A stretch of 64,000 nucleotides of DNA from positions 868,001 through 932,000 of the forward strand of contig NZ_CP062983.1 in the NCBI RefSeq assembly GCF_015500095.1, given 5' to 3'. This DNA comes from Phototrophicus methaneseepsis (GTDB lineage: Bacteria > Chloroflexota > Anaerolineae > Aggregatilineales > Phototrophicaceae). Shown here in pieces: positions 1-64,000 of the stretch. The notes under the pieces were generated by a model. It ran no database searches and was not told where the DNA came from. It saw nothing but the letters and a program-made list of their open reading frames with translations. Made by a program: the position numbers and the translations under genes. Numbering within the stretch: the first letter of the stretch is position 1; each line of letters begins with the position of its first letter.

Positions 1-62
1 TATTTGAGGACGTTGACGTCGCCTAATTCATGAATGCGAATAGCTTGCATCTGTTCTGTCAT
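1..62 (-). CDS. Quinone oxidoreductase / zinc-type alcohol dehydrogenase-like protein, 5' end only
   Basis: A minus-strand reading frame opens with ATG at 62-60 and runs off the window start without a stop. Its first 20 residues contain MQAIRIHELG followed by DVNVLK, the usual N-terminus of the MDR superfamily of NADPH:quinone reductases (typically MKAIRIHEFG...EVLKY). A purine-rich stretch (gagagaa) lies about 7 bases upstream of the ATG. The gene is divergent from the HxlR regulator at 218, the arrangement of redox-sensing HxlR/DUF24 regulators such as QorR and YodB with quinone reductases. Only the N-terminus is visible, so the exact subfamily cannot be given. Confidence 0.7.
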   Translation of the reverse strand, partial: MTEQMQAIRIHELGDVNVLK

Positions 63-98
63 ATGTTGTTTCTCTCAATTGGCTATGTACTAAGCACA

Positions 99-165
99 GC
101 ATATGAAAATATGCCCCAGGATGTAAGTACGCACAATATTGTCTCCAAGGGACAAAAATGTCCCT
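99..165. promoter_or_regulatory. Divergent promoter region with three short palindromes
   Basis: Between the divergent starts at 62 and 218 lie three dyad sequences: GCATAT-gaaa-ATATGC at 99-114, the perfect palindrome ACAATATTGT at 133-142, and AGGGACA-aaaa-TGTCCCT at 148-165. HxlR regulators bind such dyads as dimers and often control the divergent gene as well as themselves. Which of the three is the operator cannot be told from sequence. A possible -10 for the HxlR gene (TACAAT) is at 185-190. Confidence 0.4.
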
Positions 166-217
166 ATAACCATGTTTGGCATGATACAATTCGCAGAACC
201 AGCATAGGAGACAGATC

Positions 218-661
218 ATGCCCCATAACCGCGTCGAAGAATATCTGTGCAATTACTCTTGCCCGGTAGAAGCCACAATGGATGTGATTGGCGGCAAATG
301 GAAGTGCGTCATTATCTATCATTTGCTGGAAAATAATGTTATGCGCTATAACGAAATCCAGCGGCAGATCAATGACGCGCCGCGGCGCACGATTACGCGG
401 CAATTGCGTGAGCTGGAACAGGCTGGCCTCATTCAGCGGACTGTCTATCCTGAAGTGCCGCCCAAGGTAGAGTATTCGCTAACCCCATTTGGTCAATCTC
501 TGGAGCCTATCATTAGGATGATGCGCGATTGGGGCAGTGAACACATTGAGGAAATCATCGCTTATCGTGGCCTAGATGCCGATGATGCCTTGCCCGATGA
601 TGAATCAGCCCAGAGCGCTGCTCATATCAAATTGGCTGAGGTCAATGCCCACGAGGGGTAG
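218..661 (+). CDS. HxlR family transcriptional regulator
   Basis: The product is a 147-residue winged-helix regulator of normal length for the HxlR (DUF24) family. The hallmark segment DVIGGKWKC is at residues 22-30, followed by the helix-turn-helix and wing (RTITRQLRELEQAGLI). Cysteines stand at positions 11, 15 and 30; one near the N-terminus is the redox sensor in YodB, HypR and QorR. The ATG is preceded by aggag at good spacing. Its divergent neighbour looks like a quinone oxidoreductase, so control by quinone or electrophile stress is a reasonable inference. The last 57 bases overlap the convergent membrane-protein gene. Confidence 0.9.
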   Translation: MPHNRVEEYLCNYSCPVEATMDVIGGKWKCVIIYHLLENNVMRYNEIQRQINDAPRRTITRQLRELEQAGLIQRTVYPEVPPKVEYSLTPFGQSLEPIIRMMRDWGSEHIEEIIAYRGLDADDALPDDESAQSAAHIKLAEVNAHEG

Positions 662-1204
662 GATCACCGTCATCGTAAACCAGATACCCACCAGCAGCAG
701 CAAAATCTGAATGCTCATGGTTGCAATGACCAGCACGAAGTTCAGCGGGGAAGAATAGGCTTTTTGCACGGATTGTTGGAAGCGCTGCCAACGCGTGCTG
801 ATAGCGACGATGACGGGAATTATCGTTATCTCGATCAGCACAAGTATGTTGATGCCGAAGTTTAACGGTTCTTCTCGCAGCCGTCGCAGCATGAAATCCT
901 TGTTATATTGTGGCAAGAAGTTCCAGAAGAGATACGCGGCGACGGTCAACATGCTGACGACAACCACCAGAATGATGATGCCCGCAATGCTCTGAGCCCT
1001 ACGGCGTACCCATAGCGCAATCGCGATCAGGAAGCCCCATATCGTCACGCCCAACATGAGCCATTGCCCCGGCTCTGTGGCTGTGAATGCCTGGAAGGTA
1101 AATTCCAGGGCGATAGCGCCTGCGACGACCACCACAAGCACGAGATTCACCAGAATGAACAGGGCCAGCACGCCCCATCCGCCAAAACGACTTAGAAATG
1201 ACAA
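605..1204 (-). CDS. Four-helix integral membrane protein, function unknown
   Basis: The 199-residue product has about four hydrophobic segments (roughly residues 10-38, 48-66, 72-95, 118-136) and a further one near 155-180. I recognise no family motif. The start is read as TTG at 1204 because aaggt lies 8 bases upstream and no ATG precedes the first helix. The 3' end overlaps the convergent HxlR gene by 57 bases. It follows another membrane-protein gene (1299-1943) on the same strand with a 94-base gap, so the two may be co-transcribed. Function is not inferable from sequence. Confidence 0.7.
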   Translation of the reverse strand: MSFLSRFGGWGVLALFILVNLVLVVVVAGAIALEFTFQAFTATEPGQWLMLGVTIWGFLIAIALWVRRRAQSIAGIIILVVVVSMLTVAAYLFWNFLPQYNKDFMLRRLREEPLNFGINILVLIEITIIPVIVAISTRWQRFQQSVQKAYSSPLNFVLVIATMSIQILLLLVGIWFTMTVILPLVGIDLSQFDMSSALG

Positions 1205-1298
1205 GACAGCTTACCTTCTGCACCAACAGGCGGTCGGCAACCTATAGGAGACCGCCTCAGGCGCGATAGATGATAACGTCCTGCGATTGTACCCTGGC

Positions 1299-1943
1299 TC
1301 AGTGAATGATGCTGAGCTGGGCCGGGTCGTTTTCCAGTTCGAGCGATGCGGTGGCATGATCATTTGCTGCGAGGCGGGATGTATCTGGTTGGGTAGCCTG
1401 ACGTTTACGTTTTTGCTTATCCTGCTTTTTCATCGTGTAGAACAACCAGGAAAGCCAGATGCTGCTGAGCGTCGTTGAGAGCAATAAAGGGAGCACAGAC
1501 CGATGGTAACCAACGGTTGCCACGTAATCGGCGTAGTTACCCGATTGTAGATAGACCTGGAGCGGATCACCAAAGAGCGCATTGTTAAAGGCCAGGGCGA
1601 TCATTGGCATGATGCAAAGCATGACAATATACAATGCGTTCCCAATCACAATCTTGATGATGCTCTGCCAGCGCTTACGGACGATTCGCCAAGTCAAAAA
1701 GATGCTTGTGAGCAGCAGAGGGATGATGATCATAAAAGGGCCGGGTCCTGTTTCAAAAAAGCGATTGACAGCATACTGCCACGTACCGCTATCAGGCCTG
1801 AATTGTTCTGAGATCATGTCCCATGGTGCGAGATACGCTTCTGTCATGATGGTGATGAAGATAAATATGAGGTACATTGTCGCTAGCCACGCGGCCCCAA
1901 AGAGGCATTGAGTCGCTCGTTTTTGAATCACACCTTTGTGCAT
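1299..1943 (-). CDS. Integral membrane protein, function unknown
   Basis: The 214-residue protein has around four membrane segments (about residues 13-37, 70-88, 97-122 and 147-167) and a charged, low-complexity C-terminal tail rich in Lys, Arg, Gln and Asp, presumably cytoplasmic. The ATG at 1943 follows an agagac element about 6 bases upstream. No family motif was recognised. It lies upstream of the second membrane protein at 605-1204 and downstream of an unusual repeat-rich intergenic region (2142-2245), which may hold its promoter. Confidence 0.7.
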   Translation of the reverse strand: MHKGVIQKRATQCLFGAAWLATMYLIFIFITIMTEAYLAPWDMISEQFRPDSGTWQYAVNRFFETGPGPFMIIIPLLLTSIFLTWRIVRKRWQSIIKIVIGNALYIVMLCIMPMIALAFNNALFGDPLQVYLQSGNYADYVATVGYHRSVLPLLLSTTLSSIWLSWLFYTMKKQDKQKRKRQATQPDTSRLAANDHATASLELENDPAQLSIIH

Positions 1944-2259
1944 GATGTGTCTCTTTCTACTTACTGCTTATGTTGCCTTCATGCTCTCAGTATATAGAAA
2001 TCTGCTCCCTATAAAACCAATCGCCTGCTAAGCGATGGGCAACCGTTGTTCAGTCAAATTGGTGATGGGATGCACGGGCCAATTGCTTGGCAGGTCACGT
2101 AAAAATCACTTCCTATAGTAGACAAAGCAGAAGCGGCGATTAAACCCAACTTAACCCAAATTTAATATTTTGCTTTCCAACAACGCGAATATATCCCAAT
2201 AAACTTGGGATATATTTGGGTTATCGGGGATATATTGGGATATAACGAACGAATTTGTA
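1944..2259. other. Intergenic region with iterated TTGGGATATA / TTGGGTT repeats
   Basis: This 316-base AT-rich gap lies upstream of the membrane-protein gene at 1299-1943 and downstream of the flavin protein gene. ATATATCCCAA (2189-2199) and TTGGGATATAT (2205-2215) form a perfect 11-base inverted repeat with a 5-base loop. Further copies of GGGATATA occur at 2227-2234 and 2237-2244, and two AACCCAA units 10 bases apart sit at 2144-2160. No coding frame is credible here. The pattern suggests clustered protein-binding sites rather than a terminator, since no T-run follows the stem. Confidence 0.6.
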
Positions 2260-2871
2260 CTAATCTGTGGAATTTGGCGTTGTGCCCACCAAAGCTTGTA
2301 ACGAAGCGAGCGCAGGTATAGATGGGTACCAAAAAGCGCCGGGGAAGTCGTCCGCGACTTCTTTTTTCTTGCCGCTCCATTCCTCTATGCGGATGCAAAA
2401 AACACTCGTTCGTTTGAGTTCTTCTGGTACGGGTGGGCGGTAATCTTCGCCAGCTTGCAGGTGCGGCGCGTATTTATCCAGCAGCATTTGCAGGATGCGC
2501 GTGGCCTCCTCCATATCTTCGATGATGCTGGCCTCACCAAAGACGGTCACCCCTGCATACTCGACGCTAAATTCGAGCGCTTCGTCGGCGGGCAGCATGC
2601 GCCCCATCTCCATAAGGGAGAAGCAAACGCGCGGGTTGGCCTCAATGATAGCGCGCGAGCGCCCAACACGAGCCGTATGGGTGTAAATGCAATGGGCATC
2701 GGCATCATAGATGAACAGGTTCGTATTGACGAAGGGCTGGCCTTCATAGGTCATCGCCAGCGTGCCAACAGCAGCCTGCTGCAAAAAATGCTTGATCCAG
2801 GCTTCTTCCGTCACGCCGCGGTCGCTGCGGCGCATCGCTGTGAGGGGTTGATCATTATAATCGCGGGCCAT
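2260..2871 (-). CDS. Pyridoxamine 5'-phosphate oxidase family (FMN-binding split barrel) protein
   Basis: The 203-residue protein has the split-barrel pattern of the PNPOx-like group: an N-terminal helix, VGTLAMTYEGQPFVNTNLF for the first strands, a central HTARVGRSRAIIEANPRVCF segment where flavin phosphate contacts usually lie, then GEASIIEDMEEA. Members bind FMN, F420 or haem, so substrate and cofactor stay open. I chose ATG 2871 because ggagg at the end of the upstream methyltransferase gene is well placed and the next ATG upstream lies inside that gene. The two genes are separated by 2 bases and are probably translated together. Confidence 0.8.
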   Translation of the reverse strand: MARDYNDQPLTAMRRSDRGVTEEAWIKHFLQQAAVGTLAMTYEGQPFVNTNLFIYDADAHCIYTHTARVGRSRAIIEANPRVCFSLMEMGRMLPADEALEFSVEYAGVTVFGEASIIEDMEEATRILQMLLDKYAPHLQAGEDYRPPVPEELKRTSVFCIRIEEWSGKKKEVADDFPGAFWYPSIPALASLQALVGTTPNSTD

Positions 2872-2873
2872 CT

Positions 2874-3509
2874 CTAAACCTCCACAGGCTTCTGGGCACA
2901 GACGGCCCAATGATACGGCCCGGTCTGTTGCCAGTAAATTTGCTGAAAGCGCGCTTGCCTTAGGGCCGCATCCAATTTGCCGACGAATGCATAAATTTCA
3001 CTGTCATCCCATCGTCCGCCCAGGTGCTCAGCAGCATCCTGCATCGCGTTATCGCTGGCGAAGATAATATCCAGCAACGTCAGCCAGCCACCACCCTTGA
3101 GCACGCGTGCGACTTCCTGGCAAGCTCGGACGCGCTCATCCAGCGGCACTTCGTGGAATGTAAAGCTGGATATGACGTTGTCGAAGCCGGCATCTGCGAC
3201 GGGTAAGTGCGTGAAGGTACCCTGATGTAGCTCATAAGAGGGGTGCTGCTCCTGGCATTTCTCCAGCATGACGTTGGAAAGATCCACGCCTGTGATGCTT
3301 GCTGCCTGGTGCTCCAACAATGCGGAGAAACCGCCAGTGCCAATGCCAATATCGAGGATGTGCGCACCCTCATCGACGGGGGCGAGGGCTGCAGCGGTCG
3401 CCAGGCTGGTTTCATAGCCTGTGAGTGGGCCGTTCATATGGGCCATATCCGTGGCATAAGTTTGTGCCCATTGATCAAACAGGGCACGAGTTTCTTCTGG
3501 TGTGCGCAT
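2874..3509 (-). CDS. Class I SAM-dependent methyltransferase
   Basis: The 211-residue protein has a Rossmann-type methyltransferase core. Motif I is ILDIGIGTGGFSALL, the acidic end of strand 2 is ITGVDLSNVML, and the motif IV/post-motif region reads FDNVISSFTFHEVP, all typical of the Methyltransf_11/25 group. ggagatgcc precedes the ATG at 3509. The stop is 2 bases from the start of the flavin split-barrel gene, so the two form a short operon. The methyl acceptor cannot be predicted. Confidence 0.88.
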   Translation of the reverse strand: MRTPEETRALFDQWAQTYATDMAHMNGPLTGYETSLATAAALAPVDEGAHILDIGIGTGGFSALLEHQAASITGVDLSNVMLEKCQEQHPSYELHQGTFTHLPVADAGFDNVISSFTFHEVPLDERVRACQEVARVLKGGGWLTLLDIIFASDNAMQDAAEHLGGRWDDSEIYAFVGKLDAALRQARFQQIYWQQTGPYHWAVCAQKPVEV

Positions 3510-3644
3510 GGCATCTCCATCAAGGTGAGGCTGAATATCTAAATGGCTCGTTACAACCCTTATTGAACCGAAAACTCACCGTGCGACACTATGCCCAGGC
3601 TATACCAATCTGGAACCAGCACCGCTGCCGCAGATAAGCTGACC

Positions 3645-5351
3645 TTAGACGCCCTTGCGCTCTGTGTCGAAGTTAGGCCATTGAATGACGCATTCCGTTG
3701 TCTGGCGGCCTACAAGGCGGCCCACTGTCTCGCAGGAGCCGACTTCCCGGCCTTCGTTCAACACGCGGAACAGGTCATCGCTGGCAGTATCCGCATACCA
3801 GAAGCGCGAATGGCTCGATGAGACGGTGACTTCTTGCATGGTGCTGCATCGCCATGCAGTCGGCACTGTTGCGGATTGCAGGTTGTTTTTAACGACGAGG
3901 CACTGGCCCGGTTGTAACGCTTCGAGGCCGCTGCTCTGATAGCTGTCGTCGTCATCTGTACCACGGATGCCCAATCCGGTCATGAACAGGGTTGAAGGCC
4001 CTTCGTTGACGAGCACAATCAGGTCATCGTTATAGCGCAGCCTGAAGATCGCCTCTTGTGGGGCAACGGTGGGGATGGGTGTCGGCGTGGCTGTTGGCGA
4101 GATGAGGGTCCCCTCTGCCGCGACGACCTGATCATTGGTATCCATGACGGCTGTCGGCGTGCCTTCATCGCCATTGCCACCGCCCATCATCATGACGGCG
4201 AAGATGATCACGGCTAACAGGACCACACCCATGCCCCCGATAATGGGTAAGCTGCGATTGCCCCGCATCTTTTCGGCAATATCAGGCGCGGGGGCTGGTT
4301 CATCCCAGGATTGCAGGATTTTAGTCGTGGCCCGTGCTTTTTCGCTGGGCGTTGCCGTTGGCGATTCTGTCAGCGGCGATGTGATTTTGTTGAATGACGG
4401 GGTGTTGAATTTGTCCGACGAGGCGCTTCCTACTGCCGCAGCCGCGGAACCCACAATGGGCGTCGAATGTGTATCCGGGCGGAAAGGCAGCGTTGGCCCA
4501 TATTCATCATGGGCGACATTATAAGCCGATTTGAGCGCATGAATGAACTCAACGGCTGTGCTGTGGCGCTGTTCAGGTTCTTTTTCCAACGCTTTGAGGA
4601 TTTGCGCCTGGGCATCCCCTGGCATACGTGGATTGTGTGCACGGGGTGGCATGGGCGGCTCATGGATATGTGCTAGGGCTACTTCCATGGCATTTTGCCC
4701 TGTGAATAGATGTTTGCCCGTGAAGATTTCGTAAGCCATCACGCCCAGGGAATAAATGTCGCTCTGGGGTACGGCGAGTTGGCTGTCCGTGGCTTGCTCT
4801 GGCGATATATAGCGCGGTGTGCCAAAAGCCGTGCCAAGCGTATTATCGACATCGGCCCATAGCACGAGGCCGAAGTCCGTCAGTACGGCCTTGTCATCAT
4901 GGCCGAGCAGCACATTCGATGGTTTTACATCACGATGAATAATGCCGCGTGCATGGGCATAATCAAGCGCGATGGCGACCTGCTCCAATATCGCTAGGGC
5001 CCGTTCAACGGGCATCAGCTCGCCTTTTGTGCGGTATGTTTTGATGACATCAGAGAGATCTGGCCCATCGATATAGCGCATTGCCAAAAAATACATGCCA
5101 TCGACTTCGCCATACTGGTAAATCGTGATGATGTTGTCGTGTTCCAACTGGGCAACGGCTTTAGCTTCTCTGCTAAAGCGCACCTTCAACGATTTATCTT
5201 GATCCTGGAACTCCGGCGTTAGGATTTTAACAGCCGCCCGCCGCCCTAATTTTTCATCGATACCAATATAGACATGGGACATACCGCCGCTTGTGAGTTT
5301 GCGTTCCAGGCGGTAATCACCCAGTATCTTGCCGATCAAGTCGTCTGTCAC
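3645..5351 (-). CDS. Membrane-anchored serine/threonine protein kinase (PknB-type) with extracytoplasmic domain
   Basis: The 568-residue protein begins with a full Hanks-type kinase domain: glycine-rich loop TSGGMSHVY near residues 20-28, catalytic Lys42 (AVK), HRDVKPSN at 139-146, DFG at 159-161 and a YISPEQ activation segment. A Ser/Thr/Pro-rich linker leads to one membrane helix at about 367-389, then about 140 residues outside the membrane with four cysteines that could form disulfides. The glycine-rich loop is slightly atypical (SGGMS rather than GxGGMG). I start at GTG 5351 because ggaaagga is spaced 7 bases upstream; an ATG at 5396 would add 15 residues without a better site. It presumably senses an envelope signal. 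Confidence 0.9.
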   Translation of the reverse strand: MTDDLIGKILGDYRLERKLTSGGMSHVYIGIDEKLGRRAAVKILTPEFQDQDKSLKVRFSREAKAVAQLEHDNIITIYQYGEVDGMYFLAMRYIDGPDLSDVIKTYRTKGELMPVERALAILEQVAIALDYAHARGIIHRDVKPSNVLLGHDDKAVLTDFGLVLWADVDNTLGTAFGTPRYISPEQATDSQLAVPQSDIYSLGVMAYEIFTGKHLFTGQNAMEVALAHIHEPPMPPRAHNPRMPGDAQAQILKALEKEPEQRHSTAVEFIHALKSAYNVAHDEYGPTLPFRPDTHSTPIVGSAAAAVGSASSDKFNTPSFNKITSPLTESPTATPSEKARATTKILQSWDEPAPAPDIAEKMRGNRSLPIIGGMGVVLLAVIIFAVMMMGGGNGDEGTPTAVMDTNDQVVAAEGTLISPTATPTPIPTVAPQEAIFRLRYNDDLIVLVNEGPSTLFMTGLGIRGTDDDDSYQSSGLEALQPGQCLVVKNNLQSATVPTAWRCSTMQEVTVSSSHSRFWYADTASDDLFRVLNEGREVGSCETVGRLVGRQTTECVIQWPNFDTERKGV

Positions 5352-5883
5352 GCGGGCGTCCTTTCCGCTATGATGCATGCCCGGTGCCCGCCGCACCAGA
5401 CAAGTCTATAAGGCGGCACACAAACGGGCTGTATCGTCGGTTCGGCTATGAACACGGGTATAGCGTGTGCCTCATTCACCTTTATTGACCTCATTTGCCT
5501 AGCTTAGTATGCTGGTCGAGAGTTGTCCGGCATGGTTTTGTATGCCCTCAGCAATAATCAATCTGATTATAACAACAAGCATTACATAGCATGTTTCAAT
5601 ATATATTGCCTCAGATATAGTCAAATTATACCGGGTTCCGGCGTATCGTTGGTTAAGCGTTGTGTTGAGATGTCTTTATCAAGAAACAGAAAGGTAAAAA
5701 GTCACCTTCCTGATAGCGAGATAGCAGCAATTAGGGGCAAATCAAGCATAAAAAAACGACCAGCTAAGTGGTCGTTTTTAAGGTCGTTTTGCTGTTACAC
5801 AGGCCAGGACATGTGGATGCGTTAGAAAGCTTTTGCGTCAGTGGCGCATGCTATAGGATTATGCTGGCAAATATCCACACAAC
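5352..5883. other. Gene-poor intergenic region
   Basis: This 532-base gap lies between the kinase start and the end of the receiver/roadblock gene, both on the minus strand. It should hold the kinase promoter and the upstream gene's terminator (hairpin at 5752-5779). A plus-strand 100-codon frame here has no ribosome site, reads through the hairpin and looks like chance. I see no RNA gene or repeat. Confidence 0.5.
5752..5779 (-). terminator. Rho-independent terminator hairpin
   Basis: AAAAACGACCA and TGGTCGTTTTT form a perfect 11-base stem around the 6-base loop gctaag. The A/T flanks make it potentially bidirectional. It lies downstream of the minus-strand receiver/roadblock gene, which it most likely terminates. 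Confidence 0.75.
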
Positions 5884-7080
5884 CTAATTATCAATGAGGC
5901 CAAGCTCACGGGCCTGCTCAACGGTGAGCGTCCCTTTGCTGCCTTCGTCACGGGCCAAGTCTGCCAAGGCGTCGAAGTCATCAAACAGGTCGACATCACC
6001 ATCCAGGCTGACGCTGAAGAGCGTATCCAGGTCCAGGTTGTTGATCGCTTCTGCTTGCGGCTTTTCTTCTACTTGGATAACTTCCGTCTCTGACGTGAGT
6101 TCCCTCAATTCTGAGGGGGCCAGTTCCGGCACGTCCTCCATGTCCTCCACCGGTGTGGGTAAACGGCGGCTGCGACGTGGCTGCTGCGGTTGTTCTGGCT
6201 CTATGCGCATCATCTCCGGGCGGATCATCAACCAGGCTTCGGCCCCAATCAGGGCGATGAGGTCTTCCGCTGAGCGCCGGCCAAAGCGGCTGACGGCACC
6301 GAGGGCACGCGCGCCTTTATCACCATCGAAGAGGATACACATAAAGTGATGCAGGCCAACGGAAACCACATACAGGTCGAATTCCTGCCCATCGTAGAAC
6401 TGCAAGGTGGCGATATTGCCCCCTACTGTCTCTCGCAGATTAAGATTTGAGATCACAGCCGGTACGAGCTGCTCCGCGAGGTCATGGCGGTCAATTTCGC
6501 CGATGGTGCCACGCTCTAACAAGACAGTGCCATCCCGCGCCACCAGCAAGATCGCCAGGGCGTTGAGGTCTGCCAGCAGCATATCCAGCACACTGGCGGC
6601 ATTGTTGAGGTTCATCCTGGGGACGGGGCCGTAATCCGGCATCATCAGGCCCATCTGGCGTGGTGCTTCTACCTGGGCCGGGATACGTGCTTCAAAGACA
6701 TCTTCCCCTGTTGCGATGGCATTGAGGACATGCAAGAAGGCTTCTGCTTCTAGCGGGCGACGGAAGTAGACAAACGGCGATGACGCAATTGTTTCGTCAT
6801 CCAGTTCGGGGTCTTCATAATCGGCCAGCAAGATGACATCGGTATCCTGCGAGATTTGTTTGATTTCCGCTGCGAGCTGCCAACCCGGTATCCGTTCGTC
6901 ACTGGTCCAGGCGGCAATGACCGCATCACATTGTGTGCGTTTGATCTCTTCAAGGGCAGCGCTGCCATTAGGTACATCAACCTGAATCACTGCATGGTCA
7001 AGCAGATCATAGGCGCTGCGTACTTGATGGGCGATACTGCCAGAGGGGTCTACAGTGAGGATACGGGGCAAGGGAGCCAT
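5884..7080 (-). CDS. Receiver-like plus roadblock/LC7-like domain protein
   Basis: The 398-residue protein starts with a receiver-like fold (about 1-125; RILTVDPSGSIAHQVRSAY then CDAVIAAWTSDERIPGWQLA), where the usual phospho-Asp region is not canonical, so phosphorylation is doubtful. A middle segment (about 155-300) with LLADLNALAILLVARDGTVL and an acid-rich pattern resembles roadblock/LC7 (MglB-like) domains, which regulate small GTPases or dimerise. The C-terminal 100 residues are Glu/Asp-rich and probably disordered, ending in a short helix (LTVEQARELGLI). aggatag precedes the ATG. It lies upstream of the Ser/Thr kinase on the same strand but 532 bases away. Domain calls are by eye. Confidence 0.65.
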   Translation of the reverse strand: MAPLPRILTVDPSGSIAHQVRSAYDLLDHAVIQVDVPNGSAALEEIKRTQCDAVIAAWTSDERIPGWQLAAEIKQISQDTDVILLADYEDPELDDETIASSPFVYFRRPLEAEAFLHVLNAIATGEDVFEARIPAQVEAPRQMGLMMPDYGPVPRMNLNNAASVLDMLLADLNALAILLVARDGTVLLERGTIGEIDRHDLAEQLVPAVISNLNLRETVGGNIATLQFYDGQEFDLYVVSVGLHHFMCILFDGDKGARALGAVSRFGRRSAEDLIALIGAEAWLMIRPEMMRIEPEQPQQPRRSRRLPTPVEDMEDVPELAPSELRELTSETEVIQVEEKPQAEAINNLDLDTLFSVSLDGDVDLFDDFDALADLARDEGSKGTLTVEQARELGLIDN

Positions 7081-7448
7081 AAGTCTATCCTGGTGCTCTT
7101 TTGATGATTGTTTGGTGTTCTCTTTAAATCATCATAACGTGCGAAAGTATCGATTTTTGTGCCTTGCTGGATGCCAGCACGCGCCTGATAGGCTGCATGT
7201 CGCTGTTGATGATCGCTGTCACAGGTCCTCTATAAAGGAGGGTCTCATCCAGCAGATGGTGACACTCTTTAGTGTAACGGAAACGCCAACGTACAACCTT
7301 AATGTTTGACGTTAGGTCTATATTTCCGTTTCATTGTGTGCACATCATAACATGTTTGCGGCTGAGTGCAACGCGACCAAAGCACTAGGCCCTTGCTCTT
7401 GATGATCCCCTGGGCAGGGCAACTATACACAAAAGCCCCAAGTCAAGA
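7081..7448. other. Intergenic region, promoter of receiver/roadblock gene and IS flank
   Basis: About 370 bases between the receiver/roadblock gene start and the low-coordinate hairpin of the IS200-type element. No credible reading frame is present. It presumably includes the minus-strand promoter of the 7080 gene and, towards 7400-7448, the edge of the insertion element. Confidence 0.4.
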
Positions 7449-7467
7449 CCACCCGCATAGCGGGTGG
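7449..7467. repeat. IS subterminal hairpin, right end
   Basis: CCACCCGC-ata-GCGGGTGG, an 8-base perfect stem with a 3-base loop, identical to 8088-8106. It lies downstream of tnpA, corresponding to the right-end recognition hairpin in this family. Confidence 0.8.
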
Positions 7468-7553
7468 CTTGATCCAGCCCTATAAGGGCTTGGCACTTGC
7501 TGCACCTCAAGGTGCTCTTTCACTGCGTTCAAGCCGATGCATCGATTACCTGG

Positions 7554-8000
7554 CTAACCCCTAAAGGGGTCGTCATGCTCTTTTGTGCTGATCCGATCCA
7601 TCATTTGATCGTGTTTCTCTTGCTCACGCACGTACTTTGCGATCGTCGCTTCATTCAGTCCTACTGTGCTTACGTAGTAGCCTCGCGCCCAGAAATGCCG
7701 ATTCCCGAACTTGTATTTTAGATTCGCATGGCGGTCAAAGATCATCGTGGCACTCTTGCCTTTCAGATAGCCCATGATAACCGACACGCTATATTTGGGT
7801 GGGATCGATACTAACAGATGGATGTGATCGATTCGGGCGTTTCCCTCTATGATCTCCACGCCTTTCCACTTGCACAAATCCTTCAATATCTCCACAATAC
7901 TGGCTTTGTACTGGTTGTAGATTACTTTCCGTCGGTACTTGGGCGTGAACACGATGTGATACTTACACATCCATTTCGTGTGTGCTAGACTTTTGCTCAT
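7554..8000 (-). CDS. tnpA: IS200-type Y1 transposase TnpA
   Basis: The 148-residue protein matches the length and motifs of the IS200 TnpA family. It opens with LAHTKWMCKYHIVFTPKYRR, carries the HUH metal-binding pair H59-I-H61 (DHIHLLVSIPP) and ends with KYVREQ, where Tyr123 should be the nucleophile and Gln127 the third metal ligand by analogy with IS608 TnpA. It cleaves and rejoins single-stranded DNA at hairpin-marked ends. I chose ATG 8000 because gaggag is 8 bases upstream; a GTG three codons earlier overlaps that site. No frameshift or stop interrupts it. Confidence 0.93.
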   Translation of the reverse strand: MSKSLAHTKWMCKYHIVFTPKYRRKVIYNQYKASIVEILKDLCKWKGVEIIEGNARIDHIHLLVSIPPKYSVSVIMGYLKGKSATMIFDRHANLKYKFGNRHFWARGYYVSTVGLNEATIAKYVREQEKHDQMMDRISTKEHDDPFRG

Positions 8001-8087
8001 GGATTTCACTCCTCGTTATAGAGTTGGCGGCTTGAACACTGCCATCCTAACGGGAGTGATTTTCTTTTCCTATAAGGCTTTTCTTCT

Positions 8088-8106
8088 CCACCCGCATAGC
8101 GGGTGG
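8088..8106. repeat. IS subterminal hairpin, left end
   Basis: Same 19 bases as 7449-7467, upstream of tnpA, corresponding to the left-end recognition hairpin. The two copies are in the same orientation by symmetry. Confidence 0.8.
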
Positions 8107-8151
8107 TTTTCTGTTTCGTGCCTTCGGCACTCAACTCACTGAAGTGCCTAA

Positions 8152-8178
8152 TAAAAAGACACCGAAACGGTGTCTTCA
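8152..8178 (-). terminator. Rho-independent terminator of the 8237-8788 gene
   Basis: Read on the minus strand, AAGACACC-gtttc-GGTGTCTT is followed by TTTATT, a textbook intrinsic terminator. It lies about 60 bases beyond the stop of the minus-strand gene at 8237. The IS element starts just past it. Confidence 0.85.
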
Positions 8179-8236
8179 TCAAGTGCAATATGGCATATAA
8201 CCCTGCTTATAGCGACTGAGCGGATACGGCGACTAT

Positions 8237-8788
8237 TTAGCGGGGGCTATCGACAACGTTGGATAAAAAGGCACTATAGCCCTGATCGGGATCATAGCGC
8301 ACAACCAGCGTTCGCTTACCGCCAACGTGTGTAATCCCTGGCATCTTATAAGCCTTCGCCGGGCGTCCTTCGCTATCCAGGCGGTTCGTCCAGTAGACGT
8401 AATCGCCCTTCTGCCAGATGTAGATCACGGGGATACCATCAACGATAATCTCCAGGCGGCGCATGGCAAAATCGCCAAAGCGTGGCGGATCATACCACGG
8501 TACCCAGGCACCTGCCGTCTGTTCATTTTTGAGTGAGGCGGCACTCTGGCCCAGGACTTCTTTTTCGTCGCGGGCTGTTTCTCTGTTGACAAAACGTAGG
8601 GTTTTATCCGTCGTATTGAAGACGGACGTAATCTCTGTAACGGGCATGGAACTCCTCACAGCAATTTGAGTGTCGTTGACCGCTTTGGCTGTTGCGTTGA
8701 CGCCTTCTCCCACAACCTGGATGGACTTCGCAACGCCTTTGCCAACAGCGCCCAGCACTTTCCAGATAGTGATTTGATCGTCGTTCAT
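8237..8788 (-). CDS. Conserved-looking hypothetical protein, soluble
   Basis: The 183-residue product has an N-terminal helical third (Gly/Ala/Val-rich, KVLGAVGKGVAKSIQVVGEG) and a C-terminal beta-rich portion with many aromatic residues (WVPWYDPPRFGDFAMRR, then VIYIWQKGDYVYWTN). No signal peptide or membrane helix is evident. I chose ATG 8788 because ggaag is 7 bases upstream; the open frame extends to 8950 but that extension has no ribosome site. I recognise no family. It has its own terminator and lies divergent from the hybrid kinase at 9209. Confidence 0.65.
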   Translation of the reverse strand: MNDDQITIWKVLGAVGKGVAKSIQVVGEGVNATAKAVNDTQIAVRSSMPVTEITSVFNTTDKTLRFVNRETARDEKEVLGQSAASLKNEQTAGAWVPWYDPPRFGDFAMRRLEIIVDGIPVIYIWQKGDYVYWTNRLDSEGRPAKAYKMPGITHVGGKRTLVVRYDPDQGYSAFLSNVVDSPR

Positions 8789-9208
8789 AGTCATACTTCC
8801 GCTCGTTTCCGCATATTGTAACATGGATTTCAACGGCGGGTACCTGACCCTCATGTGTGCCTTATGGTTCATACTAGATGCATAGGCACCCCTTGATATG
8901 GGGCAGTGTATATCCGTGTTTTTAGATGTGGCGTACGCCAAAAATGCCACTTCGACACATTTATCTTACAAACTTTACGTAGGAATTGCGTCATATGTTG
9001 CAGATAATCGGCTAAGTCGCTGTTAGAGAAATAGAGACACTGGCTGGCGGTAAAGCTGCCAATCTCCTTAAATACCCCGCAAGTAATAGCCTCGATAAGT
9101 ACGTGTGCCTACGTATATCGCAAAATATGTTTGTAACTTATAGTTATAGAACTTAATTATTTTAGAGATATCATTCAATTGACCACAACTTATCTAGAGA
9201 GGTACCTT
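8789..9208. other. Divergent intergenic region
   Basis: About 420 bases between the divergent starts at 8788 and 9209. It becomes AT-rich towards 9209 and should hold both promoters. I see no convincing operator, riboswitch or small gene. Confidence 0.4.
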
Positions 9209-10321
9209 GTGGTGACAACAAACCCCAAACGCATACTCATTGCTGATGATAACCAGTCCAATGTGATCCTGTTAGACCGTTTGCTGCGCCAGATGGGCTA
9301 CGAGACCACACCAGTCTACAATGGGCAGGCTGTGATAGAGGCGATTGAAACAGCAGAGTTTGATCTCGTGCTGCTCGACGTCATGATGCCGGATATTACG
9401 GGCTTTACGGTCTTGCAGTGGATCCGGGAGCGTTACAATCTGGATCAACTCCCCGTGATTTTAATTAGCGCGCTGATCGAAGATGAAAACATCATTGAGG
9501 GCCTGGAACTGGGTGCGAATGATTACATCACCAAGCCGATTCAGGTAGACATTTTACAGCGCCGTGTGGAAACGCAGATTAAGATCAAAACATCTGTGGA
9601 CAAGCACGTCTATGTTGAGCAGCAACTTAAAGAAACAACGGAATTGCAGAATCGCTTGATGCGTATTGCATCCCATGACCTGAAGAACCCGCTGGCGAAT
9701 ATCAAGCTGGCGATCACGTTATTGGAAACAGACCTGCAAGACAACACCATCCTGCAACTGGCTTCGGAACAAACTGACCGGATGGAAAACATTATTCATG
9801 AATTCCTCGAACTGGAACTCATTAAGCACAATACGATGCAGGTCAACTTAAGCCCGATGACGTATCAGGAAAACTTGATCGGTGTCATCGCAGCCTACGA
9901 AGCAGCCGCTGCTGCTAAGGGTATTACGATTCAATGCGATCTTTCTGATGAGATCATCTATGCTGATAAAAATCGCCTGGAACAAGTCCTAAGCAACCTT
10001 GTGAGCAATGCTGTTAAATATGCGGCGTTGGATACCACAATTAGCATCTGGGATAGCCAGGAAGACGATATGCTCACCTTCTATGTGCAGAATATAGGCG
10101 AAGCGATCAAACCGGAGGAGATGAATAAGCTCTTCCAGCCATTCAGCAAGATGCATACGCGGCCTACAGGTGGTGAGCACAGCTCCGGCCTGGGGCTGTG
10201 GATCGTCCATCAGATGATGGAAGCTCAGCATGGCGAAGTCGGGATTGACCCTGACTTTAAAGATGGCGCGCGCTTCTGGGTGCGGCTGCCCCTTTACCAG
10301 GAAGAACTCGTAGCCTGTTAA
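9209..10321 (+). CDS. Hybrid response regulator / sensor histidine kinase
   Basis: The roughly 370-residue protein has an N-terminal receiver (RILIADDNQSN; phospho-Asp in LVLLDVMMPDITG; conserved Lys in DYITKPIQ), a short coiled linker, a HisKA helix pair with the phospho-accepting His in RIASHDLKNPLANIK, and a HATPase_c domain with N-box NRLEQVLSNLVSNAVKYA and G-box SSGLGLWIVHQM. There is no membrane segment, so it is cytosolic and takes input through the receiver. The start is GTG 9209 (or 9212), behind gagagg at 9197-9202. The gene ends at an intrinsic terminator (10360-10391). Target regulator not identifiable. Confidence 0.92.
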   Translation: MVTTNPKRILIADDNQSNVILLDRLLRQMGYETTPVYNGQAVIEAIETAEFDLVLLDVMMPDITGFTVLQWIRERYNLDQLPVILISALIEDENIIEGLELGANDYITKPIQVDILQRRVETQIKIKTSVDKHVYVEQQLKETTELQNRLMRIASHDLKNPLANIKLAITLLETDLQDNTILQLASEQTDRMENIIHEFLELELIKHNTMQVNLSPMTYQENLIGVIAAYEAAAAAKGITIQCDLSDEIIYADKNRLEQVLSNLVSNAVKYAALDTTISIWDSQEDDMLTFYVQNIGEAIKPEEMNKLFQPFSKMHTRPTGGEHSSGLGLWIVHQMMEAQHGEVGIDPDFKDGARFWVRLPLYQEELVAC

Positions 10322-10359
10322 GCCCGACAGGCTGATAAAATCCTCTCCCCTATAGAGGC

Positions 10360-10391
10360 AAAAAGGCACACGCCATAACGTGTGCCTTTTT
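10360..10391. terminator. Bidirectional intrinsic terminator
   Basis: AAAAAGGCACACG and CGTGTGCCTTTTT form a 13-base stem with a 6-base loop, between the convergent genes ending at 10321 (+) and 10425 (-). The A/T arms suit both directions. Its arms and loop (ccataacg) resemble the hairpin at 49780-49812. Confidence 0.88.
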
Positions 10392-10424
10392 GTGTTGTAG
10401 CTGTGTTGTGCTTGCTGTTAACCG

Positions 10425-11828
10425 TTAGTTGTTAAACGTCACCGGGATGCTATCCCAATTCATGCTGGCGCTGAGCCGTACGAACTGCCCACTGACCCAC
10501 CCGGTATAGCGGTCATAGGTGACCTGCCACCAGGTGTTGCTGGCGTTACGCCCGACGATCTCAACAGCGGTATTGTTGGGGATGACGGTCTGGCGGCTGT
10601 TAGAGACGGCTGGCCCTGAGCGCATACTCAGGTTGGCTGTCGTAACCAGCGTATTGCCTGTGGGGGCTGGTGCGGCTGCGGCCTGGCCCTGTTCAACGGG
10701 GACATTCGACGCATCCAGGACGCGGATAAACGCCCCACTGACCCATCCCGCGGTGCCGTTGACGTTCAACTGCCACCAACTGCTGTCTTCTAAGCGCCCG
10801 ATGATCGGGTAAATATCGCCATTGGAGAGCTTACCGAGGATGCTGGCGTTGATGGATGGCCCAGAGCGGAAGTTCAGGCGTCCGGCTGTGACTTCGGCAC
10901 GGGCGTTGACTGCAATGGGTGTCGCAGTAGGCTGCGGCTGCTGTGGCTGGGCCGGGCTCGGCTGGTTCACGAGCCGCAGATTGTAATCAATATAGGCCAG
11001 CGAACCATTTTCATAATATTCAACGGTGATGGTATGGTTGCCGCTGCTCACGCCGATCTGCCCGGTATACATCGCCCCGGCGGAAGAATGCCACTCATCA
11101 ATCACTGTGACGTTATCCACACGGACGCGCACCCCATCATCAGCCCGGACTGTAAATTCATAGGTGCCCTGGTTCAGATACTGGCCGCTCGTCCAGCGAA
11201 CGCTGAAGTTATCGGCGGGGAAGTTCGAAAGGGGTGCCCCATAGCCCCAGTTATGTGTCGGTGAGCCTTCGCTGAATGTGCTGAATGGCGAACCGGACAG
11301 ATTGCTATTGCTGAAGTATTGGGCTGTCCAGGAGCCTGTTAGCGGCTGCGGCTGGGCCGGTACGTTGCCCAGATTGGTCCAGTTCAGGTGCACATAAGCG
11401 CCGCCGTCCACTTCACGATAATCCACCTGCAAGTGATGTGAACCTGCTGTCAGCGGCACATCGACGGTGATTGTCTGGCCGGGACTGGGATTATCAAAGG
11501 TATCAATAACCACGTTGTTGTTGTCGATGATGAGATGCACGCCATCGTCGGCGGTCATTGTGAAGCGATACGTCCCCGCTGCGAACTCGCCCGCTGTGCT
11601 AAACCGTGCGCTGAAGTGATCTGCGTTGACGCTGCTAAAGGGTCGGTCGGTGCCCCAGTTAAAGTTGACGCTGTTGACAGTCGTCTGTTTGACTGAAGGT
11701 CCAACGAGATATTCATTGTTATAGAAGGTGGTGGTCCACAGCAGGCCACCCTGTGCAAACGATGTTTGGACACCTACCAGGCTAAGGATGAGGGCCAAAC
11801 CCAAAACGAGATAAAATCGCCTATTCAT
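10425..11828 (-). CDS. Secreted protein with two PA14-like and two SH3b domains
   Basis: The 467-residue protein starts with a clear signal peptide (LVLGLALILSLVGVQTSFA, cleavage near residue 25). Two PA14-like repeats follow (about 30-150 and 165-290), each with a WTTTFYNNEYL or WTAQYFSNSNL start, a NWG motif, FSARF/FSVRW and a TADDGV/RADDGV loop. Two bacterial SH3 domains (about 310-375 and 393-455) carry LNFRSGPS/LSMRSGPA and GWVSG. PA14 folds usually bind glycans and SH3b bind peptidoglycan, so a wall- or surface-associated binding role is inferred; no catalytic domain is present. aggaacc precedes the ATG. It lies downstream of the VIT/vWA gene. Confidence 0.85.
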   Translation of the reverse strand: MNRRFYLVLGLALILSLVGVQTSFAQGGLLWTTTFYNNEYLVGPSVKQTTVNSVNFNWGTDRPFSSVNADHFSARFSTAGEFAAGTYRFTMTADDGVHLIIDNNNVVIDTFDNPSPGQTITVDVPLTAGSHHLQVDYREVDGGAYVHLNWTNLGNVPAQPQPLTGSWTAQYFSNSNLSGSPFSTFSEGSPTHNWGYGAPLSNFPADNFSVRWTSGQYLNQGTYEFTVRADDGVRVRVDNVTVIDEWHSSAGAMYTGQIGVSSGNHTITVEYYENGSLAYIDYNLRLVNQPSPAQPQQPQPTATPIAVNARAEVTAGRLNFRSGPSINASILGKLSNGDIYPIIGRLEDSSWWQLNVNGTAGWVSGAFIRVLDASNVPVEQGQAAAAPAPTGNTLVTTANLSMRSGPAVSNSRQTVIPNNTAVEIVGRNASNTWWQVTYDRYTGWVSGQFVRLSASMNWDSIPVTFNN

Positions 11829-12138
11829 GGTTCCTCCGATTGAACATGAGTCTTTCTTTTACACGCGTACCGATAGAACCTGTGTCCTTAAACACATTAT
11901 ATATGCGGCTATACCCTATAGACGGGTTATATAGCCTATGTGTTCCCATAACGAATGACATATCTACCCTATAGAGGGGACACGTCATTAAATCGGAGGG
12001 TGAGCGTAGGATTTCAAGGTGCATAAATTGGTGATTGGTCGCTGCTGGCTTTGAACAGGAAATGCGGTAAGGGCACGGCTATGCCCTTACCACGTTAACC
12101 TGTGCAGCTCAACATCGAGCCAGCGATTTGTTCGTTAT
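11829..12138. other. Intergenic region with CTATAGGGTA direct repeats
   Basis: This 310-base gap is the leader and promoter region of the PA14/SH3b gene (minus strand) and the 3' flank of the VIT/vWA gene. Read on the minus strand, TCTATAGGGTA occurs twice (around 11964-11974 and 11912-11922). TATAAT-like sequence and a TGTGT/ACACA dyad (11881-11896) are closer to the gene. A stem-loop at 12066-12091 follows the vWA gene. Confidence 0.45.
12066..12091 (-). terminator. Possible terminator of the VIT/vWA gene
   Basis: GGTAAGGGCA-cggcta-TGCCCTTACC is a perfect 10-base stem about 50 bases past the stop at 12139. It lacks a clear T-run on either side, so intrinsic termination is uncertain. Confidence 0.45.
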
Positions 12139-14355
12139 TTATTCGCCTGTGATGCGGTAGGCGGTGCCATCCAGTACGACGATGATTTGTTCACCCAGGG
12201 CGAGGTACTGGCCTGCTTCAGGGAATTGTTCCAGCAGGTCAAAGTAGGCATCGCTCAGGAAGATGATGTCGGTTGTCTCCATCGTATCCGGGCTGAATGT
12301 CGTATCCGTCCAGACGTCACCCTGCAAGATGAACGTCTTGCCAGCAACCTGTTGCAGCGGGTTCTGTATATAGCCTAAGGTAACATCCGCGTCGATTTCA
12401 TCAACACTAGGCTCACTGGCGACGCCCCCTGCCCCGTTGCCGCTCCTCGACATGGTGGGTGCGGCGGGTACCACATTAGCGGACTGCATATCCATGGCCG
12501 CGTCGGCAGCATCAACCGCGCTGGCCCCCGTGAAGTTACGCGCCATTTCTTCCGCTTCTTCGCCGAAGGTCTCCATCGCTTGTGTGCGGCCTTGTTCGCT
12601 GAGGATGTCATCTTCTTCGATCAGGAAGCTGGTATAGGGCGTGATGATGCCGTAGCGAATGCTGAGATTGACCACACTATCGACCAATTCGTCGCTCTCG
12701 CCATTCAGGCGAATTGTGTTCAGCAGGTCGCCAATACGCCGCGTTGCCCATAGCCGCGCCAGGAAGCTTTCGCCACCAGCTGTCTGGCGGAAGTTCGGGT
12801 CCGATAGGGTGATCGTTTGCTGCTGGCCGTTGACCTTGCCCGTCATGGTGATGGTGGCATTGGCGGCTTCGCCCCGGTAGCGGCCTATGATGGTGACCTG
12901 TTCCCCTGCGAAAAGATCTGGCAATTGCTGCGGGTACATCAACTCCGCGACAACCCCGTCGATTTGCAGGCTGATATCGGTCATAACAGGGGCACTGATC
13001 TTGTTGTACAGGCTGGCGACTTCTTCATCAATGCGCTCTGTCGGGCGTACATAGCTGCCTGCCCCACGGAAATCACGCACCAGCGCATCCAACAGGAATG
13101 TATCGACATCATCGCCCACGCCGAATGTGAAGATGCGCACATTGGGGGCTGCTAAGGCAGAGAGATTTTCCAGGATGGCGTTTGTTTCCGTAATGCCTTC
13201 TGTGGCTAAGCCATCGGTCATGAACAAGACGGTCATGGGGCGTTCATCGGCAAAACCAAGGGCTGTTTCCAGCGCGCCGTTGATGTCTGTGCCGCCTTCT
13301 GCCCACAAGCCATTGACCCAATCGGCTGCCCCTTCAGCCTCATCGGCGGGCAGTAAATCATTGCCATAGATGCGCCACCCGGTGCTGAATGCGACCACGT
13401 TAAAGCGGTCCTGCGGGTTCAGGCTGCGCAGCACTGTATTGGTCGCTTCGCGGGCTTGCTGCCACTTGGTGCCCTCCATACTGCCGGATTGATCCAGCAC
13501 AATGACGACATCCTTGGGCACGATGGCGCTTTCATCCACAGTGACGGGCGGTTGGACCATCAGCATGAAGAAGCCGTCTTCTGTGGCGCTCTCGCGGTAG
13601 CTGAGCAGGTTCATATCAATGGCATCTTGCCGCAGGCCATAATACAGGCTGAAGTCTGCATCTGGCGTGAAGTTATTCTGCTCAAATCCGACGCTGAAAT
13701 GATTGTCATCCGGGCGATTAAGGGCGATGTTGTGGCTGGGTGAGTAAATGTTGCTGATGGCGTTATCATCTTCGACGCTGACGCGGATGCTCATCTGCTC
13801 GATGAAGCGCGCCGCTGTGCCGGATGTGTTCAATGGGTAGACGTAATGCAGCAGCCCATTATCGAGTTCCAGCAGTTGATCATAGCTAATCTCAATCTTG
13901 CGCGATTCGCCCGGTGGGATGGGGAACACGCTCGCCTGGATGACATCCTGCCCGACGTATTCCAGCAGCGCCGGGTCGCGGTATTGGCGCACGATTTCGT
14001 CATAGATCGCGCGCGCTTCGTCTGCCGGGAGGATTTTGGCATCAATGGCGGTGCCATCAACGTACATCGTCAGGCGGTCTACAGAGGCTCCCTGTGGCAG
14101 CGGGAAGATAAAAGTCCCCTCAGCCAGCATCTCGCCATCGTTCGTGAACTGCATCTCCACCAGGGTATGCGCGATTTGTTCCTCGATAGAGACATCAACG
14201 CGGTGATAATCAATAGTGAGCCAATTGGGGTCTGTTTCGACACCGCAGCATGGCACGATGAACCCCTGCGCGGCGGCGGGCAGCACACTGCCCACGAGCA
14301 GCAGGGAGAGCAACAAGAAAAAAGGCACTTTGCGAAATTTCTTAAAAACAGACAT
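12139..14355 (-). CDS. Secreted VIT and von Willebrand A domain protein
   Basis: The 738-residue protein begins with a signal peptide (FFLLLSLLLVGSVLPAAAQG). A VIT domain follows (about 35-165; VEMQFTNDGEMLAEGTFIFPLP, DEARAIYDEI), then a vWA domain at about 281-450 with an intact MIDAS (VLDQSGS from residue 287, and later TDGLATEG). The C-terminal third is beta-rich without a recognised domain and has no sortase motif or anchor. The layout matches bacterial relatives of inter-alpha-trypsin inhibitor heavy chains, thought to act in surface adhesion. I start at ATG 14355, preceded by ggagaacg 6-8 bases upstream. Confidence 0.88.
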   Translation of the reverse strand: MSVFKKFRKVPFFLLLSLLLVGSVLPAAAQGFIVPCCGVETDPNWLTIDYHRVDVSIEEQIAHTLVEMQFTNDGEMLAEGTFIFPLPQGASVDRLTMYVDGTAIDAKILPADEARAIYDEIVRQYRDPALLEYVGQDVIQASVFPIPPGESRKIEISYDQLLELDNGLLHYVYPLNTSGTAARFIEQMSIRVSVEDDNAISNIYSPSHNIALNRPDDNHFSVGFEQNNFTPDADFSLYYGLRQDAIDMNLLSYRESATEDGFFMLMVQPPVTVDESAIVPKDVVIVLDQSGSMEGTKWQQAREATNTVLRSLNPQDRFNVVAFSTGWRIYGNDLLPADEAEGAADWVNGLWAEGGTDINGALETALGFADERPMTVLFMTDGLATEGITETNAILENLSALAAPNVRIFTFGVGDDVDTFLLDALVRDFRGAGSYVRPTERIDEEVASLYNKISAPVMTDISLQIDGVVAELMYPQQLPDLFAGEQVTIIGRYRGEAANATITMTGKVNGQQQTITLSDPNFRQTAGGESFLARLWATRRIGDLLNTIRLNGESDELVDSVVNLSIRYGIITPYTSFLIEEDDILSEQGRTQAMETFGEEAEEMARNFTGASAVDAADAAMDMQSANVVPAAPTMSRSGNGAGGVASEPSVDEIDADVTLGYIQNPLQQVAGKTFILQGDVWTDTTFSPDTMETTDIIFLSDAYFDLLEQFPEAGQYLALGEQIIVVLDGTAYRITGE

Positions 14356-14564
14356 CAGACGTTCTCCACTTATCAATGACACTTGTGGGGTAGACGCCTG
14401 TTTTGCGGGGTTTGTTCCAGCGAAGAATAAAAAAGTTGTATAGAAGCGCCGTCTGGATTGCCCTCTGTATAAGCAGGTTGCCTGTTGGTTATCAGCCTGT
14501 AGGAGGTGAATCGGTTATGGCATATGAGCGATAAAACTAGCTCATAGACAATAGGCTGATGGCG

Positions 14565-15704
14565 TTATGCCTCGTCTGTTACGCCCATGAATTCATGGTA
14601 GACGTGGATCGTGGCGCTAGCCATACGGGCATTGCTGAAGTGTGTCTCCAGGCGATCTTCGCCAACCATGCCCATATGCCGCCGCAGTGTGCGGTCGCTG
14701 AGCAGCAAACGCATGGCATCCGCCAACGCATCAACGTCCTTGGGCGGTACCAGTATCCCCGTTTCGCCATCAATGACCACTTCCGGGATTGCGCTGACGC
14801 GGCTGGCGATGACAGGGACGCGCCGGGACATCGCCTCTAATATCACCAGGCCAAAGCCCTCCCATAAGCTGGGTATCAGCAGCACATCATAGGCCGCCAT
14901 CACATTGATCATATCGGAGCGCCAACCGAGGAAGAAAGCTTTATCGGCAATGCCTGCCTCCTTCGCCTGTTTTTCGAGTTGGCTGCGCAGAGGGCCATCA
15001 CCTGCAATGACGAGATAAGCATCCGGGAAATCGGCCTGGATGCGTGCGAAAGCGTCAATTGTGTAGGGCACGCCCTTTTGTTCAATTAACCGCGATGCCA
15101 TACCGGCAATGATCGCATCTGAGGGTAAGTTCAATTCTGTACGCAGAGCTTGCCGTGCGGCATCTAATTGATCCGGGGTGGCGGTTTCGTAGCGCAGGCC
15201 ATATTCAACGACGCGCAGCTTTTGGCGTGGTGCGCCTTCTACTTCCAGGGCGAAGCGCTCAATGGCATGGGAAATAGCGATGCCGCCCGATGTCATGCGC
15301 CATAGCAGGCTGTTGAGCATACGGACTGGCCCCTGAATGCGAAAAGCATCGTCATTGTGCCGCCCGGTGATGATTGTCTTGACCCCCGCCAGACGTGCCG
15401 CCAGGATACCATGCGTATCAGCATGGATCAGGTGTGTATGGACCACATCGGGCTGTTTCTCTTTGAGGTAGCGGCGCAGGCGGCTCACCAGCATGGGGTT
15501 AAAATGGCCGCGTATGACCATGCGATCAACGGGGATACCTGCCGCTTCGGCTTCTGCGACCATGTTGTCCATGGGGTTATCCGGCTCTGTAAGCAGGAGC
15601 AGTCGCGCATCAACGCCCTGCTGGCGTAGGCCCGGCAGTAGCATCAGCATATGGCGTTCTGCACCACTGATACGCGTGGCTTTGATGATGTGTATCACTT
15701 GCAT
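14565..15704 (-). CDS. Glycosyltransferase family 4 (GT-B) enzyme
   Basis: The 379-residue protein is a retaining GT4-type transferase. The N-terminal lobe starts QVIHIIKATRISGAERHML; the donor-binding C-terminal lobe contains the ASRLIEQKGVPYTIDAF region, then LIPSLWEGFGLVILEAM with the E-x7-E-like acidic motif, and VASRVSAIPEVV/GETGILVPP. It is cytosolic or membrane-associated and adds sugar from a nucleotide donor. It is the last gene of a minus-strand envelope cluster with the WecA/TagO-like and GT39 genes. Start ATG 15704 is chosen by homology; its ribosome site is weak. Donor and acceptor unknown. Confidence 0.9.
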   Translation of the reverse strand: MQVIHIIKATRISGAERHMLMLLPGLRQQGVDARLLLLTEPDNPMDNMVAEAEAAGIPVDRMVIRGHFNPMLVSRLRRYLKEKQPDVVHTHLIHADTHGILAARLAGVKTIITGRHNDDAFRIQGPVRMLNSLLWRMTSGGIAISHAIERFALEVEGAPRQKLRVVEYGLRYETATPDQLDAARQALRTELNLPSDAIIAGMASRLIEQKGVPYTIDAFARIQADFPDAYLVIAGDGPLRSQLEKQAKEAGIADKAFFLGWRSDMINVMAAYDVLLIPSLWEGFGLVILEAMSRRVPVIASRVSAIPEVVIDGETGILVPPKDVDALADAMRLLLSDRTLRRHMGMVGEDRLETHFSNARMASATIHVYHEFMGVTDEA

Positions 15705-15817
15705 GGGCTGCTCGCCACTTCCTGATGATTGTGTCCATAGAGGCAGCATAAAATGCCGCCCCTAATCTATACCGTCAGTCTGGGTATGCCAACCGACAGA
15801 TTACACCGATCTAAAGT

Positions 15818-16066
15818 TTAGATGCCGATGCTCTTAGCTTTAAAGTGCGGGTTCTTCCACAGGGCAAGTGCATAGCTGGTCTCAATATCCAGTGAGATGA
15901 GTTCCCAGCCTTGCAAGGCCAGGATGTCCATAGCTTCTAGCAATTTGACGAAGCGATACACGCTGTCGGAATCGATAATCATAATGAATGCCCGTTGAAA
16001 AGCGCGCACATCCTGCGGGTTTTCGACAATTTCCTTAACGGGAATGACACGGGTTTCATCGATCAT
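15818..16066 (-). CDS. Small DUF4177-like protein
   Basis: The 82-residue protein ends with a segment that resembles DUF4177-type proteins: a helix (RFVKLLEAMDILALQG) followed by GWELISLDIETSYALALWK, the 'GWELV' turn and final strand of that fold. The assignment is by eye and modest. ATG 16066 has aaaggac 7-8 bases upstream. It lies 20 bases after the stop of the WecA/TagO-like gene and before the GT4 gene, so it is part of the same transcript and may have an accessory role there. Confidence 0.65.
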   Translation of the reverse strand: MIDETRVIPVKEIVENPQDVRAFQRAFIMIIDSDSVYRFVKLLEAMDILALQGWELISLDIETSYALALWKNPHFKAKSIGI

Positions 16067-16086
16067 GGGGTTTGTCCTTTGATGAA

Positions 16087-17118
16087 TCAATCACTGGTGC
16101 CACCCTTTTGATAACGCTCCCGGATGTACACCATTAATATTAACCATACACCCAGTAGCATCAGTGCAGACACCCCAATCTTTAGGGCTGTTGCCGTCGG
16201 GCTGATCGCTACGATCAGGCCAAGCAGGCCATAAAGGCCACAAAGTATATAAAGCGTGATCAGCGTCATCCTTGGGCTGAACCGTAAGGTCAGCAAGCGA
16301 TGTGACGTATGATCGCGCCCTCCTTCCGCTGGAGAGCGCCCCTCTGCCAGCCGTGTCCAGACGACAAGGTTAATATCGGTGATGGGCAGCGCCAGCACCA
16401 ACACAGGCACCATCCAACTGACGCCGAGCGGCTGCGAGCCAAATTCTAGCTTAATCGCCAGCACAGAGAGGACAAAGCCGAGCACGAGCGCGCCCATATC
16501 CCCCATAAAGGTGCTGGCCGGATTGAAGTTATAAATCAAGAAGCCCATAGAACTGCCAAAGAGCGCGGCGGCCAACATCGCCACCGTGTATTGGGCTTGC
16601 GTCAGCGCGATGACCAAAAACCAGAAGGACGCAATGGTCGAGAGACCTGCTGTCAGGCCATCCATGTTATCCAGGAAGTTCGCCGCATTGACGAGCGCCA
16701 CAATCCAGATCAAGGTGATGGGCACATCAATGAGCTGGTTGCCAAACATGCGGATTTGTGTGCCGCTCAGAACGATGATGAAGGCCACGCCAACTTGTAC
16801 GATGAAGCGCAGCCGCCAGGAGAGTTGATAGCGATCATCAATGGCCCCTGTGAGCGCCAATACCCCCGCGCCGAAGACAATCGCCGCATATTCAGCGACA
16901 TTTTCCGCCGGGCTGAAGATGAGCAATGCCGCACTAAAGGCGATGTAAATCGCTAACCCGCCCATCATCGGCTTATGATCTTTGTGCGTCTTGCGGGGCG
17001 CGTTGGGCTTATCGACCACACCCAGGCGCATGGCAATCTGCCTGGAAATCGGCGTCAGGCCCAGCGCGGCGGCGAAGCCGACAATCATCATTGGGAAGTA
17101 CTGTACAGTGGCATCCAT
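16087..17118 (-). CDS. MraY/WecA/TagO-family undecaprenyl-phosphate sugar-1-phosphate transferase
   Basis: The 343-residue polytopic protein has about ten helices and the family motifs: APRKTHKDHKPMMGGLAIY (cytoplasmic loop 1 with the K/T/H and GG signature), NAANFLDNMDGLTAG (loop 2, catalytic Asp pair), FNPASTFMGDMGAL (loop 3) and GRDHTSHRL (loop 5). In MraY that last motif is HHH-like, while WecA/TagO have DHLHHR, so WecA/TagO type fits better. It should load GlcNAc-1-phosphate or a similar sugar on undecaprenyl phosphate, the first step of a cell-wall or surface polymer, fitting the GT4 and GT39 neighbours. Confidence 0.9.
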   Translation of the reverse strand: MDATVQYFPMMIVGFAAALGLTPISRQIAMRLGVVDKPNAPRKTHKDHKPMMGGLAIYIAFSAALLIFSPAENVAEYAAIVFGAGVLALTGAIDDRYQLSWRLRFIVQVGVAFIIVLSGTQIRMFGNQLIDVPITLIWIVALVNAANFLDNMDGLTAGLSTIASFWFLVIALTQAQYTVAMLAAALFGSSMGFLIYNFNPASTFMGDMGALVLGFVLSVLAIKLEFGSQPLGVSWMVPVLVLALPITDINLVVWTRLAEGRSPAEGGRDHTSHRLLTLRFSPRMTLITLYILCGLYGLLGLIVAISPTATALKIGVSALMLLGVWLILMVYIRERYQKGGTSD

Positions 17119-17190
17119 GCGGCGCAGTATACAATCCTACTCGGATGGATAAAAGGCGAAAGTGAGCCAGCTTGCTCCAGACACAGTAAC

Positions 17191-19068
17191 CTACTCGTCA
17201 TCTGACGCTATCGTGACGGTATCCAACAGCAGGCTATCGCCGGAGGATGCTTCATCAATGAAGGCCGCACCCAGGCGTTCCAGCGTCTGCCAGTTGTAAA
17301 TGATGAGGACCATATCATAGTCACCCGCCTGGACCTGATCCAAGGGGACGTTCAGCGTCACGGTAGCATAGTGCCCTGGTGGCAGCCCCGCATCAGCCTG
17401 GGCTGCGGGCTGCCCATCTGCGCCGATGAGTTGCACGGCTGCTGAATATGTGTGCAAGGGGACATCCTGGGCCACATCAAAGCCGAGCGAAACGCGCAGG
17501 GTTTGTGGCGTTTGGGCCACATCGACGCCTGCAAGCGCGATCCCCTCGCCAAAGGTAGCGACGGCTCCTCCGCCGGGGCAGTGTGCCGCAGACCGCGCAT
17601 ACAGCCAGAGTTGTAGTCGTTCATCCTGGGCGAACAAACCACAGTAGACGAAATCAGTATTGAGTATCGCTTCGAAGTCATTGCGCCAATTGGCGGCATC
17701 GACGCCTGTATCGACACCGTACCAGATGCGCTGTGCCGTGTCGACTTGTTCCCATGCCCAGGCCTGGTTTTCTGGGGATGTATCGTCATACAGCGCCAAT
17801 GAAATAAAAGAGGGTATGCCCAAGCCCGCCGTAGCGTAATCCATCGGGTACCATGCCTCGTCCGCGAGCGCCCCAGCGTGGAACACGAATACATCATTGG
17901 GTTGGGTGCTGTCCTCGATGGCGTTGGTGATGGTGCGCCAGCGTGGGTAGGGGTCTGGATTGAGGCCGCTTAAGAAGGTGGGCTGTAAGTTGGCATAGAC
18001 CGCGACGACGAGCCAGACGGCTAGCAGGCCGCTGCTGATGCGCTTCCCATACTGAATAGTGCTGAGATGGGCCAGCCCGACCGCTAACCAGATCGCTAAC
18101 AAGGGCCACATGCCAATCAGATAACGAATGCGCGATGTCGTCAGCACGTGGGTCACTTCGTTGAGAGCAGCCATCAATAACATAGAGACAATCGCCATCC
18201 AGACCATGAAGCGCAGGGCCTTCACCCGCCAACCGAAGATTGTCACCAGGGCAAGCAGGGCAATCAACAGCAGGGGCACCCCATTACCGAAGTAATGCAA
18301 CACCTCTGCGATGCTCTCTAAGAAGCCAATCGCGCGCCCATGCAGTTCGACATCGCCTTCGATGTGGTTGTAACCGACGAAGAAGATCGGCAGCCACAAC
18401 AGGGCAATGCCACCCGCGACCAGGGTCGGCACGACGGGACGCCACCAGTGACGCCGCTGGAAGATCACATGATACAGGCCGAGCGCCCCGGCCACTGGCA
18501 TAGCGAAGTAATGCGTATGCAGCAGAGTGAATAGGCCGAAGAATAACCCGACCTGCCACCATCGAGAGGGTTTGGCGCGCTGCATCAACTGATGATAGCA
18601 CCAGAGGGTGAACGATGTTGCCACCACCACCAGCGTGAATGTGCGTAATTCGTGTGTGTAGTAGAGGAAGAAGGACGATATGCCCAGGATCAGGGCGGCC
18701 ATAAGCCCGGCGCGCTCAGAATGCAGATCGCGGCCCAGGCGATACGTCCAGGCCAGGGCTAGTAAGCTGAAGAAGAGCGTCAGCGACCGCATCGCCAACT
18801 CCGACCAGCCCACCAGGAAGCCCCACACCCACAATGTGAAGTAATAAGCGGGGAGCTGCGTCAATGATCCGTTGATAATGCCCTTGTCGATGATGTCGAC
18901 CGGGTTATAAGGACCGAAGTGCGCGCCACCGACCACCGCGACGGAACGGATTTCGTCGTACCAGAGCGCATCGGCATCTGCGCCATCTATGCCCACTGCA
19001 AAGACAAACCACAACAGGATAATCCAGAACCCGAAGAACGCCAGACGTCTTAAATGGGTTGCTGACAT
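17191..19068 (-). CDS. GT39-like (PMT/ArnT) membrane glycosyltransferase
   Basis: The 625-residue protein has about ten membrane helices in its first 370 residues and a soluble extracytoplasmic C-terminal part of about 250 residues. Near the N-terminus DADALWYDEIRSVAV places the conserved acidic residues of the first extracytoplasmic loop found in PMT_2/GT39 enzymes, which use a lipid-linked sugar donor. MRSLTLFFSLLALAWTYRLGRDL is the typical second helix but is here longer than I can align closely. The C-terminus is beta-rich. It heads the envelope cluster upstream of the WecA/TagO-like gene (72-base gap). Confidence 0.85.
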   Translation of the reverse strand: MSATHLRRLAFFGFWIILLWFVFAVGIDGADADALWYDEIRSVAVVGGAHFGPYNPVDIIDKGIINGSLTQLPAYYFTLWVWGFLVGWSELAMRSLTLFFSLLALAWTYRLGRDLHSERAGLMAALILGISSFFLYYTHELRTFTLVVVATSFTLWCYHQLMQRAKPSRWWQVGLFFGLFTLLHTHYFAMPVAGALGLYHVIFQRRHWWRPVVPTLVAGGIALLWLPIFFVGYNHIEGDVELHGRAIGFLESIAEVLHYFGNGVPLLLIALLALVTIFGWRVKALRFMVWMAIVSMLLMAALNEVTHVLTTSRIRYLIGMWPLLAIWLAVGLAHLSTIQYGKRISSGLLAVWLVVAVYANLQPTFLSGLNPDPYPRWRTITNAIEDSTQPNDVFVFHAGALADEAWYPMDYATAGLGIPSFISLALYDDTSPENQAWAWEQVDTAQRIWYGVDTGVDAANWRNDFEAILNTDFVYCGLFAQDERLQLWLYARSAAHCPGGGAVATFGEGIALAGVDVAQTPQTLRVSLGFDVAQDVPLHTYSAAVQLIGADGQPAAQADAGLPPGHYATVTLNVPLDQVQAGDYDMVLIIYNWQTLERLGAAFIDEASSGDSLLLDTVTIASDDE

Positions 19069-19165
19069 AACAGGCCCCGCCGCTCACTTAAATGGATAAT
19101 CTTGGCGACAGGTTTAGCAGAGCACTGGCTGAATAACAATGCTGAATAACGACCGGGTGAACTTG

Positions 19166-19912
19166 TTAGAACTCATCGGCTAATGCGGTGAAGCGCATGA
19201 AGGCCCGTTCTTGGGGGGTCATGTCCGTGGGGTATTCGTGATGATCGTAAGACTCCAGGATGCGATACCCTTCTTTGATGTAGCCGCGAATCGTATGCAG
19301 GCTAATGCCCATCTCATCAGCGGCGAGGTGTGCGGGCATGCCTTCGATCACACATAGGCGGATTGCCTGCCGGATGCGGTCGGTCATTTCCGGGTAGTCG
19401 CGTTGTTCCGGCAAGATGAAGGCATTATACAGGCGGCGATTGGCGTATCCCTGTGTCGTGCGCTGTACCTCTGGCGTGATGATCATATCGTGTTCCACTG
19501 TGCGGCAGATGGCCCAGGCAATCCGCAAACGGACTTCATGCTTAAGCAAATAAGCCTTCGCGCCGAATTCCGCCGCGACCAGGGCCAGCATGGGATCATC
19601 GAGGTTTTGCGCCATGCAGACAATTTCTGTACCTGGGGACATGTCTTTGACGCGGCGCATTGTCGCCAGCAGGCCATCTGGCCCACCGAGATGATCTGCA
19701 TCCAGGACGAGGATGTCGGGTTGTTCCGCTGGTGGCATCACCCGTAAATAATTCCACAGCTCGTCAATTTCTCGCGTCATGAACGTCACGCGGGTGCGTC
19801 GGTCCCAGGCGAGATAACTATTGAGGGCTTGTAGAGCGTAGATATCCGTGTCGAAAAGGACAACCTTGAGGTTGAGAGAGCCGATACCGGGCATGGGATA
19901 TTGACCTGTCAT
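19166..19912 (-). CDS. Receiver-like protein with C-terminal helix-turn-helix (NarL/LuxR-like)
   Basis: The 248-residue protein has a receiver-like N-terminal half (LKVVLFDTDIYALQALNSYL; ILVLDADHLGGPDGLLATM in place of the usual D-x-x-MPxxdG; KAYLLKHE with the conserved Lys) and a C-terminal helix-turn-helix resembling NarL/LuxR outputs (AADEMGISLHTIRGYIKEGYRIL). The phospho-acceptor loop is one residue longer than standard, so phosphorylation is uncertain. The start is ambiguous: ATG 19912 has aggag 14 bases upstream, and the frame runs open to 19960. No histidine kinase is adjacent. Confidence 0.75.
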   Translation of the reverse strand: MTGQYPMPGIGSLNLKVVLFDTDIYALQALNSYLAWDRRTRVTFMTREIDELWNYLRVMPPAEQPDILVLDADHLGGPDGLLATMRRVKDMSPGTEIVCMAQNLDDPMLALVAAEFGAKAYLLKHEVRLRIAWAICRTVEHDMIITPEVQRTTQGYANRRLYNAFILPEQRDYPEMTDRIRQAIRLCVIEGMPAHLAADEMGISLHTIRGYIKEGYRILESYDHHEYPTDMTPQERAFMRFTALADEF

Positions 19913-20036
19913 TGCTGGTATGCGCACTCCTAGTTTATGCTGAAATATGCCGCCGTGCAATGAAGGCTCTTGAGCACAACGGTGGTATGGTCATAAATGC
20001 AGTTGGTTTGCCCTCAATAGATTGGAGTTTTCGCGG

Positions 20037-20714
20037 ATGAGCACTTTTGTGATCGGTGATATTCATGGTTGTTATGATGAACTGCAAGCCTTGCTCGATA
20101 AAGCAGCCCTGCGTGCCGATGATACGATTATCGCCCTGGGCGACCTCGTGAATCGTGGGCCGAAACCGGCGGAAGTCGTGCGCTGGCTGCAAGAGACGCC
20201 GCAGGCGCGCAGCATACAGGGCAATCATGATTATTACCATATCGAAGCCGCCCATGGGCGAGGTGCCCCTAAGCCTGCAACCCTGCTCACACGATGGGAC
20301 CTCAACCACGATTATGATGCGGCTATTGCCACGTTTGAAACATTGCCACTGTATATTGAACTGGATGAAGCGGTACTGCTACACGGCTTTTATGAACCGG
20401 GTGTGCCTTTGCAAGAACAGCGTCCGGGGATGCTGCTGGGGCTGGATGAGGAAGAAGCTGAACTCAAAGACAGGTATGATCGTCCCTGGTATGAGCTTTA
20501 CGACGGTGATAAGCCGTTGATCGTCGGCCATCGGGATTATACCGACGAGCAGAAAGCGCTCATCATCGAAGGCCGCTTTTATGGGATTGATACGCGTTGT
20601 GTATATGGCGGCTCCCTGACGGGCATCCTGCTGCCGGAATGGCGTTTTATCTCCGTGCCTGCCCGCAGCGACCATTGGAGCGACCTCCGAGAGAAACATG
20701 GCATCAAAAGCTAA
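20037..20714 (+). CDS. Metallophosphatase, PrpA/ApaH-like serine/threonine phosphatase family
   Basis: The 225-residue protein has the PPP-family metal-site signature in order: GDIHGCYDEL (residues 7-16), GDLVNRGPKP and GNHDYYH, then later histidines in LLHGFYEPG and GHRDY. The short length is typical of bacterial PrpA-like or diadenosine-polyphosphatase-like members rather than eukaryotic PP1. It should hydrolyse phosphoprotein or nucleotide phosphate esters in the cytoplasm. ATG 20037 is preceded by ggag 9 bases upstream; an upstream TTG is less likely. A kinase partner (3645-5351) exists in the window but is distant. Confidence 0.88.
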   Translation: MSTFVIGDIHGCYDELQALLDKAALRADDTIIALGDLVNRGPKPAEVVRWLQETPQARSIQGNHDYYHIEAAHGRGAPKPATLLTRWDLNHDYDAAIATFETLPLYIELDEAVLLHGFYEPGVPLQEQRPGMLLGLDEEEAELKDRYDRPWYELYDGDKPLIVGHRDYTDEQKALIIEGRFYGIDTRCVYGGSLTGILLPEWRFISVPARSDHWSDLREKHGIKS

Positions 20715-20849
20715 AAAGACGCTGCCTTGGCCTGAAAACGAGCTGATTGCTGCTTTTTCAGCTTATTCCTCATCGGACAAAGAGCGCTTAAGCCGTGGAA
20801 ATGTGCCGAGCGCGCTCAAAATTTGATGATTAATGGCACGAGGCATAAC

Positions 20850-20879
20850 TTGGTTAAGCTTAAGCCAGCATGATATAAT
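20850..20879 (+). promoter_or_regulatory. Sigma-70-type promoter of the sdh operon
   Basis: TTGGTT (20850-20855), an 18-base spacer and TATAAT (20874-20879) with a TG one base upstream (extended -10). It lies about 120 bases before the sdhCD start, leaving a leader of about 115 bases. Confidence 0.7.
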
Positions 20880-21001
20880 CTTTTACAGTTGTGAGATTAT
20901 TTTCTCCAATAAAAACAAGATGTTTTGCCTCATGCAAATTTGGATGTAAACCATCGAAAATTGTGCTTTACCAGTCGTTAATTACTGAAAGGTTGGTCAA
21001 C

Positions 21002-22117
21002 GTGGCTTCTTTAGTCATGACGGTCAGAGAGACGATGCGTTATCGCGGCTCTATTGGTCAATGGAGTTGGGTGCTGCATCGTATCACGGGCCTGGGAGTT
21101 GTTTTATTCCTGGTGATCCACGTCATCGATACGTCCTGGGCGATTTTTTACCCGGCTCTATACGAAGAAGCAATTGCTTCTTATCAATCGCCATTATTTA
21201 CAATCGGTGAGTTCGCCCTCGTCGCCTGTGTGATTTACCATGCCTTCAATGGCTTACGCATAAGTATTTTTGATTTCAGACCTGATTTGTGGAAGTATCA
21301 ACAGCGCGCTGCCTGGTATGTTTTAGGGGCGAGCATCGTGGTGCTGGTGCCGGTTTTCCTCGGTATGGGCAGCCACGTCATTGAACATTACAGCGAAGAA
21401 GGCGTCTTCGTACAGGGTATTGGTGATGTCATCGCAGGCCAGGCCCCATTTATTGCGGGCATGGTCGCGGCTGTTATCGCAGCGTTGATCATTGGCGGCA
21501 TCTGGAATGCGGTTGTCGGTGGTGAAGAAGTCACCGTCAGCGCCAAGCACCAGGGGAGCAAGTTGGAGCGCTTCTGGTGGTCCTTCATGCGCGTTAGCGG
21601 TCTGCTCATTATCCCGCTCGTTTTCGGCCATCTGGCCCTGGCACATATTATCCAGGGTGTGTTTGATCTGACGTTGATGGGTGCGACCGTCGCGGGTGTC
21701 CCGGTGACAGGCACCGCCCTCAGCCCTGGTGTCGTCTCCGATATAGCTAATACATCCCTGGCGACCATCCTCAACGGCTTGAATGATACCGGCACCGCGA
21801 CGGAATATGTTCTGGAGCGCTGGAGCTTCTTGTTGGGCGGGATGGCAATCTGGCGTGTTTACGACATTTTGCTGCTGGTCCTGGTCTCGCTGCACGGCTT
21901 TAATGGCCTGCGTTATGTGTTGACCGATTACACGATGAAGTACCCCGTTTTGCGCCGAGCCAGCATTGTGCTGACGATCATCGGCGGTATTACCCTGGTT
22001 GTTGTGGGTGGCAGTGCTTTGCTCACAACAGTGGAAGCGGATGCGATCCACACCGCGCAGGAGTCTATCTGCGAGATTAACCCCGTACACGCGGACTACT
22101 GCAACCCGGGCGAATAG
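21002..22117 (+). CDS. Succinate dehydrogenase membrane anchor, SdhC-SdhD fusion (cytochrome b subunit)
   Basis: The 371-residue protein has about seven membrane segments and contains two anchor-type halves. The first starts SIGQWSWVLHRITGLGVVLF, typical of SdhC, and has HAFNGLR at residues 80-86. The second (from about residue 190; RFWWSFMRVSGLLIIPLVFG) has HGFNGLRYVLTDY at 298, typical of SdhD. Such histidines are the usual haem b ligands. The protein therefore replaces two separate subunits and anchors SdhA-SdhB, passing electrons to quinone. I start at GTG 21002, 9 bases after gaaagg; ATG 21017 is the alternative. It is first in sdhCD-sdhA-sdhB. Confidence 0.88.
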   Translation: MASLVMTVRETMRYRGSIGQWSWVLHRITGLGVVLFLVIHVIDTSWAIFYPALYEEAIASYQSPLFTIGEFALVACVIYHAFNGLRISIFDFRPDLWKYQQRAAWYVLGASIVVLVPVFLGMGSHVIEHYSEEGVFVQGIGDVIAGQAPFIAGMVAAVIAALIIGGIWNAVVGGEEVTVSAKHQGSKLERFWWSFMRVSGLLIIPLVFGHLALAHIIQGVFDLTLMGATVAGVPVTGTALSPGVVSDIANTSLATILNGLNDTGTATEYVLERWSFLLGGMAIWRVYDILLLVLVSLHGFNGLRYVLTDYTMKYPVLRRASIVLTIIGGITLVVVGGSALLTTVEADAIHTAQESICEINPVHADYCNPGE

Positions 22118-22146
22118 TTTTACTGGTACCCAGATAGGAGACTTAC

Positions 22147-23985
22147 ATGCAGAAGCACCAACATGAAGTGATTATCGTTGGCGCTGGTGGTGCAGGCCTG
22201 ATGGCTGCACTGTATGCCAGCGAAGGCGGCGCGGATGTCGCAGTCGTCAGTAAATTGTACCCAACACGCTCCCATACAGGGGCTGCTCAGGGCGGTATTG
22301 GTGCCGCCCTGGGCAATATGGATGAAGATAAGCCCATCTACCATGCCTATGACACCATCAAAGGTGGCGATTATCTGACAGATCAGGCTGCTGCCAAGGT
22401 CCTGGCGGAAAATGCCATTGACGCCGTGATCGAATTGGAGCGCTACGGTTTGCCGTTTGACCGCACGCCAGAGATGCGCATCAGTCAGCGCCGTTTTGGT
22501 GGGCATACGCGTAACTTCGGTGAAGAATTGGTGCATCGTGCTTGCCACGCCGCCGACCGCACCGGGCATATGATCTTGCAGACGCTCTATCAGCAGTGCA
22601 TCAAAAAGCAGGTGAACTTCTTCGATGAATTTCAGGTTGTGGATCTGATCGTCAACGATGGCGTGACCTGCGGTGTGGTCGCTGTTGAGCTCTCTACTGG
22701 CGAGTTCCATATCTTCCACGGCAAGGCCGTTCTCTTCGCCACAGGTGGCTGGGGCCGCTGCTGGAGCGTGACGAGTAACGCACACAGCCTGACGGGTGAC
22801 GGAGCTGCTATCGCGCTGCGCCGGGGCGTACCTATGCAGGATATGGAATTCTTCCAATTCCACCCGACGGGTATTTATCGCATGGGTATCCTCATCACGG
22901 AAGGTGTTCGTGGTGAAGGCGGCGTCCTGCTCAATGATCAGGGCGAACGCTTTATGAACCGCTATGCGCCGAGCGTGAAGGACCTTGCCAGCCGCGATGT
23001 CGTCAGCCGCGCGATTTACGATGAAGTGAAGAGCGGGCGTGGCATCAAAGGTAAGAATTACGTCCATCTCGATATTCGCCCTGAGACAGTGAACAAATAC
23101 TTTGAAGAAGATGGCAGTGATACACGCATTGACGCGCAATATGTCGAGAGCAAGCTGCCGGACATCCTCGATTTCTGCCGGACGTATCTGGGGATCGACC
23201 CGGTTAAAGAGCCGATGCCCGTCCAGCCAACAGCCCACTATGCGATGGGTGGCATCCCCACAAATGTGGATGCGGAAGTCCTCATTGATGAAAGTGGCAC
23301 GGTCTTACCTGGCTTATTTGCCGCTGGCGAAACAGCCTGTGTGAGCGTCCATGGCGCTAACCGCCTGGGGACCAACAGCCTCGTCGATCTGGTTGTGTTT
23401 GGTCGTCGCGGTGGTATGAAGATGGGCGAATACGTCAAAGGCGTTGATTGGGCACCGCTGCCAGAAAACGCAGGCGAAGAAGTCGAAGCAGAGTTCAAGC
23501 GCATCCGCGACAGCAAAGGCAAGACCAAAGCCTATGAATTGCGGGCTGCGATGCAGCAGACCATGATGGATAACGTCGGCGTCTACCGCACAGAAGAAAC
23601 GATGTTGCAGGCAGTTGAGGACCTTAAGGAACTGCGCCAGCGCTACTATAACGACATCACAATTGACGATGATGGCTATAAGTTCAACACGGACTTGATG
23701 GAAGCCTGGGAATTGGGCTGTATGCTGCAATTGGCTGAAATCACTGCACAGAGTGCCCTGCGCCGCACAGAGAGCCGGGGCGCGCACAGCCGCGACGACT
23801 ATCCAGATCGTGATGACGAAAATTGGATGGTGCACACGCTGGCATACGGTAGTGAAGACCAGCAAAGTTCAGATTACCGCCTGACAGCCGATAAGCCCGT
23901 TGATCTGTCGTTGTGGGAAGAAGAAAAGCGCGACGGTGTGGCACCGGATAAGCAAAAATTCAAACCAAAAGCACGTGTTTATTAA
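22147..23985 (+). CDS. sdhA: Succinate dehydrogenase flavoprotein subunit
   Basis: The 612-residue protein is full length for SdhA. It has the FAD dinucleotide-binding N-terminus ([18 protein letters not shown]), the covalent-FAD segment [17 protein letters not shown], the dicarboxylate-site segment [10 protein letters not shown], the active-site Arg loop [10 protein letters not shown] and [11 protein letters not shown]. It oxidises succinate to fumarate in the citric acid cycle, with electrons passing to SdhB. taggag precedes the ATG by 7 bases, 29 bases after sdhCD. Fumarate reductase is mechanistically similar, but the operon and single anchor gene fit an oxidising enzyme at least as well. 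Confidence 0.97.
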
Positions 23986-24093
23986 AAGCAAGCAAGGCCG
24001 GGGCGGGGTTCCTGCTTCGGCCTATCGATCAAGGGGTTCGTTGGCCTCGCCTGATCACGATCACAGGCTCATAAGCATTTGGAGATATCACCC

Positions 24094-24846
24094 ATGGCAG
24101 ACTTGACGGTTACATTCAAGATTCGTCGCCAGAACCCGGAAATTCCCGGCAAAGAAAAACCCTATTGGGAAGAATTCACACTCACGGATGTGGACCCCAC
24201 TGACCGTGTATTGGAAATGCTGCACCGCATCAAATGGGAGCAAGATGGCACGCTCAGCTTGCGCCGTTCCTGTGCACATGGCGTTTGTGGGTCGGATGCG
24301 ATGCGCATCAACGGCGTGAACGCTCTGGCCTGTAAGGTGCTCATTCAAGATGTAGGCACTGAAATTATGGTTGAGCCGATCCTGGGCTTGCCCGTCATTA
24401 AAGACCTGATCGTCGACATGGAGCCCTTCTTTGAGCATTACCGCAGTGTGATGCCCTTCTTCGTCAATAATGATCCGCCTCCGGCGGATGGGCGTGAACG
24501 CCTGCAAACGCAAGCGGATAAAGATAAGTTTGATGATACGACCAAGTGCATTCTTTGCGCCGCCTGCACGACGTCTTGCCCGTCCTTCTGGGCGAATGGC
24601 AAATACGTTGGCCCAGCGGCGATTGTCCAGGCACATCGCTTTATCTTCGACACGCGCGACCAGGCCGCGAAAGAACGCCTCAACATCCTGGCGGAAGAAA
24701 ATGGCGTGTGGCGCTGCCGCACGATCTACAACTGCACGCCCGCTTGCCCGCGCGAAATCCAGGTCACCAAGGCGATTGGCGAAGTGAAACTGGCGATCAT
24801 GCGGGGCAGCACAGAAGGTGTTGTCAAAGTCGCAGAAATTCACTGA
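24094..24846 (+). CDS. sdhB: Succinate dehydrogenase iron-sulfur subunit
   Basis: The 250-residue protein carries all three cluster sites: the [2Fe-2S] motif RSCAHGVCGSDAM...ACK (with Asp in the third ligand position, as in E. coli SdhB), the [4Fe-4S] motif CILCAACTTSCP and the [3Fe-4S] motif CRTIYNCTPACPREI. It wires SdhA to the quinone site. ATG 24094 follows ggagat by 6 bases; it is about 108 bases after sdhA, a longer gap than between the first two genes. A G+C stem with a T-rich tail at 24891 closes the operon. Confidence 0.97.
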   Translation: MADLTVTFKIRRQNPEIPGKEKPYWEEFTLTDVDPTDRVLEMLHRIKWEQDGTLSLRRSCAHGVCGSDAMRINGVNALACKVLIQDVGTEIMVEPILGLPVIKDLIVDMEPFFEHYRSVMPFFVNNDPPPADGRERLQTQADKDKFDDTTKCILCAACTTSCPSFWANGKYVGPAAIVQAHRFIFDTRDQAAKERLNILAEENGVWRCRTIYNCTPACPREIQVTKAIGEVKLAIMRGSTEGVVKVAEIH

Positions 24847-24890
24847 TGCACGGATTGAGTGCTGAGGACTGAGTTCCGAGGACTGAGTAA

Positions 24891-24926
24891 GGGCGTGGCA
24901 TCTGCCGCGCTCTGCTTATTTTTCGT
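24891..24926 (+). terminator. Intrinsic terminator of the sdh operon
   Basis: GCGTGGCA (24893-24900) pairs with TGCCGCGC (24903-24910) with one G-U pair, then a T-rich tail (ttatttttcgtttt) follows. It is about 45 bases after the sdhB stop. Two copies of gaggactgagt lie just upstream (24863-24887). Confidence 0.7.
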
Positions 24927-25022
24927 TTTACCTCTTTTTGTTTTATGACGTCGCTCTAATGCCTGCTATATACTCATTCGCTATACTAGTAAGACCTTCG
25001 CAAGCGAATCCGAGATAAACCC

Positions 25023-25385
25023 ATGCCAAGCTATGACTTCCGCTGCAAGAACTGCGGCGCTGAATTTGATCTCTTCTATAAATCCTACGCGGCCTATGAT
25101 GAGGCGACCCCCACTTGCCCGAACTGTAGCAGCGCAGACCTCGCCCGCGTCATCCGGCGTGTGAGCGTGCAGGCAGCCCCACACGATTATGCGCGTATGT
25201 CATCCAATGAGATGTTGAACGTGATGGAAAGTGGCGATAGCAAACAGGTCGATGCTATGTTTAAACAGGTGGCAGGTGGTGCGGCTGATCCGCGTGCCGG
25301 GGTCCCGTTCCATGAAGAGGCGAAGAAACGGACCGGGAAACAATCAGAGAAGCAGCCCAAAAAGAACAGTTCCCCGGCTGACTAA
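25023..25385 (+). CDS. FmdB-family zinc ribbon protein
   Basis: The 120-residue protein starts PSYDFRCKNCGAEFDLFYKS and continues PTCPNCSSADLARVIRRVS, giving two CxxC pairs that form the zinc ribbon of the FmdB/CxxC_CxxC_SSSS family. The C-terminal half is charged and Lys-rich, probably disordered. FmdB was linked to regulation of formamidase in Methylophilus, but for most relatives the role is unknown, so only the zinc ribbon is firm. It follows the sdh terminator and stands alone. Confidence 0.88.
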   Translation: MPSYDFRCKNCGAEFDLFYKSYAAYDEATPTCPNCSSADLARVIRRVSVQAAPHDYARMSSNEMLNVMESGDSKQVDAMFKQVAGGAADPRAGVPFHEEAKKRTGKQSEKQPKKNSSPAD

Positions 25386-25407
25386 GCGCTTAAAGCGATA
25401 GTCGGTT

Positions 25408-26217
25408 TTATTCCTGCGGATCGAACCGATAACCATACATCACGGTGCCGGCAATATCGCTCATGACGAAGGCGTAAGTCTTGCCTTCTTCATCAGGCCC
25501 CAGGTTAAAGACAATCTCGCCTGTTGGGAGGTATCGTGCAACGACGCCTTCTGCCTGTCGCAAGACAATTTCTTCTTCTGGGCGTGTTTCCGGCAGATCG
25601 GCAGCCGTGATGAAGTTGGGAATATACTCTCGCGTCGCATAGATGTAGATATCAACGCCAACTTCTTCTTCAGCTTCTTCAGCCGGGTAGAGAATAGCAA
25701 TATGTCCATCGCCATATCCCCGGTTCAGCCGATTATCGTCCCCATCTTCGCCGCTTTCACCCTGGGCTTCCTCGGCTGTTTGGGCGCAGGTGCCATAATC
25801 CCCGTAGCAAGTGTAGAGCACTTCATTCTGGGGGCCGCACTTGTAGACGAGCAAAAATTCTGATGTGGTCGCCGGGTCTGGCGGTGTCTCCCCAACATAG
25901 ACGTAAGAAGCGATGACCGTATCGCGCAGTTGCGGGGCAAAATCGATGTAGAAGCCGTTAAATGTACCGTCCATATCTTTCATGAACGTTTCTTGCTCGG
26001 CTTCTGCCAACACAGCCCCATAATCTGTGGTTGTGCGATAATACTCACGCGTTGCGCCATGGGTCGTTAGCGACAGATTGAGGCTACCATTACTGCAAGA
26101 TGCGCCATCCCATAGACTGACGCCATGTGCTTTTGATGATGCATAGACAATTAAGGTGCCTGCGCATAACGCGATGATCAGCACCATTATGCCCATAGGA
26201 CGTGTATACGTCCGCAT
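25408..26217 (-). CDS. Secreted protein, paralogue A with C-terminal LNxGYGD module
   Basis: The 269-residue protein has an N-terminal hydrophobic signal or anchor segment (MGIMVLIIALCAGTLIVYAS). The middle is low in recognisable motifs, with four cysteines and a Gly/Glu/Asp linker. The last ~105 residues (NRLNRGYGDGHIAILYP to the terminal YRFDPQE) match the protein encoded at 26428-27255 closely: both contain YGD, NFIT.AD.P, TGEI.FNLGPD.EGK.Y and a final GY.-DP.E. gaagga precedes the ATG. The 26428 gene lies upstream on the same strand. Function is unknown; the module is likely extracytoplasmic. Confidence 0.75.
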   Translation of the reverse strand: MRTYTRPMGIMVLIIALCAGTLIVYASSKAHGVSLWDGASCSNGSLNLSLTTHGATREYYRTTTDYGAVLAEAEQETFMKDMDGTFNGFYIDFAPQLRDTVIASYVYVGETPPDPATTSEFLLVYKCGPQNEVLYTCYGDYGTCAQTAEEAQGESGEDGDDNRLNRGYGDGHIAILYPAEEAEEEVGVDIYIYATREYIPNFITAADLPETRPEEEIVLRQAEGVVARYLPTGEIVFNLGPDEEGKTYAFVMSDIAGTVMYGYRFDPQE

Positions 26218-26329
26218 GGTTCCTTCTCCCCTGTTTCAAACAACTTTTTTGTTTTATTTATAGTGGCAATCGAACATTATTGTAAGGTCCCTGAGACAGA
26301 TTGGCTTTACGTTCCAGTAGGAAAATAGT

Positions 26330-26356
26330 ACCGGGACGCTAACTTAGCGTCCCGGT
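26330..26356 (-). terminator. Stem-loop between the two paralogues
   Basis: ACCGGGACGCT pairs perfectly with AGCGTCCCGGT across a 5-base loop (26341-26345). It lies just downstream of the 26428-27255 gene on the minus strand; the following minus-strand sequence has a short T-rich stretch (actattttcc). A terminator between the paralogues is likely. Confidence 0.65.
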
Positions 26357-26427
26357 CGATAGTTTATTCTTTGTATGTCGTCAAGGTATATCGTCAAATG
26401 CTTGCGATGGGTTATCGCTATAGCAGG

Positions 26428-27255
26428 TTATTCATTCGGATCATATTTGTAACCGTATCCGCTTGCTCCGTAGATATCTGCCACGATGTATACGTAGGAT
26501 TTGCCCTCGGCATCTGGCCCCAGGTTGAACTGAATTTCACCGGTAGTGAGGATGCTCACAGAGACATTGCCTTCCTGGCGAATGATGGTATTTTCCGCTG
26601 GTGGGGTCGCCGGAATGTCAGCAGTAGTGATGAAGTTCGTAATGTATTGGTCTGTGCTATAGAGGTAGAGGTCGATAGCATCTTCACCAGGGTAAAGAAT
26701 GCCGATGTTGGCATCACCATAGCCCCAATTCAGGCGATTATCTGGCGCATCTTTGCTATTTGTTGTTTCCAGGTTGTCGATGCCGACGCATCCTGGGCAA
26801 ATACCCATATCAGTCAGGACCAGTTCATCGAACGAGCCGTGAATGCTCGCAAAGCCAGCGTAAACCAGGGAATAACTAACGCCGCTAGTATCACCTGTGA
26901 AGTCGTACGTGGCAACGACATCACCATCGCGCTTGGCGATGACCTGTAACGGATTCTCCAGGATGACATAATCAAAAGAAGCATCACTTTGTAAGCTATC
27001 AAAGGTGATCGTCAGCGGGCCGCCACTATATTGGCCGATGAGACCATTCTCGGTGAAGTTTTCGATAAGGGAACCGACGTTTCGAACTACGTACCCATTG
27101 CCTGAAAAAGAGACCCCTGGTACATCAATATCCTGAGCAGGTGTATAGGATGGTAAGTCATCAAAGTTTATTGATACAGCAGCAAATACGGTCATAGCAG
27201 CAAAACACAGGACAATACCGACAACAACGCTTCTCATAAAGAACCGATACTTCAT
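26428..27255 (-). CDS. Secreted protein, paralogue B with C-terminal LNxGYGD module
   Basis: The 275-residue protein has a signal peptide (SVVVGIVLCFAAMTVFAAV). The N-terminal ~150 residues (SINFDDLPSYTP, then LTITFDSLQSDASFDYVILE, and a CPGC pair) resemble beta-sandwich domains of extracellular proteins found with PEP-CTERM-type sorting, by eye only. The last ~105 residues (NRLNWGYGDANIGILYPG to YKYDPNE) are the module shared with the protein at 25408-26217. ggagatgtt precedes the ATG. The two genes differ in N-terminal half but share the C-terminus, pointing to duplication followed by domain exchange. Role unknown. Confidence 0.75.
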   Translation of the reverse strand: MKYRFFMRSVVVGIVLCFAAMTVFAAVSINFDDLPSYTPAQDIDVPGVSFSGNGYVVRNVGSLIENFTENGLIGQYSGGPLTITFDSLQSDASFDYVILENPLQVIAKRDGDVVATYDFTGDTSGVSYSLVYAGFASIHGSFDELVLTDMGICPGCVGIDNLETTNSKDAPDNRLNWGYGDANIGILYPGEDAIDLYLYSTDQYITNFITTADIPATPPAENTIIRQEGNVSVSILTTGEIQFNLGPDAEGKSYVYIVADIYGASGYGYKYDPNE

Positions 27256-27429
27256 AACATCTCCAATTGTGGGAGTGAATCAATATAGTCATCCATTAGT
27301 GTACTCGCATCTAACACTGCCTGGATTAAGGTTAGGGCTTTGAATGGAATGCGATGAACCCGGCTGGATAAGAGACTCTTGAAATGTGAAGCGTCGCCTG
27401 AGCGTTAGGTAACGCAGCGCAGAATCGCA

Positions 27430-27441
27430 TACAATGACAGC
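27430..27441 (+). promoter_or_regulatory. Likely leaderless promoter of the penicillin-binding protein gene
   Basis: TACAAT at 27430-27435 is followed by gacagc and directly by ATG 27442, so transcription would begin at or beside the A of ATG. The -35 region is not clear (no TTGACA-like hexamer at the normal distance), so this is less certain than the similar holB case. Confidence 0.45.
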
Positions 27442-29964
27442 ATGAGACGATTATTCCGTTATTTCAAACGACATTTACGCTTGATCGCCCTGGGGACAGG
27501 CCTTGTTGCTTTATTAGGCGCAGTCTTTTTTTACTTCTGGGTTTTTTATGATTTGCCCCCTGTAGAAAATGTGCAGGCTGGCCTCAAGCTGCCAAGCACG
27601 CGCATTTATGATCGTAATGGTGTGCTGTTGTACGAAATCAGCCCACCGGAGCAGGGGCGCAGTACTCCCCTGACGCTGGAACAGGTCCCGCAGCATTGTA
27701 TTGATGCCTTCATCGCGACAGAGGACGCCAATTACTGGTTCCATCCCGGCGTAGATATTGAGGGTATCCTACGCGCTTTGTGGATTAATTTGCGTGGTGG
27801 CGATGTGATCGCCGGGGGCAGCACGATTACCCAGCAGACCGCGCGCCTGCTGCTGCTGGACCCGAATCAACAAGCAGAGCGTACATTGCAGCGCAAATTG
27901 AAAGAAGCCGTCCTCGCCATCCAACTGCAAAACGCGACAAGCAAAGAAGATGTGCTGGCGATGTACCTCAACCAGACCTATTTTGGCAACCTGTCTTACG
28001 GCCTTGAAGCCGCTGCACGCGCTTACTTCAGCAAGTCAGCGATGGACCTCTCCTTAGCGGAATGTGCTTTGCTGGCCGGTATGGCACAGAATGCCGTGCT
28101 GCATGATCCACTCTCCAACTTTGAAAGCGCTAAGGAACGGCAGGAAGTCGCTTTGCGCTTGATGACGCAGCAGGGCTACCTCACAGAGACGCAGGCGGCC
28201 AGCGCGGGGCGCGATGAGTTGCAATTTGGTAGTACGCCCTTCCCGATTGATGCACCTCATTTCGTCATGGCTGTCTGGAAGCAGCTCGAACGTACTTACC
28301 CCGATGAACTCTATCATGGCGGGTTGGAAGTCATCACCACTGTGGATTCCACTTGGCAGCGTACAGCCCAGGAGATTGCTCAACGCCAGCTCACCCTGTT
28401 GAATCATCCGCCCGCCAATGTGCGTGTGCCTGCGAATGCCAATAATGCAGCTGTTGTCGCGATGGACCCATATACCGGGCAGGTGCTAACGATGTTGGGC
28501 AGCCCGGATTACTTCAACGAGAGCATTGATGGGGCGGTGAATGCGGCTCTGGCGCTGCGCCAGCCAGGGAGCGCGCTCAAGCCCTTTACGTATGCCGCCG
28601 CTATGAACCCCGATTTGCCGGAGCCATATACGGCCGCAACCATGATTTTGGATGTGGAGACGCCTTTCATCACGCGCAAGCTGGAGAGCTACACGCCGTC
28701 TAACTATGGGCAGGTTGAGCATGGGCCGGTGTTGGTCCGTGAAGCGCTGGCATCGTCTTATAACATCCCGGCTGTGGTGGCCCTGGAGCACCTGGGCCTG
28801 AGGAATTTTGTGGCATTTGTCGGCAATATCGGCCTGAGCAATCTGGCACAAAATACCGATGTCGATCTTTCGATCACGCTAGGCGGCGGCGAAGTGCGCC
28901 TAGTGGACCTTGTACAAGCCTATAGTATCTTCCCCAATGGGGGCTACCGCATCGAGCCACAGTATATCCTGAGTGTGACCACCCATGATGGCGATGTGCT
29001 GTATCAATGGAAGCAGCAGCCGCTGCGCCAGCAGGTGCTCGACGAGCGCATTGCTTACATTATCTCCGATATTCTGAGCGATAATAACGCCCGTATTCCC
29101 TCCTTTGGTGAGGTCAGCCCTTTGCAGATTGGCCGCCCGGCAGCGGCAAAGACGGGCACGACCACCGATTTCCGCGATAACTGGGTTGTGGGTTATACAC
29201 CGAACCTGGTCGTGGGCGTGTGGGTCGGCAATGCAGATAACACGCCGATGGTCGAGATCACAGGTGTGAGCGGTGCCGGGCCGATCTATCATCAATTCAT
29301 GCGGCGTGTCTTACGCGGCCAGCCTGAACTGACGTTTGAGCGTCCTGAAGGCCTGACACGCGTCGAAGTCTGTTCTTTGAGTGGTCAATTGCCCACCTCT
29401 GCCTGCACCCTGACGCACAGCGAGTGGTTCATCCCTGGGACGGAGCCGACAGAAGAAGATACGTTTTATCAGGTGTTTGAGATTGACCGCGAGACAGGCT
29501 TGTTGGCTGATGATGACACACCGCCTGAAACTATCGCTGAGCAGACGTTTATCGTGCTGCCGCAGGAAGCACGCGACTGGGCATCTCATCATGGCATTGC
29601 GCAACCGCCCACAGGGGCGATGGTGCTGGCACCGGACGCAGATGACGCGGTTCGTCTGCTGGAGCCAGACCCTTATACTGTGTTTGAGCAGTCGCCCATT
29701 GTGCCGCCAGAAACGCAGCGCCTGCGCCTGACTGTGGGCGCGCCTACAGGCACGCAGCAAGTCTCATACTATATGGACGATGTCTCTATTGGCAGGGTCA
29801 CAGAAGCGCCATGGACGTTATGGTGGGTGCTGGATTTGGGGCATCATGAACTGGTCGCGGAAGCTGTTCTGGCAGATGGCACGACACAGCGTAGTGATCC
29901 GGTGCCGTTCACAGTGGTGGAATATCAGCCACCGCAGCCACATACTGTACCCGTCGGCCAGTAA
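27442..29964 (+). CDS. Class A penicillin-binding protein (bifunctional transglycosylase/transpeptidase)
   Basis: The 840-residue protein begins with a short cytoplasmic stretch and one membrane helix (LIALGTGLVALLGAVFFYFW). The GT51 transglycosylase domain has ATEDANYWFHPGVDIEGILR and GGSTITQQTARLL. The transpeptidase domain has S377-A-L-K380, SYN and KTGT at 570-573. A Ser/Thr/Pro-containing beta-rich tail ends at a Pro-rich VPVGQ. It polymerises and cross-links peptidoglycan outside the membrane. The promoter seems leaderless. Subtype (1A versus 1C) cannot be fixed; the tail could be a BiPBP_C-like domain. Confidence 0.93.
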   Translation: MRRLFRYFKRHLRLIALGTGLVALLGAVFFYFWVFYDLPPVENVQAGLKLPSTRIYDRNGVLLYEISPPEQGRSTPLTLEQVPQHCIDAFIATEDANYWFHPGVDIEGILRALWINLRGGDVIAGGSTITQQTARLLLLDPNQQAERTLQRKLKEAVLAIQLQNATSKEDVLAMYLNQTYFGNLSYGLEAAARAYFSKSAMDLSLAECALLAGMAQNAVLHDPLSNFESAKERQEVALRLMTQQGYLTETQAASAGRDELQFGSTPFPIDAPHFVMAVWKQLERTYPDELYHGGLEVITTVDSTWQRTAQEIAQRQLTLLNHPPANVRVPANANNAAVVAMDPYTGQVLTMLGSPDYFNESIDGAVNAALALRQPGSALKPFTYAAAMNPDLPEPYTAATMILDVETPFITRKLESYTPSNYGQVEHGPVLVREALASSYNIPAVVALEHLGLRNFVAFVGNIGLSNLAQNTDVDLSITLGGGEVRLVDLVQAYSIFPNGGYRIEPQYILSVTTHDGDVLYQWKQQPLRQQVLDERIAYIISDILSDNNARIPSFGEVSPLQIGRPAAAKTGTTTDFRDNWVVGYTPNLVVGVWVGNADNTPMVEITGVSGAGPIYHQFMRRVLRGQPELTFERPEGLTRVEVCSLSGQLPTSACTLTHSEWFIPGTEPTEEDTFYQVFEIDRETGLLADDDTPPETIAEQTFIVLPQEARDWASHHGIAQPPTGAMVLAPDADDAVRLLEPDPYTVFEQSPIVPPETQRLRLTVGAPTGTQQVSYYMDDVSIGRVTEAPWTLWWVLDLGHHELVAEAVLADGTTQRSDPVPFTVVEYQPPQPHTVPVGQ

Positions 29965-30030
29965 ATAGATGGCGGCGCTGGTGTTGGGATGCTTTGATTA
30001 TGTGATGGTAGATAGCCTCATGGAAACCAA

Positions 30031-30975
30031 ATGGGCGATTTAGCAGGCGATACGGCATTCATCCATCTGGATACAGATATGGGTGGCGATCTGGATGATT
30101 TGTGCGCGCTGGCAATGCTTTTGAGGTGGCCCGGCCTGACGATCACAGGCATCACCACCGTAACGGAAGATCAGGGTCGCCGTGCTGGTTACGTACAACA
30201 TGTGCTGGCGCTGGCAGAGCGTGAAGATATTCCGCTTGCAGCCGGGGCTGATGTGGCGTCTGGGACTTATCGCTTCGTACCGGGCTACCCGCCTGATGCC
30301 GACTATTGGCCGCCGACGGTCCAGCGCAGGCCAGGCCCTGTAGAAGATGCATTAGCGCGCCTCAAAAACAGCATTGAACGCGGCGCTGCCATTGTGGCAA
30401 TCGGCCAATATACCAACCTGAGGCTACTTGATGAACAGTATCCTGGTATCCTGCAGGATGCCAACCTGTTCCTGATGGGCGGCTGTGTGTTCCCTGCGCC
30501 AGCAGGGTACCTACAATGGGCGAATGAAGACGACTACAATATTCAGCTTGATGTGCACTCAGCGCGTTATGTGCTGGAACACAGCACCCCGACGCTTATC
30601 CCGATTGAAATCACCTGCCAGACAGCCCTTAAGCGCGCCTATCTGCCCCGGTTGGCTGCTACAGGCCCACTTGGGCAACTGCTCGCGCATCAATCAGAAG
30701 CTTTTGCGCGGGATAATCGCAATGAATCGACTTATGGTGTTTATGCTGGCTTACCAGATGACATCATTAATTTTCAACATGATCCGCTTGCATGTGCCAT
30801 TGCGCTCGGCTGGCGGGATGGCGTGCAAATAGAGACTATCCCGCTCGAAATCACCCTACAAGATGGGTGGCTGTACGAACGCCCATCGGCCACAGGCAAA
30901 CCCGTGCGCGTGGTCACGGCGATAGATGGCGAGTGTTTTAGTGACTTCTGGTGCGATGTGGTTTGTGGGGTATAA
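30031..30975 (+). CDS. Nucleoside hydrolase (IUNH family)
   Basis: The 314-residue protein starts with the calcium-binding signature DTDMGGDLDD at residues 14-23 (family form DTDxGxDDxxA) and contains the later loop YNIQLDVHSARYVLEH and HDPLACAIALG, the usual third metal/base region. It should cleave the N-glycosidic bond of purine or pyrimidine ribosides for salvage in the cytoplasm. The family has many members, so base preference is not predictable. ATG 30031 has a weak upstream gga. A stem-loop at 30983-31006 follows. Confidence 0.88.
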   Translation: MGDLAGDTAFIHLDTDMGGDLDDLCALAMLLRWPGLTITGITTVTEDQGRRAGYVQHVLALAEREDIPLAAGADVASGTYRFVPGYPPDADYWPPTVQRRPGPVEDALARLKNSIERGAAIVAIGQYTNLRLLDEQYPGILQDANLFLMGGCVFPAPAGYLQWANEDDYNIQLDVHSARYVLEHSTPTLIPIEITCQTALKRAYLPRLAATGPLGQLLAHQSEAFARDNRNESTYGVYAGLPDDIINFQHDPLACAIALGWRDGVQIETIPLEITLQDGWLYERPSATGKPVRVVTAIDGECFSDFWCDVVCGV

Positions 30976-30982
30976 AAACACA

Positions 30983-31006
30983 AGGGGCACGATTTATCGT
31001 GCCCCT
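30983..31006 (-). terminator. Stem-loop terminator between convergent genes
   Basis: AGGGGCACGA and TCGTGCCCCT form a 10-base stem with a 4-base loop, between genes ending at 30975 (+) and 31033 (-). On the minus strand it is followed by ttgtgttttta, a fair T-run; on the plus strand the run is poor. It mostly serves the minus-strand operon. Confidence 0.7.
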
Positions 31007-31032
31007 CTGCATGTGCGTTATATAGATGTGCG

Positions 31033-32118
31033 TTATATATTGACGGGGAGGGCCGCCGGACGTTCCGGTTGGCTCTCGATCGTGATGTGCTTGTGTTCGC
31101 TGGAGGATTCATCGAATGCCAGCATAATTTCCAGCACGTGATTGGCGAGCTCGCCACTGGCGCGGTGTGGCTGGTTGCTTTGCAAGCCCTTGGCAATATC
31201 TGCCACGCCGATACCACGACCGACATCATCACGATGGGTTAGTGCGATGTCCTGCCATTCGCCGGATTCCAGTGTATAGAGCTGGACGGGGCCTTTGAAT
31301 GTGTTCGGGTCTGGTACGCTGATGCTGCCCTCTGTGCCATAAATTTCAATACGTGGCAGGTGATGAGCGGCAATGTCGAAGCTCATGATCGCCGTACCGG
31401 TCGCGCCACTGGCGAATTGCAGTGTGCCGCTGTAGTGCGTATCGACGGAAATGGGCACATCCTGGCCTTTGATCGCTGCGTGACCTGCCACACGGCGCGG
31501 TACGCCGCGTGTCGTCACAGCAGCCACCGATTGCACGGGACCCATGAGGTTGACAAGCGCGGTCATGTAATACGGGCCCATATCGAGCATGGGGCCACCA
31601 CCAGGCTGATAGTAGAAGAATGGGTTCGGGTGCCAGGGCTCCGGCCCACGGCTGAGCATGAAAGCTGTCGCAGCAATCGGGGTACCAATGGCACCATCAT
31701 CAATCAACTTGCGCGCAGTTTGGCCGCCGCCCCCCAGGAAGGTATCCGGCGCACAGCCGACGCGCACGCCCTTTTCTGCGGCGGCCTTCACGATACGCTG
31801 ACCATCTTCTTTGGTGATGGCGAGTGGTTTTTCGCTGTGGACGTGCTTACCTGCTTCAATCGCTTTCAGGCTGACTTCTGCATGGACCGCCGGAATGGTC
31901 AGGTTAATGACAATGTCGATATCCGGCGATGCCAGCATGTTATCGACCGTCATGGCCTGGATGCCATTTTCATTGGCAAAGCTCTCGGCACGCTGCATAT
32001 CAATATCAGAGCATGCTGTGATCTTGATGGCTTCCGGGAAGAGTGCGCAGCCCTTGATGTACTGTGGCGCGATGTTACCAACGCCGATCAAACCCACATT
32101 ATAAATTTTGTCGCTCAC
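31033..32118 (-). CDS. Gfo/Idh/MocA family oxidoreductase
   Basis: The 361-residue protein starts with an NAD(P)-binding Rossmann fold (NVGLIGVGNIAPQYIKGC), has the active-site-type segment HVHSEKPLAITKEDGQRIV (EKP) and GGGPMLDMGPYYMTALVNLM with the D/H-containing motif seen in the C-terminal alpha/beta domain. It should oxidise or reduce a sugar or polyol using NAD(P). Its GTG start overlaps the stop of the upstream sugar-isomerase gene by 4 bases (GTGA), so the two are translationally coupled and likely act on the same sugar. Substrate unknown. Confidence 0.88.
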   Translation of the reverse strand: MSDKIYNVGLIGVGNIAPQYIKGCALFPEAIKITACSDIDMQRAESFANENGIQAMTVDNMLASPDIDIVINLTIPAVHAEVSLKAIEAGKHVHSEKPLAITKEDGQRIVKAAAEKGVRVGCAPDTFLGGGGQTARKLIDDGAIGTPIAATAFMLSRGPEPWHPNPFFYYQPGGGPMLDMGPYYMTALVNLMGPVQSVAAVTTRGVPRRVAGHAAIKGQDVPISVDTHYSGTLQFASGATGTAIMSFDIAAHHLPRIEIYGTEGSISVPDPNTFKGPVQLYTLESGEWQDIALTHRDDVGRGIGVADIAKGLQSNQPHRASGELANHVLEIMLAFDESSSEHKHITIESQPERPAALPVNI

Positions 32119-32882
32119 GAGATAATTCCCTGTTCTTTCAAGTAATTCCAGCTCTTTTCAACGGCTTCCATCATATCGGTGGCGCAATGATCTAATTCAA
32201 CGTAGATCGCTTTAGCGTCGACATCTTTCCCGGCCTCAACAATAGCGGGGATGTCCATTTTGCCCTCACCGAAGGGGAGCATGTGAGCATTGCGGTCGTT
32301 CGGGTCCAGCGGGCCATCTTTAATATGGATCATGCTGGCACGCGCGCCCAGTTCATGGATGAGTTCGAGCGGATCGACGCCGCCAAATTGCGCCCAATAA
32401 GTATCGACCTCAAATTTAACTTCTGGGTCGGTGGCTTCGCGCAGAATGGTATAAGCTGGGACACCATCAATCTTATTGGTGAATTCAAATTCATGATTGT
32501 GATAGCCGAATTCCATGCCGGCATCAGCGGCGACTTTGCAGGAATCGTTGAGCAGCATGGCAAAAGCCTCAACAGATTCTCTGTCAGCGTAGGTCTCTGG
32601 AGAGATCCATGGCACGAAGTAGCTGCTCATGCCGAACGTTTTCGCGGCTTCGATGTTTGCAGGACCTTCGTCCCCAATCGGCAGCGGTAGGTGCCCACTA
32701 ATTACGCTAAACCCCATATCTTTGAACAGGGCTGCTGATTCTTTAGGAGGCAGGGGTAAACCGCCGTAAATCTCCAGATTGCGAATGCCGAGATCATATA
32801 GGCGCTGCATCGTGCCTTTGAAATCGGCCTCAAGTGCTTCTCGCACCGTGTAAAGTTGGAGTCCAAAAAGTGGTTCTGACAC
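32115..32882 (-). CDS. Sugar phosphate isomerase/epimerase family protein (AP-endonuclease-2 fold)
   Basis: The 255-residue TIM-barrel protein has GLQLYTVREALEADFKGTMQ at the start, LEIYGG, VISGHLPL, FGYHNHEFEF and KFEVDTYWAQFGG, ending with the metal-site pattern MIHIKDGPLD...VELDHC. This is the common sugar isomerase/epimerase or inosose-dehydratase family, with His/Glu/Asp metal ligands. Start GTG 32882 is behind aagg 10 bases away. It lies 16 bases after holB and overlaps the oxidoreductase gene, an arrangement often seen for inositol or keto-sugar catabolism. Exact substrate cannot be given. Confidence 0.88.
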   Translation of the reverse strand: MSEPLFGLQLYTVREALEADFKGTMQRLYDLGIRNLEIYGGLPLPPKESAALFKDMGFSVISGHLPLPIGDEGPANIEAAKTFGMSSYFVPWISPETYADRESVEAFAMLLNDSCKVAADAGMEFGYHNHEFEFTNKIDGVPAYTILREATDPEVKFEVDTYWAQFGGVDPLELIHELGARASMIHIKDGPLDPNDRNAHMLPFGEGKMDIPAIVEAGKDVDAKAIYVELDHCATDMMEAVEKSWNYLKEQGIIS

Positions 32883-32898
32883 AGTAATAAGACCTTTT

Positions 32899-33909
32899 CT
32901 AAAGATGCGGATAATCTAAAAACATCGCTTCAAGCGCCAGACGCACATTGGCATTGGTGTTGAGCGTTTTTAGTAGCAATTCACGCGTGGCCTGTAGGGC
33001 ATGCAGGGCGGCTTCTGGCTGTAAGCGCACCACGATTTGCTCCAGCTCTGCGCGACGGTCGCTGTTACAAGGCTTGACCGGGCTATTTTCTGAGAGCAGC
33101 AGCAGGTCACGCCAATACGTCTGCCATGTTTCCAGAATATAGCGGACAGATTGCTTCGGCAGCTTTGCCAGTTCATCTGCGACGGCAAAACGTGCGGCCC
33201 TATTGCCCATGATGGCTTCATAGAGCATGGTCAGCATTTGATCGCGGTCTGCTAATACGGCTTCATCGTGCAAGGCTTCTAGCGCCCATCCGATGCGCCC
33301 ATTGCTGAGCCGACCAATCAAATCAGCTTGCTCATCTGTCGCCCCTTGTATCCTGAGCACTTCCTGCACCGTATCTGTCGAGGCCGGGCGCAGTCGGAGT
33401 ACCTGGCAGCGGCTGGTGATTGTCGACATGATATGCTCGGTGGATTGAGCTAGCAGGATAATCACGGCATGGGGCGGTGGCTCTTCTAATGTCTTGAGCA
33501 GCGCATCCTGCGCCTGGGGGCGCGCATTGTCGAAGTCTTCGAAGATGGCAATGCGATAGCTCGATGAGAAGGGCTTGAGCGCGATCAAGCGCATCACATC
33601 GCGGATGGCATCAATCCTGAGCGCACCTGTATTGTCATCCGCCTGACTGTAGAGCATATCCGGGTGATTGCCGCTGAGGATGCGCTTACAGGAGGCACAC
33701 TGCATACAGGGCCGGGCGAATTCATCCTCATTTTCGCACATCAGCGCCATGGCAAAGGCATGCGCCAGTTGGCGCTTACCAATATTTTCAGGCCCCAGGA
33801 ACAGGTAAGCATGACGGATGCGGTGATGGGCCAGGCTCTTCTGTAAGAAGGTCACAGCCCAGTCGTGCCCGTAGACGGGCCAGGGATTGAGAGCGCGATC
33901 ATTCATCAT
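32899..33909 (-). CDS. holB: DNA polymerase III delta' subunit
   Basis: The 336-residue protein is an AAA+ clamp-loader subunit. The N-terminal motif is HAYLFLGPENIGKRQLAHAFA (a P-loop close to the functional form), followed by a zinc module C-x2-C-x2-C region (CMQCASCKRILSGNHPD), the sensor region IAIFEDFDNARPQAQDALLKTLEEPPP and TSRCQVLRL. Delta' opens and loads the sliding clamp together with tau/gamma and delta. I start at ATG 33909 because TATAAT ends 6 bases before it (leaderless); ATG 33906 is equally possible. It heads an operon with the isomerase and oxidoreductase genes, an odd functional mix. Confidence 0.88.
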   Translation of the reverse strand: MMNDRALNPWPVYGHDWAVTFLQKSLAHHRIRHAYLFLGPENIGKRQLAHAFAMALMCENEDEFARPCMQCASCKRILSGNHPDMLYSQADDNTGALRIDAIRDVMRLIALKPFSSSYRIAIFEDFDNARPQAQDALLKTLEEPPPHAVIILLAQSTEHIMSTITSRCQVLRLRPASTDTVQEVLRIQGATDEQADLIGRLSNGRIGWALEALHDEAVLADRDQMLTMLYEAIMGNRAARFAVADELAKLPKQSVRYILETWQTYWRDLLLLSENSPVKPCNSDRRAELEQIVVRLQPEAALHALQATRELLLKTLNTNANVRLALEAMFLDYPHL

Positions 33910-33943
33910 ACTGTCATTATAGAAGCTTCTGGACATGTGCCAA
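33910..33943 (-). promoter_or_regulatory. Near-consensus leaderless promoter of holB
   Basis: On the minus strand TTGGCA (33943-33938) is followed by a 16-base spacer and TATAAT (33921-33916). Six bases (gacagt) then separate the -10 from ATG 33909, so the transcript should start at or next to the initiator A, without a leader or ribosome site. Confidence 0.7.
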
Positions 33944-34054
33944 GTGCCGGAAAACCATATATCACAAATCGTAGATTTTATAAAAGTTAATAACAGACTT
34001 GGCGGTTGAATGATATATTCAAAGTAGTAGCTTCGTTGCCATATAGGTTATCAA

Positions 34055-34900
34055 ATGACAGACAATACAATCTATGATTTAGAGATCCATAAAGAGTACC
34101 GAAGACGAGATTTGCATTCTGTTTTTAAAGGACAAATGCAGGGTGGCATTAGCACTCCTGCAAAATATGATGTTGTACTTTTATTTTCATCCAATAAATC
34201 ATCGAATATTTATAGCTTTGAAGATGGTTGGAATCCGGAAACAGGACTTTATTATTATGTTGGTGAAGGTCAAGTTGGCGATATGACCTTTCAAGGTGGT
34301 AATAAAGCTATTCGCGATCATCTGATAGACAATAAACATTTGCTTTTGTTTAAGTATGTTAGACAGGGAATAGTAAAATATTTGGGTGAATTTGTTTGTC
34401 TTAATCATCACTGTATACTTCTTCCAGATCGAGACAATAACGAAAGAAATGCTATAGTATTTGAACTTGTTCCAAAGTCCGATTTTGACTATGAAACATC
34501 CGAAGATGTTGACGAAATTTACTCTAGTGAAAACTATGAATTAAGTCTTGAACAGTTACGCTTGAAGGCTATGAATAGAGGAGATTCTGCTTCTACGCCA
34601 CTTGAGAGGAAACAAGTCTATTACAAGAGATGCAACATTATTAAACAATATGCGTTAAGACGAGCAAATGGAGTTTGTGAAGGATGTGGTCTATCAGCTC
34701 CATTTTACACAGACAAGGGTAATCCGTTTCTTGAAGTACATCATATAGATCGTATTGCGGACGGTGGTCCAGACGAAATAGATGCAGTTGTAGCTCTGTG
34801 TCCTAACTGCCATAGAAAAGTCCATTATGGGCAAGATGGGCCTCAATTTAATGAGTTTCTGCGCCAAAAAATAAAGAGTATAGAGAACACACTAAGTTAG
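34055..34900 (+). CDS. McrA-like HNH endonuclease with SRA-like N-terminal domain
   Basis: The 281-residue protein has an N-terminal part (about 20-165) like the SRA-type domain of ScoMcrA-type enzymes: GWNPETGLYYYVGEGQVGDM, then GGNKAIRDHL. The C-terminus is an HNH nuclease: CEGCGLSAPFY, FLEVHHIDRIADGG (catalytic His), VALCPNCHRKVHYG. Such proteins read modified cytosine and cut nearby, as a type IV restriction system. The gene is plainly AT-rich beside its neighbours and stands alone, with aagg-like weak ribosome site, so recent transfer is likely. The N-terminal call is from memory of the family and less firm than the HNH. Confidence 0.8.
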   Translation: MTDNTIYDLEIHKEYRRRDLHSVFKGQMQGGISTPAKYDVVLLFSSNKSSNIYSFEDGWNPETGLYYYVGEGQVGDMTFQGGNKAIRDHLIDNKHLLLFKYVRQGIVKYLGEFVCLNHHCILLPDRDNNERNAIVFELVPKSDFDYETSEDVDEIYSSENYELSLEQLRLKAMNRGDSASTPLERKQVYYKRCNIIKQYALRRANGVCEGCGLSAPFYTDKGNPFLEVHHIDRIADGGPDEIDAVVALCPNCHRKVHYGQDGPQFNEFLRQKIKSIENTLS

Positions 34901-35138
34901 TTAACTCGTATTAAGTTGAACGATAAGCTCAGACCATTATAATGGCCTGTTTGATTGATGCAATATGCTGGGTCTATTGCCCCCTGCTGATAACATAAAT
35001 GCATGTCTCTGGCCCGACTAAGCCAAGTTATGCCCGATGGCCTGTGAAATGCAGGAAAAATGACATATGCCTCCATGGGCGACATTGATTATTGTTAGAT
35101 CAAAATGTCTCACGCATTATTGAATTGAGGTATTTGTT

Positions 35139-36467
35139 ATGGCACTTTTTACAAAGGAAGACGCACTTGACTATCATCGCTTAGGACGCCCCGGTAAATT
35201 AGAGGTTGTTCCGACCAAGGCGATGGATACCCAACGCGATCTATCGATGGCTTATTCCCCTGGCGTTGCAGAAGCCGTCCTGGAAGTTGCAGATGACGCC
35301 CTGCAAGCATTTGAGCTCACCGCGAAATCCAACTTAGTCGCTGTCCTCACCAATGGTACAGCAATCCTGGGCCTGGGTAATCGGGGGCCGCTGGCCGCTA
35401 AGCCAGTGATGGAAGGCAAAGCCGTTCTATTCAAGAAATTTGCTGATATTGATGCCTTTGATATTGAAGTCAATTGCACGGATCCCGAGAAAATTATTGA
35501 AGTTGCTGCTGCTATTTCTCCTACATTTGGTGCAATCAACCTGGAAGATATCAAAGCCCCGGAATGCTTCGTCATCGAAGAACGTCTGAAGGCGATGCTG
35601 GATATTCCTGTTTTCCATGATGACCAGCATGGCACCGCGATTATCTCCGCTGCTGCGTTGCTCAACGCTTGTGAACTGACCAACCGCGATTTTGCGAACC
35701 TGCGGGTTGTGGTCAATGGGGCAGGTGCCGCAGCTGTTGCAACGGCCAATCTGTACATCAATATGGGTATTCAGCGCGAGAATATCCTCATGCTGGATTC
35801 TCGCGGTGTCCTGTATAAGGGCCGCAGTGGCATGAATGAATACAAGGAACAATTCGCGGTCGATACCGATGCCCGCACGCTGGAAGATGCAATGGTCGGT
35901 GCTGATTTGTTCCTGGGTGTTTCCGTCGCTGATGTGCTGACGCAGGATATGGTCAAGAGCATGGCGGATAACCCCATTATCTTCGCCCTGGCGAACCCGG
36001 ACCCGGAAATTACGCCGGCTGCTGCTTTCGCTGCTCGTGATGATGTCATTATGGCGACGGGGCGCAGCGATTACCCCAACCAGGTGAACAACGTCCTGGG
36101 CTTCCCGTTCTTGTTCCGTGGCGCGCTGGATACTTACGCGACGGGCATCAATGAAGAGATGAAGATTGCTGCCGTAAAGGCACTGGCAAGCCTGGCACAT
36201 GAACCGGTGCCCGATGATATGCTCGATGCATATAACCTAGATTCGCTCGAATTTAGCCGTGAATACCTGATCCCGAAACCACTGGATGCCCGTGTTTTGC
36301 TGCATGTGGCCCCGGCAGTGGCCCAGGCCGCGATGGATTCCGGCGTGGCGCGCCGCACGATTGATATTGATGAATATCGTGAAGAACTGGAAGGCCGTCA
36401 CAATCACTCAATGATTGCCCGTGTGATTGACGATGAACCGATTCATTACGCGCATACTGGCGTCTAG
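35139..36467 (+). CDS. NAD(P)-dependent malic enzyme
   Basis: The 442-residue protein starts with [20 protein letters not shown] and has [52 protein letters not shown] (metal/substrate loop) and [21 protein letters not shown], the NAD(P) site. It decarboxylates malate to pyruvate in the cytoplasm. The length lacks the phosphotransacetylase tail of MaeB, so it is the short bacterial form. gaggtat precedes the ATG by about 8 bases. An excellent terminator closes it. Coenzyme preference cannot be set by eye. Confidence 0.93.
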
Positions 36468-36515
36468 AATTGTATCCTCCCCGTTTAAACTTGGTTTAAA
36501 CTCTGGCTTAGGAAC

Positions 36516-36557
36516 AACGAACGTGGGGCACAATAGCTGTGCCCCACGTTCGTTTTC
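36516..36557 (+). terminator. Strong intrinsic terminator after malic enzyme gene
   Basis: AACGAACGTGGGGCACA and TGTGCCCCACGTTCGTT form a perfect 17-base stem around the loop atagc (36533-36537), followed by ttcaat. It lies 49 bases after the stop. Confidence 0.85.
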
Positions 36558-36668
36558 AATAGATTTTCAATAGATTTACGGCGTCTACCCGTGGTAATGA
36601 AAAGGCATGATGTAAACTGCCCTTGCATGAACTGATTGATGCTATGAAAGCGATAAGGAGCCTTTTAC

Positions 36669-37061
36669 ATGGATCATAAGACAGAAGGCGAACGTTTTTT
36701 GAGTGAAAATAGCAAGCTGGCTGGTGTCCAGGTCACACCCAGCGGCCTGCAATATAAAGTCTTAGAAGAAGGCAGCGGCCCCAAGCCTGATGCGTCGGAT
36801 ATGGTAGAAGTGCATTATCGGGGCACCCTGATTGATGGCACGGAATTTGACAGCAGCTACAAACGCGGTCAGACGACCCAATTCCCCTTAAACGCGGTCA
36901 TCGCGGGTTGGACGGAAGGCTTGCAGTTGATGTCCCCCGGCGCAAAATACACGCTCTATATCCCCTATACCCTGGGCTATGGTCCCCGTGGTACACCCGG
37001 CGGCCCCATCCCGCCCTATGCTGCGCTGATCTTCGACGTGGAACTCATTGACATCAAATAA
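36669..37061 (+). CDS. FKBP-type peptidyl-prolyl cis-trans isomerase
   Basis: The 130-residue protein is a single FKBP domain: VHYRGTLIDGTEFDSSYKRGQ, FPLNAVIAGWTEGLQLM and YTLYIPYTLGYGPRGTPG, then IPPYAALIFDVELIDI, with the aromatic pocket residues in place. An N-terminal helix (GERFLSENSKL) is that of the FkpA/Mip-like small forms without their dimer helix. No signal peptide, so it acts in the cytoplasm on proline-limited folding. aaggag precedes ATG by 8 bases. Confidence 0.93.
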   Translation: MDHKTEGERFLSENSKLAGVQVTPSGLQYKVLEEGSGPKPDASDMVEVHYRGTLIDGTEFDSSYKRGQTTQFPLNAVIAGWTEGLQLMSPGAKYTLYIPYTLGYGPRGTPGGPIPPYAALIFDVELIDIK

Positions 37062-37262
37062 GCCAAACAGTGATCTGTTTCTATCTCCAGACATGATAGC
37101 CTGTTGCCGTGCCGCTCTTCGCTTAGTGGCACGGTTGGCTTTTACAGCCAAACGATTAAGCTGTTCTAGATGGAACGGTGTATATAGGGCATGTGTCTTT
37201 TACTCTAGATAACAGCCTGTTTGGCTGTATCTCCAAGATTCATGGCAGCGAAAGGTCCCAAT

Positions 37263-38165
37263 GTGAAGCTCGCAGTTAATTACTCTGTTGCCCTGGCTGA
37301 ACTCATCCGTGAAAACATTGTCGATGTTGATGTTTTTAAGTGCCCTCTCTGGCCCGAAACGCTTACAGAAGCCCAATCTCTCCGTCCTGTTTATGCGCAT
37401 CTCCCGCTGGTCATCCTGGGTGACGGCAAAGTCACCAACAGCGAAGCCAGGGCGGAAGTTGATTGGGATGCGCTGGATGCCCTCGTCGCCCATACAGAAA
37501 CGCGCCATATCAATTTACATCCATCAGCCCAGCCGGAATTGTTCCCAGATATCCCCAAAGACAGCACCGCCCCCCAGCACGTTGAACAATTCATAGAAGC
37601 GATGATCGACTGTGTTCATGTGGCGATTGCACGCTATGGTGCTGACAATGTCCTGGTAGAGAATGTGCCCTGGGGTGGCCTGGATGTGGTTGCACTGCCG
37701 GATGTCAGCCGCGTGATTGTAGCGGAGACAGGGTGCGGCTTCTTGTTCGATCTCTCACACGCTCAATTGGCGGCGCGCCATCTGGGTATGGATGCCAAAG
37801 ATTACATCGCTCAACTGCCGATGGACCACATCCAGGAGATGCACGTTACAGGTATTCACTTCATAGGCGAGGCGGTGCAGGCCCACATGCGCGAGCTAAA
37901 CGTGCCTGAGTCCTTTATTGAACGATGGGCAGGCCGCTGGCTAGATCATTTATCGTTTACCGAGGATGATTGGTCCATCCTTGAATGGGCCTTTGAACAA
38001 CTCCATGGGGGTACCTGGGCGCAGCCCTGGGTTGTTTCCATGGAATATGGTGGTGTTGGCCCGATCTGGGAAGACCTGGCTGAACGTCACATCCTCATGG
38101 ACCAGGTGCCGCGCCTATATCATCTCGTTCATGCTGAAACCGTGAGCGAAGATGGTACAGATTAG
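37263..38165 (+). CDS. DUF692-like (MNIO-type TIM barrel) protein, no precursor seen
   Basis: The 300-residue protein resembles the DUF692 family of multinuclear iron oxidases by eye: NVLVENVPWGGLDVV, LFDLSHAQLAARHLGM followed by IAQLPMDHIQEMHVTG (family: DVxNxYV...YLxxLPxxxVxxIHLAG), and a late VVSMEYGGVGPIWE. Some metal ligands differ from characterised members (His for Asn at the DLSH site), so activity is uncertain. MNIO enzymes such as MbnB modify peptide precursors with a partner protein. I start at GTG 37263 behind aaagg; the frame is open to 37221. No precursor or partner gene is adjacent, so any peptide role is unproven. Confidence 0.6.
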   Translation: MKLAVNYSVALAELIRENIVDVDVFKCPLWPETLTEAQSLRPVYAHLPLVILGDGKVTNSEARAEVDWDALDALVAHTETRHINLHPSAQPELFPDIPKDSTAPQHVEQFIEAMIDCVHVAIARYGADNVLVENVPWGGLDVVALPDVSRVIVAETGCGFLFDLSHAQLAARHLGMDAKDYIAQLPMDHIQEMHVTGIHFIGEAVQAHMRELNVPESFIERWAGRWLDHLSFTEDDWSILEWAFEQLHGGTWAQPWVVSMEYGGVGPIWEDLAERHILMDQVPRLYHLVHAETVSEDGTD

Positions 38166-38678
38166 TTATTCGGGCGTATAAGGTGCTTTCTCGCCCAATG
38201 CCCCGACGAAGCCGGGCAGGTCTTTATGGCCGAGCAACTGCCGTATCGCCTGTGATTCGCCCAGATGAAACCAATAATGATAGGTGGTACGTAGTAAACG
38301 CGTGCCGATATTCTCACGATGGAATTCACCGGGTTTATCGAGTTGGGGCGTATGCGTTTCTAACTGGGTCGCATCAAGTGTATTCAACCAGGTATCCGCC
38401 TGGTCTGTGATGCGGTGCCACGCGGCCCACATCTCATCTAGATTGGGCGTGCTGGCTGGCTGCCCACTGGCACAAACGAGGACTTCCGGCGCGGGGGTGA
38501 TGCCCTGCACATGTGTGATCCAGTAAGCTTGCTCCTGTGCCGCCAGGTGCCCCACAATCCAACTGATGCAGTTCATGGGCCCAAAATGCTGGATGGCTTC
38601 CTCCGGTGTGACGTCCCTCAGCCCACGCTCGAATTCTGTTCGTGTGAATTGTAATTGGCTCACCAATGGATGTGGCAT
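38166..38678 (-). CDS. DinB-family protein
   Basis: The 170-residue protein is a four-helix-bundle member of the DinB/YfiT group: MPHPLVSQLQFTRTEFERGL, then WIVGHLAAQEQAYWITH (the first metal-binding His) and NIGTRLLRTTYHYWFHLGESQAIRQLLG with two further histidines. Members include thiol-dependent transferases and proteins of unknown role. ATG 38678 lies near aggggga. Its stop is immediately beside that of the convergent DUF692-like gene. Confidence 0.82.
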   Translation of the reverse strand: MPHPLVSQLQFTRTEFERGLRDVTPEEAIQHFGPMNCISWIVGHLAAQEQAYWITHVQGITPAPEVLVCASGQPASTPNLDEMWAAWHRITDQADTWLNTLDATQLETHTPQLDKPGEFHRENIGTRLLRTTYHYWFHLGESQAIRQLLGHKDLPGFVGALGEKAPYTPE

Positions 38679-38763
38679 TGTTCCCCCTGTTGCCATACGA
38701 ACCGCTTAGCATATGCTCGATTATACCGTAGTGCTAGTTGATATGGTGGGACTTCATTCTGTA

Positions 38764-39315
38764 TCAGGCATTTTTCCAGATGGTGGCGTATTTCTTGCGA
38801 TATTTGGTATCCGGCTCTGTTTCGATGAGCATCAATGCCCTGGATTTGACCGACTCGTCCCCGGTTGCATCATAGAGATGGCGCAGGTCCTGAATGATGT
38901 CGTAACGGATGAGCGTGGTGTTCTTTTCTGCTGTGCAATCCTGGTAGCGCATCGTAAGGCCATCCATCACCATCTGGCGCTGTTGTTCCCCGGCTAGCCC
39001 CACCTTCCAGATCGTTTGCAAGCAGTGGCGCGCCGTGACGAAGCGCTCATCACGGGTCACATTCAGCAGAACGTCGAAATCTTTCATCATGCGCTGGTCG
39101 GGGTCACTGATGGCGAGCTGGCATAGGATTTGTGAGGTGATGGCGCGGATGTGATTATCTTTGTGCGTCAGCCCCGCGACGAGTTCGTCCCATACGTCAT
39201 AAGCCCAGTCAACGGGCTGCTGGGTGGCTTCCATCAATGCATCATAGGCATCATTCTGTACGGCTTTATCTTTGGCATAAAGGTTTTCAAAGGTCGCCTT
39301 GATCACGGTGTCCAT
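38764..39315 (-). CDS. HEAT-repeat-like protein
   Basis: The 183-residue protein is all-helical with repeated helix pairs, e.g. DAYDALMEATQQPVDWAYDVW, DNHIRAITSQILCQLAISD and ARHCLQTIWKVGLA, resembling HEAT repeats. No catalytic residue is visible. The frame is open to 39477 but ATG 39315 has aggag 10 bases upstream at the stop of the DUF2277 gene, so this start is preferred. The two genes form an operon. HEAT proteins usually bind partner proteins; the partner is unknown. Confidence 0.72.
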   Translation of the reverse strand: MDTVIKATFENLYAKDKAVQNDAYDALMEATQQPVDWAYDVWDELVAGLTHKDNHIRAITSQILCQLAISDPDQRMMKDFDVLLNVTRDERFVTARHCLQTIWKVGLAGEQQRQMVMDGLTMRYQDCTAEKNTTLIRYDIIQDLRHLYDATGDESVKSRALMLIETEPDTKYRKKYATIWKNA

Positions 39316-39328
39316 TCTTAAGCTGCTC

Positions 39329-39598
39329 CTATGCTGAAAAACGCTTGGCGGAACGGGCACGCGCTTTCGCGGCTTCTTCTTCTCGATTTTTAGGTGCGGC
39401 GCTGGTTTCCAATGCGTCAAGGAGGGCCTGCGTTGCTGCGGTGATCTTTTCAATGGCGGCGACGAAAGCCAATTCATTAGCCTGAGATGGCTTGTTGAAC
39501 CCGCTCACTTTACGCACGTATTGCAAAGCAGCAGCATGGATTTCAGCTTCGGTAGCGGGTGGGTCAAAATTATAGAGCGGTTTAATGTTCCGGCACAT
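39329..39598 (-). CDS. DUF2277 family protein
   Basis: The 89-residue protein matches the DUF2277 family closely: MCRNIKPLYNFDPPATEAEI at the start, then AAALQYVRKVSGFNKPSQAN, and a C-terminal Arg/Ala-rich helix. The family is short, widespread and without known function. ATG 39598 has agga 8 bases upstream. It is followed by the HEAT-like gene on the same strand after 13 bases, suggesting joint expression. Confidence 0.85.
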   Translation of the reverse strand: MCRNIKPLYNFDPPATEAEIHAAALQYVRKVSGFNKPSQANELAFVAAIEKITAATQALLDALETSAAPKNREEEAAKARARSAKRFSA

Positions 39599-39784
39599 GC
39601 GCAGCATCCTATCGGCTAGAGGTGAATGTTAGACAACAGTATAGCTGATTGCTGGGGTTTAGTCCATTTGTTCTATTCTTGCCTGTTAAGCTTCTCATGA
39701 AATGTTGAACTGTGATTTAGAACATGTGTGCTATTATGATACGCGAAAATGACTTGTTCACATTATCAAGGAAAGAGGGTCTAT

Positions 39785-40174
39785 ATGACGACTTACAAAC
39801 CAGCCGATTATGCCAGTGTATCACCGTATCTATTATTAGAAGACGTGCAGGGGGTGATTGATTTTTTGAAAGCGACATTTGACGCGGTGCCCCTGCGGCG
39901 TGTGGAGCGGCCTGATGGCAGTATCATCCATGCTGAAGTGAAAATCGACGATACAGTCATCATGATGGCGCAATCTGGCAATGGGATCGTGCCCAACGAA
40001 AGCGTGATCCATGTTTACGTGCCGGATGTCGATGAAACTTATCGGCGTGGCTTGGCTGCTGGTGCAAAGCCGATCCAGGAGCCACAGAAAAAAGATGATG
40101 CGGACCGCCGAGGGGGCTTCCAGGACCTGGCTGGCAATGCCTGGTGGGTGGCGACGCAGATTGACCCCGAATAG
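39785..40174 (+). CDS. VOC family (glyoxalase-like) protein
   Basis: The 129-residue protein has the paired beta-alpha-beta-beta-beta modules of the vicinal oxygen chelate fold: SPYLLLEDVQGVIDFLKATF, GSIIHAEVKIDDTVIMMAQ, VIHVYVPDVDETYRRGLAAG and GGFQDLAGNAWWVATQ. It resembles PhnB/bleomycin-resistance-like stand-alone VOC proteins, which bind metal or small ligands. ATG 39785 has aaagaggg with good spacing. Function cannot be narrowed. Confidence 0.85.
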   Translation: MTTYKPADYASVSPYLLLEDVQGVIDFLKATFDAVPLRRVERPDGSIIHAEVKIDDTVIMMAQSGNGIVPNESVIHVYVPDVDETYRRGLAAGAKPIQEPQKKDDADRRGGFQDLAGNAWWVATQIDPE

Positions 40175-40196
40175 CCTCTGAATAGGACCCGCTCGC

Positions 40197-42152
40197 CTAT
40201 GGGCTGATGTCGAATCGGACCAGTTCATAGGCTTCACCTACTGGCTCACCTGCTAGGGTAATGGGTAGGCGTACCAAGGTTTCCCAATTATAGAGGCCGA
40301 TCCTGAGCTGATAAGAACCTGGATTGATGTCATCTGGTAGTGTCAATGTGATTGGTTGGCTGATGAGGACCTCGCTGGGATTATCCCAGGTATAGGTGGG
40401 CCGTTCTAAGCGCACGGGTGGGCCATCATGTTGCACAGTAGGGGCCGCTTCGCTTGTAGGAGCTGCTGGCACCAGATGCAAGAACATTGAGTAGTCTTCA
40501 GCGGGCTTTGAGCTAGCCTGCCAGTAGAATGTAAAAGTCATCGTCGTACCGGGCGACGGATTTTGATCTTCTGCTGGGTACGCGACATCATATCCCACTA
40601 AATGAACGGCTTCACCAAAAGCGATATCAGTTATGTGCTGTGGTGGCCACAACCTATAAAACATCACCTCTGGGCCGCGCATCGGCGGCGGATTCGTCAG
40701 CGCGCGCAGCAAGAAGAGATCATCTAAAAAGGCTTGCCCCTCCGGTGCCTTCGTGAGCCGGTTATAGTCCAGTATTTCCAGCGCCAGATAAGAGATGCCA
40801 TACTCGTCGCGCCATTGTGCAGGCGTATGTTCCAGGACATCATCCGTCACAATCCAATCAAACCACTGACGATTATTGACCAGACCGCTCCATGACGGGT
40901 TGAACGTCTTATGATTTTCTGGCCCGACCAGCACCGTTCCAGCGGGGATATTCTGGTCTGCCCATTGGCGCAGTTCGGCACGTCGGTCCGGGGGTTGCGT
41001 GCTCTGGATGTAGCCAATATCTGCAAGGAATTGTGGCACCCATATGATGATGGCAAACGTCGCGACTAGGATAGCTGTTGCATAAGTGCGCCTGGTGCGG
41101 AATAAACGCCCGATTTCTATGATGGCGAGACCTAGCAGGGCACATGCCAGGGCCGTTGCTGGCAATACATCTTTAATACGTCCTAGAGTGCTCACGACAC
41201 TAAAAGATGCTGCCAACCACGGCACGCCGACCAGAGGCAGCAGGCACAAGACAATTGCGAGCGCTTTTTGTTGCATCCGATTGTTATAGAACGCAATCGC
41301 AAGGCCAACAATGATGAGTATAAGGGTGGGTATGCCCCCTATGGGTACGAAGACATAATAAAGGTTATTGAGGATATAAGCTGGATTGAGCACATTTTGC
41401 CAGCCGCTTGTTACGAGGGTATCGGCTTCGCGGATGTCCATCCGCCCGGCTTGATAAATGAACATCAAAAAGGCTGCAATCACTCCGACTAGCACAAACT
41501 GTCCTAATAAGATGAGCCATCGCCTGGGAACAGCAGTCAGAAAAAAGTAGGCCGTAACGCAGAAGCCAGGTAATAAGGCAGGCAGCGCAGGGTATTTAAA
41601 AAGGACCGCCAGCAAACCTGCAGCAACGCTCCATATGGCAAACTGGGAGCGGCCAGGGTCCTGTAAGGCGATGAGCGCCAGCCAGACGGCCACCACCGTA
41701 AAGCAATAAGTATACGGGTCGGCAGTGGCGTAAACCCCGCCGCTCACGACCAGCGGGGCTATTCCCCAACTGAAGGCGGCAATCAACCCAGCAATGGGGC
41801 CCGCCAATCGGCGTGCAATTAAGGCGATGATGACCAGTGTTAGCAAATTTATCGTGAGTGAGAGCATGCGCACAATCTGGACCGTGACAGGCATAAGGAC
41901 CCCATCATCGCCCAGGAGGATTTGCACAAAACTGTTGATCGTCAGGATGCCAGGTGGGTAGCCGGGAATATCCCCACCAGGCTCATAGTAGCCGCGCCAC
42001 TTCAGTGCTTCCAGATAATAGTTGGGTTCATCGGGTTGGTCGATATAAGGCAGGCTGAAATCATAGCTTGATAGACGCAATGCCCCAGCGATGAGGATAA
42101 TCAAAAACAACACAAGATGATACTGCTGTCGTCTGGTGCGATCTGCTGCCAT
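40197..42152 (-). CDS. GT39-like (PMT_2) membrane glycosyltransferase
   Basis: The 651-residue protein has about ten membrane helices (from VLFLIILIAGALRLSSYDF) with the first extracytoplasmic loop carrying acidic residues in LPYIDQPDEPNYYLEALKW. The C-terminal ~250 residues are soluble and beta-rich (DVAYPAEDQNPSPGTTMTFTFYWQ, TYTWDNPSEVLISQPITLTL). This layout is that of lipid-linked-sugar transferases similar to the protein at 17191-19068, which also has a beta-rich tail. It stands alone between the VOC gene and the divergent decarboxylase. Sugar and acceptor are unknown. Confidence 0.82.
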   Translation of the reverse strand: MAADRTRRQQYHLVLFLIILIAGALRLSSYDFSLPYIDQPDEPNYYLEALKWRGYYEPGGDIPGYPPGILTINSFVQILLGDDGVLMPVTVQIVRMLSLTINLLTLVIIALIARRLAGPIAGLIAAFSWGIAPLVVSGGVYATADPYTYCFTVVAVWLALIALQDPGRSQFAIWSVAAGLLAVLFKYPALPALLPGFCVTAYFFLTAVPRRWLILLGQFVLVGVIAAFLMFIYQAGRMDIREADTLVTSGWQNVLNPAYILNNLYYVFVPIGGIPTLILIIVGLAIAFYNNRMQQKALAIVLCLLPLVGVPWLAASFSVVSTLGRIKDVLPATALACALLGLAIIEIGRLFRTRRTYATAILVATFAIIIWVPQFLADIGYIQSTQPPDRRAELRQWADQNIPAGTVLVGPENHKTFNPSWSGLVNNRQWFDWIVTDDVLEHTPAQWRDEYGISYLALEILDYNRLTKAPEGQAFLDDLFLLRALTNPPPMRGPEVMFYRLWPPQHITDIAFGEAVHLVGYDVAYPAEDQNPSPGTTMTFTFYWQASSKPAEDYSMFLHLVPAAPTSEAAPTVQHDGPPVRLERPTYTWDNPSEVLISQPITLTLPDDINPGSYQLRIGLYNWETLVRLPITLAGEPVGEAYELVRFDISP

Positions 42153-42384
42153 ATTGGAATTCCTGTGCGCGTTGCTAGTTCGTGTGATGCAGGCTACTTT
42201 CCATGGTTGTTATCATACGCAACCCGATGAACACGTGCAACATAGCGTGTCGGGTGCCATCATGGAATGCTATCCTGCAACATCGCCTGAATTGAACTGG
42301 TCATCCTAGGGCGCGTCAGGTATCTTGTAGGCAGTACGGATGCCTGTCATAAACCAACTCAAAGAGGAATTAAAGAGACACCTC

Positions 42385-43629
42385 ATGCCTATGTCCGACG
42401 GATTCCGCCAGCGATTAACGCCCAACCTGCCACAAATTGCAGCACACTTCGGCACGCCATTCCATATTTATGACGAGACAGGTATCCGCCAGACAGTACG
42501 GACCTTGTTCGCTGCCTTCGATGGCCTGCCTTTCCGTGAATTTTTCGCTGTGAAGGCGCTGCCGAACCCGCATATTTTGCGCATCCTGGCGGAAGAAGGT
42601 TGTGGTTTTGATTGTAGTTCTGTGCCGGAACTGGTGCTGGCACGCCAGATTGGCGCACCACCGCAGAATATTCTCTTCACGAGCAATAACACGACCTCTG
42701 AAGAATTTGCTGCTGCACTGGCAGATGGCGGTAGCTGGCTTAACCTGGATGATGCCGCTTTGCTCGCTCGACTGCCGCGCGTCCCGGATGCGATTAGCTT
42801 CCGTATGAATCCGGGCAGCGAGACGGGCAATACCATCATTGGTAGGCCGGAAGAAGCCAAGTTCGGCATCCCACGAGAGGCACTAGCCGATGCGTATCGG
42901 GCGGCGCAGGCGTTGGGTATTCAGCGCTTCGGTCTGCATCAGATGGTCGTCTCCAACGAGCGTGACGCTGAGGCGCACCTCGCTTCTGTCGCGCTGTTAT
43001 GCGATGTCGCCCGCCAGATTCAAGAGATGCTGGGGCATTCACTGGATTTCATCAATATTGGTGGCGGCCTGGGCATTCCCTATCGCCCAGACGATGCCCC
43101 GCTTAATCTGGGTACGCTAGCTACCGGGATACGCGCCTTATGGTCCGATTTCCCACAGACACAGCTCTTCATGGAATCGGGCCGTTATGTGACAGGGCCG
43201 CACGGCGTGCTCGTGACGCGCGTCATTAATCGCAAAACGAGCTATCGGCAGTATGTGGGCGTGGATGCCAGCATGTCGGCATTGATGCGACCGGGTATGT
43301 ATGGGGCTTATCATCACGTGGACGTACTGGGCGCGCCACCAGATAGCTCGACGGAAGTCGTCGATGTGGTGGGCAGCCTTTGCGAGAATAACGACAAATT
43401 CGCCGTGCAGCGTGCACTCCCCATCACGCAACCCGGTGACCTGCTCCTGATACAGGATACGGGGGCGCATGGGCATTCAATGGGCTTTAATTATAATGGG
43501 CGACTGCGCCCGCAGGAATTGCTGCTGCGGGCGGATGGCCGTGTCGAGCGTATCCGTCGGGCGGAAACGCTCGATGATTACTTTGCGACACTGCATGATG
43601 TTGATGCAGCCCTCTGGCAAAATCCCTAG
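42385..43629 (+). CDS. lysA: Diaminopimelate decarboxylase-like PLP enzyme
   Basis: The 414-residue protein is an alanine-racemase-fold decarboxylase: FREFFAVKALPNPHIL with the PLP lysine at residue 57, SLDFINIGGGLGIPY (Gly-rich phosphate site), FMESGRYVTGPHGVLV, and the C-terminal CENNDKFA and HGHSMGFNYN motifs. It should convert meso-diaminopimelate to lysine. Start is uncertain: ATG 42385 is behind aaagag, while ATG 42340 would add 15 residues. A related arginine/ornithine decarboxylase role is possible, so lysA is the best but not only call. Confidence 0.85.
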   Translation: MPMSDGFRQRLTPNLPQIAAHFGTPFHIYDETGIRQTVRTLFAAFDGLPFREFFAVKALPNPHILRILAEEGCGFDCSSVPELVLARQIGAPPQNILFTSNNTTSEEFAAALADGGSWLNLDDAALLARLPRVPDAISFRMNPGSETGNTIIGRPEEAKFGIPREALADAYRAAQALGIQRFGLHQMVVSNERDAEAHLASVALLCDVARQIQEMLGHSLDFINIGGGLGIPYRPDDAPLNLGTLATGIRALWSDFPQTQLFMESGRYVTGPHGVLVTRVINRKTSYRQYVGVDASMSALMRPGMYGAYHHVDVLGAPPDSSTEVVDVVGSLCENNDKFAVQRALPITQPGDLLLIQDTGAHGHSMGFNYNGRLRPQELLLRADGRVERIRRAETLDDYFATLHDVDAALWQNP

Positions 43630-43657
43630 GGCCTTGCCTAGCGCAAGGCAGTTATGA

Positions 43658-44911
43658 CTACCAACCGACACCAGCGGTGAGCGTTGGGTCCTGGGGTACA
43701 TCATTATAACGAATCTCAAAGTGCAGGTGCGGACCAGAGCTGTTACCTGTGCTGCCGACGAGGCCGACGACCTGCCCGGTGCTGACGACCTGCCCACAAC
43801 TGACGTTGCGCTGGCTCATGTGGCCGTACAGCGTGGAGAAGGGGCCATGTCCAAGGACAACAGCAATACCATAGCCCCATGTGCTGGTCCCGCTGAAGAG
43901 GACCGGCCCCCCATTAGCGGCGTAAATCGGCGCACCAACGGATTGAGCAAGGTCAATGCCCGTATGCCCTGCGAAGAAGCCACGCACCCAGGTGCCAGTC
44001 GGTAGCGGGTTACCCCAATAGGTGCCACCAGCGGCTTCTACCTGGCCGCAGCTACCAGCCTGCCCAGAAGCGAATGAGACGGTATAGCTGCCATCGGCGT
44101 TTTCTTCGATGGTGGAACCAGGGTTCCATGTAATCAACGGCCCTTGGCCACCCGGCAGGAACAGGTTCAAGCCGCCCATGAGCACATCATCCGGCGAACG
44201 ACCATAGAGGTTATTGCTTGGGAAATCAATGATGGCGTAAGGATCGTCGATATTGTATTCATCTGCGACTTCGGCAATGGTCTGGTTGCGCGTCCCTAAA
44301 ACCTGATAACAAGCGCCATCCATCGGTGGGATGGAGAGGACATCACCAGAGCGAATGTTGAAGGTCAGTTTGCCATTACACCATGCGATACTTTCCGCTT
44401 GCAAGTTATAGCGTTGGGCGATGTCGTAGACGGTATCGCCATCTGTCACCTGATACTGTAGGAACTCCGTGCGCGGACGCTGCGGGATCGTCGTAAAAGG
44501 ATCATATTCCGGGCGTGGCACATCACTGCCGACGACAGGCGTTTGCAGCAGTGCCGCCAACCGCTCCGAGGAGATGGTTGGGACCGCTTCATAATTCACG
44601 GGCTGGATGAGCGGCACATCCGTTGACTGGACGGCATTCGTGGGGGTCGGCTGGTCCGCGTTTGTGGTCGAGGCTACAGTCGGCTCGTTTGCGATACTCG
44701 TCGGCTGGTCGATGTCAGGTTCGGTGGCGTCATCTTTGGGCAGCAACAGGATGAATGCGGCTGCAAGGGTCAGGATCACTGCGCCAACCAGCATAATCCA
44801 GCCTGTAGACCCGCCGCGTTTGGGTTCGTTGGGATTATCGACAGGCGGCATGACCATCGACGGGCTGGTATCTTCCATTGGATCAAATGGGGGTTCTTGA
44901 AAATTGTTCAT
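43658..44911 (-). CDS. Membrane-anchored LysM and M23 peptidase protein
   Basis: The 417-residue protein has a Pro/Asp-rich cytoplasmic start, one membrane helix (GWIMLVGAVILTLAAAFILLL), a Thr/Pro-rich linker, LysM-like repeats (YQVTDGDTVYDIAQRYNLQ and a second QTIAEVADEYNID) and an M23 lysostaphin-like domain at the C-terminus: HTGIDLAQSVGAPIYAANGG and HLHFEIRYND carrying Zn ligands. It would bind peptidoglycan and cut or hold cross-links. The H-x(n)-D and HxH pattern is complete, so it may be active. It lies convergent to lysA. Confidence 0.9.
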   Translation of the reverse strand: MNNFQEPPFDPMEDTSPSMVMPPVDNPNEPKRGGSTGWIMLVGAVILTLAAAFILLLPKDDATEPDIDQPTSIANEPTVASTTNADQPTPTNAVQSTDVPLIQPVNYEAVPTISSERLAALLQTPVVGSDVPRPEYDPFTTIPQRPRTEFLQYQVTDGDTVYDIAQRYNLQAESIAWCNGKLTFNIRSGDVLSIPPMDGACYQVLGTRNQTIAEVADEYNIDDPYAIIDFPSNNLYGRSPDDVLMGGLNLFLPGGQGPLITWNPGSTIEENADGSYTVSFASGQAGSCGQVEAAGGTYWGNPLPTGTWVRGFFAGHTGIDLAQSVGAPIYAANGGPVLFSGTSTWGYGIAVVLGHGPFSTLYGHMSQRNVSCGQVVSTGQVVGLVGSTGNSSGPHLHFEIRYNDVPQDPTLTAGVGW

Positions 44912-45226
44912 GGTCTTCCATATCGCCTGTAATCAGGCGTGCCTACGGTTAGACGGTCTTTTCGGGCTGATTGCTCTGTGCATCGGTGAGCGCAGCGCCA
45001 AAAGCACGGCAAGCGCTAAAATTCATGGCTCGACCTGTACAGTTTGGCTTCTATCAGCGGGGCCGTATCGTAAACCAAACGTCCGCTGGGGTCAACAGGA
45101 CGTGGGAAAAACGTCAGTTTACGGGTATATCTGGGCGTCTGCGACTGCCTGTAGCGATGTGGATGGAGAAAACTGGCAATAGCCTATGCTCTCGGAAGTT
45201 ATACAAAAATCAACGTGGTAGGGCCT
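44912..45226. other. Intergenic region, no feature seen
   Basis: 315 bases between the M23 gene start (44911, minus) and the end of the TetR gene. It should include the M23 promoter. Two overlapping plus-strand frames are Arg/Ser/Cys-rich and have no ribosome site, so I reject them. No repeats or stem-loops stand out. Confidence 0.4.
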
Positions 45227-45823
45227 CTAAACCAGGCTTTGCCGCCACCAAGCCAATAATTGATCGACTGTTTCCTGCTTACCATTCGTAGGAGAAGGTA
45301 TCGGGTGAGATGACAAGACAATCGCCAGACTGAATATCGTGCTGCTGACAACCTCGTCCTGGATGTCGGCGCGGATTTCACCCATGGCTTTCGCTTCCTG
45401 GATGGTCTTTGTAATCACATTCATCATCATGTCGACATCTTGACGAGCTGCTTCGTCAGAATGCAGCATATGCATGGCTTCTGTAAAGACGATGCCCGCC
45501 AGGGCACTCTCATCATCAACGGGGTAACGATGTAAGAAGCGCAGTAGTTGTTCTAGACGGTCGAGCGGGGTTCCGTCTGCCTGGTCCAGGATGTGCAGGA
45601 TCGACTGCACGCCAAATTGTAGAGCGTGTAGAATGATATCGCTTTTATGATCGTAATGCTGATATAACGTGGATTTAGAAATTCCCACTTTTTTAGCCAG
45701 ATCATCCACATTCAAGCGGCTGAAGCCATCCGTGTGGATAATGCGTGCGGCTGTTGAGATAATATCGCGTTCACGATTTTGCCGCCCATTGCGGTGCCGT
45801 CTACTACCTGCATTTGACGACAT
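45227..45823 (-). CDS. TetR/AcrR family transcriptional regulator
   Basis: The 198-residue protein has the TetR helix-turn-helix near the start: IISTAARIIHTDGFSRLNVDD then LAKKVGISKSTLYQHYDHK (recognition helix), followed by an all-helical ligand-binding domain without a recognised subfamily. It probably represses a transporter or enzyme gene and is induced by a small ligand. The first 20 residues are Arg-rich. No divergent gene starts at once; the next gene upstream is on the same strand, 316 bases away, so target is unknown. Confidence 0.88.
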   Translation of the reverse strand: MSSNAGSRRHRNGRQNRERDIISTAARIIHTDGFSRLNVDDLAKKVGISKSTLYQHYDHKSDIILHALQFGVQSILHILDQADGTPLDRLEQLLRFLHRYPVDDESALAGIVFTEAMHMLHSDEAARQDVDMMMNVITKTIQEAKAMGEIRADIQDEVVSSTIFSLAIVLSSHPIPSPTNGKQETVDQLLAWWRQSLV

Positions 45824-46139
45824 AATTCAACTCCTGTGATGTTAGCACCTGGATTGGAGTACGCTTATTCAGTCTGTTTTCAGTGCATAACAACACGACA
45901 TGCCCCCATGCTCCCCACCCATTATTGGAGATGATAGCTCCAGATGCAACTCAATAAATGGACATTAGATTAGAATATGGACCTAAATGTATTAATTACT
46001 AATTATACACATACTGCGTAAATATTAAAGCCTCCAGATGCCACAGACGCACGAAAATAACGGCCTCATGCAAGCCGACATAAATTTCATATGCGGAAGG
46101 CAAATGCTTTATCTGGGAAAGGTCGTATTCCGGCAGGTT
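45824..46139. other. Intergenic region upstream of TetR gene
   Basis: This 316-base AT-rich gap lies between the beta-propeller gene's stop and the TetR start (both minus). It should hold the TetR promoter and operator. A GGAG-atgatag-CTCC dyad is at about 45927-45941; I see no other clear inverted repeat. Confidence 0.4.
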
Positions 46140-47243
46140 TTATCCTGGTAGGCTGAGGACATCAATGCCGAATGGCAGCGAGGGCGGCACATACATCCTG
46201 AAAAACAGGAAGACAGTCTGCGGCTGCAAGTGGCTCTGGTCCCAATTGTTGACGTAGAGCAGGTTGCGGCCAGCATCAAAGGCGACATCGCTGCTGCCTC
46301 GGAATCCCTGTGCCAAATAGGTCAATGTATCCCCATCCAGGCGGGCAACGCTGTTCAAGCCGAGCGCCGTCACGTAGATTGTGCCATCAGCCGTAATTGT
46401 CAGCCCATCGAACGCGGGCGTATTTTCTGGCTCGCCAATATAACGATAAATCTGCTCTGTGGCGGCCTGGGGGTCGTCTGCATCGATGGGGATGCGCGAC
46501 AGCGTATTAAGGGCGGCATCGGCCACGACGATGGCATTATTAACAGGATCATAGGCCAGCCCACCCGGGGATTGTTGGGCTGCATCGTCACGTGTCGGGG
46601 CTTGCCACCAGGATTCAGCGGCGTCTGTACCGGGCTGCCAGCGCCAGATACGGTCTTCTACACGTTCACTGATGTAAACTGTGCCATCGCTATCAATCGC
46701 CAGATCATCGAAGAAGAGCGGTGTAGCACCATCGGCTACAGGTAGGGTGACCGCTTCTGAAAGATAGCCAGGGCCGGAAATGTGCCATAACACCCCACCC
46801 TGTACAGCAATCGGGTCGCTGTGGTCGAGCGCGTACAAGGTCCCATCCGGGGCAATTTCTATGGCGATTACCGCGCCGATCTGGTCACGCGTGCTCGCTA
46901 GCTCTGTGACCTCACCCTCTGGTGAGATTGCCCACACCGTGCCGGATTGGTAGCTGGCCGTATAAAGCGTGCCATCTTCAGCCAGGGCCAGCGAGGACGG
47001 ATAAGCATCGTCATCTGGCAACTGGGCAAATTCTTGAATCGTTACATCTTCCTGCATCGCGACAGCTTCGGTACGGGGCTGGTTATAAGCGATCAGCACA
47101 ATGACGAGCACGGTCACCACCACACAGGCCAATAATGCCATCAACGAGCCACCAACGAAGATGATGATGCGCAAGGTGGCCGGTAGATTTTGGATGCGGT
47201 CCGTCATGGAGGGACGCGCTGTGGGTTGGGGTGACTGGCTCAT
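46140..47243 (-). CDS. Membrane-anchored SMP-30/NHL-type beta-propeller protein
   Basis: The 367-residue protein has one membrane helix near the start (RIIIFVGGSLMALLACVVVTVLVIVL in several overlapping hydrophobic runs) and an extracytoplasmic beta-propeller: repeated IAPDGTLYALDH, IDSDGTVYISER, and TADGTIYVTALG blades. This is the SMP-30/gluconolactonase/LRE-like or NHL group, usually a lactonase or binding scaffold. No metal-ligand set could be checked by eye, so enzyme activity is open. It has no partner on the same strand nearby. Confidence 0.8.
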   Translation of the reverse strand: MSQSPQPTARPSMTDRIQNLPATLRIIIFVGGSLMALLACVVVTVLVIVLIAYNQPRTEAVAMQEDVTIQEFAQLPDDDAYPSSLALAEDGTLYTASYQSGTVWAISPEGEVTELASTRDQIGAVIAIEIAPDGTLYALDHSDPIAVQGGVLWHISGPGYLSEAVTLPVADGATPLFFDDLAIDSDGTVYISERVEDRIWRWQPGTDAAESWWQAPTRDDAAQQSPGGLAYDPVNNAIVVADAALNTLSRIPIDADDPQAATEQIYRYIGEPENTPAFDGLTITADGTIYVTALGLNSVARLDGDTLTYLAQGFRGSSDVAFDAGRNLLYVNNWDQSHLQPQTVFLFFRMYVPPSLPFGIDVLSLPG

Positions 47244-47534
47244 GGATCATTGCCTGGTTGAGAAAATGGATTCATGTAGAGGCCACAGCGTAATAGAAGC
47301 GGGAAGTAAACGCCATGCTCAGTTTGCCTACGGACGCAAATTCTTATATTCAGGGCAACCGCTGTTCAGGCGTAAGGGCCCCTCATGCGTGGGCGACAAG
47401 GCACAACCACGCGAAATAAGTTTGTAAGGTGTTGCCCCTAGTGTGAAGCCGAGATCTGACGTGCTGCCGGGAGGCTGGCGCACCTAAAGAGCGCCCATAT
47501 CGGCTGCGCGTTTATAGAGGGAGCACATAAACCC

Positions 47535-48236
47535 ATGAAACATTATTTGATTTTGATAATGGTCCTTTTTGCTTTGAGTGCCTGTAATGCCATGCCAGAG
47601 GCTGCCAGTGAAAGCAGCGTACAAGTCGATCCTGTTGATACGGTGGATAATACAGCCGTATCAGACGACATGGCCGATACCGACATGGCCGATACCGACA
47701 TGGCCGATACCGACATGGCCGAGCCAGAAGAAACCCCTATTGAGGAAGTGGCTGCCGACACACCATCATCAGAGGCAGTGGCCTATAACGGCCCTGATTG
47801 GGCGAACTTAGAACTGGTTAATGCCCGCACGGGTGAGACATTTACGCTGGCGGATTACGCGGGCAAGACCGTTTATGTAGAGCCGATGGCGACATGGTGC
47901 AGTAACTGCCGTTCGCAGCTCCGGACTGTGCGGGAAGTCGTGCCTCAGCTCGATTCTGATCAATATGTCTTCATTGGTCTGAGTGTGGAGAGCGGCCTGG
48001 CAGATAGTACGCTGGCGAGTTACGTGGATGAACAGGGCTTTGATTGGCCGTTTGCCGTTGCCAGCGATGCATTGCTGCAGGCGCTCGTCGATGAATTTGG
48101 CCGTTCTGTGACGACGCCCCCCTCAACGCCGCACTTTCTTATTCGCCCAGATGGCAGCTATACCGAACTGCATACGGGCTTCAGCAGTGCCGACGAGGTG
48201 ATGACGATGGCGCAGGCCGCTAACAGCGGCTCATAA
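47535..48236 (+). CDS. TlpA-like thioredoxin-fold lipoprotein with Asp-Met-Ala repeat linker
   Basis: The 233-residue protein has a lipobox LSAC with lipidated Cys17 (VLFALSACN), an acid linker with four DMA units (DMADT repeats, 15-base DNA unit at 47667-47723) and a thioredoxin-like domain with the redox pair C122-SN-C125 in MATWCSNCRSQL. It would keep extracytoplasmic disulfides reduced, supplied with electrons by the CcdA gene 15 bases downstream. It is anchored outside the membrane by lipid. Substrates unknown. Confidence 0.88.
   Translation: MKHYLILIMVLFALSACNAMPEAASESSVQVDPVDTVDNTAVSDDMADTDMADTDMADTDMAEPEETPIEEVAADTPSSEAVAYNGPDWANLELVNARTGETFTLADYAGKTVYVEPMATWCSNCRSQLRTVREVVPQLDSDQYVFIGLSVESGLADSTLASYVDEQGFDWPFAVASDALLQALVDEFGRSVTTPPSTPHFLIRPDGSYTELHTGFSSADEVMTMAQAANSGS
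47667..47723 (+). repeat. 15-base tandem repeat within the lipoprotein gene
   Basis: GACATGGCCGATACC occurs three times exactly (47667-47681, 47682-47696, 47697-47711) plus a fourth 10-base start and then diverges. It encodes DMADT units in the linker. A length of 15 keeps the frame, so copy change would only lengthen the linker. Confidence 0.9.
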
Positions 48237-48250
48237 CCCGGAGGAAACAC

Positions 48251-49063
48251 ATGGATGATCTCCTTCTGGGGTTTGGGCTGGGCAATGCAGCCATCCTGAC
48301 GAACGCATGCTTATTGCCCCTATACCCCGGCCTGATTGCTTTTTTGGCAGGGAACACGCAGCAGCAAAAAGGCCCGACCTGGGGTAGTGCGCTCCTGGGG
48401 GTACTGGTGCTGGCGGGTATCCTCACGACGATGATGATTGTGGGCGTGGCGCTGGTACTGCTGAGCGCAGGCGCGCAGCAAATTCTGCCGATCTTGCTGC
48501 CAATCGTGTATCTCTTCGTGATCGGTATGGGGTTGTTTATGTTGGCGGGGCGTAATCCCTTCGCCACATTGCAGACAGCACAGGCCCCCATGCTGCATAA
48601 CCGCTACCTGACCGCTTATAGCTATGGGCTGTTGTTTGGCCCGATGACACTACCCTGTACCGGGCCAATCCTCGTCTCGTCCCTGTCGATAGCGACCGGG
48701 GCGGCTGATGTGGCCGAGACGTTCATTTACTTCTTTGGCTTTGGGCTAGGGTTTGGCTGGCCGCTGGTGGTGCTGCCATTGATTGCGTTACCTGTACAGC
48801 GCACGTTCATTGGCTGGCTAACGCGCCATCATGACGCGCTCACACGGGCATCCGGCGTGCTGTTGGTGGCGGTGGGCTTGTTCGGCTTCGTCACGGAACT
48901 GCTGCCGCAGCTCCTACCGGATTTTGATTTTCCGCTGGCGGCACAACTGGCCTATTGGGTGGCGGCGCTCCTGATCACTGTCTTGGTGGGCTGGTGGGTT
49001 GTCTCTCGGGGCAAGCAGGCGAATGCGGGAGTAGAGCAATCGCCTTCGAGAGCGGCAAGCTGA
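48251..49063 (+). CDS. ccdA: CcdA-like cytochrome c biogenesis / thiol reductant transporter
   Basis: The 270-residue protein has about six membrane helices and CcdA signatures: NACLLPLYPGLIAFLAGN at residues 18-35 (the usual NPCxLPxxPG), GPMTLPCTGPIL (second Cys), then a Gly-rich helix. The two cysteines carry electrons from cytoplasmic thioredoxin to periplasmic TlpA-like proteins. It lies 15 bases behind the TlpA-like lipoprotein gene, its likely partner. Pro replaced by Ala in the first motif is a minor oddity. Confidence 0.9.
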   Translation: MDDLLLGFGLGNAAILTNACLLPLYPGLIAFLAGNTQQQKGPTWGSALLGVLVLAGILTTMMIVGVALVLLSAGAQQILPILLPIVYLFVIGMGLFMLAGRNPFATLQTAQAPMLHNRYLTAYSYGLLFGPMTLPCTGPILVSSLSIATGAADVAETFIYFFGFGLGFGWPLVVLPLIALPVQRTFIGWLTRHHDALTRASGVLLVAVGLFGFVTELLPQLLPDFDFPLAAQLAYWVAALLITVLVGWWVVSRGKQANAGVEQSPSRAAS

Positions 49064-49139
49064 TGCTGGCGCAGGCTTTCAGTAGCGTTTAGGATGGATG
49101 GCATCTGTTGCTTGATCGCTGATTGAAGGATTGTTGCCC

Positions 49140-49727
49140 TTGCAGCGTTTGCCATTTCATCTCATTTTGTTTCGAATATGCGCCTTGTCCGCTGTGGTGA
49201 CGTTGTTGGTGGCGTGCAATATCGCCCCTGTAGCCACTTCTGACCAGGAGACGAGCGGCACACCCCCGAACCTCGTCGTCCCTTCTGTTACGCCTCAGCT
49301 AGAAATGCCACCCATCCCCGTGCCAGATGGCCTGACGGATGAGCGCTTTGTGATGAGCGGTATCTGCTTTGAGTTTGCTTATCAGATGCGTGACCAGGTG
49401 ATTGTGCTACGGGATGCGCTGTCACACATTCAGTTTTATGGGGATATTGACGCATCCGAACAGTGCAGCCGCCCAATTACGCGCTATCCATTCAATTTTG
49501 AGCAAGGGCAGACGTTAGCAGGCATCTGGAGTTATGGCATGGGCTGCACCGCCCGACATGACATCCTTGATGCTGTGCGCGATGATGCCAACCAGCGTTA
49601 TAGCTTGCGGCTGCGCTTCGTCACAGAAGGCGATTGTCCTTATGAATTGATCCGGCCTTTTTTCATCGGCTTGCCGCCGGAGATGCACAATTATGATGTC
49701 CAGATTGTCGTTGAGCAGGAAGCATAA
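49140..49727 (+). CDS. Putative lipoprotein, function unknown
   Basis: The 195-residue protein has a lipobox LVAC (Cys26) at the end of a hydrophobic N-terminus. The mature region is acidic with six or so cysteines (CFEF, QCSRPI, GCTARH, DCPYEL) that could pair in disulfides, fitting the adjoining TlpA/CcdA genes. I recognise no family. The start is TTG 49140, behind gaagga 9 bases upstream; TTG at 49131 is possible but overlaps less well. An intrinsic terminator follows at 49780. Confidence 0.7.
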   Translation: MQRLPFHLILFRICALSAVVTLLVACNIAPVATSDQETSGTPPNLVVPSVTPQLEMPPIPVPDGLTDERFVMSGICFEFAYQMRDQVIVLRDALSHIQFYGDIDASEQCSRPITRYPFNFEQGQTLAGIWSYGMGCTARHDILDAVRDDANQRYSLRLRFVTEGDCPYELIRPFFIGLPPEMHNYDVQIVVEQEA

Positions 49728-49779
49728 GCGTCGTCGCATAAAGACAACGCATAAAGCTGGATATTGTCATTAAGAAGCA

Positions 49780-49812
49780 AAAAAGGCGCAGCCATAACGA
49801 CTGCGCCTTTTT
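49780..49812. terminator. Bidirectional intrinsic terminator
   Basis: AAAAAGGCGCAG and CTGCGCCTTTTT form a 12-base stem with loop ccataacga (49792-49800). It lies between the lipoprotein gene ending at 49727 (+) and rpsA ending at 49843 (-). The arms and loop resemble the hairpin at 10360-10391. Confidence 0.88.
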
Positions 49813-49842
49813 GATGGTTATTCGACTGGGCCATCATTCGCC

Positions 49843-51123
49843 TTATTCAGCGACGACGGTATCCTCACCGGTATCCACTGTATCAACAGCGGCATCAGGT
49901 GCTTCATCTGCATCTACGATTGCCTGCGATGCACTGGCATTGGGAATTTCTTCGCCTGTGCCTTCAGCTTCGCGGCGGCGGAAGAGCCATTCTTCCTGCT
50001 CAGCCACGGTGACATCATCGACGCTGAGTTCGATGTGCTTACGTTCGGGGTCAATACCCACGATACGAACCAGCACAGCGTCACCTTCGCGGAACATATC
50101 CGCCGGGGTCGAAGCCCCCAGGTTTTCCATGCGGCTGGTATGGACCAGACCCTGTGCACCGCTCGGAGCGGCCACAAACACACCGAAGTCCACAACGTTG
50201 GTGACGAGACCTTCCATCAGGTCGCCAGGGTTGTAAGCTTCTATAAAGGCATCCCATGGATCCGGCAGGATAGCCTTGCGGTTCAGGGCGATACGTTCAC
50301 GATCAACATCAATGCTGTCGATACGCACCTTCACTTCATCACCAACTGAGAGCACATCTGCGGGATGCGCCACGTGGCGATGGTCGATGTTGGAGATATG
50401 GATCATACCGTCCACACCACCGATATCAACGAAGGCACCGAAGTTCGTCAGGTTCACGACGCGACCGGTAACGACCTGCCCGGCTTCCAGTTCTTGCAGA
50501 CGTTCGCTGCGTGCATCACGGCGTGCGGCACGTTCTGAAAGGATCAGGCGGTTACGGGCCTGTTCGACCTGAATCACCTTAAGCTGGAGCGTCTTGCCGA
50601 CAAGTTCGTCCTTCACTTCGCGCAAGCGAGAAGGCGACACCCCAGAAGGAATGCTCTCGATGTGCGAATTCGGTACAAAGCCCATCAGACGATGGAAGCG
50701 TACAAGCATACCACCCTTATTCACATCAACAACGCGGGCTTCTGTGGTGGTATCGTTATCCAGGTATTCCTGGGCGAGCTTCCAATCTTCCAGTTCCAGC
50801 GCCTTATTGATCGAGACGACCAGTTCGCCATCTTCATCATAAGGACGTAGAACGTAAATCGGCATTTCCATACCTGGTTTTACAGAATCCAGGTAATTTT
50901 CCGGTAAGCGCGTAATATCTTTACGCGTCACAATGGCATCGCGCTTGAGGCCAACGTCAAGAATCACTTCGTCGCGGCGTACTTCGAGCACGGTACCCGT
51001 CAGGATTTGTCCACGTGTTGGCTCGTCGTAGTTATAGACTTCCAACATCTGGGCGAAGTCCATATTATTAAAATCGTCATCACTGACTTCTACATCAGTC
51101 GGCGTTGCGTTCATTACCAACAT
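49843..51123 (-). CDS. rpsA: 30S ribosomal protein S1
   Basis: The 426-residue protein has four S1 RNA-binding repeats (about 35-105, 120-190, 207-275, 290-365), shown by GTVLEVRRDEVILDVGLKRDAIV, ARVVDVNKGGMLVRFHRLMGFVP, VVTGRVVNLTNFGAFVDIGG and MEGLVTNVVDFGVFVAAPSG. E. coli S1 has six, but the four-domain form is common in many phyla. The acid, Ala/Glu-rich C-terminus is unstructured. It helps mRNA binding to the ribosome. gaggtg lies close before ATG 51123 (spacing 2-4), a slightly tight site. The leader is structured (51124-51307). Confidence 0.95.
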   Translation of the reverse strand: MLVMNATPTDVEVSDDDFNNMDFAQMLEVYNYDEPTRGQILTGTVLEVRRDEVILDVGLKRDAIVTRKDITRLPENYLDSVKPGMEMPIYVLRPYDEDGELVVSINKALELEDWKLAQEYLDNDTTTEARVVDVNKGGMLVRFHRLMGFVPNSHIESIPSGVSPSRLREVKDELVGKTLQLKVIQVEQARNRLILSERAARRDARSERLQELEAGQVVTGRVVNLTNFGAFVDIGGVDGMIHISNIDHRHVAHPADVLSVGDEVKVRIDSIDVDRERIALNRKAILPDPWDAFIEAYNPGDLMEGLVTNVVDFGVFVAAPSGAQGLVHTSRMENLGASTPADMFREGDAVLVRIVGIDPERKHIELSVDDVTVAEQEEWLFRRREAEGTGEEIPNASASQAIVDADEAPDAAVDTVDTGEDTVVAE

Positions 51124-51664
51124 AACACCTCATATGGTTTACACTGCACCGGCACCAAAATCCCCCGCCGGTGGATAGGGGGAGAGTCATCGCACAGCCT
51201 GCACTTGAGCAGGCACTCACAAACATCACTTTGTCTACAATGGGTGCCTCTTAGGGGATGTATCCTCTAGAAATAGAGCACAAATCCGCTGAAACAATCA
51301 TCAGCGGTCAGGCTATTTTGGGAACCAATCCGGGCACCAACGACTAAAACATGCCACACGAAAAGCCAGAGGCCGTTCGTCACTCAAGCTATCGCATTGT
51401 CAGCGGTAGGGGAGTGTGCTGGCGGATGATTTGCCAGTGTTATACTGTACGATCATACATGAAATATGGTATCACAACTACGCAGCAGACTCAATAAGGC
51501 GCGGGCGGTTCTAATGGGATGCATATGCAGTGTAAAATAAGTATTACGTTCTCCTCAGTATCCGCTCATTTTGGGCGAACAAAGGGCGCTCAATATAGAT
51601 GAAACCGCTCTAAAAGAGCAGGTTATCGCAGCATTATTCGCCATGAAACATGTAAGGACCTTTT
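51124..51664. other. Intergenic region with structured rpsA leader
   Basis: This 541-base gap separates rpsA (minus) from the phosphoesterase gene (plus). Three or four stem-loops lie in the first 185 bases on the rpsA side: CACCGGC/GCCGGTG (51147-51173), GCCTGC/GCAGGC (51197-51214), CTCTA/TAGAG (51265-51278) and CCGCTGA/TCAGCGG (51286-51307). The remainder is plain and likely holds the plus-strand promoter. No open frame is credible. Confidence 0.55.
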
Positions 51665-52432
51665 ATGCGACTGGCAGTTTTCTCTGATATTCATGGCAAT
51701 CTCATCGCGCTGGAAGCCGTACTGGCTGATCTGGCAAGCGTGGGTGAGGTTGATCTCATATGGTGCCTGGGCGATCTGGTGACGGGTGCGGCACGTCCGG
51801 CAGCGTGCGTCCAACGCGTGCGCCAACTTGTAGAAGACTATGGCAAAGACAAAATGCAGGTCATTGGTGGCAACACGGATCGCTACTTGCTCACAGGTGA
51901 GCGGATGCCAATGCCCATCCTGACGGAAGAAACATGGCAAGATCGCAGCCAGATGTTCGCTTCGCGGGATGCCCTCTTTAACTGGTCACTCTCCAAATTA
52001 AGCTGGGAAGACTACGAATTCCTCAGCAAGATTAACGGGCGCGAGTTGTATACCTGGGTCGAGGGATATGGTGGCGTGCTGGGCGTCCATGCTGTACCGG
52101 GCAGCGATGAACCCCTATCTCTCGGTCCAGATACCAGCGACGAGGAAGCGCGCGATGCCCTGCTGGACCGCGAAGGGCGGCTCTGCTTGGCGGGGCATAC
52201 TCATCATCGTATGGACCGAGACGTTAAAACGTGGCGTATCATTAATCCGGGCAGCGTCGGCTGGACGTTCACACAGCCAGGCCTGGCAGAATGGGCGCTG
52301 CTGACCTTTGAAGATGGCGATTTGACGGTGGATTTACGCGCCGTACCCTATGACGTTGAGGCCGCTATTGCTGAAGCCAACACGCTCGGCCATCCTGACC
52401 CGGCCCGTGTTGTGAAGTTCCTGCGGGGCTAA
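51665..52432 (+). CDS. Calcineurin-like metallophosphoesterase (YfcE/MJ0936 type)
   Basis: The 255-residue protein has the metal-site order RLAVFSDIHGNLIALEAVL, LIWCLGDLVTG, VIGGNTDRYLL and LAGHTHHRM, and then INPGSVG, typical of the short YfcE-like phosphodiesterases. It acts on phosphodiester or nucleotide substrates in the cytoplasm. ATG 51665 is preceded by aagga. It stands at the head of a plus-strand group with the hypothetical and DinB genes but with separate leaders. Confidence 0.9.
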   Translation: MRLAVFSDIHGNLIALEAVLADLASVGEVDLIWCLGDLVTGAARPAACVQRVRQLVEDYGKDKMQVIGGNTDRYLLTGERMPMPILTEETWQDRSQMFASRDALFNWSLSKLSWEDYEFLSKINGRELYTWVEGYGGVLGVHAVPGSDEPLSLGPDTSDEEARDALLDREGRLCLAGHTHHRMDRDVKTWRIINPGSVGWTFTQPGLAEWALLTFEDGDLTVDLRAVPYDVEAAIAEANTLGHPDPARVVKFLRG

Positions 52433-52513
52433 TTTTATACAGAACGCGATTGAAACATCGGATGAGCAATCACGAGATGAGCAATCACAACCAGAAGGCC
52501 AAACGAAAAAGCT

Positions 52514-53152
52514 ATGGATAAGCGCGATCAATTTCTGGCAGATGTCGCAGGTGATGATCACCATGCGGCTCTGCTGGTTGCCCAGGTCGGGGCGATGCCG
52601 ACTGAAATTCAGTTAATTGTCGATGTGGCACGTTATGACGAATCCGTCGATGGGCTGCGACCGCTGCGCAGCTATATTATCCGCGTGGTGGGTGCAATTG
52701 AACATGGCATCAGCGACCTGGGCACCACAAGCGATGATGTCCGCTTGTTGACGCGGCACCCCCTGCTTTACCAATACACAGATGAAGCCGCAGCGCTCTT
52801 CTTCAGGGGGCGGCCTGATGACGCCAATGCGCTTGCGCTCGATATTGCGCAGGCCCATGCCAGCACCTTTGGCCCCTGGCGACACTTCCCGGAGTATATC
52901 AATCCGGCTCAGTCGTTGTTGACACTGCTCACCAGCGGCGGCGGTTTGCTGGGCCAGATGCCAAAATCCCTGGCGGATGCCCTGGTGCCTGTGCTGACGC
53001 ATCATGGCCTTGAGACAAAGGTCATGCTAGATGTCCCCCAGGTTGCCAAAGCAGAAGGCCCACTCCGTGACCAGGACCTACAGGTTCTCCTTATAGGCCA
53101 TTCTTATTTTGTGTCGTATGCGTTTTCATTCGATGAAGTCGGCAAAGTTTAG
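52514..53152 (+). CDS. Hypothetical protein
   Basis: The 212-residue protein is soluble and mainly helical with a beta-strand C-terminus (LQVLLIGHSYFVSYAFSFDEV). I recognise no family. No signal peptide, metal site or membrane helix stands out. The ATG has agctatgg-like weak ribosome site, so expression level may be low. It lies between the phosphoesterase and the DinB gene on the same strand with 80-100-base gaps. Confidence 0.65.
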   Translation: MDKRDQFLADVAGDDHHAALLVAQVGAMPTEIQLIVDVARYDESVDGLRPLRSYIIRVVGAIEHGISDLGTTSDDVRLLTRHPLLYQYTDEAAALFFRGRPDDANALALDIAQAHASTFGPWRHFPEYINPAQSLLTLLTSGGGLLGQMPKSLADALVPVLTHHGLETKVMLDVPQVAKAEGPLRDQDLQVLLIGHSYFVSYAFSFDEVGKV

Positions 53153-53254
53153 GGTTTCAGGTTTATATTATGGTCATGTGTACAGAAATGTACAATATGT
53201 AGATAAAATCAGTTAGAATGACAGTGTATTCATTTCATCACCAGGAATGGGCAT

Positions 53255-53776
53255 ATGAAACTGATCCCGAAGCCACAAGAGGGCGAATTTGCCCCTTATG
53301 CGATTATGTATGTCGATCAGGTGCCGGATGACGGCCAGGTACTGGCCAATTTAGAGACGAATTTTGAAGTCATGCGGTCTTATGTGTTGGAGCTGCCACA
53401 AGATCGGCTGGACCAACCGCATGCGCCGGGCGAATGGACCGTCAAAGACATCCTGATGCATGTTATCGATAATGAACGTATTTTTGCCTATCGTATCCTG
53501 CGCCTTGGGCGTGGTGATGAAACGCCGCTGGCCGGTTACGATCAGACGGCATACGTCCCCAACGCCAACGCCAATGCTCGCACTCTGGAGGACATCCTTG
53601 ACGAGTATAAATCCGTCCGTGATGCAACGATGACCTTGCTCAAAAGCCTGGATGATACGGCCATCATGCGCGAAGGCAACGTCAGCGGCTTCCCGGTGAC
53701 GGTACGAGGCATGATTTACATCATCGCAGGCCACGAACTGCATCATCTGGAGAGCATCAAGCGGAATTACGGTTAG
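53255..53776 (+). CDS. DinB-family protein
   Basis: The 173-residue protein is a DinB four-helix bundle: YVLELPQDRLDQPHAPGEWT, then VKDILMHVIDNERIFAYRIL (first metal-binding His and R/Y pattern) and YIIAGHELHHLESIKRNY with the His pair. The layout is closer to the DinB_2 group than the gene at 38166-38678. It may be a metal-dependent thiol transferase. ATG 53255 is preceded by aggaa with spacing of about 8. It ends 22 bases before the convergent CobW-like gene. Confidence 0.88.
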   Translation: MKLIPKPQEGEFAPYAIMYVDQVPDDGQVLANLETNFEVMRSYVLELPQDRLDQPHAPGEWTVKDILMHVIDNERIFAYRILRLGRGDETPLAGYDQTAYVPNANANARTLEDILDEYKSVRDATMTLLKSLDDTAIMREGNVSGFPVTVRGMIYIIAGHELHHLESIKRNYG

Positions 53777-53798
53777 CCCTTTATGGCTAACCGGCGGG

Positions 53799-54854
53799 CT
53801 AGCCGCGCCGCAGCCAGGAAAAAGCTGTTTCCGCCAGCCGGGTGAGGCCGCTGCTTTGCCCGGCAAGCGTGCTCTCGAAGCGGCTTTGCAGGGCCTGCGT
53901 ATCCATTGCCCCGGCCTTACCGATCAGCACAAGCTGGGTATAAGGTTGTGTCGCCCCCCAGGTTTCCCCGGTAAATGTCAGGTTGCTGCGCTGCCCAACC
54001 ACCTGTAGCAAGGCCCGTTCATCCGGGCGATCTGCCAGATAAACGAAGCCCTTCGCGCGGTAAATGCTTGTCGGCAAAGATTCGATAGCGCGCTGCAAAC
54101 TCTTGAGCGATAGTGGTTGATCGCTGCGCCAACTCCATGTTTCGAAGATTGTCGCATGGGTGCTGTGCTCATGATCGTGATGATGGTGCCCTGCTTCGTG
54201 GGTGTGAATTTCGCTCGGCTGTAATGTCTCTGGCCGGGATGGATCATAGCCGCCATCGAACAGGACGGCCAGCGGCACATCAGCCTGGACGACTTCAACC
54301 GTGCGGGCTTTTTTGTTGATGTTACGGATATAGTGGTGCACGCGGTCGAGTTGGTCAGCCTCGGCAACGTCGACCTTATTGATGATGACCAGGTCCGCCA
54401 TGCCGATCTGATTAAGTGCCAGCACCCGGTGATCATCTGCCACCGTGAGGATATTCTCCGCATCAACGACCGTCAGAATGCTGTCGATACGTACCTGAGG
54501 CGTGTATTTAAAGGTGAGCGCGACTTCCAACGGGTCGCTGACGCCGCTGGTTTCTACTAGCAGATGCGTGGGCGGGTCTTCACGAGCCAGCAAGCCGAGC
54601 ACTGCCTGCTTGAGGTCGTCGCGGATCGTACAGCAGATGCAGCCGTTGCTCAGTTCGATGGTGTCACCGGCTTCAACCTGTGTGACGAGCTGGCTATCAA
54701 TATTCACAGAACCAAAGTCATTGACGAGCACAGCCAGCTTAAGGCCGTGTTCACCATGTAAGATGCGGTTGAGTAAGGTGGTTTTGCCCGCCCCCAAAAA
54801 GCCAGTGATGATCGTCATCGGGGTCGCGTCAGCGTGGGGTGTCGGATAATCCAT
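53799..54854 (-). CDS. CobW/COG0523 family GTP-binding metal chaperone
   Basis: The 351-residue protein is a P-loop GTPase with GFLGAGKTT (residues 18-26), the metal motif C72-I-C74-C75 in the family place, ETSGVSDPLEVAL and INKVDVAEADQLD (NKxD). A His-rich loop (HEAGHHHHDHEHSTH) near residue 215 marks the zinc-handling branch. The C-terminal CobW_C domain (FVYLADRPDE) follows. It likely delivers Zn or a similar metal to a target enzyme. It is not next to cobalamin genes. Its upstream region has two AAGCGGTT repeats and a TACCTA dyad, possibly metal-responsive. Confidence 0.92.
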   Translation of the reverse strand: MDYPTPHADATPMTIITGFLGAGKTTLLNRILHGEHGLKLAVLVNDFGSVNIDSQLVTQVEAGDTIELSNGCICCTIRDDLKQAVLGLLAREDPPTHLLVETSGVSDPLEVALTFKYTPQVRIDSILTVVDAENILTVADDHRVLALNQIGMADLVIINKVDVAEADQLDRVHHYIRNINKKARTVEVVQADVPLAVLFDGGYDPSRPETLQPSEIHTHEAGHHHHDHEHSTHATIFETWSWRSDQPLSLKSLQRAIESLPTSIYRAKGFVYLADRPDERALLQVVGQRSNLTFTGETWGATQPYTQLVLIGKAGAMDTQALQSRFESTLAGQSSGLTRLAETAFSWLRRG

Positions 54855-55193
54855 GAATGTACTCTTTCTTGTGGGCGGGCCTGTAGGTATCTCAGAGTAG
54901 GCCCTACTTGAAAGCGGTTTAAAAAAGCGGTTCGCAAAGCTGCCCGAACGCGTTACCTATTCATTAGGTATTTTTTACGTATCTGCCAATCGCAACTTGC
55001 CACACCATAGAACAGGATCGTGATGCTGTCTTGATGGTTTGTTAGTGATAATTTTTACGGCATTTTTATCAGTTTCAGTGCATTTATAACCACAATACAA
55101 CGTTAGCTTAACGCTATGTGACGCAAGGCTATTAGAAACATTGTAAACTAGAAGCATGTTAAATTTGTGCTAAACCACAGCAAATAAGGCGTG
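54855..55193. other. Divergent intergenic region with dyad and direct repeats
   Basis: This 339-base gap lies between the divergent CobW-like (minus) and isomerase (plus) genes. Two AAGCGGTT units at 54912-54919 and 54926-54933, 14 bases apart, and TACCTA-ttcat-TAGGTA at 54954-54970 sit on the CobW side. The other side is AT-rich and lacks a clear promoter. No coding frame is credible. Confidence 0.45.
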
Positions 55194-56000
55194 ATGGTGG
55201 ATAAGGTACTACTCAGCGCGAGCCTCGCAAATGTAAAAGACACAGTCGATCTGGCCGTTCAAAAGGGCCTGGGTGTTGAGGTCATGGCCTTCGCCTATCC
55301 TCATATACTGGATGGGGATTGGCAAGCGACCGTTACTGAGTATAAGGCGCTGTTGGCTGATGTGCCGGGTGAATTGACCCTGCACGGGCCTTTTATGGAT
55401 ATGGTCAGCGGCAGCCCGGACCCCCGTATCAACGCAGTGTGCATGACGCGATACAGCGCTGCGATCCGCATTGCTGCCGAACTCGGCGCTAAGCAAATTG
55501 TCTTCCACGCTAATTTCATCGGCTCGCTGCATAATGATTTCTACCGAGAAGGCTGGCATGAGCGTAATGTGCAGTTCTGGCCCTCTGTTGCTGATTATGC
55601 CCATGAATATGGCGTCACCCTCCTGCTGGAAAATATGTGGGAGTTCGATCCAACGATCATTGGCAATTTGCTGAGAGACGTCAATCATCCCCACCTGCGG
55701 GCCTGTTTCGACGTGGGGCATGCGCATCTCTTCTCTAAGCCGGAGTATCACTGGTCTTACTGGCTGGACGTGATGCACCCCTGGATTGACGAAATCCATA
55801 TGAACAACAACAACGGCATTCTTGATGAGCATCACGGCTTTGATTGGGATCAGGGTGTGCTGAATTATCATGATGTGCTGGCTGAGATCCGCCGACTATG
55901 CCCCGATGCAGATATGGTCCTGGAAATGGACAGCGTTGACGACATGCGCGACAGCCTGCATTACTTCCAATTGGGCGAAGCCGCGTGGCGCTCTAGCTAA
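55194..56000 (+). CDS. Sugar phosphate isomerase/epimerase family TIM barrel protein
   Basis: The 268-residue protein has an AP-endonuclease-2-like TIM barrel: LTLHGPFMDMVSG, QIVFHANFIGS, VTLLLENMWEFD, LRACFDVGHAHLF and WIDEIHMNNNNG with metal-ligand-type His/Glu/Asp. It is in the same superfamily as the gene at 32115-32882, but a different branch. Substrate is unknown. I start at ATG 55194 with taagg upstream; GTG 55191 is next to it and cannot be excluded. A dyad at 56060-56084 follows the gene. Confidence 0.85.
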   Translation: MVDKVLLSASLANVKDTVDLAVQKGLGVEVMAFAYPHILDGDWQATVTEYKALLADVPGELTLHGPFMDMVSGSPDPRINAVCMTRYSAAIRIAAELGAKQIVFHANFIGSLHNDFYREGWHERNVQFWPSVADYAHEYGVTLLLENMWEFDPTIIGNLLRDVNHPHLRACFDVGHAHLFSKPEYHWSYWLDVMHPWIDEIHMNNNNGILDEHHGFDWDQGVLNYHDVLAEIRRLCPDADMVLEMDSVDDMRDSLHYFQLGEAAWRSS

Positions 56001-56059
56001 ACGCGATACCCGCTCGTTCATCACGCGCTCAAACTGAATCGGCATTTTTAGCGGCCTGC

Positions 56060-56084
56060 CCTGTGCAAAACCTATTTGCACAGG
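56060..56084. promoter_or_regulatory. Perfect dyad overlapping a promoter -35
   Basis: CCTGTGCAAA and TTTGCACAGG form a 10-base perfect inverted repeat with a 5-base spacer. It overlaps a possible promoter TTGCAC (56076-56081), 19-base spacer, TACAAT (56101-56106) of the 56145 gene. Either an operator or the isomerase gene's terminator is possible. Confidence 0.5.
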
Positions 56085-56144
56085 TGATCCCCTTGCCTGT
56101 TACAATGAGCTTGTGACGAATACCCTGGATGCGAAAGTAACCTT

Positions 56145-57140
56145 ATGCCCCGTAGTGAACGTCTCAGCGTGTGGATGGTGCGCGGCTTGTTGGCCTTGCT
56201 CCTCCTGCTGGCGGTAGAAATCCTATTCTGGAATAAGCCCGGCAGCCGCAGCCTTTATGAATGGCCGCTGCTGATCGTCGGGTATATGCTGCTGGCAACG
56301 GTGGCGCTGGATTTGCTGGTGCGCTACCGCATACGCGACATATGGGGCGTGATGATCGTCGTCGGCGTGCTCAGCGCGCTGAACGGCCTCTTCTTGAACC
56401 CGCAATCTGCCTTAGAAGATGTGCCCAATACGCTCCTCTCGCGGACCCTGGGTGGTTACTGGCTCATCAGCCTGGAGATGGTGGGGCTGTTTTTGGCCCT
56501 GCTAGGTGGTAAGAGCACGCTCCATAAAGTGCTGATGCTACTCGGTAGCGTGGTGATTGGCTTCTTCTGGGCTGTCTGGGTGAAGTGGTACCCGGCTTTT
56601 TTCCTGGGGGCCTATCGTGCTGCCACCATTCAGGAGATGTTCCAGACGCTGGCCTGGGTTGTGCTGCCGATTATCATATTGTGGATGCTGGTTCGTGGCC
56701 GGACGCAAACCCTCACGCCGGAGCACTTCCAGGTTCCCTGGCTGGGCTATGCCGTGATTGGCTTGCTGGCGATGCTGCTATTTATCTATCATGCGCTGCA
56801 AAACGATTATGATGGCCTGGGTATCGCCCTATCATTGATCATTGTGGGCGTCTTATGGGCGATGCTGTGGTTCCGCGCGGATACACAAAAGACGTCTCTG
56901 CTGGCGACTTACCTTGCTGAAAAATCCCCATCGCCTTTGTGGCTAATCGCAAGCCTGGCCTTATTTGTGGCGGTTACCATTGGCGGCTATGTGCTGGCGC
57001 TGATTGAAGTCCTTGGTTTCAATCAATTTACACTGTTGAACCTGGCGTTTCCGTTGTTCGGCGCTGGTTGGATTCCGCTGGTAGCGGCTGTAATCGGCAT
57101 TCATGCGATGACGCGTCAGATGCGCCTGCGGGGGTTTTAA
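56145..57140 (+). CDS. Polytopic membrane protein, function unknown
   Basis: The 331-residue protein has about ten hydrophobic segments (roughly 12-30, 38-58, 66-86, 103-121, 127-143, 166-182, 198-216, 224-241, 261-284, 297-318), short loops and a few charged residues, so an integral membrane protein is certain. No transporter motif is recognised. ATG 56145 follows cctt without a strong purine site. The gene may be under the dyad at 56060-56084. Two tandem 15-base copies of gttgcaaaataaaag (57162-57191) follow the stop. Confidence 0.7.
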   Translation: MPRSERLSVWMVRGLLALLLLLAVEILFWNKPGSRSLYEWPLLIVGYMLLATVALDLLVRYRIRDIWGVMIVVGVLSALNGLFLNPQSALEDVPNTLLSRTLGGYWLISLEMVGLFLALLGGKSTLHKVLMLLGSVVIGFFWAVWVKWYPAFFLGAYRAATIQEMFQTLAWVVLPIIILWMLVRGRTQTLTPEHFQVPWLGYAVIGLLAMLLFIYHALQNDYDGLGIALSLIIVGVLWAMLWFRADTQKTSLLATYLAEKSPSPLWLIASLALFVAVTIGGYVLALIEVLGFNQFTLLNLAFPLFGAGWIPLVAAVIGIHAMTRQMRLRGF

Positions 57141-57161
57141 GGTCAGGCGTCAAAGTAGAAA

Positions 57162-57191
57162 GTTGCAAAATAAAAGGTTGCAAAATAAAAG
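57162..57191. repeat. Two-copy 15-base tandem repeat
   Basis: GTTGCAAAATAAAAG occurs at 57162-57176 and 57177-57191. It sits between the membrane-protein stop and the terminator, so slippage there would be neutral. Confidence 0.8.
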
Positions 57192-57211
57192 AGGGCATAG
57201 CGCCCTCTTTT
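57187..57211. terminator. Bidirectional intrinsic terminator
   Basis: AAAAGAGGGC and GCCCTCTTTT form a 10-base stem with loop atagc. It lies between the genes ending at 57140 (+) and 57233 (-). T-runs flank both sides. Confidence 0.85.
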
Positions 57212-57232
57212 TAATCTAAGGCTTTGGCCTGC

Positions 57233-57670
57233 TTAAGACTGCGGCTCCAGAATGACCACCGGAATGATGCGGTCTGTCTTTTCCTGGTAGTCATCGTAAG
57301 CGGGCCATATTTCAGTCATGATCGGCCACAGATGGGCTTTTTCTTCTGGGGTTGCGGTACGGGCCGTTGCGGTGAGTTTTTCAGCCCCGACCTGTATCTC
57401 CACTTCTGGATTTTCCACCAGGTTAAGGTACCAGCTTGGATGGTTTGGCGCACCCCCGCGCGAAGCAACAATGATGTAATCATCGCCATCGCGGCCATAG
57501 ATCAGGGCTGTGCGACGCAGCTTGCCAGATTTACGGCCGCGTGTGGTGAGTAGGAGCGTCGTTGCGCCATTCCACTCGTGGCCTTCCTGACCATCCGATT
57601 CAACATAATTCTGAATATGCTCAGCAACCCAATCAGATGGACTATCATGAATGACTTCGTTGTTTGCCAT
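57233..57670 (-). CDS. Deazaflavin (F420)-dependent nitroreductase-family protein
   Basis: The 145-residue protein has the split-barrel pattern of the Ddn group: TTLLLTTRGRKSGKLRRTALIYG, then YIIVASRGGAPNHPSWYLNLVENPEVEI and ATARTATPEEKAHLWPIM. Members bind F420 and reduce quinones or nitro compounds; whether this organism makes F420 is not shown in the window. The ATG 57670 follows gaggacc. The protein is short and typical. Confidence 0.88.
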   Translation of the reverse strand: MANNEVIHDSPSDWVAEHIQNYVESDGQEGHEWNGATTLLLTTRGRKSGKLRRTALIYGRDGDDYIIVASRGGAPNHPSWYLNLVENPEVEIQVGAEKLTATARTATPEEKAHLWPIMTEIWPAYDDYQEKTDRIIPVVILEPQS

Positions 57671-57730
57671 AGGGTCCTCTCTTCAAAGATCGTATGCAAG
57701 ATAGACTTTACTGATCAACGAATGGCTCAG

Positions 57731-58762
57731 TTATTCGGTTACTGTGACTTTGGTCAATCCACGCGGGCGATCAACCGCATAGCCACGGACCAGCGCCAGA
57801 TGCATCGCCAGCACTTGCCCAGGTACCACGCCGAGCATCGGCGAGAGCCATTCAGGCGCTTCTGGGATGGACATGGTCTTTGTGGCATAACCAAGCGCAT
57901 CGCTATCATTGCTAATGACGAGGAGTTCTGCCTTTTTATTACATAATTTATCCAGCAGATCCAACATCTGCGGCAGGGCACGCCCCTGTGGCGCGACGAC
58001 GATCACCGGGAAGCCCTCATTCACCGTTGCAATCGGCCCATGACGGAAATCTGCTTCGCTGTAGCCTTCGCCGATGACGTAAGTCAGTTCCTTGACCTTC
58101 AGGCTGATTTCAAAGGCGGTGGCGTAGTTATAGCCGCGTCCAATCGCCGCGAACTGCTCCATATAGCGGTAGCGCTCGGCCCAGTCAGCGATGTTGGCCG
58201 TCATATCCAGCGTGGACTTCATGAGGTCCGGTAGCTGAGTGAGTTGTTCAACCATCTCGCTGTTCTGGGAGAGAGCCGTTGCCAGCATTGCAACGCTGGT
58301 GAGTTCCGCCGTGTACGTTTTCGTCGCGGCGACGCTGCGCTCCAGCCCAGCACTCAGGTAGATATGATGATCCGCTGCCTGAGCCATGGGGCTTTCTTCA
58401 TCGTTGGTCATCGAGACAGTCAAAGCCCCCTGAGACCGCGCATCAGCCAGGACACGGCGCACATCTTCCGCCTGCCCACTCTGTGAGATGCCGATAACCA
58501 GCCCTTTGGAGAGATTGGGCGGGGCTTCGTAGAGTGTGTGTAAAGAGGGTGTGCTCAGGGCGACGGGTAAGCGCGTGCTGCTGCCAAAGACATACTGTCC
58601 ATAGCGTGCCGCATTATCGCTGGTCCCGCGTGCCGCAATCATAATATAAGCGGGGTTAAAGTCGCGGATCGCCGCCGCAATCTGGGCGACATTTTCGTGC
58701 TGTTCTTGCAAAAGGCGTTCCAGGACAGCCGCCTGCTCGTTGATCTCTTTTTCCAGGTACAT
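57731..58762 (-). CDS. SIS domain sugar-phosphate isomerase/aminotransferase-like protein
   Basis: The 343-residue protein has two SIS domains (about 30-160 and 200-330), as in the GlmS isomerase half: IMIAARGTSDNAARYGQYVF, GISQSGQAEDVRRVL, SVAATKTYTAEL, then GRGYNYATAFEISLKVKEL with the EISLKVKE catalytic helix, and GYSEADFRHGP. It lacks the glutaminase half, so it may be a NagB-II/AgaS-type deaminase or fructosamine-type isomerase. aagga lies before ATG 58762. Substrate is a phosphorylated amino sugar by inference. Confidence 0.88.
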   Translation of the reverse strand: MYLEKEINEQAAVLERLLQEQHENVAQIAAAIRDFNPAYIMIAARGTSDNAARYGQYVFGSSTRLPVALSTPSLHTLYEAPPNLSKGLVIGISQSGQAEDVRRVLADARSQGALTVSMTNDEESPMAQAADHHIYLSAGLERSVAATKTYTAELTSVAMLATALSQNSEMVEQLTQLPDLMKSTLDMTANIADWAERYRYMEQFAAIGRGYNYATAFEISLKVKELTYVIGEGYSEADFRHGPIATVNEGFPVIVVAPQGRALPQMLDLLDKLCNKKAELLVISNDSDALGYATKTMSIPEAPEWLSPMLGVVPGQVLAMHLALVRGYAVDRPRGLTKVTVTE

Positions 58763-58890
58763 CCTTTATCCTTGTCAGATACACAAGCCACACAAAACAG
58801 TGTAACGCATCTCCATCATGCCAGGCTACCACCAGACGGCCTAACTTTTTGTGCAAAGTTAGCAGCAGGGTACCGATGCCATAGCGCTTT

Positions 58891-60207
58891 CTAGGCCACT
58901 TTTTGTTTGCGGCGCGTCGGCGGCTTGGCGAAGAAGCTCAGCAGCAGCGGGACCAGCGCCAGGGCAACACCCACAAATAGGGCAGCACTATAATTGCCCG
59001 TCAGGTCATAGCTGAGGCCGAAGATCACAGGCCCCACAGCAGAGCCGATGACGTTAATCGTCGTGACGAAGCCGCGAATGGCCCCCTGATGGCGGCGACC
59101 AAACAGATTAGGCCAGACAGTCCCATCGAAGACGCCGCCGCTGCCCATCACCATAGCAAAGGTTATGGCGTAAATAGGTACCAGTGTTGGGTTGCTCATG
59201 GCGGTGGCGAGCAGCATGGTCGCAACAAGTGCCCCAAGCTGGACAGCGAGCATCAGCCCCGGACGGAAGCGATCCATCAGCCAGCCAAAGACAATCGCAA
59301 CCACCGCAGACATCAACGTGAACTGGCTGAACGTCGCTGTTGCGAGGCTGCCATCATGCCCCAGGCTCTGGAACAAAGAAACCTGATGCAAAATCAAGCC
59401 TGTGCCAAAGGTCGGCCCCAGGACGCGCCCAAGGGTAAAAATCCAGAAGATGGGCGTGCGTAAGGCTTCGCTCAGGGTCCAATTGCCATCATCGACCGGG
59501 TCGGCACCATCTGCGACATCTGGCATGGCCTCGACAACGTCCGTCATAATCTCATCGACCAGATCATCGCCGTCGGGTTGCATATCATAATCTTCTGGCT
59601 TATTGCGCAGCAGCAGCCAGGAGACAGGCACGACGACCACAGCCATAATCCCGGCCAGGATTAGCCAAACCTGCCGCCAATCGTACCGGATGAGCATATC
59701 CTCCAGCCATAGGATGTATTGGCTCTGAAACAGAGAGAAGATCACCATCATCAAGCTGAGCACCTGCCCGCGCCGCCGCTCAAACCATTGTGCGACGACG
59801 GTTGTGCTGGAAAGCGAGAGCGAGCCTTGCCCCAGGCCACGGATGGCGGTAAAGCCGATGAGCAGGCCAAAAGGCCCCATTACCGTCGTCCAGAGGGCTA
59901 AGACAATCGCGAATAAGATCGCGATGACTGTTGAGGCGCGGCGGTTGCCAACGCGGTCAATCTGGCGGCCCACCCACGTCAGGCTGAGGGAAGCAATGAA
60001 AGTGCCCAACCCGTACATGCTGGAAACCGTCGTGCGGTCCAGGTTGAAATCAGCGATGAAATGGTCGAAGAAGAGCGAGACCGTGAAGCTCTGGCCGGGC
60101 GAGGTGGCAATCAGGCCAAGCGTTGCCGCTGCCCATACCACCCATCCATAAAAAAACGGCGTTCGCCGTACGAGATCTGTCTTTGGCAAGTGGAGCGATT
60201 TCAACAT
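58891..60207 (-). CDS. Major facilitator superfamily transporter
   Basis: The 438-residue protein has twelve predicted membrane helices. Loop 2-3 shows the MFS motif region WVGRQIDRVGNRRASTV, and helix 4-5 GLGQGSLSLSSTTVVAQWFERRRGQ. The central loop is long and acid (NKPEDYDMQPDGDDLVDE). It resembles the oxalate/formate-antiporter-like monocarboxylate group by eye. The upstream 60 bases to 60327 hold TACAACCCTGT repeats, possibly an operator. Substrate unknown. Confidence 0.88.
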   Translation of the reverse strand: MLKSLHLPKTDLVRRTPFFYGWVVWAAATLGLIATSPGQSFTVSLFFDHFIADFNLDRTTVSSMYGLGTFIASLSLTWVGRQIDRVGNRRASTVIAILFAIVLALWTTVMGPFGLLIGFTAIRGLGQGSLSLSSTTVVAQWFERRRGQVLSLMMVIFSLFQSQYILWLEDMLIRYDWRQVWLILAGIMAVVVVPVSWLLLRNKPEDYDMQPDGDDLVDEIMTDVVEAMPDVADGADPVDDGNWTLSEALRTPIFWIFTLGRVLGPTFGTGLILHQVSLFQSLGHDGSLATATFSQFTLMSAVVAIVFGWLMDRFRPGLMLAVQLGALVATMLLATAMSNPTLVPIYAITFAMVMGSGGVFDGTVWPNLFGRRHQGAIRGFVTTINVIGSAVGPVIFGLSYDLTGNYSAALFVGVALALVPLLLSFFAKPPTRRKQKVA

Positions 60208-60248
60208 GCAGTGGGGTATCCCATCTTAAATGATCGAGTGAAAAGGGT

Positions 60249-60327
60249 ATACAACCCTGTCAGCTAAGCTATAGAGCAGGGCCGGAACAGGGTGTACAAA
60301 TGGCGCTGTACAACCCTGTACAGCGCC
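60249..60327. promoter_or_regulatory. TACAACCCTGT repeat cluster upstream of the MFS gene
   Basis: TACAACCCTGT occurs at 60250-60260 and 60310-60320, with ACAGGGTGTACA inverted at about 60287-60298. The last copy lies in the perfect dyad GGCGCTGTACA-accc-TGTACAGCGCC (60302-60327). The cluster lies within 120 bases of the MFS gene start (60207, minus). It may be an operator; the stem could also end the antiporter transcript, but no T-run follows. Confidence 0.55.
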
Positions 60328-60391
60328 AATGTCCCTCATTCTAAGGGCAAAAATAGTTTTTATATCAATTGGGCTTAATGCCACAGAATCA

Positions 60392-61369
60392 TCAGGTCGG
60401 CATCGCCATGGAAACGAGGAAGCTGTAGATAACGAATGCCAGATAGGCCCCCAGGAACATCGCTGATTCGCGCGTGGCGAGGACGCGGTTCCGCACGAAC
60501 GGCACCAGCATCACCGTGAAGCCGATCATAACGAGCGGTTCGAGCAACGTCAGGCTGGCGCCGCTGATGTTGATGGGCTGGATCGCTGTAGTGGCCCCTA
60601 ATACCAGCAGTAGATTCGCTACATTGGAGCCAATGATGTTGCCAATGGCAATATCGGCTTCTTTTTTGACGGCGGCAGTCATCGATGTGGCGAGTTCCGG
60701 CAGTGAGGTGCCAAATGCGACCATCGTCAGTCCAATGACCGTTTCGCTGACGCCTACCGCACGAGCCATATTAGCTGCCCCCTCGACCATCAGATTGGCC
60801 CCGATTAGCAGCAAGACAATCCCACCGACGACCTGGAAAGCAGGCTGCCACAGCGACGACACGTCGTCTTCCGTTTCTTCTTCAGCCAAGTTTTCATCGG
60901 CTTGATCATCGACATCACGCCGGGAAAGCCAGTAGAAAACGCCATTAAAGCCGATGAAGCCCATCAGTAGGAGGATGCCATCCAGGCGGCTCAATTCGCC
61001 ATCGAGCATGAGCAGCGTTGTGAAGATGGTGACGAAGATGAGAATGGGCACTTCTCGCCGGACGAGATTACGGTGAACGGTCACAGTGGCGACGATGCCC
61101 GTCAGGCCGAGGATTAGGCCGATATTGGCGATATTGCTGCCAATGACATTGCCTAAGGAAATGCCGCTGGCCCCGCGCAGGGCAGACCAGATGCTGACGA
61201 ATAACTCCGGCGTAGAGGTGCCGACCGCGACGATCGTCAGGCCGATTAAGAGGCTGGAGAGGCCCAGTCGGCGGGCAATACGTGACGCGCCTGTGACGAG
61301 CAGTTCACCGCCGAAGTAGAGGCCAAGCAGCCCCAGCGCCACCAGGATCAGGTTTGAGAATAGGGTCAT
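60392..61369 (-). CDS. CaCA-family calcium/sodium antiporter (YrbG type)
   Basis: The 325-residue protein has ten helices in two homologous halves, each with the alpha-repeat: VAVGTSTPEL then SLGNVIGSNIANIGLIL in the first, and VAFGTSLPEL then AIGNIIGSNVANLLLVL in the second. An acid loop (DDQADENLAEEETEDD) links the halves. It exchanges Na+ or H+ for Ca2+ across the cytoplasmic membrane. No regulatory domain is present, as in YrbG. Confidence 0.92.
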   Translation of the reverse strand: MTLFSNLILVALGLLGLYFGGELLVTGASRIARRLGLSSLLIGLTIVAVGTSTPELFVSIWSALRGASGISLGNVIGSNIANIGLILGLTGIVATVTVHRNLVRREVPILIFVTIFTTLLMLDGELSRLDGILLLMGFIGFNGVFYWLSRRDVDDQADENLAEEETEDDVSSLWQPAFQVVGGIVLLLIGANLMVEGAANMARAVGVSETVIGLTMVAFGTSLPELATSMTAAVKKEADIAIGNIIGSNVANLLLVLGATTAIQPINISGASLTLLEPLVMIGFTVMLVPFVRNRVLATRESAMFLGAYLAFVIYSFLVSMAMPT

Positions 61370-61546
61370 GGGATGTGTGCAACTTCATTTAGTGGCAAAA
61401 CGCGTTTATGATACGCCTTTTATACAAAGAGGCATAGGGCGTAGAAGTATTTTAAAATATTTATTAGTATAAATGAAAAAATACTGCTATATAATGGATG
61501 ATAAATTTATAACATAAATAACATACTTGGCTGAGAAAGTGTAAAG

Positions 61547-62416
61547 ATGAGCTACGACCAGAACTCTAATTATCCTATTCCAGTATATTTAAATCAGCAA
61601 ATTGTATTTGATTTATTAGCTGTTAAAGAAGATGGTTTTTCCATGATACGTACTGTCAAAACGTCTGAAAATGAAGAGAACACTAAAGGGAAATCTCTAC
61701 AAGGAAATGTTGGAGTAAATAATGTGTTTGCCTTATTGGGAATAGGTCTAGAAGCTAATAAAGATGAAGCTCAAACTCAGAGTGGAAAAACCCAATCCCA
61801 ACAAGAAAAAATCCACACACCTAATTCTTTGTTTGCTAAACTACGCACTATATTACAGAAGGAAAAAGTTATAAGACAGGATATAGATATTAATAAATTA
61901 AAAGTTGGAGATTTTGTTGAAGTTGACGTAACACTTACAAAAGCTCCGCTAATTTCTATACTTGAGACATACTTGGAATTAATAAAATATAAGAGTTTAT
62001 TTGGGGATGCATCTAGTAATTCTTCAGCTAAAAAACAGAAACTAAGTCCTGATAAACAATTGCAAGAATTATTAGTCGCCATTAGTCCTAAAAACGCAAT
62101 TCCACTAATTGATACACAGGATAAGATCCAAATTATTATTTCTGCCAAAATAGATTTTTTTCTCAATCAGGATGTTAGCGAAGCATTGGATGGAGAGTTT
62201 CGAGTGTTAGGCAAAGTAACTCGACTAGTTAAAGAAAAGGATGAGACTATAAGTTTGTTGAATCGTACTAGCTTTTCTTTGTTTAGCTCTGATGTGTTTC
62301 GTACAATGATTGATGATTTAAATAACCTCGGTGAATATGCATTAAATTTGCCCTATGTCCAGTTAGAGATAAATTCACCTGCTATACAAATAATGCCAAT
62401 AGCGATTTTCCGATAA
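61547..62416 (+). CDS. AT-rich hypothetical protein, possible DUF6414-like
   Basis: The 289-residue protein has VYLNQQIVFDLLAVKEDGFS near the start, a low-complexity, Gln/Lys/Glu-rich segment at about 75-90 and a beta-rich C-terminal half. From memory it resembles the DUF6414 group (YLN/YLD, then LLA, then DGFS), without certainty. No membrane helix. Its base and codon use (many AT-rich codons) differ clearly from its neighbours, and it lies directly before tRNA-Gly, so recent transfer is likely. A TATAAT at 61490-61495 lies 50 bases upstream. Function is unknown; no partner genes accompany it. Confidence 0.7.
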   Translation: MSYDQNSNYPIPVYLNQQIVFDLLAVKEDGFSMIRTVKTSENEENTKGKSLQGNVGVNNVFALLGIGLEANKDEAQTQSGKTQSQQEKIHTPNSLFAKLRTILQKEKVIRQDIDINKLKVGDFVEVDVTLTKAPLISILETYLELIKYKSLFGDASSNSSAKKQKLSPDKQLQELLVAISPKNAIPLIDTQDKIQIIISAKIDFFLNQDVSEALDGEFRVLGKVTRLVKEKDETISLLNRTSFSLFSSDVFRTMIDDLNNLGEYALNLPYVQLEINSPAIQIMPIAIFR

Positions 62417-62469
62417 CCAATGTAAACAAGATACGCTTTACAAATTTTATCGCTTTTTGCAAAAAACCC

Positions 62470-62498
62470 TTGTCAAGTGCCCTGGCTGGTTATATACT
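62470..62498 (+). promoter_or_regulatory. Promoter of tRNA-Gly
   Basis: TTGTCA (62470-62475), 17-base spacer, TATACT (62493-62498), 12 bases before the tRNA. This is close to the sigma-70 consensus. Confidence 0.78.
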
Positions 62499-62510
62499 GT
62501 TCTTCATCTT

Positions 62511-62582
62511 GCGGGTGTAGTTCAGCGGTAGAACGTTTCCTTGCCAAGGAAAAGGTCACGAGTTCGAATCTCGTCACCCGCT
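62511..62582 (+). tRNA. tRNA-Gly(GCC)
   Basis: 72 bases fold into a standard cloverleaf: acceptor arms GCGGGTG and CACCCGC with a T discriminator, D-arm around gTTCAGCGGTAgaac, anticodon loop CTTGCCAAG with GCC, and T-arm GTTCGAATC. The CCA end is not encoded. A promoter precedes it and an intrinsic terminator follows at once. Confidence 0.95.
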
Positions 62583-62586
62583 CAAG

Positions 62587-62614
62587 AAAAATCGGCCACG
62601 AAGGCCGATTTTTT
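62587..62614 (+). terminator. Intrinsic terminator of tRNA-Gly
   Basis: AAAAATCGGCC and GGCCGATTTTT form an 11-base stem with loop acgaa, then T and tatttc. It starts 5 bases past the tRNA. Confidence 0.9.
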
Positions 62615-62667
62615 ATTTCCCTATGAACTTGTCTTTATGAAGTCGGCTCCCCACTGTGGCAGCGTGC

Positions 62668-63165
62668 CTAGCAGCCGATGCACAAATTATAGCCTGCGCT
62701 GGTCCATTGGTTCGTACCGCCCAGGTCATAAACCCCTGTAAAACCCGCTTCATCCAGGATTTGCGCCGCCTGAGAGCTGCGGTTCCCGCTGCGGCAGTAA
62801 ACTACAATCGGCTTATCCGTCGGCAGCTCGTTGATGCGCGATGCAATCAAATCGACCGAGATATTGTGTGCCCCCGCGATGTGGCTGGTGTTAAATTCAT
62901 CCGGCGTGCGAACATCCAGCAGATAGTGATCGACACCTGCAAACTCTGTGTTATATGCCTCTGGGCTGATGAGCACGGGGTCTTCATTTGCCATCAGGTC
63001 CGTTGTATTCACCGAGGCCGTATTTGCGGCAGGCGGATTGACCAGGAAAAAGGCCGCTGCAGCCCCAATAACAACAACAACGAGCGCTGCGACAATAAAA
63101 ACCGTATTCGACTGCTTGGCTGGCGTCACTGTCTTGGACTTGGATTGACTTTTTGACTTGCTCAC
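62668..63165 (-). CDS. Membrane-anchored rhodanese-like protein
   Basis: The 165-residue protein has a Lys/Ser-rich cytoplasmic start, one membrane helix (VFIVAALVVVVIGAAAAFFLV) and an extracytoplasmic single rhodanese domain: YLLDVRTPDEFNTSHIAGAHNI and the active loop C124-RSGNRS. Two more cysteines close the protein (CIGC). It would transfer sulfane sulfur or act on thiols outside the membrane. The gene is convergent to tRNA-Gly. No ribosome site was clear, so the exact start is moderate. Confidence 0.88.
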   Translation of the reverse strand: MSKSKSQSKSKTVTPAKQSNTVFIVAALVVVVIGAAAAFFLVNPPAANTASVNTTDLMANEDPVLISPEAYNTEFAGVDHYLLDVRTPDEFNTSHIAGAHNISVDLIASRINELPTDKPIVVYCRSGNRSSQAAQILDEAGFTGVYDLGGTNQWTSAGYNLCIGC

Positions 63166-63372
63166 GACAATTTACTCACAATCTTTCTTCTATAAGAACG
63201 AACACTCTGTACAAATATAGCTTCATGGTACTTAACATAATGCCTACAGAGACATACTGAATCTACTGTCGTTCGGCATAAGCTGAAGGTGATAGATGGC
63301 GTACAAGCCCCTATCAACCCCTCAAAGGGAGGATGATGGGGCCTGTATGTAAATTATATTGCAAATAAATGC

Positions 63373-64000
63373 TTAATCGCGTTTAGGTAGATCCGGCAAC
63401 GGGGGCTTACGTGGCGGATTCGGGCCATTTTGCTGCCGCCGGAAGAAAATCGGAATCTCAGATGTGAACAGTCCGTCTGTTTCCTGCTCGGCCTGCGGTT
63501 GATCGGGAATCGTGCTTGGGCGCGGTGTTTGTTCGCCAAAGATAGGCCGTACAAAGTCCGTCAGGGCAATATGGCGTACAGGTTGCTGGCAAAGCTGGCG
63601 CAGTGACTGTATGCCATATTGGGCCAGCGCTTCGTATGCAGCCCTGGGCATATCACCCGCTTCCAGATCATCAAGCATATACGTCATGATGCCGCGTAGT
63701 TCCGCTTCTGAGGGCTTCGTCCCCTGGCGTTGGGCAGCGTAAGGTACCGCATAGCCCGCGATGGCACGGATCACAGGGACACACTCCCCTGTGATGACGA
63801 CCACAGGCGGCAGTTGGTCATCGGCGTAAACAGCATCTATGTGCGTAAAAGATGGGAAGAGCGCCTGCGTCAGCGCATAGTACAGATCACCATACAGGGC
63901 AACCCATGTGTTGATAATCTGGCTTTGCTGCGCGGCCTGAGCCTGTGTTATCTCTCCCATCAGCACTAAGATACCCTGCCGCACCAGCCCATTAGCGAGC
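63373..64000 (-). CDS. Hypothetical protein, N-terminus cut by window end
   Basis: The reading frame is open from 63373 to the last base of the window and has no stop upstream, so the N-terminus is missing; the first GTG (63984) is unlikely to be the true start. The visible ~208 residues contain an Ala/Gln-rich helical segment (LMGEITQAQAAQQ), then VVVITGECVPVIRAIAGYAVP and a Pro/Arg/Gln-rich tail (PPRKPPLPDLPKRD). I recognise no family. Confidence 0.6.
   Translation of the reverse strand, partial: LANGLVRQGILVLMGEITQAQAAQQSQIINTWVALYGDLYYALTQALFPSFTHIDAVYADDQLPPVVVITGECVPVIRAIAGYAVPYAAQRQGTKPSEAELRGIMTYMLDDLEAGDMPRAAYEALAQYGIQSLRQLCQQPVRHIALTDFVRPIFGEQTPRPSTIPDQPQAEQETDGLFTSEIPIFFRRQQNGPNPPRKPPLPDLPKRD

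What the first reader, a model, noticed from the sequence alone, without database searches (positions are those of the whole stretch)
34055..34900. AT-rich lone McrA-like nuclease, a likely type IV restriction system
An SRA-like reader and HNH nuclease are fused in an AT-rich gene amid GC-richer housekeeping genes, without a methylase. This suggests recent gain of a modification-dependent restriction enzyme.
Basis: partly seen in the sequence, partly recalled or inferred. Interest (0 to 1): 0.5.

Follow-up and report, generated by a model that had tools for sequence, protein, structure and literature searches.

The report
Lone SRA-HNH modified-DNA restriction enzyme
A deep-sea Chloroflexota bacterium carries a probably recently acquired single-gene enzyme that most likely finds DNA bearing chemically modified cytosines, such as some viral DNA, and cuts it: a new but ordinary member of a known family of bacterial defence nucleases.

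Summary
The gene is real: 34055-34900 (+), 281 aa, GC 36.4% against 53.1% for the rest of the window. Its AlphaFold model (mean pLDDT 88.7) has an SRA reader (about 1-146) and an EcoKMcrA-type HNH nuclease (about 165-281). The best fold match is ScoMcrA (5zmm); TagI, EcoKMcrA, MspJI and SUVH5 follow. A family profile aligns along the SRA-HNH part of ScoMcrA; the head and sulfur-binding domains are missing. Catalytic His and zinc residues are kept; the middle Asn of HNH is Ala here and variable in the family.

Gain is supported. Of 61 genomes (itself and 60 relatives) only its own has the full-length gene; 4 of 396 class genomes do. The congener is syntenic up to holB but carries a different AT-rich gene there. 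Relatives occur on plasmids, viral contigs and distant chromosomes, with no conserved partner found. The genome has no detectable C5-cytosine methylase, as this mechanism requires, but neither do two thirds of the class.

Verdict: a modification-dependent (type IV) SRA-HNH restriction enzyme, probably for 5mC/5hmC; base specificity is inferred. New member of a known kind. Side finds: reader-only SRA proteins, and one SRA-HNH-methylase fusion, in other members of the class.

The parts
34055..34900 (+). SRA-HNH endonuclease gene, 281 aa
   Evidence: (PADLOC mREase_IV PDLC03656 E 2.3e-26, over the HNH half)
34055..34492 (+). SRA-type modified-base reader domain, residues about 1-146
   Evidence: AF2 model; VIA-align 5zmn Z 14.4, SUVH5 3q0c Z 12.7, TagI 6ghs Z 11.2; ScoMcrA match
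34217..34258 (+). putative flipped-base pocket residues F55, D57 and Y68 (TagI Tyr55, Asp57/58, Tyr67)
   Evidence: profile alignment to TagI (the SRA piece itself scores below zero there), pocket residues from PMC6212794 section 20, conservation in 58 sequences
34547..34897 (+). EcoKMcrA-type HNH nuclease domain, residues about 165-281
   Evidence: phmmer to 6ghc E 8.4e-26; VIA-align 6ghc_B Z 9.8, rmsd 2.3, 40% identity over 87
34676..34828 (+). HNH core: zinc C208, C211, C249, C252; catalytic H230, D240, H253, H257; the middle Asn position is A244
   Evidence: PF01844; alignment to TagI; column counts
33937..35138 (.). AT-rich stretch between holB and malic enzyme (GC 0.347 left and 0.408 right of the gene); no flanking repeats of 14 bases or more found

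Best explanation
The gene encodes a stand-alone, NTP-independent, modification-dependent (type IV) restriction endonuclease. The N-terminal SRA domain scans DNA, flips a modified cytosine (5mC or 5hmC most likely) into its pocket and holds the enzyme there; the C-terminal zinc-stabilised HNH domains of two protomers dimerise and cut both strands near the modified base. The host lacks a detectable C5 methylase, so self DNA is spared and incoming modified phage or plasmid DNA is cut. The gene was gained horizontally, probably recently. Shown by computation: domain folds, active-site residues, AT-richness, patchy distribution, no C5 methylase found. Inferred: base flipping, dimerisation, 5mC/5hmC specificity, cleavage and defence.
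For: Fold: Foldseek best hits are ScoMcrA 5zmm (E 1.6e-15), TagI 6ghs (8.2e-08), EcoKMcrA 6ghc (1.6e-07), MspJI (9.4e-06) and SUVH5 SRA (9.9e-06). Sequence: the family profile aligns with ScoMcrA residues 264-555 in one stretch, E 1.3e-25. Catalysis: H230, D240, H253, H257 and the four zinc Cys are invariant in 58 of 58. Known behaviour of the kind: TagI cuts 5mC/5hmC DNA (PMC6212794 abstract); ScoMcrA prefers 5hmC DNA and restricts T4gt about 1.6 x 10^3-fold (PMC7461809 section 13). Gain: GC outlier, absent in the congener, 4 of 396 class genomes full length, relatives on plasmids (89 records) and viral contigs (113 of 154 pattern stretches). Self-compatibility: no PF00145 in the genome; 0 of 11 SRA-bearing class genomes have one against 133 of 396 overall (P 0.010).
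Against: No assay. Pfam SAD_SRA does not hit this protein. The pocket acid is two residues after the aromatic residue here, three after it in TagI, and this protein alone of 58 has F55 and S54. PMC6224610 (passages) reports that ScoMcrA-SRA, the nearest solved relative, lacks the NKR finger and thumb and that the 5mC-recognising residues of UHRF1/SUVH5 are not conserved in it. [quoted passage not shown] The middle Asn of HNH is Ala; TagI needs its Asn. The methylase test is weak: 263 of 396 class genomes also lack PF00145, the four full-length carriers alone give P 0.19, and P 0.010 ignores shared ancestry and rests on 7 reader-only genomes. Homologues are not AT-rich as a rule: 48 of 80 are below their flanks, mean difference -0.013.
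Confidence: 0.8

Rival explanations
1. It is a modification-dependent nuclease, but the SRA pocket of this ScoMcrA-type branch reads another modification (for example m4C or a hypermodified phage pyrimidine) rather than 5mC/5hmC.
For: Shifted pocket acid and unusual S54/F55; UHRF1-type 5mC contacts are reported as not conserved in ScoMcrA-SRA (PMC6224610 passages); one relative is fused to an N4/N6 methylase and some proviral relatives lie beside genes like an MT-A70 adenine methylase (14 of 80 viral loci).
Against: ScoMcrA itself cuts 5mC/5hmC DNA; aromatic, Asp and Tyr pocket positions are near-invariant in the family; none of 11 SRA carriers in the class has a C5 methylase.
Confidence: 0.12
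2. It is phage-derived cargo (superinfection exclusion or a selfish HNH nuclease) stranded in the chromosome, with no host-serving defence role now.
For: Many relatives lie in viral contigs and one in a Rhizobium phage record near an annotated attL; nine neighbouring window proteins have no PADLOC match, so it is not in a known defence island.
Against: I saw no phage genes or integrase among the ORFs at 30000-39000 (read by eye) and no repeats; the ORF is intact and keeps its catalytic His and zinc residues; relatives also occur on plasmids and many chromosomes. Carriage by phage does not exclude defence.
Confidence: 0.07
3. An old, vertically inherited gene of the phylum with compositional drift.
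For: A few other class members carry full-length or reader-only homologues; the SRA tree cannot place the window row.
Against: Full length only in its own genome of 61 and in 4 of 396 class genomes; absent in the congener beside the syntenic holB.
Confidence: 0.01

Closest known systems
ScoMcrA (Sco4631; PDB 5zmm, 5zmn)
   Same: Reader and nuclease align in one stretch with the family profile (E 1.3e-25); best Foldseek hit
   Different: ScoMcrA has an N-terminal head and a sulfur-binding domain, both missing here; its HNH has N522 (PMC6224610 passage), here Ala
TagI and the SRA-HNH family (ScoA3IV, TbiR51I; PDB 6ghs)
   Same: Same order SRA then HNH, similar size, SRA Z 11.2
   Different: Low sequence identity (17-18%); CxxC in place of TagI's CxxD; His257 where TagI has Asp258; pocket acid shifted by one residue
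EcoKMcrA (PDB 6ghc)
   Same: HNH domain: 40% identity over 87 structurally aligned residues, E 8.4e-26
   Different: EcoKMcrA's reader is NEco (PMC7145662 abstract in listing), not SRA

Membership tests
SRA-HNH modification-dependent restriction endonucleases (type IV) | N-terminal SRA fold | tested here: met
   PF02182 in 18 of 58 family members, not in the window protein itself
SRA-HNH modification-dependent restriction endonucleases (type IV) | C-terminal HNH with zinc site and catalytic His residues | tested here: met
   the middle Asn is absent (A244), and only 23 of 58 family members have it
SRA-HNH modification-dependent restriction endonucleases (type IV) | No cognate methylase; host free of clashing C5 methylation | tested here: met
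   PF00145 0 hits in own genome, controls 10 of 14; class baseline 133 of 396 have it, so absence is common anyway
SRA-HNH modification-dependent restriction endonucleases (type IV) | Conserved flipped-base pocket (aromatic, Asp, Tyr) | tested here: inconclusive
   F55, D57, Y68 present, acid offset by one residue against TagI; no DNA-bound model made
SRA-HNH modification-dependent restriction endonucleases (type IV) | Cleaves 5mC/5hmC DNA and spares unmodified DNA | not testable with these tools
   needs an enzyme assay
ScoMcrA type (head-SBD-SRA-HNH) | Sulfur-binding domain before the SRA | tested here: not met
   the protein is 281 aa with the SRA at its N terminus; the profile match to ScoMcrA begins at ScoMcrA residue 264
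EcoKMcrA family (NEco-HNH) | NEco reader domain | tested here: not met
   6ghc matches the HNH half by sequence and in VIA-align; the first 146 residues match SRA folds

The most novel reading that the evidence does not exclude
This ScoMcrA-type SRA branch reads a modification other than 5mC/5hmC; its reader-only relatives (L003-L006) and the SRA-HNH-methylase fusion (L257) in the same class hint at a wider, undescribed use of SRA readers, possibly including a single chain that both methylates and polices DNA.
Probability: 0.1. Interest if true: 0.55.

Novelty: new member of a known kind. Interest (0 to 1): 0.25.

Why it matters
It adds a compact enzyme (the SRA-HNH half of ScoMcrA without its sulfur-binding part) from what appears to be a cultured deep-sea Chloroflexota strain to the type IV restriction repertoire, and may affect whether methylated plasmids can be put into that strain.

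Tried and rejected
Close-homologue scans with the single protein found nothing in genome contigs or viral contigs; an alignment query was needed. A conserved partner gene: clustering of 710 neighbour ORFs (90 aa or more) of 80 homologue loci gave no family in more than 9 loci; the commonest is an integrase family (PF00589 in the representative; 9 of 80), then GMP synthase (7 of 80, mostly Psychrobacter). Amino-methylase partners: similar genes in 4 of 80 genome loci and 14 of 80 viral loci, with only five methylase-like proteins seen near or fused to homologues as queries, so other methylase families were missed. A tree of the SRA part (76 rows, 138 columns) did not resolve the window's place: it lies in an open fork with Bacillota, Chloroflexota and others, end branch 1.36; donor unknown. 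Flanking repeats: none. The PF02182 search of the own genome rang in no control genome and so shows nothing. G271, whose match spans residues 109-275 and which has a C5 methylase, was checked: its 260-aa ORF, read by eye, shows no SRA-like start, so I count it as HNH-only. CMoRE (PMC12923530) was considered and dropped: GIY-YIG nuclease, a different family (abstract and passages). The architecture-guided screen of modification-dependent enzymes (PMC6765204) is not held; its content is not used. DALI-scale lists give no meaning to families not listed.

Rows dropped: of the 80 genome loci, 57 entered alignment A2 and 70 entered the tree (ten left out for uncertain starts, an internal stop or unusual length); all 80 are in the GC count, one of them with an internal stop. 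L008 was left out of the tree (partial). Annotated-region calls were made for 11 of the 40 plasmid and phage hits.

Full report
Observation. The ORF 34055-34900 (+) exists and encodes 281 aa. Its GC is 0.364 against 0.531 for the rest of the window. Among 327 ORFs of 150 aa or more from the window and 20 sampled 20-kb stretches of the same genome (mean 0.523, sd 0.041) it is the second lowest; 0 of 400 sampled 1-kb windows have GC 0.366 or less. It sits between holB (32899-33936, -; PF13177) and a malic enzyme (35139-36467, +; PF00390). Nine neighbouring proteins have no PADLOC match. The genome has 5,631,885 bases in one contig, the size published for Phototrophicus methaneseepsis ZRK33, 5,631,885 bp (PMC8941918, passage seen); I take the host to be that strain by this match alone.

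What it is. Pfam sees HNH (E 7e-11) and, below its cut-off, DUF7097 over the same half; PADLOC gives mREase_IV (E 2.3e-26) over the HNH half; phmmer against the PDB gives EcoKMcrA 6ghc for the HNH half (8.4e-26) and ScoMcrA 5zmm in two pieces, the SRA piece weak. An alignment of the window protein with 57 of the 80 genome homologues (A2), used as a profile, matches ScoMcrA 264-555 in a single stretch (E 1.3e-25), TagI only over the HNH part (E 0.0021) and SUVH5 SRA weakly (E 0.25). PF02182 (SAD_SRA) hits 18 of 58 members, best 2.4e-05, but not the window protein. The AlphaFold2 model (mean pLDDT 88.7, pTM 0.80) matches ScoMcrA, TagI, EcoKMcrA, MspJI and SUVH5 in Foldseek. VIA-align gives the N-terminal part Z 14.4 to 5zmn (rmsd 3.5, 138 aligned, model 1-189), Z 12.7 to SUVH5 3q0c (3.0, 124, model 6-145) and Z 11.2 to TagI (3.0, 125, model 6-142), and the HNH part Z 9.8 to 6ghc_B (2.3, 87). 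The relative placing of the two domains is not supported by these matches (whole-chain rmsd 15-18).

Residues. Against TagI (alignment; roles from PMC6212794 sections 20 and 21): C208, C211, C249 and C252 are the zinc ligands; H230 is the general base, D240 its partner, H253 and H257 are metal-side residues. All are invariant in 58 of 58. TagI Asn245 corresponds to A244; the column has Asn in 23 of 58 and Ala in 4. Pocket: TagI Tyr55, Asp58 and Tyr67 correspond to F55 (Tyr in 57 of 58), D57 (Asp in 56 of 58; one residue nearer than in TagI) and Y68 (Tyr in 58 of 58). The 5mC/5hmC reading is therefore plausible but not shown; PMC6224610 (passages) says that ScoMcrA-SRA lacks UHRF1/SUVH5-type contacts while ScoMcrA still cuts 5mC DNA.

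Gain. In 396 class genomes 13 have matches at 1e-15: 4 full length (G000, G062, G196, G282), 7 reader-only (one, G037, partial) and 2 HNH-only. The congener G001 keeps the oxidoreductase, isomerase and holB order next to this site but has, upstream of holB, a different AT-rich gene (DUF5677, GC 0.376). First-kilobase GC upstream of holB is 0.362 and 0.378 in these two genomes and 0.446 or more in the 22 other family genomes examined: perhaps a genus-level slot for foreign genes, though this rests on two cases. Two of the right-hand genes (malic enzyme; the 37221 gene) lie on other contigs in G001, so the site is also a synteny break. The window gene's GC gap to its surroundings (-0.167) exceeds that of all 80 homologues (lowest -0.137). 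That the gain was recent is inferred from composition; no sequenced donor or close relative was found.

Family spread. No neighbour family recurs in more than 9 of 80 genome loci; the commonest is an integrase. Genes like the MT-A70 or other methylase-like genes seen near relatives occur in 14 of 80 viral and 4 of 80 genome loci, 13 of the 19 within 1 kb.

Methylase test. PF00145 is absent from the own genome (rings in 10 of 14 controls). In the class 133 of 396 have it. Read by eye from that listing, none of the 4 full-length carriers (P 0.19) and none of the 11 SRA-bearing genomes together has it (P 0.010). Shared ancestry is not corrected for, and reader-only proteins cannot cut by themselves, so this is a hint, not proof. 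The TagI authors made the same argument for their host (PMC6212794 section 29).

Conclusion. A type IV, SRA-HNH modification-dependent restriction enzyme, probably acquired recently; new member of a known kind. Literature seen: TagI paper PMC6212794 (abstract, sections 20, 21, 28, 29), PMC7461809 (abstract, section 13), PMC6224610 (passages), PMC12923530 (abstract, passages), PMC8941918 (start of abstract in a listing, passages), PMC7145662 (start of abstract in listings). A search for SRA domain, HNH and Chloroflexi together listed two papers; I did not search for print mentions of this very gene.

Noticed in passing
L257 1486-3729 (genome G062, same class): One 747-aa ORF joins an SRA-HNH half to an N4/N6 DNA methylase (PF01555 E 4.9e-21). 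No plasmid record covers 80% of it (0 of 158 matching); none of the 80 genome homologues runs more than about 43 aa past its match. Viral loci were not checked for it.
   Followed up: partly
L003, L004, L005, L006 (by match only also L260-L262; L008 partial): Reader-only SRA proteins of about 130-145 aa without HNH (starts chosen by me for L003 and L006); 7 of 396 class genomes have reader-only matches. L003 and L005 lie in the same place in two genomes of one genus; dN 0.093, dS 0.63 against 0.023 and 0.36 for the neighbouring permease-like gene, which suggests purifying selection. In the tree L003-L006 group with full-length enzymes.
   Followed up: partly
L007 1504-3282: SRA domain and a GH1 glycosidase (PF00232 E 6.1e-86) in one 592-aa frame; could be a real fusion or an assembly fault.
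   Followed up: no
window 35139-36467: Malic enzyme is 442 aa, whereas 33 of the 36 other genomes matched have an open frame of 750-819 aa; a C-terminal part (by recall a phosphotransacetylase-like domain) seems absent here.
   Followed up: no
window 61547-62416: Another very AT-rich gene (GC 0.326, the lowest of 327 ORFs), DUF6414 (PF19952 E 8.2e-40; no PADLOC match), just upstream of tRNA-Gly 62511-62583: possibly a second foreign gene.
   Followed up: partly
L002 1027-1908 (own genome, near C1:3188829): A second HNH protein of 293 aa between a tRNA synthetase (PF00579, trpS-like) and a glycosyl transferase family 3 gene (PF00591, trpD-like), with a similar protein at the same place in the congener (L009): an older, probably vertical HNH gene with an unidentified N-terminal half.
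   Followed up: partly
L152 5682-7004 (genome G001): AT-rich DUF5677 gene (GC 0.376) in the slot upstream of holB where the window has the SRA-HNH gene; no PADLOC match.
   Followed up: partly
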